Of a stretch of DNA of 64,000 bases, positions 1 to 64,000 are shown piece after piece (the stretch's first letter is position 1; every line of letters starts with the position of its first letter). Source of the DNA: Roridomyces roridus. Lineage: Eukaryota; Basidiomycota; Agaricomycetes; Agaricales; Mycenaceae. The stretch lies in contig JARKIF010000003.1 in NCBI GenBank assembly GCA_029378245.1, positions 3,286,001-3,350,000 of the forward strand. The letters run 5' to 3'. The notes under the pieces are model-generated. The model was not told where the DNA came from and did not search any database. It was given only the letters and a program-made list of their open reading frames with translations. Both the position numbers and the translations under genes were made by a program.

Positions 1-720
1 GCTCCTAGTCAGAAATTCAAGCCACCAGTCCTTCGGCGCCTCATCGTCGTTATCCTCAAACGCCACATCCACAACCTTTAACCACTCCACCCACTGCTCT
101 TGTGTAGCTACCACACAGCCATGAAATTCCCTGGGGTTACCATGTCTGACGACGCGCGAGATTAAACTCGGCGAGAACTCCGGAAATCGACATCGGAAGA
201 TGACAAGGCTGCAGTGCGTGACGACGCCGAATTCATGTTCCAGATGGACTCGACGCCGCTGCTCGTATTTGCGCAGCTGGTCGCCTCGGTGCTGATACTC
301 CACATAATCGCACGGCTCGAAATCGTGAAGCATCCAACAGTCGTGGGGGAGTTTAATCGCACCCGGTTCTGCGGATGTGAGTAGACGGAAGGAAGGGAGG
401 GAGGGAGGGAGAACACTAACCGTTGGAATAGTCGTAGTCGTCCTCGGGATAGGCACAGAGGATGACCCTGTCCCGCGACGCAGCGACATCTTCGTCGGTA
501 TACAGGAGCCCGTCCAGGATCTCTTTCGGTATTTTTGCGCGTACTTCGGATTCCAATGCCTCGGTATACAGATGCCCCCGGGTCCCTTCCGGTATCTTTG
601 CGCGTACTTGGGATCGCAGCTCTTCCATAAACTGCACAAGGAAACGATGAAAGAGTTTGTAAACGGGGGCACAATGCATCGCTATATGAAGCTCACCGCT
701 GTGGGACGGTCAAAATGCAT
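1..720 (-). CDS. Hypothetical protein, 3' end outside window
   Basis: Three exons can be followed on the minus strand: 720-697 (MHFDRPTA), 631-421, and 368 to the window edge. The introns are 65 and 52 nt with GTGAGC and GTTAGT donors, and codon phase is kept at both junctions, which is the main reason to believe the gene. The start is the first ATG after an in-frame stop. Exon 2 has two copies of a roughly 24-residue unit with the core SxVRAKIPxxxxxxLYT. Exon 3 is rich in acidic and aromatic residues (for example WVEWLKVVDVAFEDNDDE, then DWWLEF). No domain is recognised and the C terminus is missing. The encoded acidic tail and lack of a signal peptide suggest an intracellular protein, but no function is assigned. 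Confidence 0.6.
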
Positions 721-868
721 AGCGCCGGAGATCTGGGTAGGATTCAGCGACGAGTCAGATAAACGTGGGTATTACATTGCAATAAACATCCCAAATGCCC
801 ATCCTGGAGATTTGCTGGAGGTCGTTTGAGGCAAGAGAATTGCCACGTCGCATCAGTGGCCCAGAATC

Positions 869-1275
869 CAGTGATGGTCCTAGGGAAATAGGGCCCTATT
901 CGGCCCTGTCGTAGGGCCCTATCAAGTCTGAGGTCAAGCAGTAGGCCCTAGCTAGGCCCTATTGATCCCATCAAACCCGGATCACACCCTGCCGAACGCC
1001 GGTCTCCTCGCGTGGTTGGGTGTTGGGCCACAGAGAAGTGGTTTCCAAGCTCAAGGCCCTCATCTAATGCACTGGTAGGCTGAGAAATCGAATACTTGTT
1101 GGTCAAGACTACGAAGAGACCAACCATCACCAACCGATGGTGTTCGGATCATTTCCGTTTTGGGAAATAGCCTCAGATAGGGCCCTATGCCGGGGGCCCT
1201 ATAATAGGGCTGTAGGGCCTAATAGGGCCCTATCGGTCGGTGAGGGTCGAAATAGGGCCCTACGGGCCATCACTG
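869..1275. mobile_element. hAT-type MITE with 8-bp target duplication
   Basis: The 407-bp element starts CAGTGATGGTCC and ends with the inverse of CAGTGATGGCCC. It is flanked by a perfect 8-bp direct repeat CCAGAATC at 861-868 and 1276-1283. An 8-bp duplication and CAGxG-type ends are the hAT superfamily signature. The interior has no credible ORF and holds many copies of the palindrome TAGGGCCCTA, clustered near both ends (for example 889-898 and 912-921). It is non-autonomous and needs a transposase from elsewhere. Confidence 0.75.
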
Positions 1276-1283
1276 CCAGAATC

Positions 1284-4199
1284 CCCAGATCACCGCTGGA
1301 GACACCGAGACGCCGACGACGTAGCGCCAATGCCCGAGATTAACGACTCGGATGGGCGCTCCGTCAGTCTGGGCTCGTCGGTCATTGGCCACTGAAACCG
1401 CGAGTTCGGAGTTGGCGTAGTTGTGGGGAAGGAAGAAGGCGCACTGATGCCGATGCGTTACAAGTATTTGGTCTCAATTTGGTGTCTGATGGGCGCGTGA
1501 CATGACTCACACCGCTCCGGCGCTTCTTTTTTTTTTTTTTTTTTTTTTTTTTTGAGCGTTTGGAGCAATGCACATCAGTCTGCACTTAGCATTCTAATAT
1601 ACATCCGCTGGGGGTAACTGGAAGAAGTATACCAGTAGAAGCCGCTTTTTCTTCAACGCCAGGCCAGGCCTCCACGACCGCGAAACGGAAGCCCAGCGTG
1701 CTTGCAGCGTGCGAAAAGTACTGGACCTTGACCCGAGCCGGAACAGAACGGAGTCCCCCTTCCGAAATTGCTCCCGCGACAACGGGTGACGCTTCCTCTC
1801 TTGCTCCTCTGCTGCTTGTCTGCGGCCCAGTCTCTGCGGCCTTGTCGGTGAACGCAGACGCACACCTTTTTTGCCGCCCACCAGTATGCGCAGGCTCTTC
1901 TTGCTTGAGACTTGCTCCCAACTTGCTCTCTCACCGTCGACCGACACCCTCAGCCTCTCTGTCTTGACACTGTCCCTCCGACGACTCCGACTTGACTCAG
2001 ACTCTCGCCAAACTCTCCCCTTATTGTCCTGATTCAACCTCAAAAGACGCGAAGACCAGGCCTCCGCCGGCGGACGTCGGGAAAACTTCATTTGAACCGT
2101 GTCTTGCTCCTATGGCATCAAGGTTGTCATGGTACACCGCATCGGTGACCCGATTCGTGTGCGACCGAGGGATACACAAGTGCGAAAACATGTCGAAATC
2201 CAACTCCGTCAATTCCCCCATCCAAATCTTGACGACCGGCGTTCACAATTGTCGTACCGCCGTATGACAAACAACGCCGTTGGCGAAATGTGCGAGTCAT
2301 GCCCTTGCACGCGGTGCGGTGCTCGCTCTTCCTGACTACGAGCACCGGAGCGTCACCGACTCACTGGTGACTCGCAAGCTGTAAGTCGACAGATGTTGCC
2401 GATACGTCTCTCCCCTGTCTTATCCAGCTTCTACAGTTTTCCTTGTCTTCCCCGTCCTCTTGCTCTAACTCCGCTCCGGCTTGCGCAATAAATCCCATCG
2501 CAGTTGGAAAAAAACAGCGAGTACTCGTTCTGAATCGCGTTTTCCATTCGATTCTGCGTTCTCCTTTCCTGCGGCGACCTTCACGAAATGGTCACACAGA
2601 CGTTTCCCCGGTTGATTAGAACACAAGTCCACGAGCATTCAACTCGGAAGGTTGGGGCGAGACTGTCGCAGGCTCCTCAATTCAAGTCGACCTCGGGAGA
2701 AATTCCAAATTTGACTGCCACGACATCCCACTCACCGGTGCGCTCATGATCGTCTTTCCCGCCGAACCACTCACACTGCGAGGCATAAATTCACGGCCTC
2801 ATTCGTGCGAATGTGGACCTCCGCCTCAGGTGTACAACGAGTCTATAATAATACGTCTTGTGGGACTTTTGGGGGTCGCACTTTAGTCTTATCCCATTTT
2901 TCTAGGGATACTCCGCTCGAGCTCCCATGGCAGCTACCAACTCGAGAGCAGCATGATGCTGAGTCCCTTCATCGTCGACATCAGTCAATCTGTAGCTCGT
3001 GATTACCTGATGAACCATGATCCCCTCCGACAAAGAGTTCACTTCCAGTTTCACACCAAGCCCGAGCTGTGCGCACTAACTGAGGCTGCGTATTATTGAC
3101 TCTATATGCGCAGCACTCCGGCGCCCTAGGATTATGAATTACGCCGAGCTCGGGCGGACTATTATCTCACTTCGGACTGCCGACTCTTTTTTCGAGGTAG
3201 ACACTAGCTCGTAAGTGGTCCAACTGGCGACCACATCCTGTCAGCGCGTCGACTTGTTCCCACTCGGAGTCTCAACGCGATCCGAGATCCATCATACGCA
3301 CTTACTACTATGGTAACGCACTAACCACACATGGGCACCTTCGATCGTCGTCCTGTGAGCCTCTCGACGAGGGCGCGATAGGTATCAAAACAGCGCCATA
3401 GGATGGCCTACGCGGTGTCCTGCTACTGGCTTACGCAGCAGCCAAGTCATTATTGAATATTGAACCTTGACTCGGGCCCCGCCGTGTTGAATGTAAGTTT
3501 GTTCAATTGATTCAATTATAATTCACGCACCGCAAAGCAAGAAGAGTTTCACATCGTCAGTATAGTGCTACCGCTTTGGTCCAGAGTCGGACTAGTCGAC
3601 ACCCGCCTTCTTGCTGAAAATCCTGACATGATGAACAAGTATTGGCATAGATACTGGCGTTTAGGGTTCATGAACGCCGAGGTCCCCGATTGTTTAATCC
3701 GGGCTGCTTGGAGGAGAAAACAAGGGCCCATGTAGGCTGGGTCTTGCAGAGGAATGACTGTCATCCAGAGAAATCCGCTGATTGTACTGCGCACTGGCAT
3801 TGAATTCCGACAAAGGCTATGTATGATTAGAATGCACGCAAGTTAACCGAGGGTGTGTCAAGCATGCACAGAACTGAATGCAATACAGGATAATCCAGTG
3901 GCCTGCACTCTTGATATGACTCAAATTTAATCTTCAATGTGAATCTAACCCACTTGGGTTCCTAAACTTGGACCCTTGTGCGCTATGCATCAAATACCTC
4001 GAGCCTTGAGTGGTTGAGCAAGACAAACATAGAAACCCACGGTGTTCCGCACACCGCCAAAATTGCTGCCTGGGATAGAGAGACGCAGGCCGCGGGTACT
4101 CATCAACGAACAACTCATCGAACTCATCTTGCGTCTTCGGCGCTAAAGCGAAGATGTACGCCGGTTCCGCAAAGAACCTATGCTCAGATTATCGCGTCT
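1284..4199. other. Long stretch without a supported gene
   Basis: Short ORFs occur on both strands, notably around 1594-2091 minus, but none has recognisable domain content or a splice chain I could follow. A T27 tract is present at 1527-1553. The composition is ordinary and no terminal repeats were seen. I treat this as intergenic or degraded sequence. Confidence 0.4.
1527..1553. repeat. Homopolymer T27 tract
   Basis: An uninterrupted run of 27 T on the plus strand. It may be a retroposed poly(A) tail in minus orientation or simple slippage. No clear retrosequence body was identified next to it. Confidence 0.85.
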
Positions 4200-4200
4200 G

Positions 4201-4206
4201 TATAAA
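4201..4206 (+). promoter_or_regulatory. TATA box of Zn2Cys6 gene
   Basis: TATAAA lies 54 bp upstream of the ATG at 4260, a plausible core-promoter spacing for a short 5' leader. Confidence 0.55.
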
Positions 4207-4259
4207 GGTGTCATCCCTCGTGGGGTCCGCTATACGACAACTCCACGAATCGAAGCACC

Positions 4260-5048
4260 ATGTCACACCAGCACACGCAGTCATCAAAGCCTAAACCACC
4301 CCCAGTCCCAGTGAGCCACGCCCACAGAGGGTATCTCGCCTGCACCAATTGTCGACGACGCAAGGTCAGGGTAAGTCTTCATCCACATCACTGGAAAATA
4401 TTGGAACGTTGAATGAGCGCGACAATGTTGAACAGTGTACAATTACACCTGGGTCCCCGCCTGAGAGCCCTTGCGAGCAATGCACCAAGCGCAACTGGCG
4501 GTGCAAGTACCTCACTGTCAGTCAGGAGGAGGACATCGAGCCCTCGCGTGAGGAGAGATCGCAGTATCCATGGCCGGGCGGAGTGCAACCTCATGCCGGC
4601 GAGGGTGCCTCCTCGTCCCGGCATCGACATTACGGCGCATTGGAGCAGAGTGTCGTACCGTTGACTCACCCGTATACGCAACACCAACAACACGGGCAAT
4701 ATCAGCGCTCCGATGGATACACGGAGCAGTGGACGGCAACGGGGTTTAACGAGCCAGATCATTCGAATTCTCAGCGCCCTCGTCCCCCCGCTGCCCGACC
4801 TCCGCCTCCGTCGAACTATGATCCTGGGCTCGGTCCTACGTACCCTCACTACTATGGCCAAAATTATAATCATAATCCCGCGTTCAACACGGTGGTATAC
4901 GCTGAGGGGTATGATCCGGGGTAAGTGTGATTGAATTTGGCCACGGCGCGTACTGACTAGTGATTTTTTTATTGGTAGATTCAGGATGTGCACATGCCCT
5001 CAGGGTGTACTACGATGCTCAGGGCAGTGTAGTGGGATGAGACAATGA
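4260..5048 (+). CDS. Small Zn2Cys6 transcription factor
   Basis: Three exons (4260-4370, 4436-4920, 4979-5048) give about 221 residues. The binuclear zinc cluster spans the first intron. It reads CTNCRRRKVRC from about residue 28, then an 11-residue linker, then CEQCTKRNWRC, giving C-x2-C-x6-C-x11-C-x2-C-x6-C. In fungal regulators this fold binds two zinc ions and CGG-type DNA sites, so a nuclear DNA-binding role is expected. The rest is low-complexity, rich in Pro, Tyr, Gln, Ser and His, with no fungal_trans domain, so the protein is much shorter than classical Gal4-type regulators. The last exon has four Cys in a short tail, which is unusual, and its acceptor choice (4978 or 4984) is uncertain. 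The donor GTAAGT and a TATA box support the start. The target is unknown. Confidence 0.75.
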
Positions 5049-6373
5049 GCCATGGCACTAGGGCACCGTGCCGCCTTTGGGCCAGAGATTTGAATTGCGG
5101 ACTCTCTCTGTAGTAATGTGGTCTCTGTTAATTATTGTATTTCTCGGATGCGGGGCAGGACAGCTGGTAAGGACAACACCGCGAGGCGGCCAGCGTGGGT
5201 GGAGCCAGCTAGCCAAAGACCCTGATGCATCCGTTGCAAATGAACTACGGGCGGCCTGGAACGCCGAAGCAGCAACAATGAGTGGGGCCTGACTGGTTGT
5301 ATACATATTGCGCTGGAACTGGCCAAGGGTGGGACTATTCAGGGGTACTACTAATAAGTATGGAGGTTGCAAGTCTCTGGACTAATAGCGTAGACGGATC
5401 AGCAACAAATTATAGCACAGAACAAGAGGTAAAGAAAGGAAATAGTTTGTGTGGGGAAAGCTGTATTCGGAATTCGAAATATATGTAGACAAGAGGTGAC
5501 TGATGTGAGGCTGAGTAATTCAAAGAAATGAAACTAGATTGCGAGACAGCCAAGATGAGGGTAGGTAGGGGAGCGGATACTTTGAGGTTTTGTCCAATGT
5601 CCAACAAGGTATTCAATTGCCGCTGTCGCTCCACCAGGGCGACCACGAGCGCCTTCAGCTTGGGACACTGGAAGCAGTCGGAACGGTGATTGCCACCGTA
5701 ATTAAGGCACTGAACTGGATCCGAGCAGGAGGACGGATGCGACGATGTGATAGGTTTGGCACAGGCACCACAAGTAGGCGTCTCCACGGTCCGGCGCGCC
5801 TTCGCGTGTAGCACCCCTAACATTGATGGACAGATGCGGAGATGGGGAAGGCCTCTGGCAACAGTCGGGCTGCTGGAACCAGGGATCTGCTGGGCCCAAG
5901 GGAGACACGGGAGGCGAAGGCGGGCCCCCGAGAGGAGAGGAGAAGATGGTCAGGAGCGCTAGCCTCCGTCCAATTTTGTGGGAGCGCGGAAATAGAGGGC
6001 CAAAAGGATTGGATGCCTTGGGAGCTGCAAGATAATCAATTTTTGATAGCAAGATGGGAGAGAATCTTGCATAGTTCCGAGCCGTTTCAGGGTGCCTCTG
6101 GGTTCCTCCGAGTCGGGCCTCCTTGTCAGCGCGAGTTGCCACCCAGCAACATGGTTACTAGGGTTATTGAGTCTTGACAGGATAGGAGGGTCGCCAGCGA
6201 TATATGGTCTTGCTGATTCAAGGCGAGTGGAGCGTCTGGCGACTCTGGGATGCATCGGGAGACGTTGGGGGAAACGACAAGTGCAATCTTGGTTGCACTT
6301 GTTGTGCCCCCATCAGTCACTGAGTCACGACACCCTTGTCCTTCACCACGACGCAGCTCCCGGCCATCCAGCC
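5049..6373. other. Intergenic, with one dispersed repeat
   Basis: No gene is supported here. Positions 5191-5290 resemble 28586-28690: both begin with the same 19 bases (cagcgtgggtggagccagc) and share further blocks ending in GAGCAGCAAC or AAGCAGCAAC. This suggests two copies of an old dispersed repeat. Several overlapping ORFs at 5700-6250 look like shadows of GC-rich sequence. Confidence 0.4.
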
Positions 6374-7494
6374 ATGCACACCGCCCTCGAGATCTCCGAG
6401 CTTGTCGGCAGCGTCGTTCAATCCCTTGACACGCTCGACGATGTCGCCGCGTGTGCACTTGTCGCCCGCAAATGGGCTTACCCCGCTCAATCGCGTCTCT
6501 TCTCGGTCATTATCATCTGGGAACCCCATAGGCAACTTCCCCGCTTGCTGGATGTTTTTGAACAGTCGCCCCATCTCCCCACCTTCATTGTCACGCTCGC
6601 GATACAGCCCATCCAATACTGGCAGCCAGCCCATTTTGAACGGCTCAGCAACATCGCGTACCCAATCCTCACCGGACTCTCCGTCGGCTGTCAGATTCAG
6701 AGTCTACCCGGAACACCCCAGATCGTTGAATTCTTCCGCCGAATGCTGAGTATTCCGACGCTCACCTCAGTCACGATGCAATATGGGTTCGCCACACCAG
6801 AACCTTACTTCAAGATCTGGCAGAATTGCTCACAGAGTATTCGCCATCTTGATCTCACGCACAATCCCCGTTATTCTGGGTCCTCATTGACGGAATCACA
6901 TCCGAGGACGAAGCACATTGGCAGGCGTGTCGTGCTAGACTCTGTCGTTGAACCCAGTCACATGTTAACGTGGCTGAACGACCCCTGGTGCCCCTTCGAC
7001 GTATCCAAATTGAGAGCTATCAAAATATACTCCAGTGCTCGTGTCCCCTGGTCGTCCGATTTTCTGGTCGCAGCACAGAACACTGTGGAAATTATTTCAA
7101 TTCACGTGCGTATGCCGGACTTCAATCCACGAGTCCCCATTCACAACCCGAATAGGTTTGGTCCTCATCCGACATTGACCTCTCCCCATTTACCCGGATC
7201 AATCAACTTGATCTCTCGCCAGGGACGCTCACTGACGGTATCGGAGTCGTCAAAACGATCTCCGCCCCCACGCGAAGTCGCATCCGGGCCATCCGATTCT
7301 ACATGAGCAGCATGGAACTCCAGCCACGCCTGCTAGAGATTGCAGACTTGCTCCCCAATTTGAAGGTTGTAGTCGTGCTGAGTCATGTCTGCACGCCGGA
7401 GTTGACGAAGGGAGTGGAAGAGTACGTACCTTTGGGCCCGGGGGTCGAGGTCCGGTGGAGTGAGTCGCTTACTTTATTCGTTCACCACGGCTGA
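6374..7494 (+). CDS. F-box-like / LRR-like protein
   Basis: Two exons, 6374-7105 and 7156-7494, are joined by a 50-nt intron (GTGCGT donor, TAG acceptor) that falls between codons, giving 356 residues. The N terminus (LEISELVGSVVQSLDTLDDV, then AACALVARKW) has the hydrophobic pattern of an F-box. F-boxes bind Skp1 in SCF ubiquitin ligases. The remaining 300 residues contain spaced Leu-rich segments such as IRHLDLTHNP and INQLDLSPGTL, consistent with a degenerate repeat substrate-binding region. An ATG lies upstream at 6092 but adds sequence without F-box character, so 6374 is preferred. The family is large in Agaricomycetes; the substrate is unknown. The C terminus VEVRWSESLTLFVHHG ends at a clear TGA. 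Confidence 0.65.
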
Positions 7495-7848
7495 TCTTCG
7501 ACGTTCAAACAGACTTTAATGCACAGGCGGCGCCGTTGTGGCACGTACCGATTCGGGTTGATTGATTGTGCAGTGTCTCGTATTCAAACTCGCTTTGCGG
7601 CGGAAGCAAGCTGGGGTTTGGTACGCAGAATTTGGCCTGTTTTCTTTTGCCATTGGCGTTTGGAATCGTTTTTATACATGTACATAGTCAGCGGAGCATC
7701 CGCAAATCAATCAAGGACTAGATATGCGGGCGACGGTGGCCTTCGAGATTGCGCCCTGGGCTAGGGCGGCGGGTGTGGGAGGGAGAGAGAAGAACTTGTT
7801 ATCCTCGCCTTTATTGATCAATCGCTCGGGGCTTGGCGGGATTGGGAA

Positions 7849-8361
7849 CAAGAGCTGGCAGATCAAGTGATCCGCGACACAGTGTTGATAACCCCGTTTG
7901 AAATCTGATGTGATGCAATGTCATAATCAAGCCACGATCTTTATCATCTGCCAGTTTCGACACAATCCAGTACTTGACTTCAAGCTGTACAGTTTCCGGA
8001 TTGAATTGCACATTATCGGAAGGTTCAAGATGCGGTATATACGGGGTGGTGGAAACGAAGCCCGCGTTATAATGTACAGGAACTACATCTTCAGCCGAAT
8101 GCGCGTGTGAATCCACGAGACGTGTCGGGACGCGTCAAACATCAGTGGTGGTGGTGTAAGGTCGATAGCAGACGTGCGGGGTGGGTACTGGGGAGCAGAG
8201 GCGGAGTGGGAGCTGGAGTGAGCAAGTGGTAGAGACGGACGATGGCTGTGAGAAGAAACGGACGTAACGGCGGTAACGGACTTCACGGAGGTAAACCTCG
8301 ATTTAGAAGGAGGGGGGGTACATCAATCAGTGTCGCGGATCACTTGATCTGCCAGCTCTTG
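7849..8361. repeat. Perfect 32-bp inverted repeat with 449-bp spacer
   Basis: The arms are 7849-7880 (beginning caagagctggcagatc) and 8330-8361 (its exact reverse complement). Similarity stops abruptly on both outer sides and no target duplication is evident. It could be the ends of a non-autonomous DNA element, or two copies of a short repeat inserted in opposite orientations. Confidence 0.7.
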
Positions 8362-8669
8362 ATTGGGAAGTTCATCGACGTGATGCCGACATGTGCGAGC
8401 CCAGCTTGTGAGGCAATTGTGAGGTGGTTCAGATGCATTGGATGCAAGTCGAAGGACGGGGGACCCATGAGTTGCTGGCGACGATAATGGTAGCGACGAG
8501 AGTCATTGGTGCAGGACTGGCGGTGATGCTGCGGTGTTCCGTACCTGGTGAAGTAAGCGGATGATCGGTGCCGAAGAGAACGGCATGATGCCGAGCTGAC
8601 CCAAGTACCGCTGTCACCCGTGACGGCAACGTCTGTTGTAACTTGTTCCAAACAAGGCACCAATGGCAG

Positions 8670-8960
8670 CAGCCACAATTAAATGTGGGCAGCGGTGGCA
8701 GGGGCCCGCAATTAAATGTGGCCGGACCTTGACCGGGCGGCCGAGGTCTGGCCACATTTAAATGTGGGTCCTCGGCTAGAACCCAAAATAAATGAGTACG
8801 GATAATGCCGCAAGCGGCGAGGGCCGAACCTTTTTTTGCAGTTCCGTAAATCGGCAAATAAGAGAAACACCGGCATACACAGCCACTAACCACGGACAAG
8901 TTCTACTACACCACCAAATTGCCGGGAGGTTTGAAAGATGTCCCACACGATGATGGTCAG
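8670..8960. repeat. Dispersed repeat copy (partner at 17340)
   Basis: AATTAAATGTGG or ATTTAAATGTGG occurs three times (about 8672, 8708, 8751), the last as the palindrome CCACATTTAAATGTGG. Downstream, cacagccactaaccacgg at about 8878 recurs at about 17371, and the block beginning aacccaaaa also occurs at both loci. The two loci appear to be diverged copies of one element. Confidence 0.5.
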
Positions 8961-10566
8961 AGATCACCGGGGGGAGATCAATAAAACATCTATTGAGCTC
9001 CCATTGATGTCCGATTCTGGAATTGTTTGAGCCTCTTTTGAGACCCTACCCTGCCAGAGATCGCCAGGGGTCTCTCCTCAACATCTTTATGGTCTCCTGA
9101 GCAGATCTTCAGGGTCATCATGAGAGACACTCGGTCTTGTCAATTGAATATTCTCTCAAGGTCGTTCGGACGTTGAGAGCAAGCTCAGCAGGTCAGGCAG
9201 TCGACGGCCAGACGACGCGTGCAGTGGGTAGGAATATTCATTGAAAAAAAGCAGTAAATTGAATATTTAATAATATAATATAATATGCCCAGCGCGCCGC
9301 TTGCCCGCAGCGGGCGGGCGCCCTGCGCTCCAGGGGTACACTGGGCGACGATGCGCGCCGTTCCTTCCAAGCCTCCTATTGTCACGTCGCGACACATATA
9401 GGCTTGACGTCTTGATGAGAAGTTGGAGACCGCACGCGGTAATACGTGGAAGGCGTTGACGGTGATGAAAGGCCTCGACGGCTCATATCAGCTCAAAATG
9501 TTCACGAGAATCACTGAATGCACACCTTCAGGGAACATAACGAATACCCTGCAGAGCAACGGACGCCGGAGACGGATAGACCGTAGCCGCGGTTGTGGCT
9601 GGTAGCCTGCAATGCGGATGAGCTCAAGCAAGGGATACAAAAGTAAATTTACTGTACCTCAGGCGTGGGGCGTGTCAAATGGGAAGGAAGAGGTTTGATT
9701 CAAGCCTGCGAGTTTCGTCAATTCGGGGCCCAAGAAGTAGTGGTGTACGTACGTTTCGTGTCTGCGCAGCCTGGCGAGCGAGGCCGTCGTCATCCGTGTG
9801 TCTCAAAAACAAAGGGAGCGCATGTGGTACTGTCATCTGGATCAGGTGGAGCGGGCGGGGGAAGTGGGTTGCCTACCTGACGATGAGGAACCTCGGTGGG
9901 TGACGCCATCGGTACATGTCGTCCAGAGCACAGGGGAGGATGGGTGAGAGTAAGAGCTCGGCACCTGTTGTGAGATGAGTCAGGCGGCTGCCAGGTCTTG
10001 AGTGTGTACGCACCGTGGCCGAGGTCCCAGGGCCCAGATACTAAGGGATAACAGCAGTTAGCGAGCTGCATGAATGGGATGATGGGAGGGGATGGAACGA
10101 CCGCCGCTCCGTCCTGCTCTGTGGTGGGAGTTGGACAGACAGCGTCGTCGGCAAGGGGAGGGACAGGGACACGGAAAGGTAGGGATTGAAGTGAAGTCGG
10201 ACTAACCTTCTGTGCTGCAGCGTGTCTTCCAGCCGGAATGCGGAGGATAGCAGAGGATTGAGGACGGAAGATGGACACTGAAAAGACGGTCAGTAAGGGG
10301 ACGGGAGTCGTTGTGCTGGGAGGATAGGCCGGGGAGTGTGTCACGAAAACGATGGGAGAGACGTCGAGCGTTCAAAGAGAGGATCGAGAGGCGGGCATGG
10401 ACGAGGAGAGATGAGGAGAGAGGGCGGCGGTGGTGGTCAAAGACATGTTTGTTGATCTCACGTGCTTAACGCGTCGCATCAAATACGCATAAAAAATGTA
10501 TTCAAAATTCTCGGAAGACACAGAACGAACGAGACTCGAATGAAGCCAAGATAATAAAATGGGGCA

Positions 10567-11915
10567 TCACTTCTCCATGGCCCCGCTGAGGGTTACAAGC
10601 CAACTCTCCACATCCTTCATGGCGGTGACAGCAATACCGGCGTCGGGCGCCCCATACTTTGCCACGTCCTCGTCGTACGTCTTGGCATACATCCTGAGCG
10701 CCGTGGGGTCAAGCAGCGTCATTGAGAGAATTTTTACTACGCACCCTTGGAGTGCTCCAGGAGCCGTTAAACTCTTGCGCCACGTCTCAAGCCTTTGATC
10801 CACGAGCGGCCAAAACTTGTCCTTCGAATCCTCCCCAGGCTTGCTGGTGGCAGTGGCAGCATCCATATTTTTCACCGCCACGGAGCGCTGGAATTCGAGC
10901 AAGTTAATAGAAATAGAAAGTGTTTTCAGCCCAACGACTCACGATTATGGCGATGCGCTGATACAGGGCCGCAGTGGGCTTCACGCTGGTAGCGGAGCCG
11001 ATGCATGCACGAGTGAGAGCTGCGATATTACTTGGGTTCTCCTTGCCCTCGAGGCTCTTGACAACCTGAGGGAGGGTTGAGAGGGAATTTTTTTCATCGC
11101 ACACGGCGCACCTGAGATTTGATTTCGAAGCGTTTATCGGTGAGTGCCTTCCCAATAACCTTTGCGAGGACGGCCACACGTCCCGTCTCCATGGCCGGGG
11201 GCAGGTCCTTGACACCCATAGCCCGCATAGCTGCCTGCTCTGGTAAGGCCTCGGGCACGGTGGTGAGAGAATTCAGAATACATTACATACAATGATATTG
11301 CCCACAAGATAACCGGCAGGCGTATCCTTGGGGTTCCGGTAGTACTTCGCGTTGTATGAGAGCATGCATATGTGGCCGTAATCGACCGCCGTTTTCTGTG
11401 ACGGGCGTCAGTCAATGCAATTGTAGAACGTGGCAAGAAAGCTCACCCTCAATGTATCGGGCAACTTGTAGTTGCAGTTCGCGTCGGCCACGAGCTGCTG
11501 GAGCATGTCGCGGCACTGGAGAGCCACGACCTGAGTGTGAAACGCGTGGCGAGCAGGGTGGCTGATCTGTGGGCCCAGAACGTGAGTACGCGTCCATGAC
11601 ACGCGCCGACGGTGAAATTACCTTGAGAAACGCGTCCGCATCCGCGTCAGACTCGGATCTGAGATTCTTTTGGCGCTTGAGCTCGCGTCCTTCCTCGACG
11701 GAGTACGGGTAGAGGTCCTCGCTGAGCAACGCGCCGTTGTTGGGCGCGTCCATCTCACCGTGAGTTCTGATTGTACCGCGGGTGTCGTTGTTGTTCTGGT
11801 CATCGTCCTCGTCCTCGTCATTGCTGCCATTCAGAGCCATGCGAGCTTGCCACTGTTGATCGAAGAGAGCGGCTTCCTCTGCGTCGGTGAGGTTCGGGGG
11901 AGGGGAAGAAGACAT
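10567..11915 (-). CDS. Conserved hypothetical protein, six exons
   Basis: Six exons (11915-11622, 11566-11447, 11395-11291, 11234-11112, 11065-10943, 10887-10567) join in phase with GT-AG introns of 51-56 nt to give 361 residues. The N terminus is acidic and low-complexity (GSNDEDEDDDQNNND). It is followed by a structured region rich in aromatic and aliphatic residues (for example HAFHTQVVALQCRDML and MLSYNAKYYRNPKDTPAGYL) and an alpha-helical C-terminal segment. There is no signal peptide or membrane span, and I recognise no domain. A TATA box 49 bp upstream supports the start. The gene is divergent from the transposase-like gene at 12038, with starts only 122 bp apart. The clean splice chain makes this one of the most secure gene models here, even without a function. 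Confidence 0.75.
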
Positions 11916-11963
11916 TGGGTGCAGATGGTGGTCATGAGCAAGGGGCAGGGCGGGTCTGTGGGG

Positions 11964-11971
11964 CTTTTATA
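11964..11971 (-). promoter_or_regulatory. TATA box of the 10567-11915 gene
   Basis: TATAAAAG on the minus strand, 49 bp upstream of the start codon at 11915, within the 122-bp divergent promoter shared with the gene at 12038. Confidence 0.55.
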
Positions 11972-12037
11972 CGGTCTCGCTAAAGTTTTTTTGATTTTGT
12001 CTCAAGTGATCGATCAGCCGCGCTCCAAGCAACGACC

Positions 12038-15000
12038 ATGGCCCTGAGACGAGGAGTGAAAGGGAAAGACTTGGGGGATGGTGTGTACGCGTCGTTCACG
12101 GTGACCGTTCTAACAACACTCCCAGAATGCACACAGGACGGCGCCAAAGTTTCGTGCAATGTGTGCCATTCTGTTTCTGGAGCGAGTTTGCGTGCTTGGA
12201 TATCGCATTCCTCATGGAAGGCGCACACGAGCAGCACCAAACACATCGCTGCTGTCAAGAGTCAGCAAGAGTCGGCTTTACGTGTGGCTCAAACTGCAAA
12301 GCAGTATCGCACCTTGTACAGCCAGCCACCCATTCCCCTGCAGAATCCGGAAGCCTCACTGGCCCAAGTCCCCCGCCCTCGGTTCCAGCCCGTCCGTGTT
12401 GAGGAAGACAGCAACGGAATTAGCGCCTCCGACTTTCGAGACTTGATGGAGCACGAATTCGAGGACTTGCAAGGTGCACCTGAGCCGGAGGCACTGGACT
12501 CCACGGAGCTTCTGCGTCGCGAGATGGAAATTCTCCGGCTGCAGTACCTGGAGGAGGAATTCGAGGGAGCGGATGACCAGACGATCCCTCAATTTACCGA
12601 GGATTTCCGCCAGAGTGAGCTGGCAGATCGTATGGGAGAAGACGAGGACGACGTGTATGAACATTTCACTGGCGTTCCCATAAGCCATGATTACGCGCCC
12701 TACGGAAACAAGACAGTGAGTACCGCCAGTCCAATCGAGCACGTACTGAGCTATGGTTTCCAGTCATGTTATTTGGATATACTCGACAATCTGCCTCGTC
12801 TTCGGTTGTCTTCCAGCCAGCTCAAGATGGTCTTGTGGATCATGAAAGAATGCGGGGCCAGAGACGTTCCCTCGTTCAACGAGTTCCGTTCAATGCAAAC
12901 GCACATCCGAAAGCTGGTGGGAGTGAGAAGCGACTTGCACAAATCGGATCTCGGCAACAACTTTTACGTGAACGATATCCGCGACTTGATCGCCAAGGTC
13001 AGCATCTCGCAGGATTCATTCGACGCGACTGACAGCTTGCATGCAGGACTTTGCAAATCCCGAAGTCGCTCCCCACATAAATAAATATCCCGAGGATGTC
13101 GACGGAGGTCCTCTTTCTGAAATCTGGCAGATGAAAGACGGGCGGTGGCATAACATTCCTTTGGACACGCTCCCGCCCTCAATATTGGTTCAAAGCCTCC
13201 GCTATTATATCCATGAAGTCGCCGAGTTGAAAGATGGTCGATGGATCATACCCGTCTTGTGGATTAAGTCCAAAGGTACCATGTATGTGGACTGCCGAGT
13301 TGCGGAGAGGACTGTAAGTGCTCTCTTTGTTCTTGCTCCCCCGGTTGAATTTTCTATTGCAGGCCGAATACGATGTCTGTTTTGTTCATCAGAGAGTGAT
13401 CAGAGTTCTGTTAGACGACCTGAAAGCCAACCACGAACGTCTCGAGCAGCGTATTGGGAAGCCCATAAAATTCACTGGTATTTCCTTCAATCATCTCGCT
13501 TTTGATGTGGAGTTTAAAGTGCGCTCTCAGATGGATGCCAAGATTACAGCAAAAAAATCCCCAATGAATTTCGCAAAATTGACAACGGAGAGGATTTATT
13601 CACCGTCTGGGTCCCTGTTTGGATGGACGACGTTTCCGGCGCAAGGAGCAAACAGTACCAGAAACATTTGAACTCCTATGCTGCCAATGCCAACCTGCCG
13701 GGACAACTGCTCCAACAAGAATACAATGTCAAGTTCGTCAGCACATCCCCTCATGCCAGCGCACTTGAACAGTTGAAAGTTGTCGTCTCCCAAGTCAAGT
13801 AAGTTTTGTATCTTACCCATTTCCATTCTACCGCTCACAAGCGCAGGTCAACACATACAAAACCAATCCGAACGTATGACGCCGACGCAAAGAGACCTTG
13901 CAGCTGCCGGCTTTTTGTGCCCGATGCTCCGGCAGATAATCCCCAACAGGCCGAGGAGGCCTCTCATATCGGGCATCAAGGCAATTATTTCTGTCGGCGT
14001 TGCAAAGTGGGTGGAACGGCCGAAGAACGGGAATCGTGCAACGGCTATCATGCATATTATGAGGTCGGTTTTGTTCTTTCTCGTGGGGGTGAGATCTCTG
14101 ATACTATTCAGGCTGGCCAACCACGGAATGTCGAGGAAATCCGCAACCTTGTCCTGGAGCAGATCCGCGTCGCCTCATACGGAGTTGGGACCCACGTCGA
14201 CCATCTGCAGAAGTCTACTGGGATGAAGGACAAGATTGCGCAACATTGGATTGACATCTTGATTGACAAGGCGCGCGAGATGCAGGCTGAATCCCCCAGT
14301 CGTAATGTGGATGAAATCTCCTCTGAGCTGCTCCGCTGGCTGCCAACACAGACGGATCAGCCGTACAACCCGCTGCTCGATCTCGCTCGTGAGTTGCTAA
14401 TAAATTTATTGCCGTGCTTTGCTCCAAGCCTCTATTGCAGTCTTCGATCCTTCTCAAGACACTCTCGTCGAAATCCTGCACACAATCCTGCTCGGGGATG
14501 AAAAATATGTCTGGTACGACTTGCACCACAACTGGACAGATGCGCAACGAGACCTCTTCACCCTGCGGCTGCAAAGTACGGACTTGGACGGCCTTCGTCT
14601 CCCCCCCATCCGCGCTGCGTACATGATGCAGTATCGGAATGGACTGATCGGCAAACATTTTAAAACCCTCATGCAGACGACGATCTTCCATATTCAGGAC
14701 ATTGCCACACCGGCCCAGTTCCAACTCGTTCGAGCTCTCGGAGAGCTTGGACCAATGGTTTGGTTGCCCGTTATCGAAGACTTGGACCAGTATCTGGTGC
14801 GTCCCTCCCACCTTGACCATTATTTCTATTCAAGTTGTTTGGTTTCTCCAGGAGGATCTCGAAATCCTGATTGGAAACGTGCTTGACGCTTTCGCCGACA
14901 TGGACCCCGCCCGCATTTTGATCAAATTGAAGCTTCACATGCTCACGCACCTGCCCCAAGACATCCGCCGCCGTGGCCCCGCTGTCGGCTTCGCCACGGA

Positions 15001-16310
15001 AATTTTCGAATGCTTCAATGCCATCTTCCGGTTGTGTTCCGTCCTCAGTAACCACCAAGCTCCCAGTCGTGACATCGCTATCAAATTCGCCGATCTGGAC
15101 AGCGTGAAACACATTCTCAGCGGAGGGTATTGGCTTCAAGACGGTGGATGGGTCTGTGGCGGCAAAGATGTACAGCGCATCTTGCGGAGCAATCCCATCA
15201 TCCAAAGACATTTGGGCTGGGCACCTCCTCCGTCGTGGACGTCTGGTCTGGTCAAGGCCTTGGCTCAGAAGAAACAGCTGAAGCGCAACGCGTTAACTGC
15301 CGACGAAGCCCTGCTTTCTGGCGCAGAGAACCCGTTGAACCTCCCGGTTTTGGGTTCGGAATCCGGCATCAACTGGATGGACGCGGTCAACGTGATGTCT
15401 GTAACAGGTGATTGCTGCAGAGTGGGATCTTGGGGTGTGTTCCGTGTCAACGATGTGAGCTTCACTGATGTTTGTGCATTTTTGTCTTGCTGACGAGCCT
15501 GCAGCTGCCCGTGGTGGGACGAATCTCGAAGATTTTGCTCCCGAAAGGGGGCCGTTCAGCTCAGGGCATCCTCGTTGTTACTCAGTTCAAGGTCGGCGAG
15601 AAACTACATCCACACTACCACATGCCTGTGCTCCTACCAGCCGCAGGGCGACGTTTCATCGTCCCATCCAACGTGTGTCGCCGCCGTTTGCCCTTTGACT
15701 TGCTGTTGACGAGCTCCCATGACAGTCCATCCAATTCACGTTCAACGTTCAACATGATTGTCGAGCGTGTGGATGCAGTGCAACAGGAACATCGAGGAGA
15801 ATGCAAGAGCGGGTGATCTCCGACGCTATCGTGCATTCCGTCGTCCACACCGAGGATACCCGGTTCATCATTAACACCCATGCATTTCACAACGCCGGTC
15901 TCCTGCGCAAGTTTCTTCCGATCGCACTCACCAAACCGAGACAATTGTTTGCAGACCGCAGGGAGCGACACGACGAGCTTGCTTCTACGCTGACAGTCAC
16001 CCAGAAAGAGAAGAGAGCCGCCACACAAGCAAAAGCAGCAGCGACTCGAGAGAAGAACAAAGCGGCACGAGAAAGGGCCGCTGCTGGACCAGCCGCACAA
16101 CAAACGGAGCTCCAAGCTGTCGCGCCTGCGTCTCAGACCGCCGCAGCCGCAGCTGCCCAAGTCACACAAGCAGAGCCGCGACCTGTCCATGCAGAGCCAT
16201 CCCGTACCGTAATGGTTCCTGGAACAGGTGCACATGGAGGAGAGATGGAGAATGGGCGGCCACCGAAGCGAACGCGCACTGAATTTGAATTTGTACATTA
16301 CAATATCTAA
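12038..16310 (+). CDS. Large transposase-like protein (Plavaka/Tnp2-like)
   Basis: About ten exons with in-phase 45-60 nt introns encode well over 1,000 residues. An N-terminal zinc-finger-like stretch (CNVCHSVSG, then HSSWKAHTSSTKH) precedes an acidic linker and a long conserved body. Transposase-like marks are WMDDVSGARSKQYQKH at about 13624, a Cys/His cluster (CSCRLF, then HIGHQGNYFCRRC) at about 13900-14010, and the block ATEIFECFNAIFRLCSVLSN at about 14995. These resemble basidiomycete Plavaka-type proteins of the CACTA/Tnp2 group, an identification from memory of motif style rather than a search. The C terminus is Ala/Gln/Arg-rich and ends in a basic segment. One break is visible: at the A7 run 13551-13557 the frame must shift by one base to continue, so the copy may be inactive or the run miscounted. 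No terminal repeats were found around it. It could be a domesticated gene rather than an active element. Confidence 0.6.
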
Positions 16311-16932
16311 AATTAAAGCTCATCTGGATCCCGCAAGGAGCCCGCCTCTGAATATTCCCGTAACCTGGTGAGCCAGACGAAAGTCCGCATGATTTTCCAA
16401 TGGAAATCAAGGTCGTCCTCCAAGTGAGAACTAAACAATATTTCGCGCGAGGGTAGACGATTGACGGGCCCGAAGATGTCCTACGCGAAGAGTTGGAACT
16501 TGTGCAGAGGAAGAATCGAGCACATACGTGGCCCGGTGGGTCTTCTCTCGATTCACCCGGCTTGCGGTGTCGGGGAAGGTGCGACGGAGGCAAAACCAGG
16601 GGTCTTAGGGGAACCCTGCCGAGCTGACCATCCCTTGTGATGATTGGCGTATCTCCAATGGTATCCGACACGTCGCTGGCGCCAAAGTCGAGGCCGAATA
16701 AACTGTACGTCGGTCGCACGCGTAAGGGTGTGGTGCTGCGCTCGGTGAGTGACGCCGTCTCTGAATCGTCATCGTCACTGTCGATCACGTCGAACGCGGC
16801 ACGGACTGCGCTGGAGAAGGGCGAGGTCGGCGCTAGCGCGTCGGCGGGCTGGCTGACATCGAAGGCGGCGCGCAGGATGCTGGACGCGTGGGAGGAGGGT
16901 GAGGCAGGAGCGTGCCAAGGTCCGTGTTCCAT
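16311..16932 (-). CDS. Possible hypothetical protein
   Basis: A minus-strand ORF starts at 16932 (MEHGPWHAPASPSSHASS) and runs convergently toward the transposase-like gene. Two copies of the RAAFDV core (LRAAFDVSQ and VRAAFDVID) suggest a small internal repeat. An acidic patch IDSDDDDSETAS follows. The second half probably contains an intron, because the open frame otherwise continues into the antiparallel gene. No domain is recognised and the end is approximate. Confidence 0.35.
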
Positions 16933-17329
16933 TTTGCGGCTGGCTGCGAGCTGGTGGTATCGACAGTGTGCGCACTGTCAAGGTCGACGAGGCAGAGAGT
17001 TTGTGGGTGAGTTCACAAGAGGGGCATACCAGAGTGGCCATCCTCAAGACCCTGCCGCCCAATGCTTGAGAGATGTTGCCCAGGAGGACGGAGAGACATG
17101 GGATGAAAGACGTTGAGCGGACATGGCTGGGATGTCGTCGAGAGATCGTGACGGACGGCTCTGTGATATCCGATCAAAGTGCTCACACGGACCTCAAGCA
17201 TCGGCGTCTCATATCCAGATTTCAGCGAGAAACGTCAAAACGACCTTTGTAAGTGGTCTACTAAATACTGGGCCGTAATGTACTCAGAATGTTTCTAACT
17301 TGAATTTTTTTTCCATTGCGGCAGGTTGG

Positions 17330-17480
17330 TGGTGTAGGCATTACAGAAAAGCGCCCATTAAGCGCCGACACAGCCACTAACCACGGGACAAGGAATTCTT
17401 GTTAAGGCCAAACCTAAAGGTTCGGCAATTAAAGACCACCAGGCCGAATTGAACCCAAAACCATCACATGCCAAGAAACG
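17330..17480. repeat. Dispersed repeat copy (partner at 8690)
   Basis: This copy carries the shared block cacagccactaaccacggg, a palindrome-like ttcttgttaaggcc segment and the aacccaaaa end seen near 8775. Divergence between the copies suggests an old element. No ORF is associated. Confidence 0.45.
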
Positions 17481-18218
17481 GCATTGATTGGGAGCTGGTA
17501 CCTTAACCAAGTAGACTACTGCTATCGTGCGTCCCACTCCGGAATCAAGGACACGAGCTCGGCAGATATTTACCTTTCCTCAGTCACTTTCGCCATATGC
17601 ATCCTCATCATCAGGCATGATGCCCCTCCGTCGGCCATACATGTGAGTCCTGTTCGAATTCAACCGACCCCGAGAAATTAATGTCAAAGATCCAGCAATC
17701 CGTGGTCGCGCGCACGCCGGCGTGCAGACTCATTGCTTGCATTTGATTCAACGGATTCACCCGGAACCGTTGTGGTTCACATTGAATTTCCACTTCATCG
17801 GTTATATACATGCCCTGGAGGTGGCCTGTATCCTTTAGCTTCAAGTTGTAACATTTAAACTTCATTCATCCGATTTGCTGGTGACGGAAGTATCTCTGAG
17901 ACAGGCCCATTAGCCATAGCAAGCCATCCAACGCGTGATCCGACGACGGATAGAAGAGTACTTTCCTGACTCAAATGGCCCCCGAGTGTGGCATCAAGAC
18001 GCTACTTGCTGCGATGAAAGGAGCGAAGACGAAAAGACGAATAATGTCAACTTGAAGGTGTGTATACGCAAATATGTACTTGGAATGGAATCGAATTGCA
18101 CAGCTCGTGCATCGTCAATAAACCAGAAAAGACAGCAAATCGAAAAGTCCGTGGTTTGTATATACGCCTGTCCGTCCCTCCAACCAAACTCGATCTGCCC
18201 ACTGAAACAGCTGCCGAC

Positions 18219-18767
18219 TCATGCGACGAAAACCAACACCAAAGCCCCAACACCGAGCGCCACACTCTGCACGGTGCCAACTCCTAACGCCCGAGTCCCA
18301 CTCGTTTTACTCGGAGACGGCGCACTCGCGCTCGCACTGCTCCCCGATGGTCCAGGCCCCATGCCGCTATTCGAGACTCCAGAAGCGCCGCTGGGTCCTG
18401 AAGGCGACTTCGGAGCGCCGCTTGCTGAGATGGGCGCCGAGGGGTGACCGGCATTCGAGGATGGTACGGGAGTGGTGGAGCCTGAGGCAGATATGAAGAC
18501 GGAGCTGCTTCCGCCGTCAGTGCCCGAGGATTGGGAAGGGAGGAAGTTGCTTTGCGAGCCGGTGAGGAAGGTGCTCGATGGAGCCGAGACGCTGTAGAGT
18601 CGTTACATATTGGTGGGCACGATATAACTCGGAAGTAAATGGGCGCACATCGATACGGGGCCCGTCACGCTGTCCGACGGGGCTCCATTGCTACTCAGGG
18701 TAGCGCCAGAGACGTTCTGGGTGAGAGCAATCGCAGCGGCGGCGTAGAGAACTGAAGAGAACTTCAT
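18219..18767 (-). CDS. Ser-rich GPI-anchored-type secreted protein
   Basis: Two exons (18767-18649 and 18591-18219) joined by a 57-nt intron (GTGCGC donor, CTACAG acceptor) give 163 residues. The N terminus MKFSSVLYAAAAIALTQNVS is a classical signal peptide. The body is almost entirely Ser, Gly, Pro, Ala and Thr, so it is likely heavily O-glycosylated. The C terminus (GTVQSVALGVGALVLVFVA) is a hydrophobic tail ending at the stop codon, preceded by small residues, which is the usual GPI-anchor signal. A cell-wall or plasma-membrane surface location is expected. No catalytic domain is present. Only this splice choice joins the signal-peptide exon to the tail frame. A TATA box lies 49 bp upstream. 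Confidence 0.75.
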
Positions 18768-18815
18768 TTTGTGAGGTCGAGAGGTGGGGGAGAGGAAGCA
18801 TCCGGGCTCGAAGAA

Positions 18816-18821
18816 TTTATA
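18816..18821 (-). promoter_or_regulatory. TATA box of the GPI-protein gene
   Basis: TATAAA on the minus strand, 49 bp upstream of the ATG at 18767. The same spacing is seen for the gene starting at 11915. Confidence 0.5.
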
Positions 18822-19074
18822 TTGCAGCCCACCGCGGAAGGAAAGGGCATTGAACGCCGCTTGTCAGAGGCGGGGCTGCTGGCAGTGCTGCTGCGCAGTT
18901 GCGCGGGTCACGGTCGCCACCGTCTGGAAGCGAATTGAAATAGGCACGGAGAGCATTCACCGGTGTGGAAGCCGAGTCTTGGACTCGGAAGGCGGGTGTA
19001 GAGGCTTGGCCCGGAGTCAAGGTCTAAAGCGGGTAACCGATGGGCAGGTACGAACCTGCCCCGTACTCGATCGT

Positions 19075-19705
19075 CATTTCAGTGGTCTTGCAAACCCAAT
19101 GGCAAAATGAATCGCATCTGCTCACGGAAGTTAGAGGTCTTTACCATCGAGTGGCAGAAGGTTCCCGTTCGAATCGGGATTGGGGTCTGATCTACGAGTT
19201 GTGTTTTTTTAACGGTGTTCCAACTGAACTGTTCCAGATCCGTACATAGGTTTGCTGTGATAGAAATCATCAGTGCAGTCTTCTTGGGAGCCCAATGGCG
19301 AAATGAATCACCACATCTGCTCACAATTCATCGATGGTTTCAATCGATATTGAGTGGCAGAAGGTTCCCGTTCGACTCTGGATTGGGGTCTGACCGGGGA
19401 AATATAATTTTAGCCGTTTTCGCATTGAACTGTGCATCATACAAATGTGCATCGGTACAAATGTGCATCGGTACAAATGTGCATCGGTACAAATGTGCAT
19501 CGGTACAAATGTAGGTCGGTGCGCTCGGGCATGCCGTGTACTCAATGTTCGCAATCCCTTGTTCTTGCGAACCCAAAGGCGAAATGAATTACGTCTGCTC
19601 ACAATTTCGCACTGATCATGGACTCCCGTTCGAACCGGGATTGGGGTCTGATCCGCTAGGTTTTTCACGGTGTTCCCACTGAACCGTTCCGGATCCGTAC
19701 ATAGG
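19075..19705 (+). repeat. Tandem tRNA-like (SINE-type) units
   Basis: Three diverged units share, in order, an AAATGAAT block followed by CTGCTCAC, and a T-arm-like hairpin (CCCGTTCGAATCGGG at 19163-19178, with variants at about 19366 and 19625) followed by ATTGGGGTCTGA. Two of the three also share CCGTACATAGG. TTCGAAT is a canonical tRNA T-loop and RNA polymerase III B-box core. Complete cloverleaves could not be formed, so these are read as tRNA-derived SINE or satellite units rather than tRNA genes. Confidence 0.6.
19441..19512 (+). repeat. 16-bp minisatellite, about 4.5 copies
   Basis: The unit acaaatgtgcatcggt is repeated without interruption inside the second tRNA-like unit. Confidence 0.9.
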
Positions 19706-21159
19706 TTCGCTGCATCGTCAGTGCAGTCTTCTAGCGACCACAATGGCAAAATGAACGAACTCAACGCCGCAGGTACGCCGCGTACTACCATTGGTAAGTA
19801 TGCCCCCTGTTCGGTTCCAGTCCCGCCTCTCAATGATCTCTGCTGTCTAGTTCAAATACTACATCGGCTGTTCATTTCCAACCCCGCCGTCAGTCGTATG
19901 CTTTATTCTCATGATGCTACTCGTTAAAATCAAACTCAAGTCGGTCTTCCCGTCCCTCGCCATCTGCGCCAATTCGGCGCGATCCTGCGGACACATTATG
20001 GAGGCACTCCAGGCGCGCGGGGCATGTCCTATATCAGCGCTATGTTATAGTACGCTCCCGGAATTTGTTCCTCCGGACTGTCGACGCTGACAGTTCACAG
20101 ACTATTTATGTTGTTTGACTGCGAGTGACTCGCCGTAAGGGATTCAGACCAAGCAACTTGTTCTCCAGCTCAGCAAGATATATTTAGACTTGATTTACAC
20201 CAAGAAACGGGACACGACCATTTTGGACTCGTACACCGCCACAACAGTCCCCGTGTGCGCCATCAAAACTTTGCTGGGATTTTCCCCATTCAAATTCACT
20301 TCCAACTCTTTACGCTTCTCGATATCCTCTCCGTCAAGGCGCAGGACGCCAACTCTCGCCAATTGTACGAATTCCGGCGGTTTCACGCGGCCCAAGGAAA
20401 GCATACCATCCCACGCCAGTGCATACCCCGCCCCCGAGGGATGTGCGTAGAACGCCGAGTGTCGGAATGTCGAGAGGAGTCTGGACTCCATGCCTCCAAT
20501 GGGATCTAGACGAACATGGAACCAAGATAAAATCCGAAACACATGTCGCTTTGCGGTGGCCTCCCTAACCGACATGGTGTTCAGACGCCTTTCGCTCATT
20601 GCCCCGGTCAAACTCCCGGATGGATAATGTTCCGGCGAGAGCGGGAGAACGTCTTGCACCTCGACGGTCAGGTCGTAGGCCCCGTAGTGAATGGGGCATT
20701 CAGCGACGGCGAGGGTTGTATTGTGGCGCCTGTAATTGCCGTCGTTTCCGGGCACGCTCAGGACGTGCGGACTGGGTCTCGGGTGATGTAGGGGCTCCGT
20801 GGTGCCGAAACGAGAAAGTGGCCGCCAGAATGGATCTAGGGATGGGATCGAGTAGATTTCAATCCCATTCATCTCTGGCACATCCCGTACTTTGACCGGG
20901 AAGAGGTATCCCGATGTGAGAACGAAAGTCGGTGGAGTCGGATAATTCGCGTACGGCACCTGCATGACGTCGAATGTGATGAACTCTTCTGTACGCCAGT
21001 TGATGAGGAGCATCTGCGGGTGAGATGCACTGCAGTAGTAAGCACCATAGGCCAGCAAGTCTCCAGAAATTTGGTGACCCGGCGCTGGACCGAGGCGGTC
21101 GATTTTGATGCGGAAAAGTTCGATTGGTGGCGATTCTTTGGAGCGTAAATCAACCTTCA

Positions 21160-21273
21160 CACGGCGGGCAAAAGCCAGCGAACCCGCACTCAAAGAACCC
21201 ACTTTTTCCTTTGTCCGGACAAAGGAACTCCAGGGAACCCTTTATTAGGGTTCGCTGGCTTTTGCCCGCCGTG
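21160..21273. mobile_element. 114-bp CACTA-like MITE, TCA duplication
   Basis: Perfect 26-bp terminal inverted repeats begin CACGGCGGGCAAAAGCC. The 3-bp direct repeat TCA flanks the element (21157-21159 and 21274-21276). CACxx ends and a 3-bp duplication fit the CACTA (CMC) superfamily. It interrupts an exon of the F-box gene and brings an in-frame stop. The interior holds a second palindrome around ccggacaaagg. Confidence 0.8.
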
Positions 21274-21643
21274 TCAGTACCGACAGGTGAGGCCCTGAAT
21301 CCTGCCTGAGAGTGAATGAGCAAATGCCTCAAGAGATGCAGAGACCACAGAACGTACTCGGATTTGTGTTTAAAGGTGAGACACACCATCGCGCTCGATT
21401 CTCTTGGTCGGAAATCGAAAGCAGCACGTGCGACAGTGTGATCTGTCTTGTTCCAGCTCCAAACCCGGCACCCAGAGTGTAGATCCCAAAATTCCACCCC
21501 TCCGTCCAGGTAACACACGACGTGCCTCCCAGTCGCGAGTAAATCAACTCGTGATCTCGAGCAATTCAACGGAATCGTCGTCTGCATCGGTGGAAGAATT
21601 GGGTCGTTTGACGTTGAATCCCAGCTCCTCGGACCAACCACAT

Positions 21644-22720
21644 CAGGAAACACCTCCCCAGGTATTTTTGGCACATTTTGCCAAAATTTGCCAAAAATAT
21701 TGAGAATAGCTGAATATCCGAAGAATGAGCAAGAATATGTTAGTCCCAACAAAATACTAAAACTTTTGGCACTTTTGGAGTGGATATTGGCATTGGTTGA
21801 ACCTTGCCAACAGAGCAGAAATGAAGAATGAAGCAGAGGGGGAACATTGCATCTCAGTGGGAGCAAAACATTCACCATCAGCTCTGCCCACTGATTGTTG
21901 ATCAGGAACAGTCAGGCACAGCTGATAATCAATGACTGACAGGAACTTACAGAAGTGATTGGGATCTCAGTAGATCAGGCTATTTTATTTAAATGACAAG
22001 GATAATTAAATGATGTTTCAAAGGGGAGTCAAACGAGGGACCTCCTGTAAAAGGTACAGACAACACAAAGGGGGAAGCTTACTACTACACTACAATAGAG
22101 ACATGAGTCTGGCAATCTTAGCTCCCATGATGTGACCCCATGAGTCCAACAGTATTATGCACCAACAGAAGAGCACTCAGGGATGGGCTTAGTGAGAGAT
22201 GAAAGCCAATCAAGGGCAGATGTGCCTCCACTTCATAGTCCAAAGAGACTGATCTTGTTTGAGGTGCACCACAGACTCTATACCAGAAGACTGAGGTGAG
22301 TTGGTGACCTGGAATACAAGACTTCCTGGCTGTGGATGGATGACTAGAAAGTTTGGCAAATTTGCTGAAACATACCTCAAAATATCTGGCCCACCAAAAA
22401 AAGTTTGGCCAGTTTGCTGAGAAATACCTCGAAATTTCTGGCTCCCCAAAAAAAGTTGTGATATTTTTGCAAAGCTTTCAGAAATTTTGGTGGACAAGCT
22501 CTGGTCAGTTGGAATTGGTACTTTATACAGGTGTACAGCAGCTACCTTTAATGTACTGCATTTTGATCAGGTTCCCAATGTCATACTGATGAAAAGCAAA
22601 ATCTCCATTTTGGAAACTTTGTCAACATTGGGCAAAAGTTTTGAGAATGACTGCAAAATATTTGAGCTGCGAGATATTTTTGAAAGATTTGCGATAAAAT
22701 ATCCAGGGAGGTTTTTCCTG
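21644..22720. mobile_element. 1,077-bp TIR element with AT duplication
   Basis: The ends are 25-bp inverted repeats with four mismatches, beginning CAGGAAACACCTCCC at the left and CAGGAAAAACCTCCC at the right. They are flanked by AT at 21642-21643 and 22721-22722. The AT-rich interior repeats short blocks such as AAATTTGCCAAAAATAT and has no transposase-sized ORF. It lies in an F-box exon, and removal of the element plus one AT restores the reading frame, which fixes its borders. The superfamily is unclear; a 2-bp AT duplication is unusual. Confidence 0.7.
22015..22115 (-). repeat. tRNA-like segment inside the 1,077-bp element
   Basis: Read on the minus strand, TGTAGTGTAGTAGTAAGC resembles a polymerase III A-box and D-arm. 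About 40 bp later GGTCCCTCGTTTGACTCCCC resembles a T-arm. No full cloverleaf forms. It suggests that a tRNA-derived SINE contributed to this element or inserted into it. Confidence 0.45.
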
Positions 22721-23213
22721 ATGCACCGCGCGCATAATCTCATCTTTCATCGACAGCCCCTCCATGTCATCGGGAAGATCGAGTAACCCGCGAGCGGAAA
22801 GATTGAGTGCGATCGACGTCCATACTTCTGCCGAGAAGGCGAGCTGGTGGAAACCCTTGTTGACCTGCTGCCGTCAGAACTGGCTAAAACATGATGGAGG
22901 GAACGTTGACGCACGCTGGAGAGAGAGAGAATTGTGTGGATGTCGCAGAGTGCAAAGATGAGGAGCAGTACGTCTTGATTCAGGCGATCGAGCATGGATA
23001 CAGTAGGACAGTGGAAGTTTTGGTCCAGATGACTGGGTTAAAAAAAAGGCTGTTTTTGTCGCGGTTTTGTATTTCATTGTTTTGGACACCCGTGTCAGAT
23101 TGGGGAGGCCGGTGTTTGGAGTTTCACCAGCGCTAGTCCGTTTCCGTTTGAAACTGTTTCACTGTTGAGTGACCGTGGCACCCGTTTTACATCGCCTGAT
23201 TGAGTCTTCTAGT

Positions 23214-24063
23214 ATGTCCGGAATCGATGACGGTGCGGTGGGCGAGGTATGCGAAGCCGTTGATTCTGCTGCTAGTTTGTCGCAGTCAGCTGTTATCTCG
23301 CCCGCACCAAGCGCGCGTTCACCGTCATTCGACCGCCTGAGCACCCTTGTAGGGAAGATACGCCGTCGGGATTTCGCGTCGTCAACAATGTGGCTATCGG
23401 AGCCCCGCATGGTGTGTCGATTTGCCCCATATCATTATCCAGCTCACGTCGGTTCAGCGCGCCTTCATTCAGGCACTCGCAGCGCCGCATTGACAGATTT
23501 CATGTCAGTGCCAAGATGTTTCAACGAGAATCCCTCCACTGACCAGACTTCTCGAACCGGCGTGCCCTTGCGCGCGGAGTTTGAAATTCATTCAGACTCG
23601 CCGTTGGAGGAGATGTTCGCTGTATCCAAAGAGGTGAGACCGTTGTCGCATGTGCCTTCAGGACTTCCATCGCAGGATCCTCATCAAGTGCCCAGGAGTG
23701 CTCAGCTGAACATCACTCGCTGCTTCGACGACCCAGAGCTCATGCATCCAATTTCCCTGGATGTCAAGCTAAGGGAACGTACAATCGGAACGGACGCGGA
23801 TCCCCGCCTCACCCAGACGGACGTAAGTTGCTCCGGGATATGACATGGCTGGGAGAAGGGTTTCTGCCGAATCAAGCCGACGATCCCATCTCATCCGGGC
23901 CGAGAATCCAACCAGCCGCAAATCGAAAAAAAGGAATCAATTCTGGAAGACGCCCCAATTGTGGTTTACATCCGTCAAATACGAACCCCAATCCTGCCAA
24001 CTGTGGGAAGAAATTCAACGTCAATACCAACGCCAGGAAAATGAACAAGTAGCACACCTGTAG
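23214..24063 (+). CDS. Possible hypothetical protein
   Basis: An ORF from the ATG at 23214 runs about 610 bp to a GTAAGT donor near 23823. A second frame then encodes a Lys/Gln/Trp-rich tail (SKKRNQFWKTPQLWFTSVKY) ending at 24063. The first part is Ser/Pro-rich and polar with no recognisable domain. The acceptor of the intron is not clear. The 3' end would overlap the end of the convergent regulator gene by about 40 bp. It could be a real lineage-specific gene or chance open frame. Confidence 0.35.
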
Positions 24064-27000
24064 CCAGAAGGAATGTCGACGTCCGACGACGCCGTTGGCA
24101 AGAAATCTGCCTCAGAAACGACGGGCACATCGATACTGCCCGGTAAAAGCCCACAATCCATCTCACCACCCCAATATCTTCGATCGGATCCCTCGGCCTG
24201 TGTCGATTGAAGAGTCTCATTAAACGCATACTCGAACGAATCATAAATCGGCAGCTGTCCAAGCTCCTCGGTGTGGATCGGCAGCGCGAACACGGGTAGG
24301 TGACTTGGCTCCTGTGCTGATAGCTCCAACTCTCGTTGTTGACTTTGCTGTGCGAGGGAGTCATGCGGGTGTGAAGTAGGTGTGGAGACAGGGACAGGGA
24401 CAGGCTTCCCCAGACTGATTAAAGCAGAGAGGATATCGCCCCTGATCCCAGCTACCCGCCACCTAATGCGATGGTACATTAGCTCAGCAATGGATCAGAA
24501 TGCCTCGGGACGCCGGCTCACCTCCGTTCATACAACCTCTGCACATTAACGCAGTTCTGCACATCAGCCACCGTGCGGCTTATATTGTCCAGCGTGCGGG
24601 GTTTGCTAGCATCGACGACTGTCCAGACATTGATCAGGAGGACGATGGCGGATTCAAAGACCGCGGGCTGTGGATTCGATGTTTTCGGAACGACGACAAG
24701 TATTGGTACACACCATGAGATGCGGATGATGTAGAGGTCCACGCCCTCGGCGTGCCTGGACGTCCAACACATGTCCACACGATCGGGCTGCATTCGCGCA
24801 AATGGCGAGTGAGGGAAAACTTGTCTGTTTAGGGGAATTTGAATATACGCGTGGAATCCATAGATATTCCTAGGGCTTACCCTAGCTGCAAGCTTTCCTG
24901 GGGTGGGAATGAACCGGCGATGGATCAGAATCTGGGCTTTAGAAAAAAGAAAGAAAGTAAACAAGGGCTGTCGAACGGAGTGCAACACGCACCGTGGTAG
25001 TAAACGGCATATCTCCAAGGATACAATTCAGTTGTGTATGTGACCGAGAGAAAGAGACTGACATGGCAGCAGATTGGTCGAGAAGGATCTGTATATTATG
25101 GATCAATGACCCGTTCGGTTGTACACGAAAAGTGAGGTACCAACCTGATTTTCCTGGTTCGGGTCCCAGCGCACTAATCCACATATTGAGTCCACGGTGG
25201 ATTACGAAAATGAGCAACCCTACTCACAGCGTTCAGGGACGGAGTCCACCCAGCTATTAAGCTCCGAGCTATAGAATACTAAGCCACGCGGATGAAGCAT
25301 ATGATGCAACGCACTCCAGCTCGAGCACTTTGCTCGGTTTGCACATGGACCCATCGGCGGGATACTATGCAAAAATCAGAAGATTTGAAGGCGGGGGAGA
25401 GGCGGTACTCACAATCTCACGTTGAATCCTCCCATAAATCTGTATCAGCCTCACAAACGCCGTGAAAAATTCACTGTTGGAGGGTGTGCCTGTGGACCGA
25501 TGAGTTGGCGGCACGCCCCAGTATTCGTCCGCCATGTCTACAGGAAGGTCGATGTCGAGGCTAAAACATGGTGAGAATCTGGATCGAATGCGGCACGTTT
25601 TTAAACTTACTCGATATCATGTATGATCCTCGGGCGTCCTTTGAACACGCTTGTCAGGACATCTTCAGCGACCAACATCCAAAACACGCGTTTGTACAAT
25701 TCCCGCTCGATAGGATCCACGTGCGATGAATTGTATTTGCCACGCAGATGGGCGCCGACGCCCTGCGCAAGGCGAACACCCAGCCCGGTGAGTATCCAGG
25801 TTTCCTCGGTTTGAGACAAGCCGCTGCGAAACCAGGCGATCAGTTGCGTCTTCGAACCAGAGCGCAGACGTACGACAGATAAAGTACGGAGAGCTGATGA
25901 ATGTGATCAGATAGTTTACATACCGCGAGAAGAATAACCTACGGCAATGAGTTGCAACCGATGCAACGACGACGACCACGTCGATTCCGAGTTTGCGCCC
26001 ATCCGCGGATTCCGAATTTGACGAAACCACTTCCATCCACAGCTATGCTCGACGCGTTCGCTTCCGATGAAGACCCGCGGATCGTCGGAGAATCGACTGC
26101 CCACAGAGCATACCGCGAGCACCACCGCTCCGAAATCGGGGTCGCGGAAGTGCAGACCGTTGGCGATAGAATCTTGAAAGGAGCGCGAGTGGAGGATGGG
26201 AAATATCGGGTTGACTTGGGCGAAATAAAGCTGGACGAGGGATACTAAGAGGTCGTCGTCCGGGAAGAAGAGTAGTGGTGCAGTCGTTACAAGCTTCTCC
26301 CACTGGCAAGGGATTACTGCGGGGAGGAGATATCGGTTCGGAATAACTCACGGGCGGGGTGATCCAATACGTGGGCCGTTGGATAGCATGGATAAAGTTG
26401 TTGCCGTCCATGTACCTCATGGCCGAGCGAACGAATTCTATGTTGCTCGATTTACCGTGGAAGCGATGACTCCGCTGGGACTGGACGGCCGGTGTGCCTT
26501 CGGAATCATCGGAGATCGTCAGAGCCCGAAAATATGCATCAGAGAGAACATCCTCTGTCGCCGTGGAGCTCTCTTCAGGGTCAGACTCCGGCGAGGTATT
26601 GTATGTCAAAGTGGCGATGGTCTGCTCCAGTTCGCGTGCATACTGCGCGACTTGGACGAGAACGCGGTGACTGAGTGTGGGGTCCCTGTCCGGGATATAA
26701 ACCGTGCTAGTCGAGAGGATCTCAGCGACATGCTGCTGTCCTGACTTGGAATCAAGCGGGGTGGTGCGAGACTCGTGGACGTTTCAGCGTTGGACTGAGA
26801 GTGCAGAAACGGCAAAGTACGCACCCGAGCCCGGGCATGAGTACACTGGATTCCCGCCACGACGCAGTTCGTACACCAGTGGTCTGACTTCTCCGCGCTA
26901 TCGCCTAAAGACTTCCATCAGGAAAAGACACACAACTGTGGAATATGACCCTACATTTGACTGGAAAGGCCGCGAAGCTGAGGTGAGCTCCTCTCTGAGA

Positions 27001-27092
27001 AGAATTCGCCCACCTTTCCGTTTGTAGCACATATCGCATGCATTTCGTAGCCTCCTCTTCCGCCCATCTTGCGTTGTAGAGACTGTGGGCAT
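24021..27092 (-). CDS. Zn2Cys6 / fungal_trans transcription factor (copy 1)
   Basis: The start at 27092 gives MPTVSTTQDGRKRRLRNACD. The zinc cluster is assembled across introns: CDMCYKRKVKC, a nine-residue linker, then CTNCVVAGIQC, a perfect C-x2-C-x6-C-x9-C-x2-C-x6-C. The later exons encode an N-terminal linker region and then the middle-homology (fungal_trans) domain. Signs of that domain include LVQLYFAQVNPIFPILHSRS, DFGAVVLAVCSVGSRFSDDP and, near 25700, WILTGLGVRLAQGVGAHL. The C terminus contains LPIHTEELGQLPIYDSFEYA, matching a block in the second regulator at 38071. These proteins bind DNA in the nucleus and often respond to metabolites through the middle domain. No metabolic gene lies next to this copy. 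About ten introns are implied and not all were resolved. I saw no inactivating lesion. Confidence 0.75.
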
Positions 27093-27639
27093 GAGCGTCC
27101 TTGGTGGTCTGTCGAGAGCACGGCGTCACTCGGTGACATAGGCGCTGATCTCAATCTGCTGACAATGCCCGAACATCGAATGAGTGTGATACGCGTATAC
27201 ACCGCCAATCCAACGCCAATCGGACCCAATCCGTGGAAAGTTTAGGCCGATGTCAAAGGAAGATGCGCTCCTCTGTGATGTGAAATTGTATTGGCTTCGA
27301 TGTCGGTTCGAGAGTCGATGTCATAATAAACACGCTGCGTCTCTCCAGGCGCATTGCCCGATGTTACCTCTGCAATAGTCTGTAGTTACTCGATGAACTA
27401 CCTCCAAATACAATTTGAAAGAACGCGAAACCCTGCATTGGCATCGAAAGAACATCCAACCCCGCCCACTCAACCTCCTACGCAACCCGCCTCAGCTCCC
27501 GATCAAGCGGTTATTGCAAGTCCGACTTCCTCGAGTATCCCCTTCATATTAGCCTTCCCTCATTTGAACACGCTTCGTCTCCATCCAACATGGACCTCTC
27601 CCCATTCACCTACCGAAAAGACAAGACGATAAGAATCAC

Positions 27640-28500
27640 CGGACGGGAAGGAATCGAACTTGTCTGCGCGAACCTGGCTGCCTGCGCCTCTAGAGGTCGT
27701 ACATACAGGCCGTTCTCGCAGGACTGTCCTGCGGTGGCTTGAACTTATGGAACTGCGCCAGATAGCCGGAAGAAAAAGTGCAAATCACACGTTTATGCCG
27801 AGGCCGGGGATCGAACCCGAATCGCGGCTCGTGCTCAGGAGCATTGTAGACATGACGACAGTAAGCTCTGGGAGGGCGACACAATGTCCAGCGTGTACTG
27901 ACCTAGGGTAGACAAGACAGATCAGCGCATCGGTGGACGACGGCGGGTTCTGTCCACAAAAGGGCTGCCGCAGGCTCAGAGTTACTTGATGTGCGAACGC
28001 GGCGGAGCGAAATTGCAGAGAAAAGGAAAAAAAAAATCTTGCCAGCGCTGATGAATGCCAACTGCGGGGATCGAACCCGAGGCGCGGCTTCTCCTGAGAG
28101 TTAGAATCAGAGAGTGCACTGACAGCTCGATGTCCAGCGTGGTGTGACTTCGGGTAGAAGAGACGGCCCTGCGTGGACTCTGAAGCTCTGAAGGTCGATC
28201 ACGCGCGACGTCGTATGTAGAGCACGAGCAGCGGCGGAAGAGGGTTGGGGTCTGAGGGAGCAAACAGGACGGCAGCCGCGGCGAGATGAACGCGAGACGA
28301 AGATGGTAGTGGTCGACATGCATTTGTAAGCCACCGCATTACAGAGGTAATATATACATAGACCAATGACCGTCGCCCATCTGCCGCATGGAGCACCATC
28401 CGAACCATGGCCAGGGGAGGGGTGAAGAAAAGAGGGGAAGTCAAACCCCATTATTGCCGGACATTATAGGGGATCGAACCCGCACTGGTGCTCGATGACG
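27640..28500 (-). repeat. Cluster of tRNA-like repeats
   Basis: Four minus-strand T-arm/B-box signatures occur near 27650 (AGTTCGATTCC), 27810, 28070 and 28472 (all GGGTTCGATCCCC). The 27810 and 28070 copies also share the upstream words CGCTGGACAT and GCCGCG. No matching 5' acceptor stems were found, so they are not called tRNA genes. They look like diverged SINE copies. Confidence 0.5.
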
Positions 28501-28574
28501 ACGATGAAGCGGGTAAGATTCCAATGCATTCATCCAGGACGCCCGCGAATGCATGTAGAGGGAGCAACGGACGG

Positions 28575-28690
28575 CGACAACAGGGCAGCGTGGGTGGAGC
28601 CAGCCAGCCAAACAACGCACGACCCCTGAGCAAATGTGCTGCGGGCTGCGGTGTACATCCCAGGCCCGCCGGAGCAGCAACGACGACTGA
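28575..28690. repeat. Dispersed repeat copy (partner at 5191)
   Basis: Shares the exact 19-bp block cagcgtgggtggagccagc and downstream patches with 5191-5290. The similarity is modest overall. Confidence 0.4.
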
Positions 28691-31279
28691 GATGAGTCGC
28701 AGGAGCGGAGAGAAGGAGAGGAGAAGAAGCATGACGAGCGGTGGGTAGCGATGACCGTCAATACGTGCCAGCGCTCTGGGAGTGGCAGGGGCATGGGCGG
28801 CCGCGGCGGGCACAGGAGGAAGGTCTCGGAGGACGATCATGCTCGATCCGCCAGCGAGGGGAGAGCAGGGACGGAACGGAAGAGAAGATAGGGACGGGGC
28901 GACGTGGGAGCATGTGCACGCACTGGCATGACGACGACAGTGGCGACGAGGCAGTATCGTCGATGGAAAGGCGGTCGAGGTCGCTGGTAGACTCGCTCAG
29001 AAACAGACACGGAAAGAAGGATTTCAATGACGCAGCAATGGATTCTCGATAGACATCTACACAAGCGAAAAAAAAGATATGTAGGGCGCCCACGCACCAC
29101 CTAACACTCTCACTCCCACCAGACCACATCATGGGCTCCAGCTGCCGAAGCAGCGGCGCCTCGTCGGTCTCGTAGGAAGGTCAAAGAGCGAGTCGGTGGG
29201 CGCAGGGGTCGCCCGACGTGGCGTGCCACGTGGCCGATAGTCTTGAGGACGGGAACGCGGACGGGGAGGCGGAAGAGCTTGGCCGAGTCCGAACTTTTAT
29301 CTGGAGGAGAGGTCAGCGAGGAGGACGAAGGGCGGGGTGGGTACACGTACGTCCTCGTGGTTTGTTCGAAGGAGTTGTTTGGTCATGCGGCCGCTTTTGT
29401 ACCGCCCGAAGCCGGATTGATCCGAGCTCCTAGCCGCTATTGGACCCGCCCGGCGCCAACGTTCCGCCCTTGCCGCCCTCAGAGACATTGACAAATGGAA
29501 GAGAATGCATTTAGCCAACTGGGTCTTTTCGACACTACCATTGAGGCCAACGGACCCGTTCGACTCGGGCCATCCATTATACAGCTCTTTGTGCCAGATT
29601 TTTTTCAGATGCTACTGGCAGCCGTTCCGAATTCGTTCGAAGAGATCTCCTCTGTGGCCGATTCCCGCACTACACAACGGCCCGGGCGCGGATGGTCTGC
29701 AACGCTGCCATGTGAATAAGTACGCGAGACATAGCAAAGTGTGAGCCCGTTCGATTCGGGACTGGGTCATAGTTGGCGTGCTTTGAGTCTACATTTTCAT
29801 TTTCTCACCAATGCTGCCCATATGACGCTCGGAATCTGCCCTGCATCAAGGCATGTGCATCCAGGTCGACTATATGATGTACGGAAGTTGGATTTCACGA
29901 AGCAAAACGGTGGGAAATCTTCAAACACATTCCAGGTCAGCGACCTCAAGATTCGGTAATCCATTAAGTGCAACAATGCACAGAAGGAACCTTTCACGTG
30001 GTCCTCTAATTCCCTTTCGATGTTACACAAAAGAAGAGCTATCAATCGGCAGATGCAGAAAGCGCAGTGGACTCCAAGTACAAGCGGCCTACATAATTGC
30101 GGCGTGTCGTGTCGGCAGGATGGCCAAGCAATTGGGGATGAGATTCGACTCAGTCGCGGCCATCAAACTGGGGAAAAAGGAGAGCACCGAAAAAGACTGC
30201 CAGTTCCGAGTCTTAAAAATTTATTTTTAAGCTCGGTCTTATCGGCCCGTTTCCCGCGAGAGTAGGGTCCAATTTGTGTCGATGACATCTTTGAGCCCTG
30301 GTTGTTTAGATGTGTTACAGATTCCTTATAAGGTAGTTCTGAGGGTGTTTGGTTCCCTTTTAGTCAATTACTCTTACACTATGGACATATATCCCCATTC
30401 CTGCTCACTTCTGCCGGCCACCATCGGTTTGACAGCACAGCCGATGACTTCCGTTGCGTTGACAGCTCGGCGGCCTCGGCACACCTCTTCCTTCTTGGCA
30501 TCCGACATTGACTTTGAATTGACCGCTCACCGCTCAACATGCATTTGGAATTCCACCCTGGGCTACAAACACTGTGACAGGCATCTTGCTCTCACTTCCG
30601 CCGACCTGCGTTATCATCTCCGTCGTCCGACGCTCCGGTACTAATCCAATACTAAGCTGCCGGTAACTACGCGGCAGCTTTGCGGCAGCTCGGACCAAGC
30701 CCTCGACACCAACTCGTTACTCTTCCACTGCCCCAACAAACGTCGAAACATCCTGTCCAATATTCAAGTCTGGCTCAGGCCCTCTTGGTATCCCTCGTGT
30801 GACAGTCGTGTCTACCATCCCTCAATTCTTGTTATTCCTTGCGCCGGCGCGTCTCTGCGGTCCAAAATTTTTGGTTGCTCGATTGCCGATCAGCGTCTAC
30901 TCATATGTCTAGCCGCTTCAAGTTTCTGCAAAGATGGGATACTTGTTTGTGCCTCCTCTCTCTCTCGTCTATGGTCTCCCCGTGGCGCGCTTACAATTCA
31001 TACTTGTCTCGTGTCATCCGACCTACAATTCGTCCCCAGGGCCCAACACTGTCTCGCCGCTGAGTCTACACCGTCATTGGCGCCGCCTGCATTGTGTGAC
31101 TGGCAACTGCAGTAAAAATCGAAAATTCTGGGTGCTTCTTACCTCACATTCTCCCCGCGCGCAGGGGGGACTCGCACTCGCCCTCCCATCATGCCTGCGG
31201 CCTTCTCCATGAGTAATTCCGCTCGTGCCTCCCATACTTAGACTCGGATTGCCATGCGTAAGCAATGGCCCTTAAGAGC
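28691..31279. other. No supported gene; scattered repeat pieces
   Basis: GC-rich sequence with many short ORFs and no domain content. T-arm-like hairpins occur at about 29558 (CCCGTTCGACTCGGG) and 29749 (CCCGTTCGATTCGGG). Positions 29395-29460 share agccggattg and acccgcccggcgcc with 32715-32765. Confidence 0.4.
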
Positions 31280-33700
31280 AGGTTGAATCATAATGGATTC
31301 CCGAGTTGAACGGGGATACCTTTCTGCGGAAGGAAAGATTGAACTCGGCAAAAGAAGGCCCTTTCTACATGACGGGTGCTCGAATCGAACGAGATAACAC
31401 CGGCGCAATCTCAACGGTTTTCTATGTGATGCATGCATCTCGAAGACCCGTGCAATTGAAGTAGATGTGGAAACGTTACTGAGCCGCGGAAGGAGCGCCA
31501 ATGCGAGCAAGGAAGAAAAAAGAGTTCCTTCCCGCCCGGTAATGGTGGGTCTCCGAGTCGAACGAGAAAGTACCTCTCCCATGCACGTAAAAGCACCCCG
31601 CAGTGCACATGTGTACCCTTAGTGTGCACTGAATACGCTGCAAGCTGACGACTGGAGGTGTATGCACGTCGGTGTTCGGCGAACGGCGAACGGCGGAGTT
31701 CTGGGCATCGGCCAGTCCGGGCGCGAAGTTCACGTTTGAGCTGTTTGCGAGTTTCAATGGAGTCCATGGTGATCGAGCAGAAAGAGCGGTACCCAGCTTC
31801 CCCACTCAGATCAACGGAGAGGACTGGCCAGAATCAAAGCCGTCACCGAGTCCATTGGAATTATTGATGGCTGGACGTCAAATTTTCAAGCGCCTCGAGG
31901 AGGAAGTTGCGTTCGAATACGAAAGCCAAGAGAACAAAAGAATTGGGCACAAAGCCATGTCGGGCGGGCTCTCCGAGTCGAGTCGAACGAGGAAGCGCGC
32001 GTTTACGCAGACCGCACAGTGGAGGCAAAGAAGCAGAGTTGTTTCGGCCTTTCTTGGGAGTGGCGAGCTCCGATTGGAAGAAACAACTTTGGCGCGGGAG
32101 ACGGGGGCCGAGTTTCGACGTAAGTAGTCAGCTTCAAGAGAAACAGGAATAGCATTTCGGAACTTGAAGTCGATAGCGAGGAATTCGGCCGTAGTGGCCG
32201 ATTCGAGGCTTCTTGGAGTGCCGTGGACAGGTCAAAACCGGATAGTAGTAGCGCCAAATGAACGCGAACGACAGAAAATCGAAAAAAGTTTGAAGGACAC
32301 CATCAAATCGATTTCACATGGGGGTTCTCGAATCGAACGAGGAAGAATTTGCCCAGATTCACCGAGCTGAAACAGGATCTGTTTAGCGCCCAGCTTCAGC
32401 AACGAGCAGACGTCGGCGGAAGATGGTGTCCGACGCGGTGGAATGTTTTGATCATGTGATCCCGGCCCATCATCCCGGGCGTTGATCGAGACCACCGGTG
32501 ATTTGCCCTTTGTCCGACCGCTCTTGTCCTCCACCCTCTCGGTCCCTCTGCCACTGCGCATCTACCCAGTTCTCATGTCCGAGTCGTCCATTCATTCGAA
32601 ACCATTCCACCCCGCCGTACTCTGCCAGTGCTGCGGTCTGGCCATGACTCGGAGCGCCACGTCATTTGTTGCAGAGGCGAGTCTTGGTTCCCAAGCAGCC
32701 GTTGTATAACGCCCGGAGCCGGATTGCCGACATTCTTGTCTTGAACCCGCCCGGCGCCCAGGCCTCGCTCGATTCGGGACTGTGACATGGCTGTTGAAAT
32801 CATGTGCATGAGAGTCAACAAAGACGGAAAACTCAAAAAGTTGTTCACTGTGTGCATTGCAAGGTGACGCCTGGTTGCAAAATTCGGCGAAAAGCGAACG
32901 GCGGGGTTCTGGGAATCGGTGCCGGTGATCAAACAGAAAGAGCGGATACCCAGCTTCCCCGCTTCAGATCAGATCAACGGAGAGGACTAGCTAGAATCCA
33001 CGCCGTCGCCGAGTCAGATTTGAATTTCAACTATATACTGATTAGGTGGACATCGAACGTTCAACTGCGGGGAGGAGGAAGCCGTTCCGCTCCAAATAGG
33101 AAAGCCAAGAGAGCAAAAGAGCTGGGCCTCGTGCGCGATGGAGGGCGGGTTCTAGTTCTCGAGTCGAACGAGGATGCTTTTACGCACACCACCCAGTGGA
33201 TGCAATGCCGGGGACCAGAATTGTCTCCCTTTCCTGGCGGATTCCGATTTGAAGAGACGACTTCGGCGCGGGAGATGGTGACCTGGAATTACTCAGCCTC
33301 AGGAGAAAAGTGCGGAACTTGAAGTCGACAGCGAGGAGCTCGGCACAAGTTGCAGTATCGACGCTCTAGGCGTGAGTCCTGACGTAGACCGGTCAAAGAG
33401 GTCAGATTGACCGTGTATTCGAAGCCTAGACACTGTGGGCGCGAAGAGGATGGGAAAAAGCGACAAATGCTGTATTTTCACATGACGGATCCTCGAGTCG
33501 AACGAGGATGCGCATGCTTTTACGCAGACCGCCCAGTGCGAGGCAAAGAATCAGAGTTATTTTAGAGACAACTTCGACGCGAGAGACGGTGACCGAGTCT
33601 TTGACGTAGTCAGCTTCGAGAGAAACGCCACCACAGGGACAGTATTTCGGGGCTTGAAGCCGACAGCGAGGAGTTCGGCCGTAGTCGCAAAGCTATGGCA
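31280..33700 (-). repeat. SINE-like repeat array
   Basis: At least seven minus-strand T-arm-like hairpins of the form CCTCGTTCGATTCGAGG occur (near 31305, 31380, 31552, 31977, 32330, 33160 and 33490). Longer duplicated blocks link them: 31771-31855 matches 32926-33016 (AGAAAGAGCGG, ACCCAGCTTCCCC, CAACGGAGAGGAC). Parts recur again at 33505-33680. This is a tandem and interspersed family of tRNA-derived units with no coding capacity. Confidence 0.6.
32250..32700. repeat. Duplicated segment, copy A (copy B at 34995)
   Basis: The segment starts around CCAAATGAACGCGAACGACA, contains a T-arm-like hairpin followed by GAAGAATTTGCCCAGA, and ends around GAGCGCCACGTCATTTG. The same order of blocks occurs at 34995-35436, so the unit is about 445 bp. 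Confidence 0.65.
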
Positions 33701-33720
33701 CATATACTGTAAAATAATTA

Positions 33721-34008
33721 GGGGAGGTCAGAGTGGAACGAAACGAGTCGATTCTCGCATCGATTCTGACTTCGGAACTGCTTCGATTCTTTGGACCAAA
33801 TACTCGGAAACACGAGTTCCGAAGCCAGAATCGAAGCAGAATCGATTCTGAGTTACGAACAGAATCGATGTTCCTCCTCCCGAGGAGGAACTACATCCGT
33901 TTCGGAACTCAGAATCGAAACTCGATCGAAACTCGGTCAAGAATCGACCGAGTTCCGACATGAGAATCGATTCAGAATCGATGATGTTTCCTCCACTCTG
34001 ACCTCCCC
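33721..34008. mobile_element. TA-flanked MITE rich in GAATCGATTC
   Basis: The element has perfect 17-bp terminal inverted repeats (GGGGAGGTCAGAGTGGA) and TA on both sides (33719-33720 and 34009-34010), as expected for Tc1/mariner-type non-autonomous elements. The 288-bp interior is dominated by the 10-bp palindrome GAATCGATTC and partial copies of it. No coding capacity. Confidence 0.7.
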
Positions 34009-34099
34009 TATTTTATTGGAACTCATTTGGGTTGCATGTTCATATGGTAATCTGGTTTTGGAGCGCAACTTCAGGTTGGCAGACATCTGGGTCCCAACA

Positions 34100-34455
34100 T
34101 TTTGTACTTTGAGCTGGTCACTGCCTGGATTCTGGTATCCACGGCCAGGTCTGGTGTGATAATCTATAAGGTTCACCAGGGGTAGAGGTAGAGGTATGAA
34201 TGGCCCTACCTCTACCCTTACCTCCGAAACCTCTGACCCTTCAGAGGTTGACCTCTACCTTACCTCTGGACCTCTGATGTCCCATCAATTTCTGATGAGA
34301 GACATGATAACACATAAAATCAGTCAGAACTTTGAAATTGTGAACCCAAACTCAGCTTCTTGGCCCTACAATGTTTATCCCAGGTCAATTTCACCAGCAG
34401 AGAGTGGTCACTGCTGGATTTGGTATCCACGGCAGGTTGGTGTGATATCTAGGAA
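34100..34455. repeat. Duplicated block flanking a CCTCTACC hairpin
   Basis: Two similar blocks (about 34115-34165 and 34393-34450) contain GGTCACTGC, TGGTATCCACGGC and GGTGTGAT. Between them is a purine/pyrimidine-biased hairpin with several GGTAGAGG and CCTCTACC words (34178-34280). This may be a separate non-autonomous element. Confidence 0.45.
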
Positions 34456-34994
34456 TGCTGATAGGTGATTTTCCGGCCTTGCGCGATCCAGTAGATGTTA
34501 ATCCAAGATATTATCAGTCATCACTATAGGACAGTAAATCAATGTTCTTTACTCTTCCCAAATACAATGCTGGAGCAGCGTAGATAATACTTGAGTAGAC
34601 AGACAGAAGCAATGGATCTAATACTCGAATGCCAAACCTATGCAGCGCACAAGCAGAACAAGGCAGAGTCATGGAGCATTTTTTCGCATCCCGGTCTGGA
34701 TGATAGCCCATCAGTGTCGCATGGGTGGCCGCATCCCCGGCAGATCGGCAGTCAATGTCGAGAAATGAAAAGTCTTTCTCTGAAAAGTGTTGAACACTCT
34801 TCAGATGCTCCCCAAAAAGCCAGCCTCAAGATGGTACCCAAAGTACCGAGCCAGGACTGAGTTGGGATCCAGAAGCTGGGCTCGCAACGGATGTTCCCGC
34901 AACAATTATTTTACAGTATATTGCCCATACAAAGCTGAGAGTCTGACCTGAGCCTGAGGCAGTGATGCGTGCTAGACCGTTCGATAGTAGATGG

Positions 34995-35436
34995 TACCAA
35001 ATGAGCGCGAAAGACAGAAAATTGAAAAGAAAAGAAAAAGGCACCCAGTATTTAATTGATGTCACATGGCGGGTCCTCGAATCGAACGAGGAAGAATTTG
35101 CCCAGAATCCAGATCCACCGAGATGAAACAAGGGCCGTTCAGCACCCAGCTTGAAAAGATCGGCGCCGGGAGCGACGTGGTGAAAAGAAGAAGACGTTTT
35201 CATCATGTGATCGGCGTTGATCGGGACAACCGGCGATTTGCTTGTTTTCCGCTCGTCCTCCACCACCCTCTGCCACGACAGCCGAAGTGAAGCTACGCAT
35301 CTACCCAGCTCTCAAGTCCACGAATAGTCCATTCATTCGAAACCCTTTGCCCTTTGCCATCCCGCTGTACTCCGAGCTGCTGCGGTCTGGCTAAGTATGA
35401 GCGCCACGTCATTTGGTGCAGAGGCGAGTCATGGCT
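34995..35436. repeat. Duplicated segment, copy B (copy A at 32250)
   Basis: Direct-orientation relative of 32250-32700, including the T-arm hairpin at 35074-35092 and the CATTCATTCGAAACC and AGCGCCACGTCATTTG blocks. Confidence 0.65.
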
Positions 35437-35900
35437 GCGGTAACCTGTTCTCGAGATCCAATGCCAAGGACTGCGCACGCAAAAACCACGCCTCCACGAG
35501 GCTAGCACCCGGATGCGGATAGTGGAAATCGAGGCTAAGCGATGGCGCTGCGACTCTTCATGTCATTCGATAAATTTCGAGGCGGTGTGCCCCGCGAACA
35601 AGAGCGGGATGGCTGCAAGTAATTGAGGACCGCCGAATCGTCGCTACTGCTGGATCCCTCTTCCACATCCCACAATCCCCAAGTCCGCCGCCGTCGGACG
35701 CCATGAAACCGCCTGCACGCACTCTTCTTCCCCGCCCGACTTGACTTGAGCGCGTCGGTCATTTTCGGCTCTAAGCTGTGGAAATCTATCATCGGATGTC
35801 AGCGCTAGTCAGCACCCACAACTCCATTTGAGGTCAATTTGAATCCTTTTGTAGAGGGCTGTGCGACTGACACGGCGCTACTCCCGGGCGCTACCGCCGA

Positions 35901-35910
35901 GTATTTAAAA
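35901..35910 (+). promoter_or_regulatory. TATA-like box of DUF6699 gene
   Basis: TATTTAAAAA lies about 90 bp upstream of the ATG at 35999. Confidence 0.45.
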
Positions 35911-35998
35911 AGCAGACCACTTGACTTCGGATCCTGCTCCACACAAGAGTACTCGCTCCCGCAGTACCCAACACCCCACTTCACCCTACACTCATCGC

Positions 35999-36721
35999 AT
36001 GCCAGGGAAGCACGTCCGTTTCTCCACCCAGAACACCGTCTACCCCCCAGTCCCCGGTCTCAGCCACTCCGTCTTGACGGACAACTCATCCTCAGGCCTA
36101 TACACCCCGCCGTCCTACTACAATGTTCTGCCCGGCCCAACGCATAACGCACCCCGCCGGTCCTATACGGACCCACAGGCAGGCAAAGCGCGCGCGCATA
36201 ACCTCCTCGCATATCGAAGCGCTCCCCTCATCACATATGACCTCACACTTCCCCCGTCGGCCATCTCGACACACTACCACGGCCTCTCCTCCGCCGGAAT
36301 GTCCGAGCCCGCCGTCTACCCCCCACAATCCACGCTCACGATCACCACCCCGCACCTCCCCTGGTCGGTCGTCGTCGCTGCATCGAACAACCGTCGGTAC
36401 GTGACGGTGGCGGACGTCCTATCCGCTTTGTACCACGGCCTGCGCACGAATATCACTTCGGCGGAATTCGCTTCGTTGGGAAGCGAGAAACTCATGCGGA
36501 GGGTCACGGCGGCGTATACGGCGCGGTACACCCGTTTGAAGGGCCATCGGGGGTATGAGCATGAGAAGGCGTCGGGCGTCAAGGTATGTTGAAGATGCCC
36601 TATTCGATGACTGCTGCTGAGTCGTTTTATCCAGCGTGTTGATTACTTGATGGGGTGTACGGAGTTGAGGGGGCTCACGCCTACGAGCAGGGTTGGTGTT
36701 TGGAGGCTCCATGTTGCGTGA
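35999..36721 (+). CDS. DUF6699 domain protein
   Basis: Two exons (35999-36583, 36635-36721) separated by a 51-nt intron (GTATGT donor) give 223 residues. The N-terminal 90 residues are Pro/Ser/Tyr-rich and probably disordered. From about residue 75 the protein follows the Agaricomycete DUF6699 pattern: LLAYRSAPLITYDLTLPPSA, then HLPWSVVVAASNNRRYVTVA, DVLSALYHGLR, and a final KRVDYLMGCTELRGLTP split by the intron. The domain is a compact all-in-one fold of unknown function found in many copies in mushroom genomes. There is no signal peptide or membrane span. The intron phase and the conserved VDYL motif after the junction make the model reliable. It sits alone between two repeat-rich stretches. 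Confidence 0.8.
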
Positions 36722-36879
36722 GGATGATTGGACTGCGATTTGATATTTTCAAGACCTTTTTACTATTCATCTAATTTAGCGCCCCTCCTAGTTGTATCTT
36801 AGCTCTCTTATAGTACCTACTGGACTCCAATAGTTGCTGCTTCTGAATCTCCGAATCGCTTCCGTCGTCCTTCCCTTGA

Positions 36880-37770
36880 TTGACCGGGAACGAAGCCGAA
36901 CGCTGCCTGTGCCATCCACCCCGCATGTTATCAAAATATAATAGCCAAGCTGCATTCGGTCCTTTTACCCAGAAATTTGGGGTGGAAACAAAAGTACTGG
37001 ATACACAGACGCTCACTACGTGGCAATGGCCTCGAATCGAACGAAGGGCCAACGCCGCAGTTTTATGGGGAAGTAGATTGTAGTGTCCCTTTGACGTCCG
37101 GTTTCAATGGCCTGCTCTTGATTCTGCAATGGACCTGATCGCGCATTCATCCTTGCAAGTACTCTCGGCATTCCATGTAGCACAGCACCAAAACCAGTGT
37201 TCGCTGCAAGGCAGCCAGCACCGAACTCGAAGAACAAGGAAGTGGTTGATAGCTTCGCCCACAATACTTAAGGATCAGGACATTCCGCGGATCCGGTCTT
37301 TTGGGCAAGAAAGGCATTGGCCAAAAAATTACAATGCCGGCGTCAATGGGCTATGGCAGTGACCTCGAATTGAACGAAGGGTCAGCACCGAATTCTTCGA
37401 CGCGCGGGTTCGCTCGGCATAATATCTCAGGACGCATTCGGTCGTTTTGCACAGAAACCTGGAAAGGCATGTGAATTTGTAGCGTAAAAAGGAACTAATC
37501 TTAAATCGACTCCATCCATGGCAATGGCTTCGAATCGAATAAAGGGCCAAGGCCGCATGCGACCAACAGGCCGCTGGCTGATAATCGCTACCCATTCGTA
37601 TTGCAGCTCTGCTGAGCGAGCAATTGTCCTCGATATAGCATTGAATGGATTCTGTCAGTGTCGAACCGAAATCACTCTTTCTGGCATTGGTACATAGGAG
37701 GAAAAAGATTTCCTGCAGTCTACGAAGCCCTAATTGCAGTGGTCTCGGATCGAACGAAGACGTTGCCCTG
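36880..37770 (-). repeat. tRNA-like repeat units
   Basis: Four units carry the word CCTCGAATCGAACGAAGGG or a close variant (about 37028, 37368, 37528, 37744), usually preceded by GGCAATGG. On the minus strand this is a T-arm-like hairpin. Flanking words such as CATTCGGTC and CAGAAA are shared by two of them. Confidence 0.5.
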
Positions 37771-38070
37771 TGTTGTTTGGACTCAATCCGCCATTCCGTG
37801 CACTGGTGCTACCCATCGTGCGAACCATAAAGAAAATTCGCCCAGGGACAGCTTCGAAGCGGGTCTTGTTGATCTGCATACCGAATGATGATGCACGTTG
37901 GGTTTTGGTTTCGAGGTGCATCATTCAATGCCGCCGGATGGTGATGAGAAGTGGGACAATATAGAGAAGGATGAGATATGGAGGATGCATGATGCGTAAG
38001 GTGGTGCAGGGGGTGGCGGGAAAGAACTCCAAGTAGGGAGAAAGACAAGGAAGAGTCAAATTGTCCAGTA

Positions 38071-41062
38071 TCAGCGGTGGGTAGGGTCATTATCCAGAAC
38101 CGAAATCAGCTCGTCCACGCTCGTCAGAGCATTACTCCAATCGCCAGAATCCCACCTAAGCAAAGTTCGTATGACACCCCGATTTCGAAAGAAAACAGAG
38201 GACGTACCCCAATCCATCGAGATACGTGGACGAACCATCCATGGCCCAGTTGAAGTTGAAAGGCTCGTATACGGGCATTCGTCCCAGGTCGTCAGTGTGC
38301 ATCGGTAAGGAGAAGCCAGTGTTCTCATCTGCATTCGAGTGAGGGAGTTGATATTCCATCTGTTGGTTGTGCGTGGATGGGCCGCCGCTGACGATCGAAT
38401 CGGCTGAGCGTTTGAGTGGGTTGTCCGGTATATTGGTAGGCAACTCGGGAGTATTCGCAGTACCGATGAGTCGCGTGATCACATCCCTGAGAAAGCTCGA
38501 GATGAAAAACGAGTCGGTACGAATCGGACGCACAGATGGAAGCCCGCAATTTGCCATCTGCGCGTGAATGAGTATCAACTGACGCAGCAAGGAAACCGAC
38601 CACTCACTTTGTCTCGTAAAACCGAAACACCCTGAGACACAAATCGACATCCTGCAAGCACTTGTGTCGATCGACGGATAACTGGCCTTGGCCTTGTCGG
38701 TTCCGAGGTGCGCTCCAGACGTGTAGCAGCAGGACGAGGGCAGAGTCGAATACGGTGTTCAGTGTGAGTGGGTAATATACGGCTCCTGATCCCCGGCTGA
38801 CGAATGCGTTCATGACATGGCTGCACGCGCGCGCGGAGCTCGCGCAGATTGCGAGGGATGGGTAGTCGTGTAGCAAAGACAGCTCCATTTTATTAGTCGA
38901 AGACGGGATGAAGATTCGGTGGGTGTGGATCTGAACTGCAGACGGGCATCAATCCTCGGGTGTTTTTTCTTCTTCTGTGCAGTAAGACACTCACTCCCGT
39001 AGTAACGCGCATGTATGGTCGCGCTTTGTGCGGCAAATGTGGGGTTCTGCATGTCTTGATTCCAGCGTACTGCGATTTGTTGGAAAATGACCAATGTGGA
39101 GAGAGGCAAATCGCGTACGGTGTTCGGGAACCTCGTCGATCCAGGCGTTCAGTGCTGAGCTGCGGCAGTATGAGTGGTGAGGCAAATGACAGGACAGGGG
39201 AGCTCACTCGACAGCTGCGACGGCATTTTGCGGCCAGCCTTGTGGTTTCTCGCTCTCTTTGACTAGATACTGCCAGCCCAGATGAAGAGCTAATTTGTGA
39301 ACAAATTCCACGCGTTGACTTACCAGAGTCTTCTGCGCCATAGCGAGGATTTCGATGAGCTTCAAGTACGCTATTGTGTATGATGCGAGAGAGGGTTTCG
39401 GGAGTGTTATTTTATCGGGGGTGTACCACCATTCGTCGTCGTCTTCACATTCGACTGGATAATCCGTGTCGTAGCTGCAACCCGATAAATAAGGGGGGGC
39501 TGGTACAATTGGGTGAACTCACTCAGAGGCCGACATAACCATGGGTCGAGTGGTGAATGCGCTCGCTAGGGTGTCCATGCAGATGAGTTGCCCTGGAAGA
39601 TAATCTGCATCTAGAGATGGTCATGAAGAAGAATGCTCACAGAAAACGCGTTTCCAAGCCTCTGAGATGTATTTATCCGGGAACCGATTCCGTCTGTGGA
39701 CACCGACTTCTTGCAGGCATCGCAAACCGAAACCGACTTGAGCCCAGGTCGAATCTCGAGAGGATCCCAGCATGTTGTTATTGTACAGCATCGACAGCTG
39801 CGTTGTTAGTTAGCCGCGGATGGAAACACGGGTTAGACAAACGCACACATAAGGTTTGAGCCTCGTACAGCGTTATGAGCTTGTTCTCCGACTTGACAAA
39901 GGGCTTGAGTTGCGAGAAATACTGCCACCCGGAGCTGAGTGCCGTATTCGTGCCTTGGAGAAGTACGCGTGGATCGTCGCTGCATCTGGATGCCAGCGCG
40001 CACACAGCGAGGACGGTGTAGCCAAAGTCGTGGTCGACCAGATGCAGACCGGCGGCAATAGATCGTTCAAACGTGGGTTGGTGGAGGAGAAATATGAGGG
40101 GGTTGACCCGCGTAAAGTATAGGGAAATTAAATTTTGAAGCAAGTCGGGCTCGGGGAACCGCAAGGGTGCGAACAGCTCCTTTGTTGATTCAAAATGCTC
40201 CTCCTCCCACTTGAGTGAGCGAGTCAAACGAAGACACAGTGAAGATGAGAAGGGGACGCACCGGAGAGCGTCGAAATCGCTTGGCGGCGGCGAACAGGTT
40301 TGCAGATGGCGGTGGGGGAGTCATACCAGAGTTAAAACCCTCCCGAGCCTCCATGGCGGCGCTGATGAGCTCCAAATGGCTCGTTTTGCCAAAGTACGGC
40401 AGTGGATTTGCAGGGTCTAGATTCATCTTGGCGAATCGAGCACTCAACAGAGGGCCGCCTAGAATGGTGTACATATCCAATTGATCGTCGCCCTTCGAGG
40501 TCTTTTGCTCCGTTTCTGGTGAGTGTGGCTTGTTGATGCTGGATTGGGAAAAGGGAGATTCCTCTTGGAGTGTATCTGGGTTCCTTTCGAGGCTACGCGC
40601 GTAGTGGGCGACCTCAAGGAGAATGCGAGGCAGATCTGTATCGGGGATGTATGCGGCGCCCTCGGAGAGGAGCTTTGCGACATGCTCCTTCGCGGACATG
40701 TTCGGCTGAACTGAATTCTATCGGAAACTATCAGCGTTGTACATCTCGAACAAATTGGACGCCACCTGGAGGGACGGCTCGCCTACGACGGAGTGCACCG
40801 TGATAGAGACGATGCACTCGGAATTGGAAGCAAGACAGTTGGAGCACATGTTGCCAAGTGTTTGTTCGACGTCGCCTAAACCGAGCCTGTGAGGACAAGC
40901 CTGGAAGCGTACATCTCAAGTCACCTACATCGGACTGCGAACCCAGTCAGAGGCGGTGTAGGGAAGAGGCAGAGATAGAGACGCACTCTTTCGCCGTTTA
41001 CATCGCTCGCAGGACCCATTTGTTCGTTTGCGGCGTTTCGTGTCTTTTTGGGTCGAATCCAT
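38071..41062 (-). CDS. Zn2Cys6 / fungal_trans transcription factor (copy 2)
   Basis: The start at 41062 gives MDSTQKDTKRRKRTNGSC. The zinc cluster, split by introns, reads CERCKRRKIRC, a nine-residue linker DVEQTLGNM, then CSNCLASNSEC. Downstream are a linker containing LPRILLEVAHYARSLERN and a fungal_trans domain with LISLYFTRVNPLIFLLHQPT and DFGYTVLAVCALASRCSDDP. The C terminus LPMHTDDLGRMPVYEPFNFN matches the related regulator at 24021-27092, so the two are paralogs. The gene lies 243 bp downstream of the end of the FAD monooxygenase on the same strand, which makes that gene and its neighbours candidate targets, by context only. About ten short introns are implied. No lesion was noticed. 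A nuclear, metabolite-responsive regulator is the expected role. Confidence 0.75.
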
Positions 41063-41304
41063 GCTGGTGGTGAGAAGCAAAGACGGTGACCTTTAAGGGG
41101 ATAACTTCGGAAGCGAGTCATTTGCGTTTGATCCGTCGGGCTTACCTTGATGTTCTTCGAGCTATCTATAGCTTCTGCAGGTGCACCTCTGTACAAGTAC
41201 CGGAGAAGAGTTAGAACACCAGCGCAGCAGCATCGAAAGATCAGAATACTTCAATTTGCATCTATAAACGATTTATACCCGACACAAAATACCAAAACCA
41301 CGAT

Positions 41305-43035
41305 TCATTGGTCCTCTGCCTGAGCAATCAACATCAACTTGGCCTCAGCCGCCACCCAATCCGCCTGCACATCTCCCTCGGCCAACCACTCAAACGACTT
41401 ACCCACAGCCTTTCCCAGCGCCTCCAACTCCGCACGTGTCGGCCCGTCAGGATGTGTCGCGAGATCGTTGAAAAGAAAATCGGGATGGTTGAACTCGTAC
41501 ATTAATCCGTTGATGCGGGATTTCTCTGTAACCTCTTCGGTCGGCGGGCGCCGGAGAGAGTCGTAGAGGTCAAGGACGGCTGAGACGTTGGATTTGGAGG
41601 TTAGGGGGTGTGCGAGAAGGCGGCCCAAGATGTGGGCATCCTATTCAAAGGAATCAGCGATGAGGAAAGGGCATGATGACGGGATGACAAACCACGATAG
41701 CTTGTCCTCCTCCGACGCCTTGGTGAGGAGTCATGGCGTGCGCCTAAAATCGGTTGAGTGATTGATTCCCCAAGTTACAATCCGAGAACTTACCGCATCT
41801 CCCAGCAAAACGACCGGACCAGAGACATATGTCGGAAGAGGCTTGACAACGTGAATCGCCCATGCGCTGTACGATTCGACGCTCTGGAAAGATTCAAGTT
41901 GGACACTGACGTTACAACGAGAACGAACTCACTTTGATCAACGGATGCAAGTCTGGCTCCCAATTCTCGAACAGCCGGACTACTTCCTCATTGGGTACCT
42001 CGCGGACGAGCGGCCCATCGTAGATTGCGCCTTCGGCCTCGGGTATAGAGACGTAGCAGATCATCCCAATGCTAGGTCCCAGTGGATGCGAGACCACGTG
42101 CTAGTTATCTCAATGCACAATCATGCAAGCGGGTGAAAGTCATACCATATTCTTTCCGCACCACTTGACGTATTGTAAGAAACGAGCAGAAGGGCGCACA
42201 TTTTGGGACTCACAACTTTCGGATGATTCATTGCCCAGTGGTCAGGGAACGCTTCGGCGAGTTTGCTCTTGGGGAATCCGCCACGATAAGCTATCGTGCC
42301 ACTGAAGACGGGTTGGATGTACTGCTCTTCGCCGAGAGTTTTGAATAAAGACGCGCGTGTGGAAGAATGAACCCCGTCTGCAGCGACGAGGATATCGGCG
42401 GTGGCGGTGGAACCGTCGCTGAAGATGAGATTCACGACACCGTTCTCCAAAGTATCATATCCTTCGAGGCGTTTTGAGGTGTGTATCTTGCAATCGTCGG
42501 ATATTTTGGACTGCAAGATTTCGAGCAAGGTAGGTCGATGCAACCCGAGAGGTCCGTCTGTCCTGGTATTAGAAAAGTTTGGAGAACGGTAGAGATACGC
42601 ACATGGCATCATATGGTCGTGAAAATCGAAACCTTCCGACGGTTGATCGGACTTGCGGAATATTGGCCCGCGAGCTATACCGAGTCAGTGCGAGACTTGG
42701 AACGATCCGATACACTCACATTCCCCATCCTTGGGCACCTTGAAACCCTTCTTGACGATGTCCTCCTCGAAACCAAGGTCTTGAAGCACCTGCCACGAGC
42801 GCTTCCAGATCGCAACGCCTGCGCCGATGGTCGAGACCTCTGGCTTTGCTTCGTACATGTCAACGGCGATGCGAGGAGCGTCGGGATTCTGCTTGAGGAA
42901 GGTGCTGAGGGAAGCTGCCAGTGCGAGGCCACCTATACCGCAGCCGCTGCGAGCAGGGAGTCAGTAGAATTGCGGCGTATGTGGCAGGGCGACGCACACG
43001 ATAGCCACACGGAGCTTGTATTGAGGGTCAGACAT
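41305..43035 (-). CDS. FAD-dependent monooxygenase, salicylate hydroxylase-like
   Basis: The start at 43035 (MSDPQYKLRVAIV) leads across a short intron (GTGCGT donor) into GCGIGGLALAASL, the GxGxxG dinucleotide-binding fold for FAD. The DG motif is ADGVHSSTRASLF. The FAD-pyrophosphate GD motif is VLLGDAAHAMTPHQG followed by VGGGQAIV. Their order and spacing fit class A aromatic hydroxylases of the salicylate 1-monooxygenase group, which use NAD(P)H and O2 to hydroxylate aromatic rings in the cytosol. The total length of about 440 residues suits the family. Seven or so short introns interrupt it. No membrane segment is present. Neighbours are a Zn2Cys6 regulator downstream and, beyond a repeat stretch, a GMC oxidase. 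The substrate cannot be deduced; related enzymes also act in fungal secondary metabolism. Confidence 0.85.
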
Positions 43036-43985
43036 GGGTGGATGAGCTGGCTGGTGAGGGAGAGTTCGGATTGGGGCCGTAGAGAGACACAAAGCGATGT
43101 CCCAGCTCTTTAAATGCCGCCTGTGAGAACGCCGCCCGTGCTTCAGTAAGATGCATCAAGGGCTCGAAACGGCGACTCACTCCCAAATGGTTTAGTTTAA
43201 TGCATCACTTTTGATGATTCCACTCCGCAGTTGTAACATGAGAGGTATTCCATCCCGAGTTCTTGCGATAATGAGAGAAGGGAGAGAGCGCGCAATCACA
43301 AACAGACAAGCAAGCAAACAAACAAACAAATTTACAAACAAGTAAACACATCAAATTCCTTTGCTCTTCCTTGGTTCTTCCCATCATGGCGTTTTTTGAC
43401 TCTTGCATCTTCCTCCGGCGCCACACCTCATAATTTGTGCCCCACTTTGTGCTCCTTGTTGCTCTCATGATCTTCCTGAAAATAAGAGGCCCATGGCCAG
43501 CTGGCAGTCCGGACTCCGCACAGGTGCCAAGGACCGCCGCAAAGTTCAAACGCCGTGATCGGCGGTGTGTCGCCCTTGAAACTCCACACGGGATCCACAA
43601 CTCGGTCTTCCTCCTCGGTTCTTTCCCTTGCATGTATTTCGGTCTTTTCGGCAACTTCTGGGCGCGTGTACTACAATTGATTTACTGTCTGGCAGTGTCA
43701 AGTCTCTGTTCCTTGTTCTTTCATCCTACCACCAACTGTGCATCCCGACCTGTCTCTGCGTAATCCGGAAATTCTGACTCAGATACTGGCCCGTACCTAT
43801 AGTCTAGATGCTGATCCTGGGCCTGGAAGGCTGATATACTAACAGGCACCGGTGTGATTCATGACGCTGGCATATTCACCACGACGCAGTGCTGCCGCCG
43901 AGTGAGAGTCGACGGTGAGCACAGGGCGCTGACCATAAGTGTATCCAGCTACATCGAAACTTGACCGGAAGAAAAAGACGTTGGT
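43036..43985. other. Intergenic with simple-sequence tract
   Basis: No gene is supported. 43290-43350 is a plus-strand CAAA/ACAA-rich tract (GTTT repeats on the minus strand). Confidence 0.5.
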
Positions 43986-44960
43986 CTTGCATCTATCGAA
44001 CGGCAGGGGTCTCGGATCGCATGAGAACCTAGTCCTGTGTCAGTTGGCCTCAATCCGCCAGGTGGTACCCGCCGAGCCAACCGTCAAAGAAATTCGTGGT
44101 GGCGTGGATTGAATTCTGCCGACTCGACCTTGTCACCTTCTGGCCACAAACGGCATTTGTACTTGGCAAAAGACTCATCCGTCCCCTATGGCAGCGGCCT
44201 CGAATTGAACGAAAGGCAACCCCGCCCAATTTCATCCCAATACTTAGCTCGCACGAAAGGATTTGACTCCATAGACTAACACCACTTGTATTGTAGCTTT
44301 GTTGTATGTATGAGTTGACATCCATCCTCCACTCAGCAAACAGCAACAGCCGCTCCTCAGCGAGCGCTGCCCGCGGAGCCAACAATCAAATTTAATACGC
44401 TTCAGCTGCGTCCGCCGCGCATGTTCCCCTCGGCATAGCGTGTATTATGAAAGCCACCATCTCGGCCTCCCGCCCAAAACCGCATCTGCAGAACCCACAA
44501 TCAAATTCGGACCATGTGGCGGCAGGCAATGGGCTCGAATGTGTTTAATGTGAACAGGAAAACATTCAACCTATCATTCAAGATTCAACCTCGAGTCGAA
44601 TGAGGGAGATATCTAAGTTGATATCCGATCAACCACCAACGCCCTGGGCATAGAGTGCGTTAAATTCTGCAAACTCGGCCTCGGCCCAGCTGACCAGTGG
44701 TATATGGCCTTCTGACTACAAGCGGCATTTTTACTGGGCAAAACTGGACCATACAAATTCATCCGTAGGGCAACGGCCTCGAATCGAACGATGGGCCGCT
44801 GCCAAACCCCAGCTCATTCTGAGAGGCTCACACGAGTGGATTGCTCCTTTGATTCTACCAACTAACAAGAGCCCCAGGTGCAATACGTGAATGCTACTAT
44901 CAAATTTAAAATGAGTGCATGTGTCAACCTCCTTATGCTGATGGCTTCGAATCGAGCGAG
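43986..44960 (-). repeat. tRNA-like repeat units
   Basis: Units with CCTCGAATCGAACGA-type words occur near 44005, 44195, 44590, 44772 and 44945. They share neighbouring words such as GGCAACGG or GGCAGCGG with the 36880-37770 cluster, so both belong to one family. Confidence 0.5.
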
Positions 44961-45760
44961 AGTCCCCAAACTAAGAATGTGTACGGCTGCGGGATTCTGG
45001 GAAGATTCCAGAATCTGATGGGCACCAATTTCCATATGTAGTCGAAGCATGTGATACCTGCCACGGTAGCGTGACAGCCAAAAAAGGTGCCTGCCATCGA
45101 GGACCCCGAACTACGCGGTCACATGTCGTTGCCGGTTCGGACAAAACGAGCCTCCAAAATGGCCTTTCGGCCGGCCGGAAGTTCGGACAAAGCAGCCCGC
45201 CGCAGGCGGAGCCCAGGCAAAAGTTCGGACAAGGAGGGTCCGGAGGCCACCAAATGGACCAAATTGCGGTGGGCTTACCATAATCTTCGCGGTTGCAGGC
45301 AGTCGAAGTTTCCGTTGGGTGCCGGGTGATTTAGCGGGGCGCCGCGCAGATTCTGGCGCGAAAAATCGAAAAACCTCGGGCCGAACTTCCAAAAAAGGCA
45401 TCTCGGCTATCAGGCCGTTGATGGGTTCGGACAAGTGGGTCGGCGCTCTCTCCAGACTGGTTCGGACAACGGGGTCCGGCCGGCGGAAACGGCCTTTGGG
45501 AGCATAGTTCGGGGTCCTTGCCATCGCCGACGGAGATGCAGAGAGGGCAAGTCACAAGAGTCACTGTTACGGTAACACACTACATATGGAAATTGGTGCC
45601 CATCAGATTCTGGAATCTTCCCAGAATCCCGCAGCCGTACACACTCTAATATTCCGAGCAGCTGACACAATAAATTCCAATTCCTCCTTTGATTGTATAA
45701 ACTAACAAGAGCCCAAAGTACAATAAGTGAATGATACTAACAAAATGAGTGTATGAGATA
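44845..45760 (+). repeat. Direct repeat flanking a foldback element
   Basis: 44845-44935 and 45684-45760 are direct repeats of about 75-90 bp sharing TCCTTTGATT, AACTAACAAGAGCCC and AATGAGTG. They bracket the 666-bp inverted-repeat element at 44978-45643. Confidence 0.6.
44978..45643. mobile_element. 666-bp element with perfect 65-bp TIRs
   Basis: 44978-45042 and 45579-45643 are perfect 65-bp inverted repeats beginning TGTGTACGGCTGCGGG, so the element has TGT...ACA ends. Weaker inverted similarity continues inward (a GGACCCCGAACTA block on both sides). The middle contains at least five copies of GTTCGGACAA. No obvious target duplication and no ORF with domain content were found. The perfect TIRs imply recent movement or strong copying. 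Confidence 0.7.
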
Positions 45761-45842
45761 CTAGAAAAGAGTGACAAAGAAATCCGCGGAATTTTAGGAC
45801 GCCAGTTGGTCGTCCGGCAAGTACAATATATACCTTGAACCC

Positions 45843-48288
<2,446 letters not shown>

Positions 48289-49092
48289 CGTGGAGGCTCT
48301 CTCGGCCGTCCCGAAGGGCTTTACTTATGAGGGTTCTCACAGCAACCGCGTGATACCCATCAACGTGCTGCTTACGGAAATCGTACCTATCCCCCGATTC
48401 GGACCTCGCTAAACGAGGCTTTTGCTTCTTTTCACCCACCTCTTCCCGACTTCTGTTTGATATATCAGAAGACACAAACATTCCGATGGCGGCCGAGTGA
48501 TGCGACTCCGAGCGTGAAAAAAGTTCGGCACTCAGCCAACACTCAGCCCTCGCTTCCTCGTCGCGTAAGAATCGCCAATGCTGGGCGGAACCTGGGCATT
48601 CACTTGGTAATGGTAATGCAACTCCTTGCAGCTCGTTGTCAAGTAGAGTACAATTACTTTACAGTAACCAGTTGCCCCGAGCTCAAGCCCGGCTTGGCAG
48701 CAAGCCCACTTAGCCCAGAAGCCGACCCAAACCGGTGATTCGGCCCCCGTGGGGCGCCTATCATTGTATCAAAGGGGTATTTTTTATCCCGCATAGGCGC
48801 GTCGGCCTCCGTCAGCCTGGTTGCATGAGGTTACGCTCCACACCAGGAACAACCGGCGTCGCAACGGACTAATGGCACCCGTATCCACACGCTTCCTCGC
48901 TTGAGAATTACGAGAGGACAATCAAGGGACTATTCACTAACTGCGTTTCCCGTTGGTTTCCCGACAGATGAAATTCAGGTCCAACGTTCGAGGCAGGTCA
49001 CCATCCGAATGGTATTTCAATTCATTGCTAACCTATACATCCCTGAGTCCCTATAGATTTTTTTGTAAAGTCTGCATATGTATGTACAGGTA
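48289..49092. other. Intergenic, nothing recognised
   Basis: The shared 5' flank of the GMC gene and 3' flank of the DUF6534 gene. No repeat, ORF with domain content or convincing promoter element was identified. Confidence 0.5.
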
Positions 49093-50779
49093 TCACTGCC
49101 CCTCGACGCCGTACTTGGGATCGGCGTTGTCGAACCTGATCTTGCTGTCCTCCAAGGAGTGTTGCGTGCCGTGGTTGAACATCCCCGAAACCTGTACCAA
49201 ATCAACTCAGTAACTCACGGCGGTGGGACGACGGAACGAGAATACGCACGTCCACATGCCGCGAGGTTTCCGTCTGCGTAACGACCTCGATCCGTGAAAG
49301 CTCGAGGTCGTTCTTCTGCAACATAGCTTAACGGCGGTACGAGAAAGAGATAGAAAAGAAAACACGCACATTAGCACGCGTAGTGCGGCGCGGATAAGTG
49401 GTCGGCCCATCGCTACCCGTCCCCTGGGACTGGGACCGACTGCCCGACATCTTCATACGTATCGCCCGACGCTCGTTGAGCGTGTACATCATGGAGATGG
49501 CGTACACTTTGGGCAAGATTTGGTTGAACGCGATCTCGACTGCTCGACGTCGTCAGTGATTTCCAGGGCGTCGAGAGCATACACACCAAAACCGAGCTCC
49601 GGACGATTGGTGGCGTGCAGTTGAGAGAAGACGAGGTTGCAAGCGGCGCTGATGGGCCTATATCAGAGGGCACTCAGATCAAGAGGACGGCAAAACGTAC
49701 ACAACGGCGGCCGGCGCCGCGGTTTGAAAAGTGATTCGAATGAGTGAACTGATGAGCGCCGTCGTGTGGGTGCTCATGGCCGTCTTCTTGGTCTTGATGA
49801 GATGGTAGGCCATAAAGGAGGTGAGGAGAACGTCGCCAGCTGTCGTTGGAGTAAGCTCATCGTGCGGCCAACAAAGGGAAGCACAGACAGAACACGGAAC
49901 CAAAATGAGCGGCGACTGTATGCAGGGTCCCGGTCAGCGTCCAAGTTCAGCATGGCTAGGCGGAGCTTACACCAGTGGGTGGTCGGAACGTTGTCGGCGA
50001 TAGAAATGTAGTAGGTCTGAAACGTTGTTGGTATGGTCCGTGCATAACGAGTGTAATGAACTTACCGCGACGACCATTGCGATCAAGGCAAAGACGAACG
50101 TCACAAAGATGGGCAGCACCCACCACCACCGTTTCGACACGGCCAGCAGGCGCGTACAAAAGTAGCATTGAACGTAGAAATTGAGGATCGCAACCAGCAG
50201 CGGGTTGGCCGTGTCCCTAAGAGCATGTAAAATAAATAAAAAACAAATGGGGAGAGTTGTCGCTACTCACCACCAGCTAAAAAACAGGAGTAAGATTAGA
50301 TTCCGAGGCGTTGTAGGGAAGACTCACGCTGTGGTGCTCATTTGAAGGGTGGTAATTATATCCCCGTAGTGATTGATGAAGAATATCCACAAGGAAGCGC
50401 TGGAACGTATTAGACACGGATGTACGAGGCGGAAGACAAGGACGCACAAAACTAAGATCGATTTGAAGATGTTGAGGAGCGCCAAACCGGCTACAGTGTA
50501 ACGCAGCAGCCGGCGGTCGTCCGAGTACCAGTGGAAGTAATTCACAAACTACTTAGGATGATCAGCAAGGCGCCACGCGATTGAGCAAAGGCACGAACTT
50601 GGCAGCAAAGAACTCCCAGTAAGGTGAGCTCGATGGCCGACCCTACGAGCTGCGCAGAAGGGCATTCATTGGTTACTCCGGGGGGCGCGTCCGAGAGGGG
50701 AACATACCCATGAGCCGAGGAAGTACTTGACGTCGATCCGGAGGGCGGCGGCTGCGGCAGCGGCAGCGGCTGGGTCCAT
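49093..50779 (-). CDS. DUF6534 multi-pass membrane protein
   Basis: The start at 50779 (MDPAAAAAAAAALRIDVKYF) is followed by exons encoding successive hydrophobic helices: LVGSAIELTLLGVLCCQ, YTVAGLALLNIFKSILVL, WWVLPIFVTFVFALIAMVV and others, about six to seven in total. The C-terminal part carries the features seen in Agaricomycete DUF6534 proteins, including a YHLIKTKKT loop, a helix with Asn/Ser near SLIRITFQTAAPAAVV, and a final helix ending YAISMMYTLNERR before a Ser/Gln/Thr-rich cytosolic tail. The stop is at 49093. Around ten introns of about 50 nt are present. This family resembles small receptor-like membrane proteins, but ligand and role are unknown. It lies head-to-tail with the GMC gene on the same strand. 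Confidence 0.75.
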
Positions 50780-52517
50780 GTTGTCGGGGAGGGGGAGGGC
50801 TGGAAAGCTGTTACAACATCGGCAGACGTCCTTATAGTTCCCCTTGCAAAGGGAGTGGCATTCCGTAGCACCGGGGTGGCCCGGCCGATCGTCTCCGAAT
50901 GTCTTAGGCGAAAAACAGGGTCGGCAAAGCGTGGGGATGGAAGCAAGAAGCAAGCAAGAATCTACTTGACAACATGAGAAGGAAACGCTAGAATAGGGGC
51001 AATTCTTGATTGGTTCCCTACCTATGAAACGCCCGCTGCATGCGAGTTGTCCCCGTCATTCAGGATGCCCAAGCACTGAGACGGAGCGGCGTTTCGTTGT
51101 CCGACTCTCTTCCTCTGTCCACACCACATGTCAGGAGCTGCAATGCCAAGCCTACGGAAGCGACTGTCCACGATTCGCGCTATGAGACGTCAGAAAGGCC
51201 CTTGTATGACTGCTTGTTCCTCTCTCACCGATTTGCGGATCAAGAGCACGCGATTGGCACGGCGGCGGTAGCAGTAGGTTGCTTGTCAAGTGCGTGCCGA
51301 AAGGTGCCGTGGTACAAAGATCACCGGGCGAACCAAAAATTCCTCAAACCCAGGAACGTGACGTGGTTCGGCCGCGATGGATGGACAAGAAAGAAGCATC
51401 GAACTATGTGTGCACGTACGTATGGTTCCTGGTATTTTTTGGGTATTGTTTTATCTTTGCGGGGAATTCCGCGTTGACTTGGCGCAGAAACTATGACGAC
51501 AAAAAGGAAGATGCTACTGGTTTACTGAGCTCGATCAGAATCAGAAAGAGAAACAGTGAAAATGGGGATGCGCACGCGAGATAGAAGAAGGGCCGGTAGA
51601 AATTCTGTGCGTTCCAAAAGGTCCAAACTATAAAACGAGGTACAAACAGAATTGACTCGGCACCAGTCGGCACCCCAGCACAACTTCACAATTGTGCACG
51701 TCGCTTCAAAGGCTTGGAAGGGGAAGAGAAGACGGAAAGAGAACCCTGAAGATTTAGTAGAGTTCCTGGGATGATTACCGAGGATTAGCGTGGCGCTTGT
51801 CAAGAAGGAAATCAATAGAAGTAGATTCACCATGTGTCGAAATCGGAAGGTTGGCCGTAAGCTGCCGTAAGTCGGAAGGTGGTTCTATAGACAGGTCTAG
51901 CCTGCGGCACAGTGCGGCCCGGTGCTGACCAACTTGAAACAATTTCGTCGAGCGGCTCGCCCACAGATCCGCCCACGGCCGACCTCCGCCGAGCTGATAT
52001 CAGGCAGGGTCGCATCGATGCGTAGTTGTACAATTGCAGGGATTTGATTTCTGAACCGACAACAAGGCAGCAGAACCAAGTCCGGATCAGAGTCACAAGG
52101 TTTTCAAACTCCGTCGAAGTCGGAGATCGTCGAGTTAATCAGTGCCTGGGCCCTGAAAAGACTCACTTTGACCCCAAACGCGTTACGCGGCAAACTGTGA
52201 CGATTTCCGACTGTGACATGTCCAGTTTGGGTCCAGCCCAGAACAAGGAGACGGCGAGGAATATGGTGCGGACGATGATCGCAGTGGGATTACAGCAGTG
52301 TAGACGATGAAGAAGGGGAGGAAACCAGACCACACTCCAATCGAGCTGTGGAAATTTCTCCGTCAGATTACAGTACTAGTCGATGCCGGATTGTAACTTC
52401 ACAGAGTAGAAAGAAACGGTGAGGTAGCCCATAGGAGGCCAGCGAGGGTAGCTCAGTTCAATCCAGTCGGTTCTCTTCAAGTCGCATCCAGCTTGGGCGT
52501 TTATAAGTCTAAGCGCA
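50780..52517. other. No supported gene
   Basis: A minus-strand ORF at 51522-51833 begins with a signal-like stretch (MVNLLLLISFLTSATLIL), and short hydrophobic reading frames occur at 52100-52440. No joined model holds up. Otherwise nothing was recognised. Confidence 0.4.
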
Positions 52518-52853
52518 ATGGGCGGAATTGCACGCTTCATAGGGTGAGAGGGAGGAAATCCATGTGGAGAGTTGAGTCTGGACTTTTAGGGCTCACTGGG
52601 ATCGCCAGCAAGAGACATCCATCGGAAGACAGTGGTGGTGACGAAAAGAGAGGAGGTGGTGTCACGTGCTCGATTGATTCGCATCAGCTGAGTCGTGTCT
52701 TTGTCTCGGACCACCACCGACTCGAAACGCCGTGGCACTCGCGCGCTCTACTCTACGGGCGACCTGGCCACCGAGACCGACGTGTCCGAAGACGCCTGCA
52801 AGGACAAGTTTGCAGAACTCGCGGAATGGGGTCTGGGACTAGGAACTAAATGA
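52518..52853 (+). CDS. Possible small spliced protein
   Basis: An ATG at 52518 (MGGIARFIG) is followed by a GTGAGA donor. A convincing terminal frame, RALYSTGDLATETDVSEDAC, then KDKFAELAEWGLGLGTK, ends at the TGA 52851-52853. The middle exon borders are uncertain. The acidic, Ala-rich tail looks like real protein sequence but no family is recognised. Confidence 0.3.
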
Positions 52854-53065
52854 TGAATTGAAAGTTTCTGCGTGCGCTGTCCCAGCCTCTGTCTGGACTG
52901 TCTCGCTCTGTTTCTCCAATGAATATGGTGAATCCAACACAAAGGTCTTCTTCAATTCATCATTGACTCGGAATACAGTTCAGCGCCCTGATCGGCGATC
53001 ACTCTCTTCAGTCTTGACCTTGGGCAAGCTTGAGGCCTCCTCTGTCTCACCCCACCCTGACCACC

Positions 53066-54905
53066 ATGCCATCCGTAGCCGTCATCGGCGCAGGGGCCGC
53101 CGGCCTCCTCACCACACACACACTCTCCAACGACGGCTTCGACGTCCAGCTGATCACCCGAGACGCCAGCCCCGGTGGGACGTGGACCAAAGACCGAGTC
53201 TACCCTGGGCTGTACGTCAACAACGTCCACGGCGAGTACAGGTTCTCCGCACACCAGATGGTTGTACCTCCCAACGCTGTCAAGACGGGCGGTCGGCTGT
53301 CGGGGTGTGATATGCGAGATTATATGGTACAATTCGCGGATAGGTTTCTGGCGGGGAAGATCGTCTTTGATACAGAGGTACTAAACGTCCGCCGCGAGGC
53401 TGAGGGTTCCGAGGGCTGGGTTATATCTGCTCGGAATTTAGGGACGGAGGAAGACACGACGCTGCGTTTCTCCAAGATTGTGCTGTGCACTGGGGTGAGT
53501 GGGATTTGTTTTTTCGCTCGGACGGAATAACGGAGCTTTGAGACAGAGATCCAGCAAACCAAAGATCCCCGAGTATCTTTCGTCTGGCTTTCAAGGTCCC
53601 ACCATCCATTCTGCGCATTTCGCTGCAAGGCGGGAAGAGATTCTGTCCACCCCTGGCTCGATCGTCGTTGTAGGCGGAGGAAAGTCTGCACAGGAGTACG
53701 TGGATCCACTCTATTTATACTGTTTGAAATTGACGAGACAGTATCTGCGCGAACCTCGCCAACGAGGGCCGCGAAGTGACTGTCGTGTTTGAGAAGGTGG
53801 ATGCATTTAGTGCGGGGACGACCCCTCTACCGAATTTCATTCGCAAAAGCCGGTGCGTCGCCTTTTGCTTTCTCTGTTCGTCTTTCTAACTCAAATTTCA
53901 GCTTGCTGTCGCTTCTTTCCCCGCACATTCAGTTGCGCACGAGGCTTGAGTATGGTGTTGATTTTGTGGATACTGTCGCTGAGCTTTACCAGACGATTCC
54001 TGCATACGAGCTGGATCGGAAGCAAACTGGTTCATGGGATTTGGAACGCTGTTACGGCCAGCTCTGTGAGTCTGCCTCCCAACAAATATCAAACCCACTT
54101 ACGCCTCTTCTTACAGTTCAAATCAATGGGCATACCACCGGACTCGCCTCTTCGTCTAACGGCTTCATCGTTCTGGAGCATCCGCGTCAACGACGAGGGC
54201 GTCGTCCGAGAGAACGGGTTCCATCGCCTTGTTAACAGCGGGGCGATCAAAGTCGTCGCGCCCGCACGGGCAACGGGGGTACAGCGCTGACGGTCGCTCC
54301 GTCGAGCTCAGTACCGGCCAGTCGATCAAAGCCGACCTCGTCATCTTGGCAACTGGATATACGTCCTCTTGGGACGACATTTTCGACGGTGGGTTCTGAG
54401 TGAATGATTTTGCGATGCAGCTGATAAGTTGAGTTTAGAAAAGACTGCGAATGAGCTCGGGTTATATCGGCACATGCCCGCTCACGAATGGGAGGAGGAC
54501 TGGAAAGACTACAAGACGCTGGCGAATCCCCCGCCTATGCACCCGGAGAACACCAATTGCAACTGGTCGTCTTCGATCTACAAGGGGATCATCCCAGCGA
54601 GGAACTTGTCACGCAGGGACTTTGCAATCAACGGCGCGGTCGTGAGATTCAAATAATTCTCCTGCACTCCGTTAAGTTTATTCAACACTCCCGGGTACTT
54701 TAGCTCAGCACCAACGTCGGATACACGTGGGAAGTCGCCGCGCATTGGATTTCTTCGTATTTCCTGGGTGACGAGATGAAGCTCCCCGCGAATCCTGAAG
54801 AAGCGTTGAAACGCGCCGAGCGGGATTCGATGTGGCTCCGTCGACGACATCCTGAGCTTGATTCGTTGGGAAACGAAGCGTTTACTGTGAAACGCAGGCT
54901 CTGCA
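53066..54905 (+). pseudogene. Flavin-containing monooxygenase, frameshifted and 3'-truncated
   Basis: The N terminus MPSVAVIGAGAAGLLTTHTL holds the FAD GxGxxG motif, and the NADPH site VVVGGGKSAQ follows near 53680. The body (for example SFWSIRVNDEGVV and LVILATGYTSSWDDIF) has the FMO order, with ATGY near 54353. Many 50-nt introns join in phase up to about 54060. Two problems follow: the exon starting at the acceptor near 54116 continues in the wrong phase for FKSMGIPPDSPLR, and at the G5 run 54275-54279 one G too many puts the frame into a stop. After HPELDSLGNEAFTVKR the sequence runs into repeat and Copia LTR-like DNA, so the C terminus appears lost. FMOs oxygenate soft nucleophiles or act as Baeyer-Villiger enzymes. 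Assembly errors could explain the two single-base problems but not the Copia junction. Confidence 0.7.
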
Positions 54906-54980
54906 CTGCGGTCGAGCGTAAGTCGATAAGATTAGTCGAGACTACTTTTACTTACCTGCGGTCGAGCGTAAGTCGATAAG
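54906..54980 (+). repeat. 50-bp tandem duplication at gene/Copia junction
   Basis: ctgcggtcgagcgtaagtcg, followed by ataag, occurs at 54906-54930 and again at 54956-54980, separated by 25 bp. It lies where the monooxygenase frame meets the Copia-derived sequence. Confidence 0.7.
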
Positions 54981-55048
54981 ACCCACGTGACGACCACAGG
55001 TAACTATGTAATGCGTATTTCTAGTGAGTTAATGGACTACTTTTAACA
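54907..55048 (-). repeat. Probable Copia LTR remnant
   Basis: On the minus strand a polypurine tract (AGGGGGGAG, 55049-55057) immediately follows the Copia stop region and is followed by TGTTAAAAGTAG at 55048, a typical TG start of an LTR. The outer LTR limit is uncertain because of the tandem duplication, and the other LTR lies outside the window or is deleted. Confidence 0.45.
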
Positions 55049-55308
55049 CTCCCCCCTAACGAGATGGAACATACGCGTTAAGAGATACCCATCATTTGAC
55101 GGAATTCTTCCACCTTGACTCGTCCCAGCGATTTTGTGAGAAGGTCGGCGGGCATTTCGACGCCGGGGAGATGAACAATACGGATGATTCCACGCTCAAC
55201 AGCTTCCCGTAGCCAGTAGAAACGGAGGTCAAGGTGCTTCATGCGTCCATGGTGTTCCGGGTTTTTCGCGACAGCGATTGCCGACTGGTTGTCGACGTAG
55301 AGAGTAGA

Positions 55309-56051
55309 CACGGCGGATAAATCCCTGTCATTTGGCCGATGAAAACTCCTGTCATTTGCCCACCTACCGGGGCTGTCATTTGGCTCCCCACTTAGCCGAG
55401 CTCTTTGTTCCACTGTTTGAGTATCTGCTGGGCCAAAGCTCAAGTGCCTCAAGGCAGCCTCGTGGCTTGCAAAGACATGAATTTCTGAAAGAATAGCTCC
55501 GGTACCAGACGGCTTTTAATGTGCCGGACTCCGGTCTATCATATATGCTAGTTCTGCCGGTACACGGCCCATGCTTGCCGGGTAAATCAACCCATGTCAG
55601 AGCCCTGGGTCACACAAAGGGCCCTGATCCGACGCCATAGCTCTTTCAGTTCGAGTCGTCTTCGTTGATTTTTTGCTGATTTGAACCTCGGCAAGGCATC
55701 TGCAGCACAATTCAACCATAATGTTCACGCAGGCAATGCCCGTTCAGTTATCTGTCCTTGGTATGATGGCCAACATACAGGTATTCAAACAGAACAAGCG
55801 AATACTTTGGTTGATTCAACATGTCCTACATCCCGGCTGCCCGCGGCTCGATGAGCTCAAATACTTGTGTAACCGGACTTCAAAGGAAAAAGAATGGTGT
55901 TAAGGCCACGAGGCAGCCTCGTGGCATCCGTTGGAGGCCCAAGCAAAGGGTTTGCCGAGAGGACAAAGGAGACTCAGCCAAATGACAGACCCATGACAAA
56001 CCAAATGTCAACCGAGTGACTTTGGCAGATGACAAGCTTTTATCCGCCGTG
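55309..56051. mobile_element. 743-bp CACTA-like non-autonomous element
   Basis: The ends share the 13-bp inverted repeat CACGGCGGATAAA and are flanked by AGA (55306-55308 and 56052-56054). TGTCATTTG occurs three times close to the left end, and inverted relatives (CAAATGACA, CAAATGTCA) occur at the right end, like CACTA subterminal transposase-binding repeats. It interrupts the Copia RNase H frame, which becomes continuous again (DKPS then TLYVDNQS) when the element is ignored. No ORF of transposase size. Confidence 0.8.
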
Positions 56052-57087
56052 AGACGGCTTGTCCACCGTGTACCCGAACTCTTGGAAAAGATTGCGGAGG
56101 TACATGATCTCCATGCCCGCCGAGCACGCCGCGACATATTCTGCCTCAGTAGTCGACAGAGTAACGATCGTCTGCAAGCGGCTCGACCAACTGACGGCAC
56201 CGGTTCCGATCTTGACGACCATCCCAGAAGTAGACCGCCCGTTGTCTGGATTTCCTCCGTGGTCCGCATCCGAGTAAGTGGTGAACATGTCGTCAGTCGG
56301 AGAATTTGCCGGTGAGTAAGTGAGTTTCATGTCGAGGGTACCCTTCAGGTAGCGCAGGAGATGTTTGAGAGCCCTCCAGTGGATCGGACCTGGGTTGGCG
56401 TTGAAACGGCATAGAACGCTGATGGTCTGTGCGACGTCGGCGCGGGTGACATTTGCGAGGTAAGTCAGTGCCCCGGTAGCATTCGCGTAGGGCTTATCCT
56501 GCATGTATGCAATGTCCTCCGGAGTTGTTGCGCACATGGACTCGGAAAGCTTCACGGCGGGGTCCATTGGCGTACGGTAGGCCTAAAGGTCGAGGTTCAC
56601 GTTTCAGATCAGTCAGCCGTCAGACTGACATCGGCTAGGTCGGGTTTACTCGGCGATTGCGCTCTCTTGCTTCCCCAATACTAGGGACACCTAGGGACAC
56701 CTGCGGATCCGTCTCTTCTCGCTCCTTCCTCGACAAGCAGGAATATCACCCGTGCTTGATGCTAGATCAAGACACGACGCAGGTCGGACCCTCGGAAGAA
56801 ACCTCAGGCCTCAACTTCCGCGGCGGCCCGCCTCGGCGGCATCGAAATTGTCCCCGCCGAGTGCGCTGACGGGGCGAAAAATGAAGGTGTCTCACACTTC
56901 GGTGTTCGGTGTAGTTTCTTGCAATATACACACGGTCTGCATATTTTTCTCACCTCAATCCCGGGCAAGCGCAAATCACAGTCATATAAGTTTTGAGGGA
57001 ATTTGGCCATGACAAACTATAAGAACTCAAATTAAAAAGTAGTACTATGTATAACTGAATCAATGTGAGCTGTTCTATTTCTCTCCC

Positions 57088-59455
57088 TAGTCAGATTCGT
57101 CGGCACTGTCCTCCACATCAGACTCGGGGTGAAGATTCGTGAGACCCAAGTCACGACAGCGTCTGGAGCACGCGTGCTGCTCGACAAACTTATTAATACC
57201 ATCTTGGCCATTGTCGCCGACACCAGAGGCACTGCAGAAAGCATTCAGAGTCCAAACTGCTGAGGAACAAATTCACATACCCGCCGGAGGTGTGCGTCAT
57301 GAGGTCAAACAAAACCTGTGAGGCTTGACCGTTTGCGATGACAGCCTTCGTAGCTGAGAACGGTAGATGAGGACGGCATGATTTTGGTTAGTGATTGGCC
57401 TACTTTGAATATCGGCAAGAACAGTGGACTCAGCGCTGTTCTGGAAGATGTAGTGAGCGAAACAATTAAGAATATTGCCGAGTTTGCTGTTTGAATGGTT
57501 TGGGTGTTCGTCGGTTCCACTCCACTTGACTACATGTCCCGGGCGGAAGGGCTCTGCCAGCCAGACCATGTGCGACGCTGCAGCCACGGCTTCCTCAGAG
57601 GTATACCCAGAAGCCTCGCACGGCGCGTCATTTGCCTGGCCAGGCACTTCCACCATGAGAGTGCAGTCAGTGACAGACAGATCTGGATGGAAAATTAATA
57701 CCGAGTTGTTCTAGAGCTCGAGTTTGGGAAAGGAATCAGAATTACCATCACCAATGTCCACTTGGCGCTCCTCTGCCAGCGCTTTGAACTCGGTGAGATA
57801 AGTGACCACCTCAAGGAGACGTTCCGCCTCCTTCTGCGTCTCACACGCGTTCTCGTCCAAAGTGACTCGGTCCCGGCCTCGGCCAACGTTGGAGAATCTC
57901 TTCATGGCGAGGACGGTGCCATGATAGAAACCCTGTCGCTGCAATATGCATATCGAAGGAAAATAAACTTGGGAGAGATCCGAACCTTGTACACATTTTG
58001 TGATGCCCCCTGCGCGACAAGCTCCTTCCCAATCTGACACTTCTCGAACACCGTATCTGCATCATTGAGATTCGGCCACAAGGTCTGGATGACGGCCTCA
58101 TCGGTGTTGAGTTCAACAGTTGCCAATGCAACAGAGACAGTAGTAAAAGTGCCTGCAGGGCGAATAATAGACTTGAGGGGCGCTATCTTGGATGGAAGTG
58201 CTGAGAGAAGAGGTCAACATGGGAACATGGTTACAAGTAAAATGGGACGCACGGCTGGCACGAGACTTCTTCGTTGGCCCGCTGTCTGCCTCGCCATCCA
58301 AAGTGCGCTTCAATAGCTTCTTCTGGTCGGCAAGTGGCAGCATGAAGGGAGGCGGCGCGCATTTGAAGTGATCAACAAACTGGACAAATTTTAGTGTGAG
58401 TTCGGGGGCAGAAACTGATAGACAGTACTTGCCTCCTGGAGCCGGAATCGAACTTCAATGTAAACGTAGGTCCCTTTAAGCTTGACGTCGATGGGAGTAG
58501 AGAAACATTTCTCCCGCTGTGTATTGAACGTCGAGTTGTGCACGTCGAAAAATTCACCGATTGTTCCCAGCGTGCTGTTTGGTTCAAAGGTCAAGTTCTT
58601 GTGAAACCGGAATTTGAGATATTCCCTTGTCGATTGATCAGCAAGGCACGTAACCCTCGAGGGAGCTGGATACATACACGGTTATGCTCTCGTTGCAGTC
58701 TTTGTCCCAATCCGGTTTCCATCTCAAGAGAAGCGTCGCCATGACCTCTGTAAAAGAGCAGCAGTATTAATATGGGATTGCACTGAATCCAAAAAAACTC
58801 ACCATCAAATGGAGTTGATTCATCGAATTGTTGAGCAGACGATCCCAGCGCACCCGTTACGCTCGAACCGGGATGAACTGGAATCATAAAGACATAGATC
58901 TGACGGATGGCCGCGTGAGACATGGCTCCGTTGTGTGCAGCGGGTTTGTTGACAGAACCCTTCCGTTGCAACCGTTGGGCTGTAAGCTCTCTCATCTGGT
59001 CAGTGCGAGTCTCAAGGCGGTTCTCTTTCGGGATATTATGCAGCGGAATCCGGGGGGTAGCTGACCCTGATCCCACGGCCGTGCCATCGGAAGAACCATC
59101 TATATGACAAGGCACTTGAAGGTGAGTGCAAGGATGAGAGACAGAGGTCAGCGAGACACACTTTTGTCCTTGTTAAGTGCCATGTTGCACAGTCCACAGT
59201 AGACTCCGACAAGAAATTTGATGAGCGCGCTGCATCCCTGGCATTGTCTCGTTTGCTGCAAAGAGAATTAGTATTGTGCGGCAGGAAAGAAACAGGACAT
59301 ACAAGGATGTCTTGACGCTCCTGGTCGCTCGAGGACCTGCACAGCGCGGTACATTTGGAACAGAGACCGGGGGACGCCTTGGCTGGATAGAGCGCCCCGC
59401 AGCATTCCGTCGGGTTGTCTGGATTGGTGCAGATTTGAGTGTTGTCCTCGGCCAT
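57088..59455 (-). CDS. Alpha-kinase (MHCK/eEF2K family) inside transposon
   Basis: The start at 59455 gives MAEDNTQICTNPDNPTECCG and a Cys-rich N-terminal region with repeated CxxC pairs (CSKC, CQGC, CGLC), probably zinc-binding. A Ser/Gln-rich linker and a beta-rich segment (VKLKGTYVYIEVRFRLQE) follow. The kinase domain begins around CQIGKELVAQGASQNVYK. The ATP-binding Lys is in TVLAMKRF and the catalytic Asp in STVLADIQ. The C-terminal Gly-rich loop is GVGDNGQDGI, followed by a His/Cys motif (HACSRRC) of the alpha-kinase zinc site, and an acidic tail to the stop at 57088. About ten introns; phase is continuous at all junctions I followed except one near 58680, which is unresolved. Alpha-kinases phosphorylate Ser/Thr in targets such as elongation factor 2 or myosin heavy chain; the target here is unknown. 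Its position inside a TIR element makes it apparent cargo. Confidence 0.8.
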
Positions 59456-60031
59456 AAGTGTGAGCAGAAAGGAGTGGGTTTTGCAAGAGAATGTGGGGGC
59501 AAACAATGATATTGGACAACCAAGAGAATGTAGAAAGATATTTAAGCTCGGCTGCGGGGGGTGGGGTGGGTGTGGCGGTCACCGATTGTCGTTGGAGTCC
59601 TCAGCCATCAGAGTTTCCCCATGCACTAATGACGTCGAAACGGAGCTGTGAGCAGTCTAGAGTTGAGACGTCCAGGACGAACTGCAGGATGCAAATTCCG
59701 AGGGGGACAAAGCAGAGATGATGGTAGGCACGAAGAGACCGATCAACCCTGGTGGATCAAGTGCGGTCTTGATCTCAACTCTCACTTGTACACCACATCA
59801 AAACAACTCTTCGGCTACCTCTGGACGGTTCATGGGGCCACTGACGACAGAGAATATGCTCACCAGTGACACGAATGACGTGGATAGATCCCTCAGTACT
59901 ATGACCTCAACCACACCTCATCGTAGTCGTAGGACGCACTCAAAAACATCGGGTTGAAGTCAAGACTGCATCAATTTCTTCCCAATCAACCCACTGCCTC
60001 TCATTGAAATTCACCCACTCTCCTTTCTTTA
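59456..60031. promoter_or_regulatory. Divergent promoter region inside the transposon
   Basis: 576 bp separate the start codons of the minus-strand alpha-kinase and plus-strand transposase. It includes a G-rich stretch near 59552-59580. No clear TATA box was found for either gene. Both genes must be expressed from here or from the surrounding Copia DNA. Confidence 0.4.
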
Positions 60032-61591
60032 ATGCCAAATCCCGGTGGGAACAATGGCCATGACAATGGTGATCGTATGTCTTGTTTGCCCTCTCGTTCT
60101 TCAACTACTGGCTAATTCGCAAGTCTCTCAAGCCCCCGACGATCTCCCAGCTCTACTGCAAGGCTACGCTTCCAAGAAGGTTCCTCTCAAACGCCGGGTA
60201 GAGCAACTTAGGGAGAAGAACTACCACATCAGGTCTGAAGTTCTCGCTATGAACTTCCCTTTACTCGGCCTGAATAAAACTATCCCAGCCTCACCACTCT
60301 CAAAAAACTCAACAAACAGTACAGTATAATCTCGCCGAGACGCCCACCCCCTGAACATATTGCCACAACACTCATTGCGGCCGAGATGGCTCAGAATATT
60401 ACTGGTAGCAACAGTCCGAACACCATTCAACTGCGCGTTGCCCTCCAGACTGGCGTAGCTCTTCCTCGGTGTGTTTTCTCATTGTACATTATGTTGTTCA
60501 ACTCGTTGAATATGGCAGTGCTGTGGTGCGCGGTACCATGAAGGCTCTTGATCCTGAGGGTCCTTCTCGCAGGTTCCCGGCAAACGCCCGGTCAAGGACC
60601 GCTCCGTGATGACCGACAACGCCGTCTTCTATGAAATACATTTTGATGGGCACGAGAAGCTTAACTTCAAGGCCTTGGAGATGGGTCGGGCGGGAATTGA
60701 CATATACGGCGGGCGCTGCCACGGTAGCGGTCTCATTGCCCTTTGCGGGTTGTTCCCAACGCGAGATGTGGGGTCACCGTCGGTCATTTGTATCTGGACC
60801 TTGCTGAATCCTTTGGTTGTACGTGCTCTGGATTACCTCCTTTTTTCCCAATCATTATACCACTCTAGATATCCCGGTTCAAAATACCGTGGACGGGGGA
60901 ACCGAAACTCGCTACATGACTCAGTTGCACAAGGAGCAGCGGTGAGTCCCTATGTTCTCCCTTGTGGTCAACCTTACAGATGCTCAGTACACACTTTCTG
61001 CGTGGATTCACTCTTGAGGACGCCCCCGCCGTCGTTGCTTTGCCAAGCACGGACAACATTCCAATTGAGTCTCTCTGGAGCTATCTCCGCAACTTCAGTG
61101 GGCGAGATCTTAAGGCCGCCATCCTTCTTGGTAAAACTGAGAACTATATGAACGTCACGGACGACGTACACATGTGCGTTTATTTTTCCCTGCTGTTGTA
61201 CATGTCCTAACTGGGCATCTGGAGCCACCTCTTCCATTGGCTTTGGTCTCGGATCGTTCAGAATGCTGTTGATCTCTTTGTGGAGTACTGGAATACACAC
61301 AAGACTCGCAACCAACGCAACAAAGCCCTACCCTCGGGGGTGTCACCGCAGGACGTTTTTGACAAACCTCAAAACTTTGGCCTCGAGTTTGGAGGAATCG
61401 AAGTTGACCGCGAGTTTGTACGTGAGCTGCGGAAGACTCTACCCAAGTCCCGGGAGGAGTGCTACCGATGGGTTCCGGAGGAGTTTGAGGTGCAGGCAGT
61501 GGCGGCGTACGAGCACCTGGGAAGTCCAGCCTTGAGGATCACCGAGGGCTGGACAATCTTCTCTCGAATGCTTGCAATTTTGGAGGCATAG
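60032..61591 (+). pseudogene. DDE integrase-like transposase, two apparent frameshifts
   Basis: The start at 60032 gives MPNPGGNNGHDNGD. After an intron come PDDLPALLQGYASKKVPLKR and LKKLNKQYS. The catalytic core shows the expected order: Asp in IHFDGHEKLNFKAL (60645-60647), Asp in NTVDGGTETRYM (60892-60894) and Glu in NIPIESLWSYLRNF (61067-61069). The C-terminal part (VEYWNTHKTRNQRNKALPSG, then WTIFSRMLAILEA) ends at 61591. This is the abundant Agaricomycete family with an RVE/integrase-type core. Four introns join in phase. Two single-base shifts are needed: between RRFP and GKRP near 60575, and before RVVPNARCGV near 60740. This copy is therefore probably dead, or the consensus has errors. 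It is the likely mobiliser of the element, or of its relatives in trans. Confidence 0.7.
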
Positions 61592-62528
61592 AATACTTAG
61601 GTTGTACATACTATGTCAATGGTATAGACACAGTGGATCACTGAAACCTTTTGCATGCATGTGTATGGATGGGTACGTATGGCACTGCCGGTGATGAAGC
61701 GAACGGCGTTCGAATAAGTAGACGCCGTGTTGAGTCAGTGTAGCGGGAAGCAAAGGTGAAGACCAAAGTTTTCGATTCGGCAACTCGGAGAACTGTGATT
61801 CCGATCAATCATTGACGGGATATGTGATCCGAGTGACCGAGCAAACCCGAAGTACATAGCCGATGTCAGTCTGACGGCTGACTGATCTGAAACGTGAACC
61901 TCGACCTTTAGGCCTACCGTAATACGTTGGCGTCAAAACGGGGTTGCAATCGGACATGCCGAAACGCTCGAGAACGTCCAGAATGTATTGACGTTGCGAG
62001 AGGGAGATGGTCCGATTGGGACGGTCACGAATGACCTCGACTCCGAGAAGGAATGTAGTGGGGCCAAGGTCGCGAAGCTTGAACGCCTTCTTGAGGTCGT
62101 CCTTGAGTTGTTGAATGCCGGTTTTGCTCTTGGACGCGATGGTTATGTCATCGACAAACACCGGCACGAGGATCCGGTCTTCACCTCGCTTCCACACCCA
62201 CACACTATGCTCACACCGAACGCACTCGAAACCCAGCTCGCGCAAGGTCTTGTCCAACTTTTGGTGCCAAATCCTGGACACTTGTTTCAGTCCGTAGATG
62301 GATTTCACCAGCTTCCACACCCAGCTCAAATCCTTCTGCACGAAACCTTCAGGCTGGCGCATGTAGACGTCGGTGTCGATCTCCCCATTCAAGAACGCGG
62401 ACGATATGTCGACACTTTCGAGCTCAAGGTCCTCAAGGGCTGCGATGGCGATGATGGTGCGGAGAGCTGCCCATTTGGGAGTCGGTGCGAATGTATCGTC
62501 GAAATCCAATCCCGGGCGTTGATGATTT

Positions 62529-64000
62529 CCCCAGCTGGTACAGTACATACTTTGCAAAAGATAGTGCTAGGTGGCAGACCATAGTTTTGCAAAAGGAAGT
62601 CGCTAGTGGGTGTACAGCCGCCTGGAGCCTATATATGGTTGTGGCTAGCCGCAGATAGCGGGCGGCTAATGAACTAGTTGACCGGCTGGCACGGCACATC
62701 CGGCACAGGCTATATATGCTATTGAAAATTGATTTTCAGGTATTTTCCACTGCACATATTTAAAATGTATGAGAAATAGCGAGAAACACATTGATGGCTT
62801 CTCCCAGTTGTGATAACAATCCTGAAAGAGTAACCGGCACATTTGGCCCAGCGGCATGCATCAAAAAAAGATGGGGGATCAAAAAATCGAAGTTGTAGAG
62901 CCGCTCGAGAGCTCAAGGAGTCGCTCACGTTGTTTTACATCAAACTGATTGACTGGCCCGCAAAATGCAAAATACTTTTTCAGAGGCAAGTCTTTGGAAA
63001 CCAACCACCAGGTTTTGAAGGCTGAGTGTGTCCCAAGGCTTCATACCAAAGGAACCATTATGTTTTCCAACCTCAGAGTGGTATCATCAACTCTGAATTC
63101 AAAAAATGTTTGACATTTCGGATGCTATTCCCGATTGGGCCACTACCCTTTCCTCCCAAAAAGGCAATTTTCGGCTTTTGCACTCCCATTGGATCTGCCT
63201 CTAGGATCCTTAACAAACTTTACTGACAACAATTCTTCTTTCAATCCTTCCACATGTTTTGGCAACAATTGTGCTACCACTTTGTGCATATACCAGCTGT
63301 AAGAGTGGAAACGGTCTGTGCATTTTTGCACCTTTGATATCATTTCCATGTAGTTTCATGCTTTTGTGATCTGTGAGCTTAGCATGTTTATGTACCACTT
63401 AGGATGCTAGATCTCAAATATCAGTCCAGATCTAAGCCATGGGAGAGTGTTATAAGTGAATGAGATAAAAGGTAGATTTAGGTACAGCTATTGATATTAG
63501 CAGTTGATAACCCGATCCTTAGCACCCCAAGACTTCAATGAGTAGTATCAATGACCTTTGAAGTCCCTTACCATAAGGTGAACAGTAGGCCAGGTGAAAG
63601 TGGAAAAAGTCATCAAATCCCATTTTCACTATATTGCTCATGCTCTTGATTTTTTCTCTGTGGTTGAAGCGAATGGGACAAGTACCCTAGAGTATAGGAA
63701 GCCAGCACAGCCAGGATCAGCTCCATACCTGCACAGAATGTAAAGTTATATGCATAGAGATTTTGTGATCATTTTGGATCATTCTGTTGATAGAAGACAA
63801 AGGGAGTGGAATCTGGGATATTTGAAGTCACCAATGAGGAAAGGGAGCTCAGGGGGTCCAGAAAATGTCCTTGATCATTAGGGTTGGTGGAGAATCCATG
63901 GAGTGTTGGTGGAGAATCCATGGAGTGTTGGTGGAGAATCCATTTGTTCAAGAGCTCCACTGGACATTTGACCAAATTCTTACCGTACAATCCTGCCAGA
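62529..64000. mobile_element. Unclassified insertion, only one end in window
   Basis: The Copia frame stops abruptly just upstream of GNHQRPG. The foreign side begins AGCTGGTACAGTACATAC, and a similar word GGCTGGCACGGCACATCC occurs at about 62680, suggesting terminal or subterminal repeats. The rest is AT-rich with short ORFs and no recognisable domain. The other end lies beyond 64000. Confidence 0.4.
63884..63944 (+). repeat. 22-bp tandem repeat, about 2.8 copies
   Basis: gttggtggagaatccatgga plus gt repeats in an uninterrupted row. It is in frame in a minus-strand ORF (63769-63990) that has no recognised domain. Confidence 0.9.

Follow-up and report, generated by a model that had tools for sequence, protein, structure and literature searches.

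The window, i.e., the whole stretch of 64,000 nucleotides of Roridomyces roridus DNA that was analysed, is located on contig C223 of an assembly of 90.8 Mb in 501 contigs. A whole transposon of 5,349 bp was identified at 56573..61921 (no strand assigned) with the ends TACGGTAGG...CCTACCGTA, which were common to four further copies on contigs C79, C57, C458 and C146. Comparison of the two ends showed a left terminal inverted repeat at 56573..56640 (plus strand) and a right one at 61854..61921 (minus strand), with arms of 68 nt matched at 67 of 68 positions (99% identity) and the outermost 65 bp perfect. The 64-bp repeats and sharp borders of the preliminary description were therefore essentially correct, with the borders off by a few bases. 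Next to the right repeat, a stretch of about 80 bp (61755-61836; positions 5185-5266 of the element) was also found on its own at many genomic sites, and it may be a separate small repeat.

The element was found within a Copia frame on the minus strand, with the 3' part of the frame at 56040..56565 and the 5' part, which includes the reverse transcriptase (RVT_2, PF07727, E 5e-56), at 61933..62566. In silico deletion of the element and the second duplication produced a single Copia frame of 388 aa over the junction, while control junctions shifted by 1 or 2 bases gave frames of at most 217 and 246 aa. In addition, Copia copies elsewhere in the genome (three at 96-97% and one at 86%) were ungapped across the insertion site, which agrees with the interruption of a Copia frame noted beforehand. 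The target duplication was ATTGGCG (7 bp) on the left (56566..56572) and A-TACG-TTGGCG, i.e., 7 bp with four extra bases, on the right (61922..61932). Exact duplications of 7 bp were present in four of the six copies of this family with both ends (TTCCGAG, ACCAGTA, CGGTGAG and CCTGGGA); the other two were the window copy and C57, which had no duplication. For a derivative on C24, 8 bp, CCTTGAAT, were common to both ends. Since four sister copies carry 7 bp, the preferred reading for the window is a 7-bp duplication whose right copy includes four additional bases, and TTGG alone, as first proposed, was dropped in favour of this rule; TTGG is only part of the full form ATTGGCG, which is split by TACG in one of its two copies. 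As an alternative for the window copy alone, the right end may simply read ...CCGTAATACG. Elsewhere in the window, no Pfam match at E 0.001 was obtained for nine open frames located at 6050-26783 (232-418 aa each, with overlaps between some of them).

The alpha-kinase gene of the element is located at 57087..59455 on the minus strand and was resolved into 11 exons encoding 612-613 aa. Exons 1 to 6 are at 59455-59303, 59255-59162, 59099-58803, 58747-58678, 58625-58433 and 58379-58253, while exons 7 to 11 are at 58200-57986, 57938-57746, 57682-57404, 57353-57281 and 57231-57087. The gene splices into an unbroken protein of 612 aa, and spliced alignment of the annotated database protein P0001 (613 aa, 99%) to the window recovered it with slightly shifted positions for two introns. 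The alpha-kinase domain (PF02816) was found at residues 374-590 of 612 (57156..58015 on the minus strand, introns included) with an E-value of 3.4e-24 and 86.4 bits against a cut-off of 21.3. Profile positions 1-185 of 185 were covered and the frame was intact, confirming that a near-complete alpha-kinase is carried by the element; no other Pfam domain was found in the protein up to E 0.1. Profile matches were also obtained with MHCK A (E 2.9e-9), eEF2K (E 5.1e-6), TRPM7 and ALPK1. The motifs K, E, DxQ, D and HT were invariant across six aligned kinases, and the residues of the kinase motifs presumably have the catalytic and zinc-binding roles assigned to them. Judged by its full-length domain and its catalytic and zinc motifs, the window protein qualifies as a predicted member of the alpha-kinase family. 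It shares with MHCK A, eEF2K, TRPM7 and ALPK1 a kinase domain with DIQ, D..HT and HxCxxxC motifs, but differs from them in lying inside a transposon and in having an N-terminal cysteine-rich stretch (59187..59455, minus strand; Cys 9, 18, 19, 32, 35, 39, 56, 59, 71 and 74) that is predicted to bind zinc. These cysteines were kept in the C146 copy, mostly in C334 and partly in C201. A predicted structure of the kinase, made from four sequences, was discarded (mean pLDDT 29.8). When about 8,000 of the best word-sharing candidates in the protein database were scored, the relatives of the kinase were P0001, P0002 and P0124 of R. roridus and one Mycena kentingensis protein.

The transposase gene (60032..61591, plus strand) has 7 exons by spliced alignment and lies head to head with the kinase gene, so the single transposase-like gene reported as divergent to the kinase was recovered; in the window its frame is broken twice, each time by a single base. 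It is nearly full-length compared with its relatives and carries the D, D and E motifs HFDGHEKL, TVDGGTET and PIESLW. The gene aligned unbroken in C79 (416 aa) and C146 (410 aa) and was split up by insertions in C458 and C57. The 576 bp between the two start codons (59456..60031, no strand assigned) are presumed to be a shared promoter region; the same gap in C146 is about 620 bp. A protein database search gave 217 transposase relatives (120 among the matches listed). The structure of a related transposase, P0004 of sister family A (see below), was modelled with a mean pLDDT of 81 and matched TnsB, MuA and retroviral integrases in predicted fold with a best E-value of 2.7e-5. The resemblance to these proteins is limited to 10-16% identity among the best 18 matches and to TM-scores of 0.2-0.3 by query length, perhaps from a different domain arrangement, and the present element is eukaryotic. 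Such a fold would fit insertion with a fixed stagger.

The DNA search with the whole element and its repeat (17 matches for the repeat) showed copies at C79, C57 and C458 with 98-99% identity and at C146 with 77% identity. Each of them had both repeats with a PF02816 match in between, the repeats of C146 being 79-87% identical to those of the window. The preliminary description had made its case depend on a second locus where the repeat encloses an alpha-kinase, and four such loci were found. The kinase was broken in C79 by one stop and a 3.9-kb insert and in C57 by a frameshift, while C458 keeps only the last 228 kinase residues. The C146 kinase (annotated as P0002) is open only with an extra intron of 364 bp that drops about 20 residues. 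Short or broken derivatives of the family were also found on C113 (1.2 kb), C201 (215-220 kb), C24, C449 and C458 (1493 kb). The C113 derivative (623442-624660) has both ends and a 7-bp duplication, and no part of it matched either gene. Its mobilisation was presumably in trans, and since it has moved, the kinase is not needed in cis. Another derivative of 1.9 kb (C390:263637-265568) has both ends and a transposase match but no kinase match.

Three further kinase-bearing families, A, B and C101, were identified, all with the ends TACGG..CCGTA and 6-bp duplications. Family A has five copies with 118-bp inverted repeats, three of which were compared over 3.4 kb and were 99.8% identical from a sharp border. 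Duplications were found in three of the five copies, on C442, C13 and one on C113 (GACCAG, GTAGAT and GTCATG). The C442 copy (5,221 bp, duplication GACCAG) has a perfect empty site on contig C482, which reads straight through. The copies at C113:735869-741212 and 747785-753133 had no duplication of their own. They are two inverted family-A elements 6.6 kb apart (C113:735869-753133) with doubled inner inverted repeats and outer flanks that both read ATCGCC, a pattern suggestive of a 17.3-kb composite that was mobilised as a whole. Family B has three copies with the ends TACGGTTTGCC and repeats of about 99 bp, and the one copy that was checked, on C13, showed the duplication GACATG. The C101 element is 2.77 kb long with 54-bp repeats, the duplication CACGAC and both genes partial. 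A one-off capture of the kinase was ruled out by the copies in the window's family, A, B and C101.

The features of these elements were compared with those of the IS3EU superfamily. In the available part of Kojima 2023 (PMC10045372), complete IS3EU families end in TA..TA with duplications that are usually 6 bp, and in that of Kojima 2025 (PMC12730594), IS3EU of rusts end in TAYGG..CCRTA with 6-bp duplications. The ends TACGG..CCGTA of the window's family, A, B and C101 agree with both descriptions. The inverted repeats, for which more than 30 bp are expected, were 65 bp (perfect) in the window, 118 bp in A, 26+39 bp in B and 54 bp in C101. The duplications were 6 bp in A (three of five copies), B (one checked) and C101, and 7 bp in the window's family (four of six copies). 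The DDE motifs, PF24764 and the TnsB/MuA/integrase-like fold agree with an IS3EU transposase, and the window element most likely belongs to this superfamily on these sequence features. PF24764 alone was dropped as a membership mark: a profile search of the same genome gave 74 matches, none of them at kinase loci, and the kinase-bearing group is thus not equivalent to PF24764 at large. With P0025, a closer transposase query, the stronger matches do fall at kinase loci.

According to the same passages of Kojima 2025 (PMC12730594), every IS3EU family that bears a TET gene has it between a transposase and an alpha-kinase in opposite orientation, and the alpha-kinase is mentioned twice there, both times in one passage. 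The elements described here resemble these TET-bearing IS3EU of rusts and Tuber indicum in their TAYGG..CCRTA ends, their repeats of more than 30 bp and the opposed transposase and alpha-kinase (in the window and in 16 of 17 pairs overall), and in the 6-bp duplications for A, B and C101 only. They differ in the mushroom host, the 7-bp duplications of the window's family and the lack of a TET/JBP gene between the two genes, where the gap (576 bp in the window, about 620 bp in C146) leaves no room for one. A TET/JBP gene in this position is not a defining feature of IS3EU itself. The available account of IS3EU/GingerRoot (PMC10045372) matches in TA..TA ends, the usual 6-bp duplications and a DDD/E transposase, and no mention of a kinase was found in that portion. 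A literature search that covered few subscription journals found no paper beyond PMC12730594, among texts partly accessible, that links an alpha-kinase to a named transposon superfamily. In accessible portions of other papers, alpha-kinases appear as a table row (PMC5295586), one gene of a table (PMC4164029) and one gene (PMC4150398). Overall, the element looks like a two-gene variant of an apparently known superfamily. The idea of an unrecognised accessory system holds only in part, as an alpha-kinase opposite an IS3EU transposase is already stated in the accessible text of PMC12730594.

A profile search of the genome with PF02816 gave at least 21 alpha-kinase matches. Fourteen of the 21 were clearly between such repeats (five in the window's family, five in A, three in B, and C101). 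With P0025 as query, a transposase match was found on the same stretch for 17 of the 21, namely these 14 and C201, C334:1494185 and C257. The distance between kinase and transposase was about 5 kb or less except in C79 and C57, where insertions push the genes further apart, and the two genes were in opposite orientation in 16 of the 17 pairs. The exception was C201, where they point the same way and a search for inverted repeats around the pair found none. The C334:1494185 kinase has a left repeat at 1489576 and a matching inverted arm at a distance of 26 kb. The P0025 query gave no transposase near the kinase at C20, C1, C301 and C469. The last three are copies of one unit (C1:2840200-2847600) with a weak alpha-kinase match, for which ends and inverted repeats were searched and not found; a distantly related P0004-like transposase was present 3.8 kb away on C1, with the same stretch on C469 and part of it on C301. 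Transposase matches without a kinase match were found on C480, C390 and C490, of which C480 is a copy of C201 whose match ends inside the kinase gene. Overall, most alpha-kinase genes found in this genome are accounted for by transposon carriage, the source proposed in the preliminary description, and the co-occurrence of kinase and transposase between terminal repeats that it asked for in other copies was seen in the window's family, A, B and C101. Since most alpha-kinase genes here adjoin related transposases, the kinase is likely a standing part of the element and not stray cargo.

For the analysis of selection, the window or C79 against C146 was the single pair that had diverged enough. 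The kinase of the window and C146 (586 codons) showed a dN of 0.129 and a dS of 0.791 with a ratio of 0.163 (95% bootstrap 0.125-0.212), being 0.122 in the kinase domain and 0.194 in the N-terminal part. The transposase of C79 and C146 (410 codons) had a dN/dS of 0.109 (0.075-0.155). Over alignable sites only, kinase exons of the diverged pair were 80.7% identical (1833 sites) against 71.3% for introns (508 sites). The kinase was thus shown to be under purifying selection between two diverged copies. Among young copies it looks relaxed, with a dN/dS of 0.60 for window-C79 and 0.89 for window-C57 on 9 and 12 changes. These relaxed ratios and the broken kinases of C79 and C57 would fit a captured host gene that rides passively, but a ratio of 0.16 over a dS of 0.79 and the recurrence of the kinase in several diverged families, opposite the transposase in 16 of 17 pairs, make a passive rider highly unlikely. 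The captured-cargo option of the preliminary description is disfavoured by these results together with the co-divergence below. Selection through the host, with a kinase that slows translation like eEF2 kinase or benefits the host in another way, was also considered. The match to eEF2 kinase is in line with this, although it was weaker than that to MHCK A (5.1e-6 against 2.9e-9); the presence of several copies, of one insertion with an empty site elsewhere in the assembly and of window-family copies that are often decayed, as for selfish genes, renders such a host function very improbable. The kinase is very probably a maintained component of the transposon.

Kinase and transposase distances were compared over the seven lineages with both proteins, i.e., the window, C146, A, B, C101, C201 and C334 (C257 and C1 were unusable), and showed a Mantel r of 0.88 that was reached in 5 of 5040 permutations. 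The window, C146 and C334, as well as A and C101, grouped together in both trees, while B and C201 were placed differently. The co-divergence is supportive and not decisive, because the window and C146 belong to one family, kinase distances were calculated from about 140-225 residues of the domain alone and only part of the C101 transposase is present. A kinase directed at the host, which would phosphorylate chromatin or silencing proteins and let the element escape silencing, a role of the kind proposed for the TET enzymes of IS3EU, is possible but rather unlikely. The available text of PMC12730594 proposes an action of the TET enzymes of IS3EU on DNA methylation in general, and the published TET genes beside alpha-kinases suggest that enzymes of this kind accumulate in the superfamily; binding to chromatin or to proteins is also conceivable for the cysteine-rich N-terminus. 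However, the kinase co-diverges with the transposase, and Pfam gives the kinase domain only, up to E 0.1. Unlike the TET genes, which move between transposon superfamilies according to the same partial source (PMC12730594), the kinase stays with the lineage of its own transposase, which favours the element's own transposase or end complex as the target.

The element is, with a little better than even confidence, an IS3EU-type cut-and-paste transposon in which the kinase is a conserved working part that controls the movement of the element by phosphorylating the transposase complex. On the basis of its motifs and of the fold predicted for a sister protein, the transposase would bring the inverted ends together and would cut and insert the element with a stagger of 6-7 bp. 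The 576-bp gap would drive both genes, the cysteine-rich N-terminus would bind zinc and guide the kinase, and the kinase would phosphorylate the element's own transposase or end complex, which is the least certain step. For short derivatives that carry neither gene, the two enzymes would be supplied in trans. We give somewhat less than an even chance to this action of the kinase on the transposase complex, which is a reasoned guess. Counted against this explanation are the broken kinases of C79, C57 and C458, the relaxed young pairs, the dispensability of the kinase in cis, the same orientation of the genes in C201, the mismatch of B and C201 between the trees and the four kinase loci without a P0025 transposase.

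In the accessible part of PMC4469406, alpha-kinases are described as highly expanded in rusts. It is tentatively suggested, with appreciable doubt, that the kinase is the second core gene of fungal IS3EU, that the expanded alpha-kinases of mushrooms and rusts are genes of transposons and that a transposon phosphorylates its own transposase complex. The present results offer a testable cause for many alpha-kinase genes of a basidiomycete, and they develop what the literature mentions only in passing into an argument that selection maintains a protein kinase within a DNA transposon. The role of a helper enzyme, in transposition control or against host defence, can be tested with family A, given its five almost identical copies and its clean empty site. 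Finally, most of the alpha-kinases found in this genome are transposon genes, and counts of gene families may score them as genes of the host.
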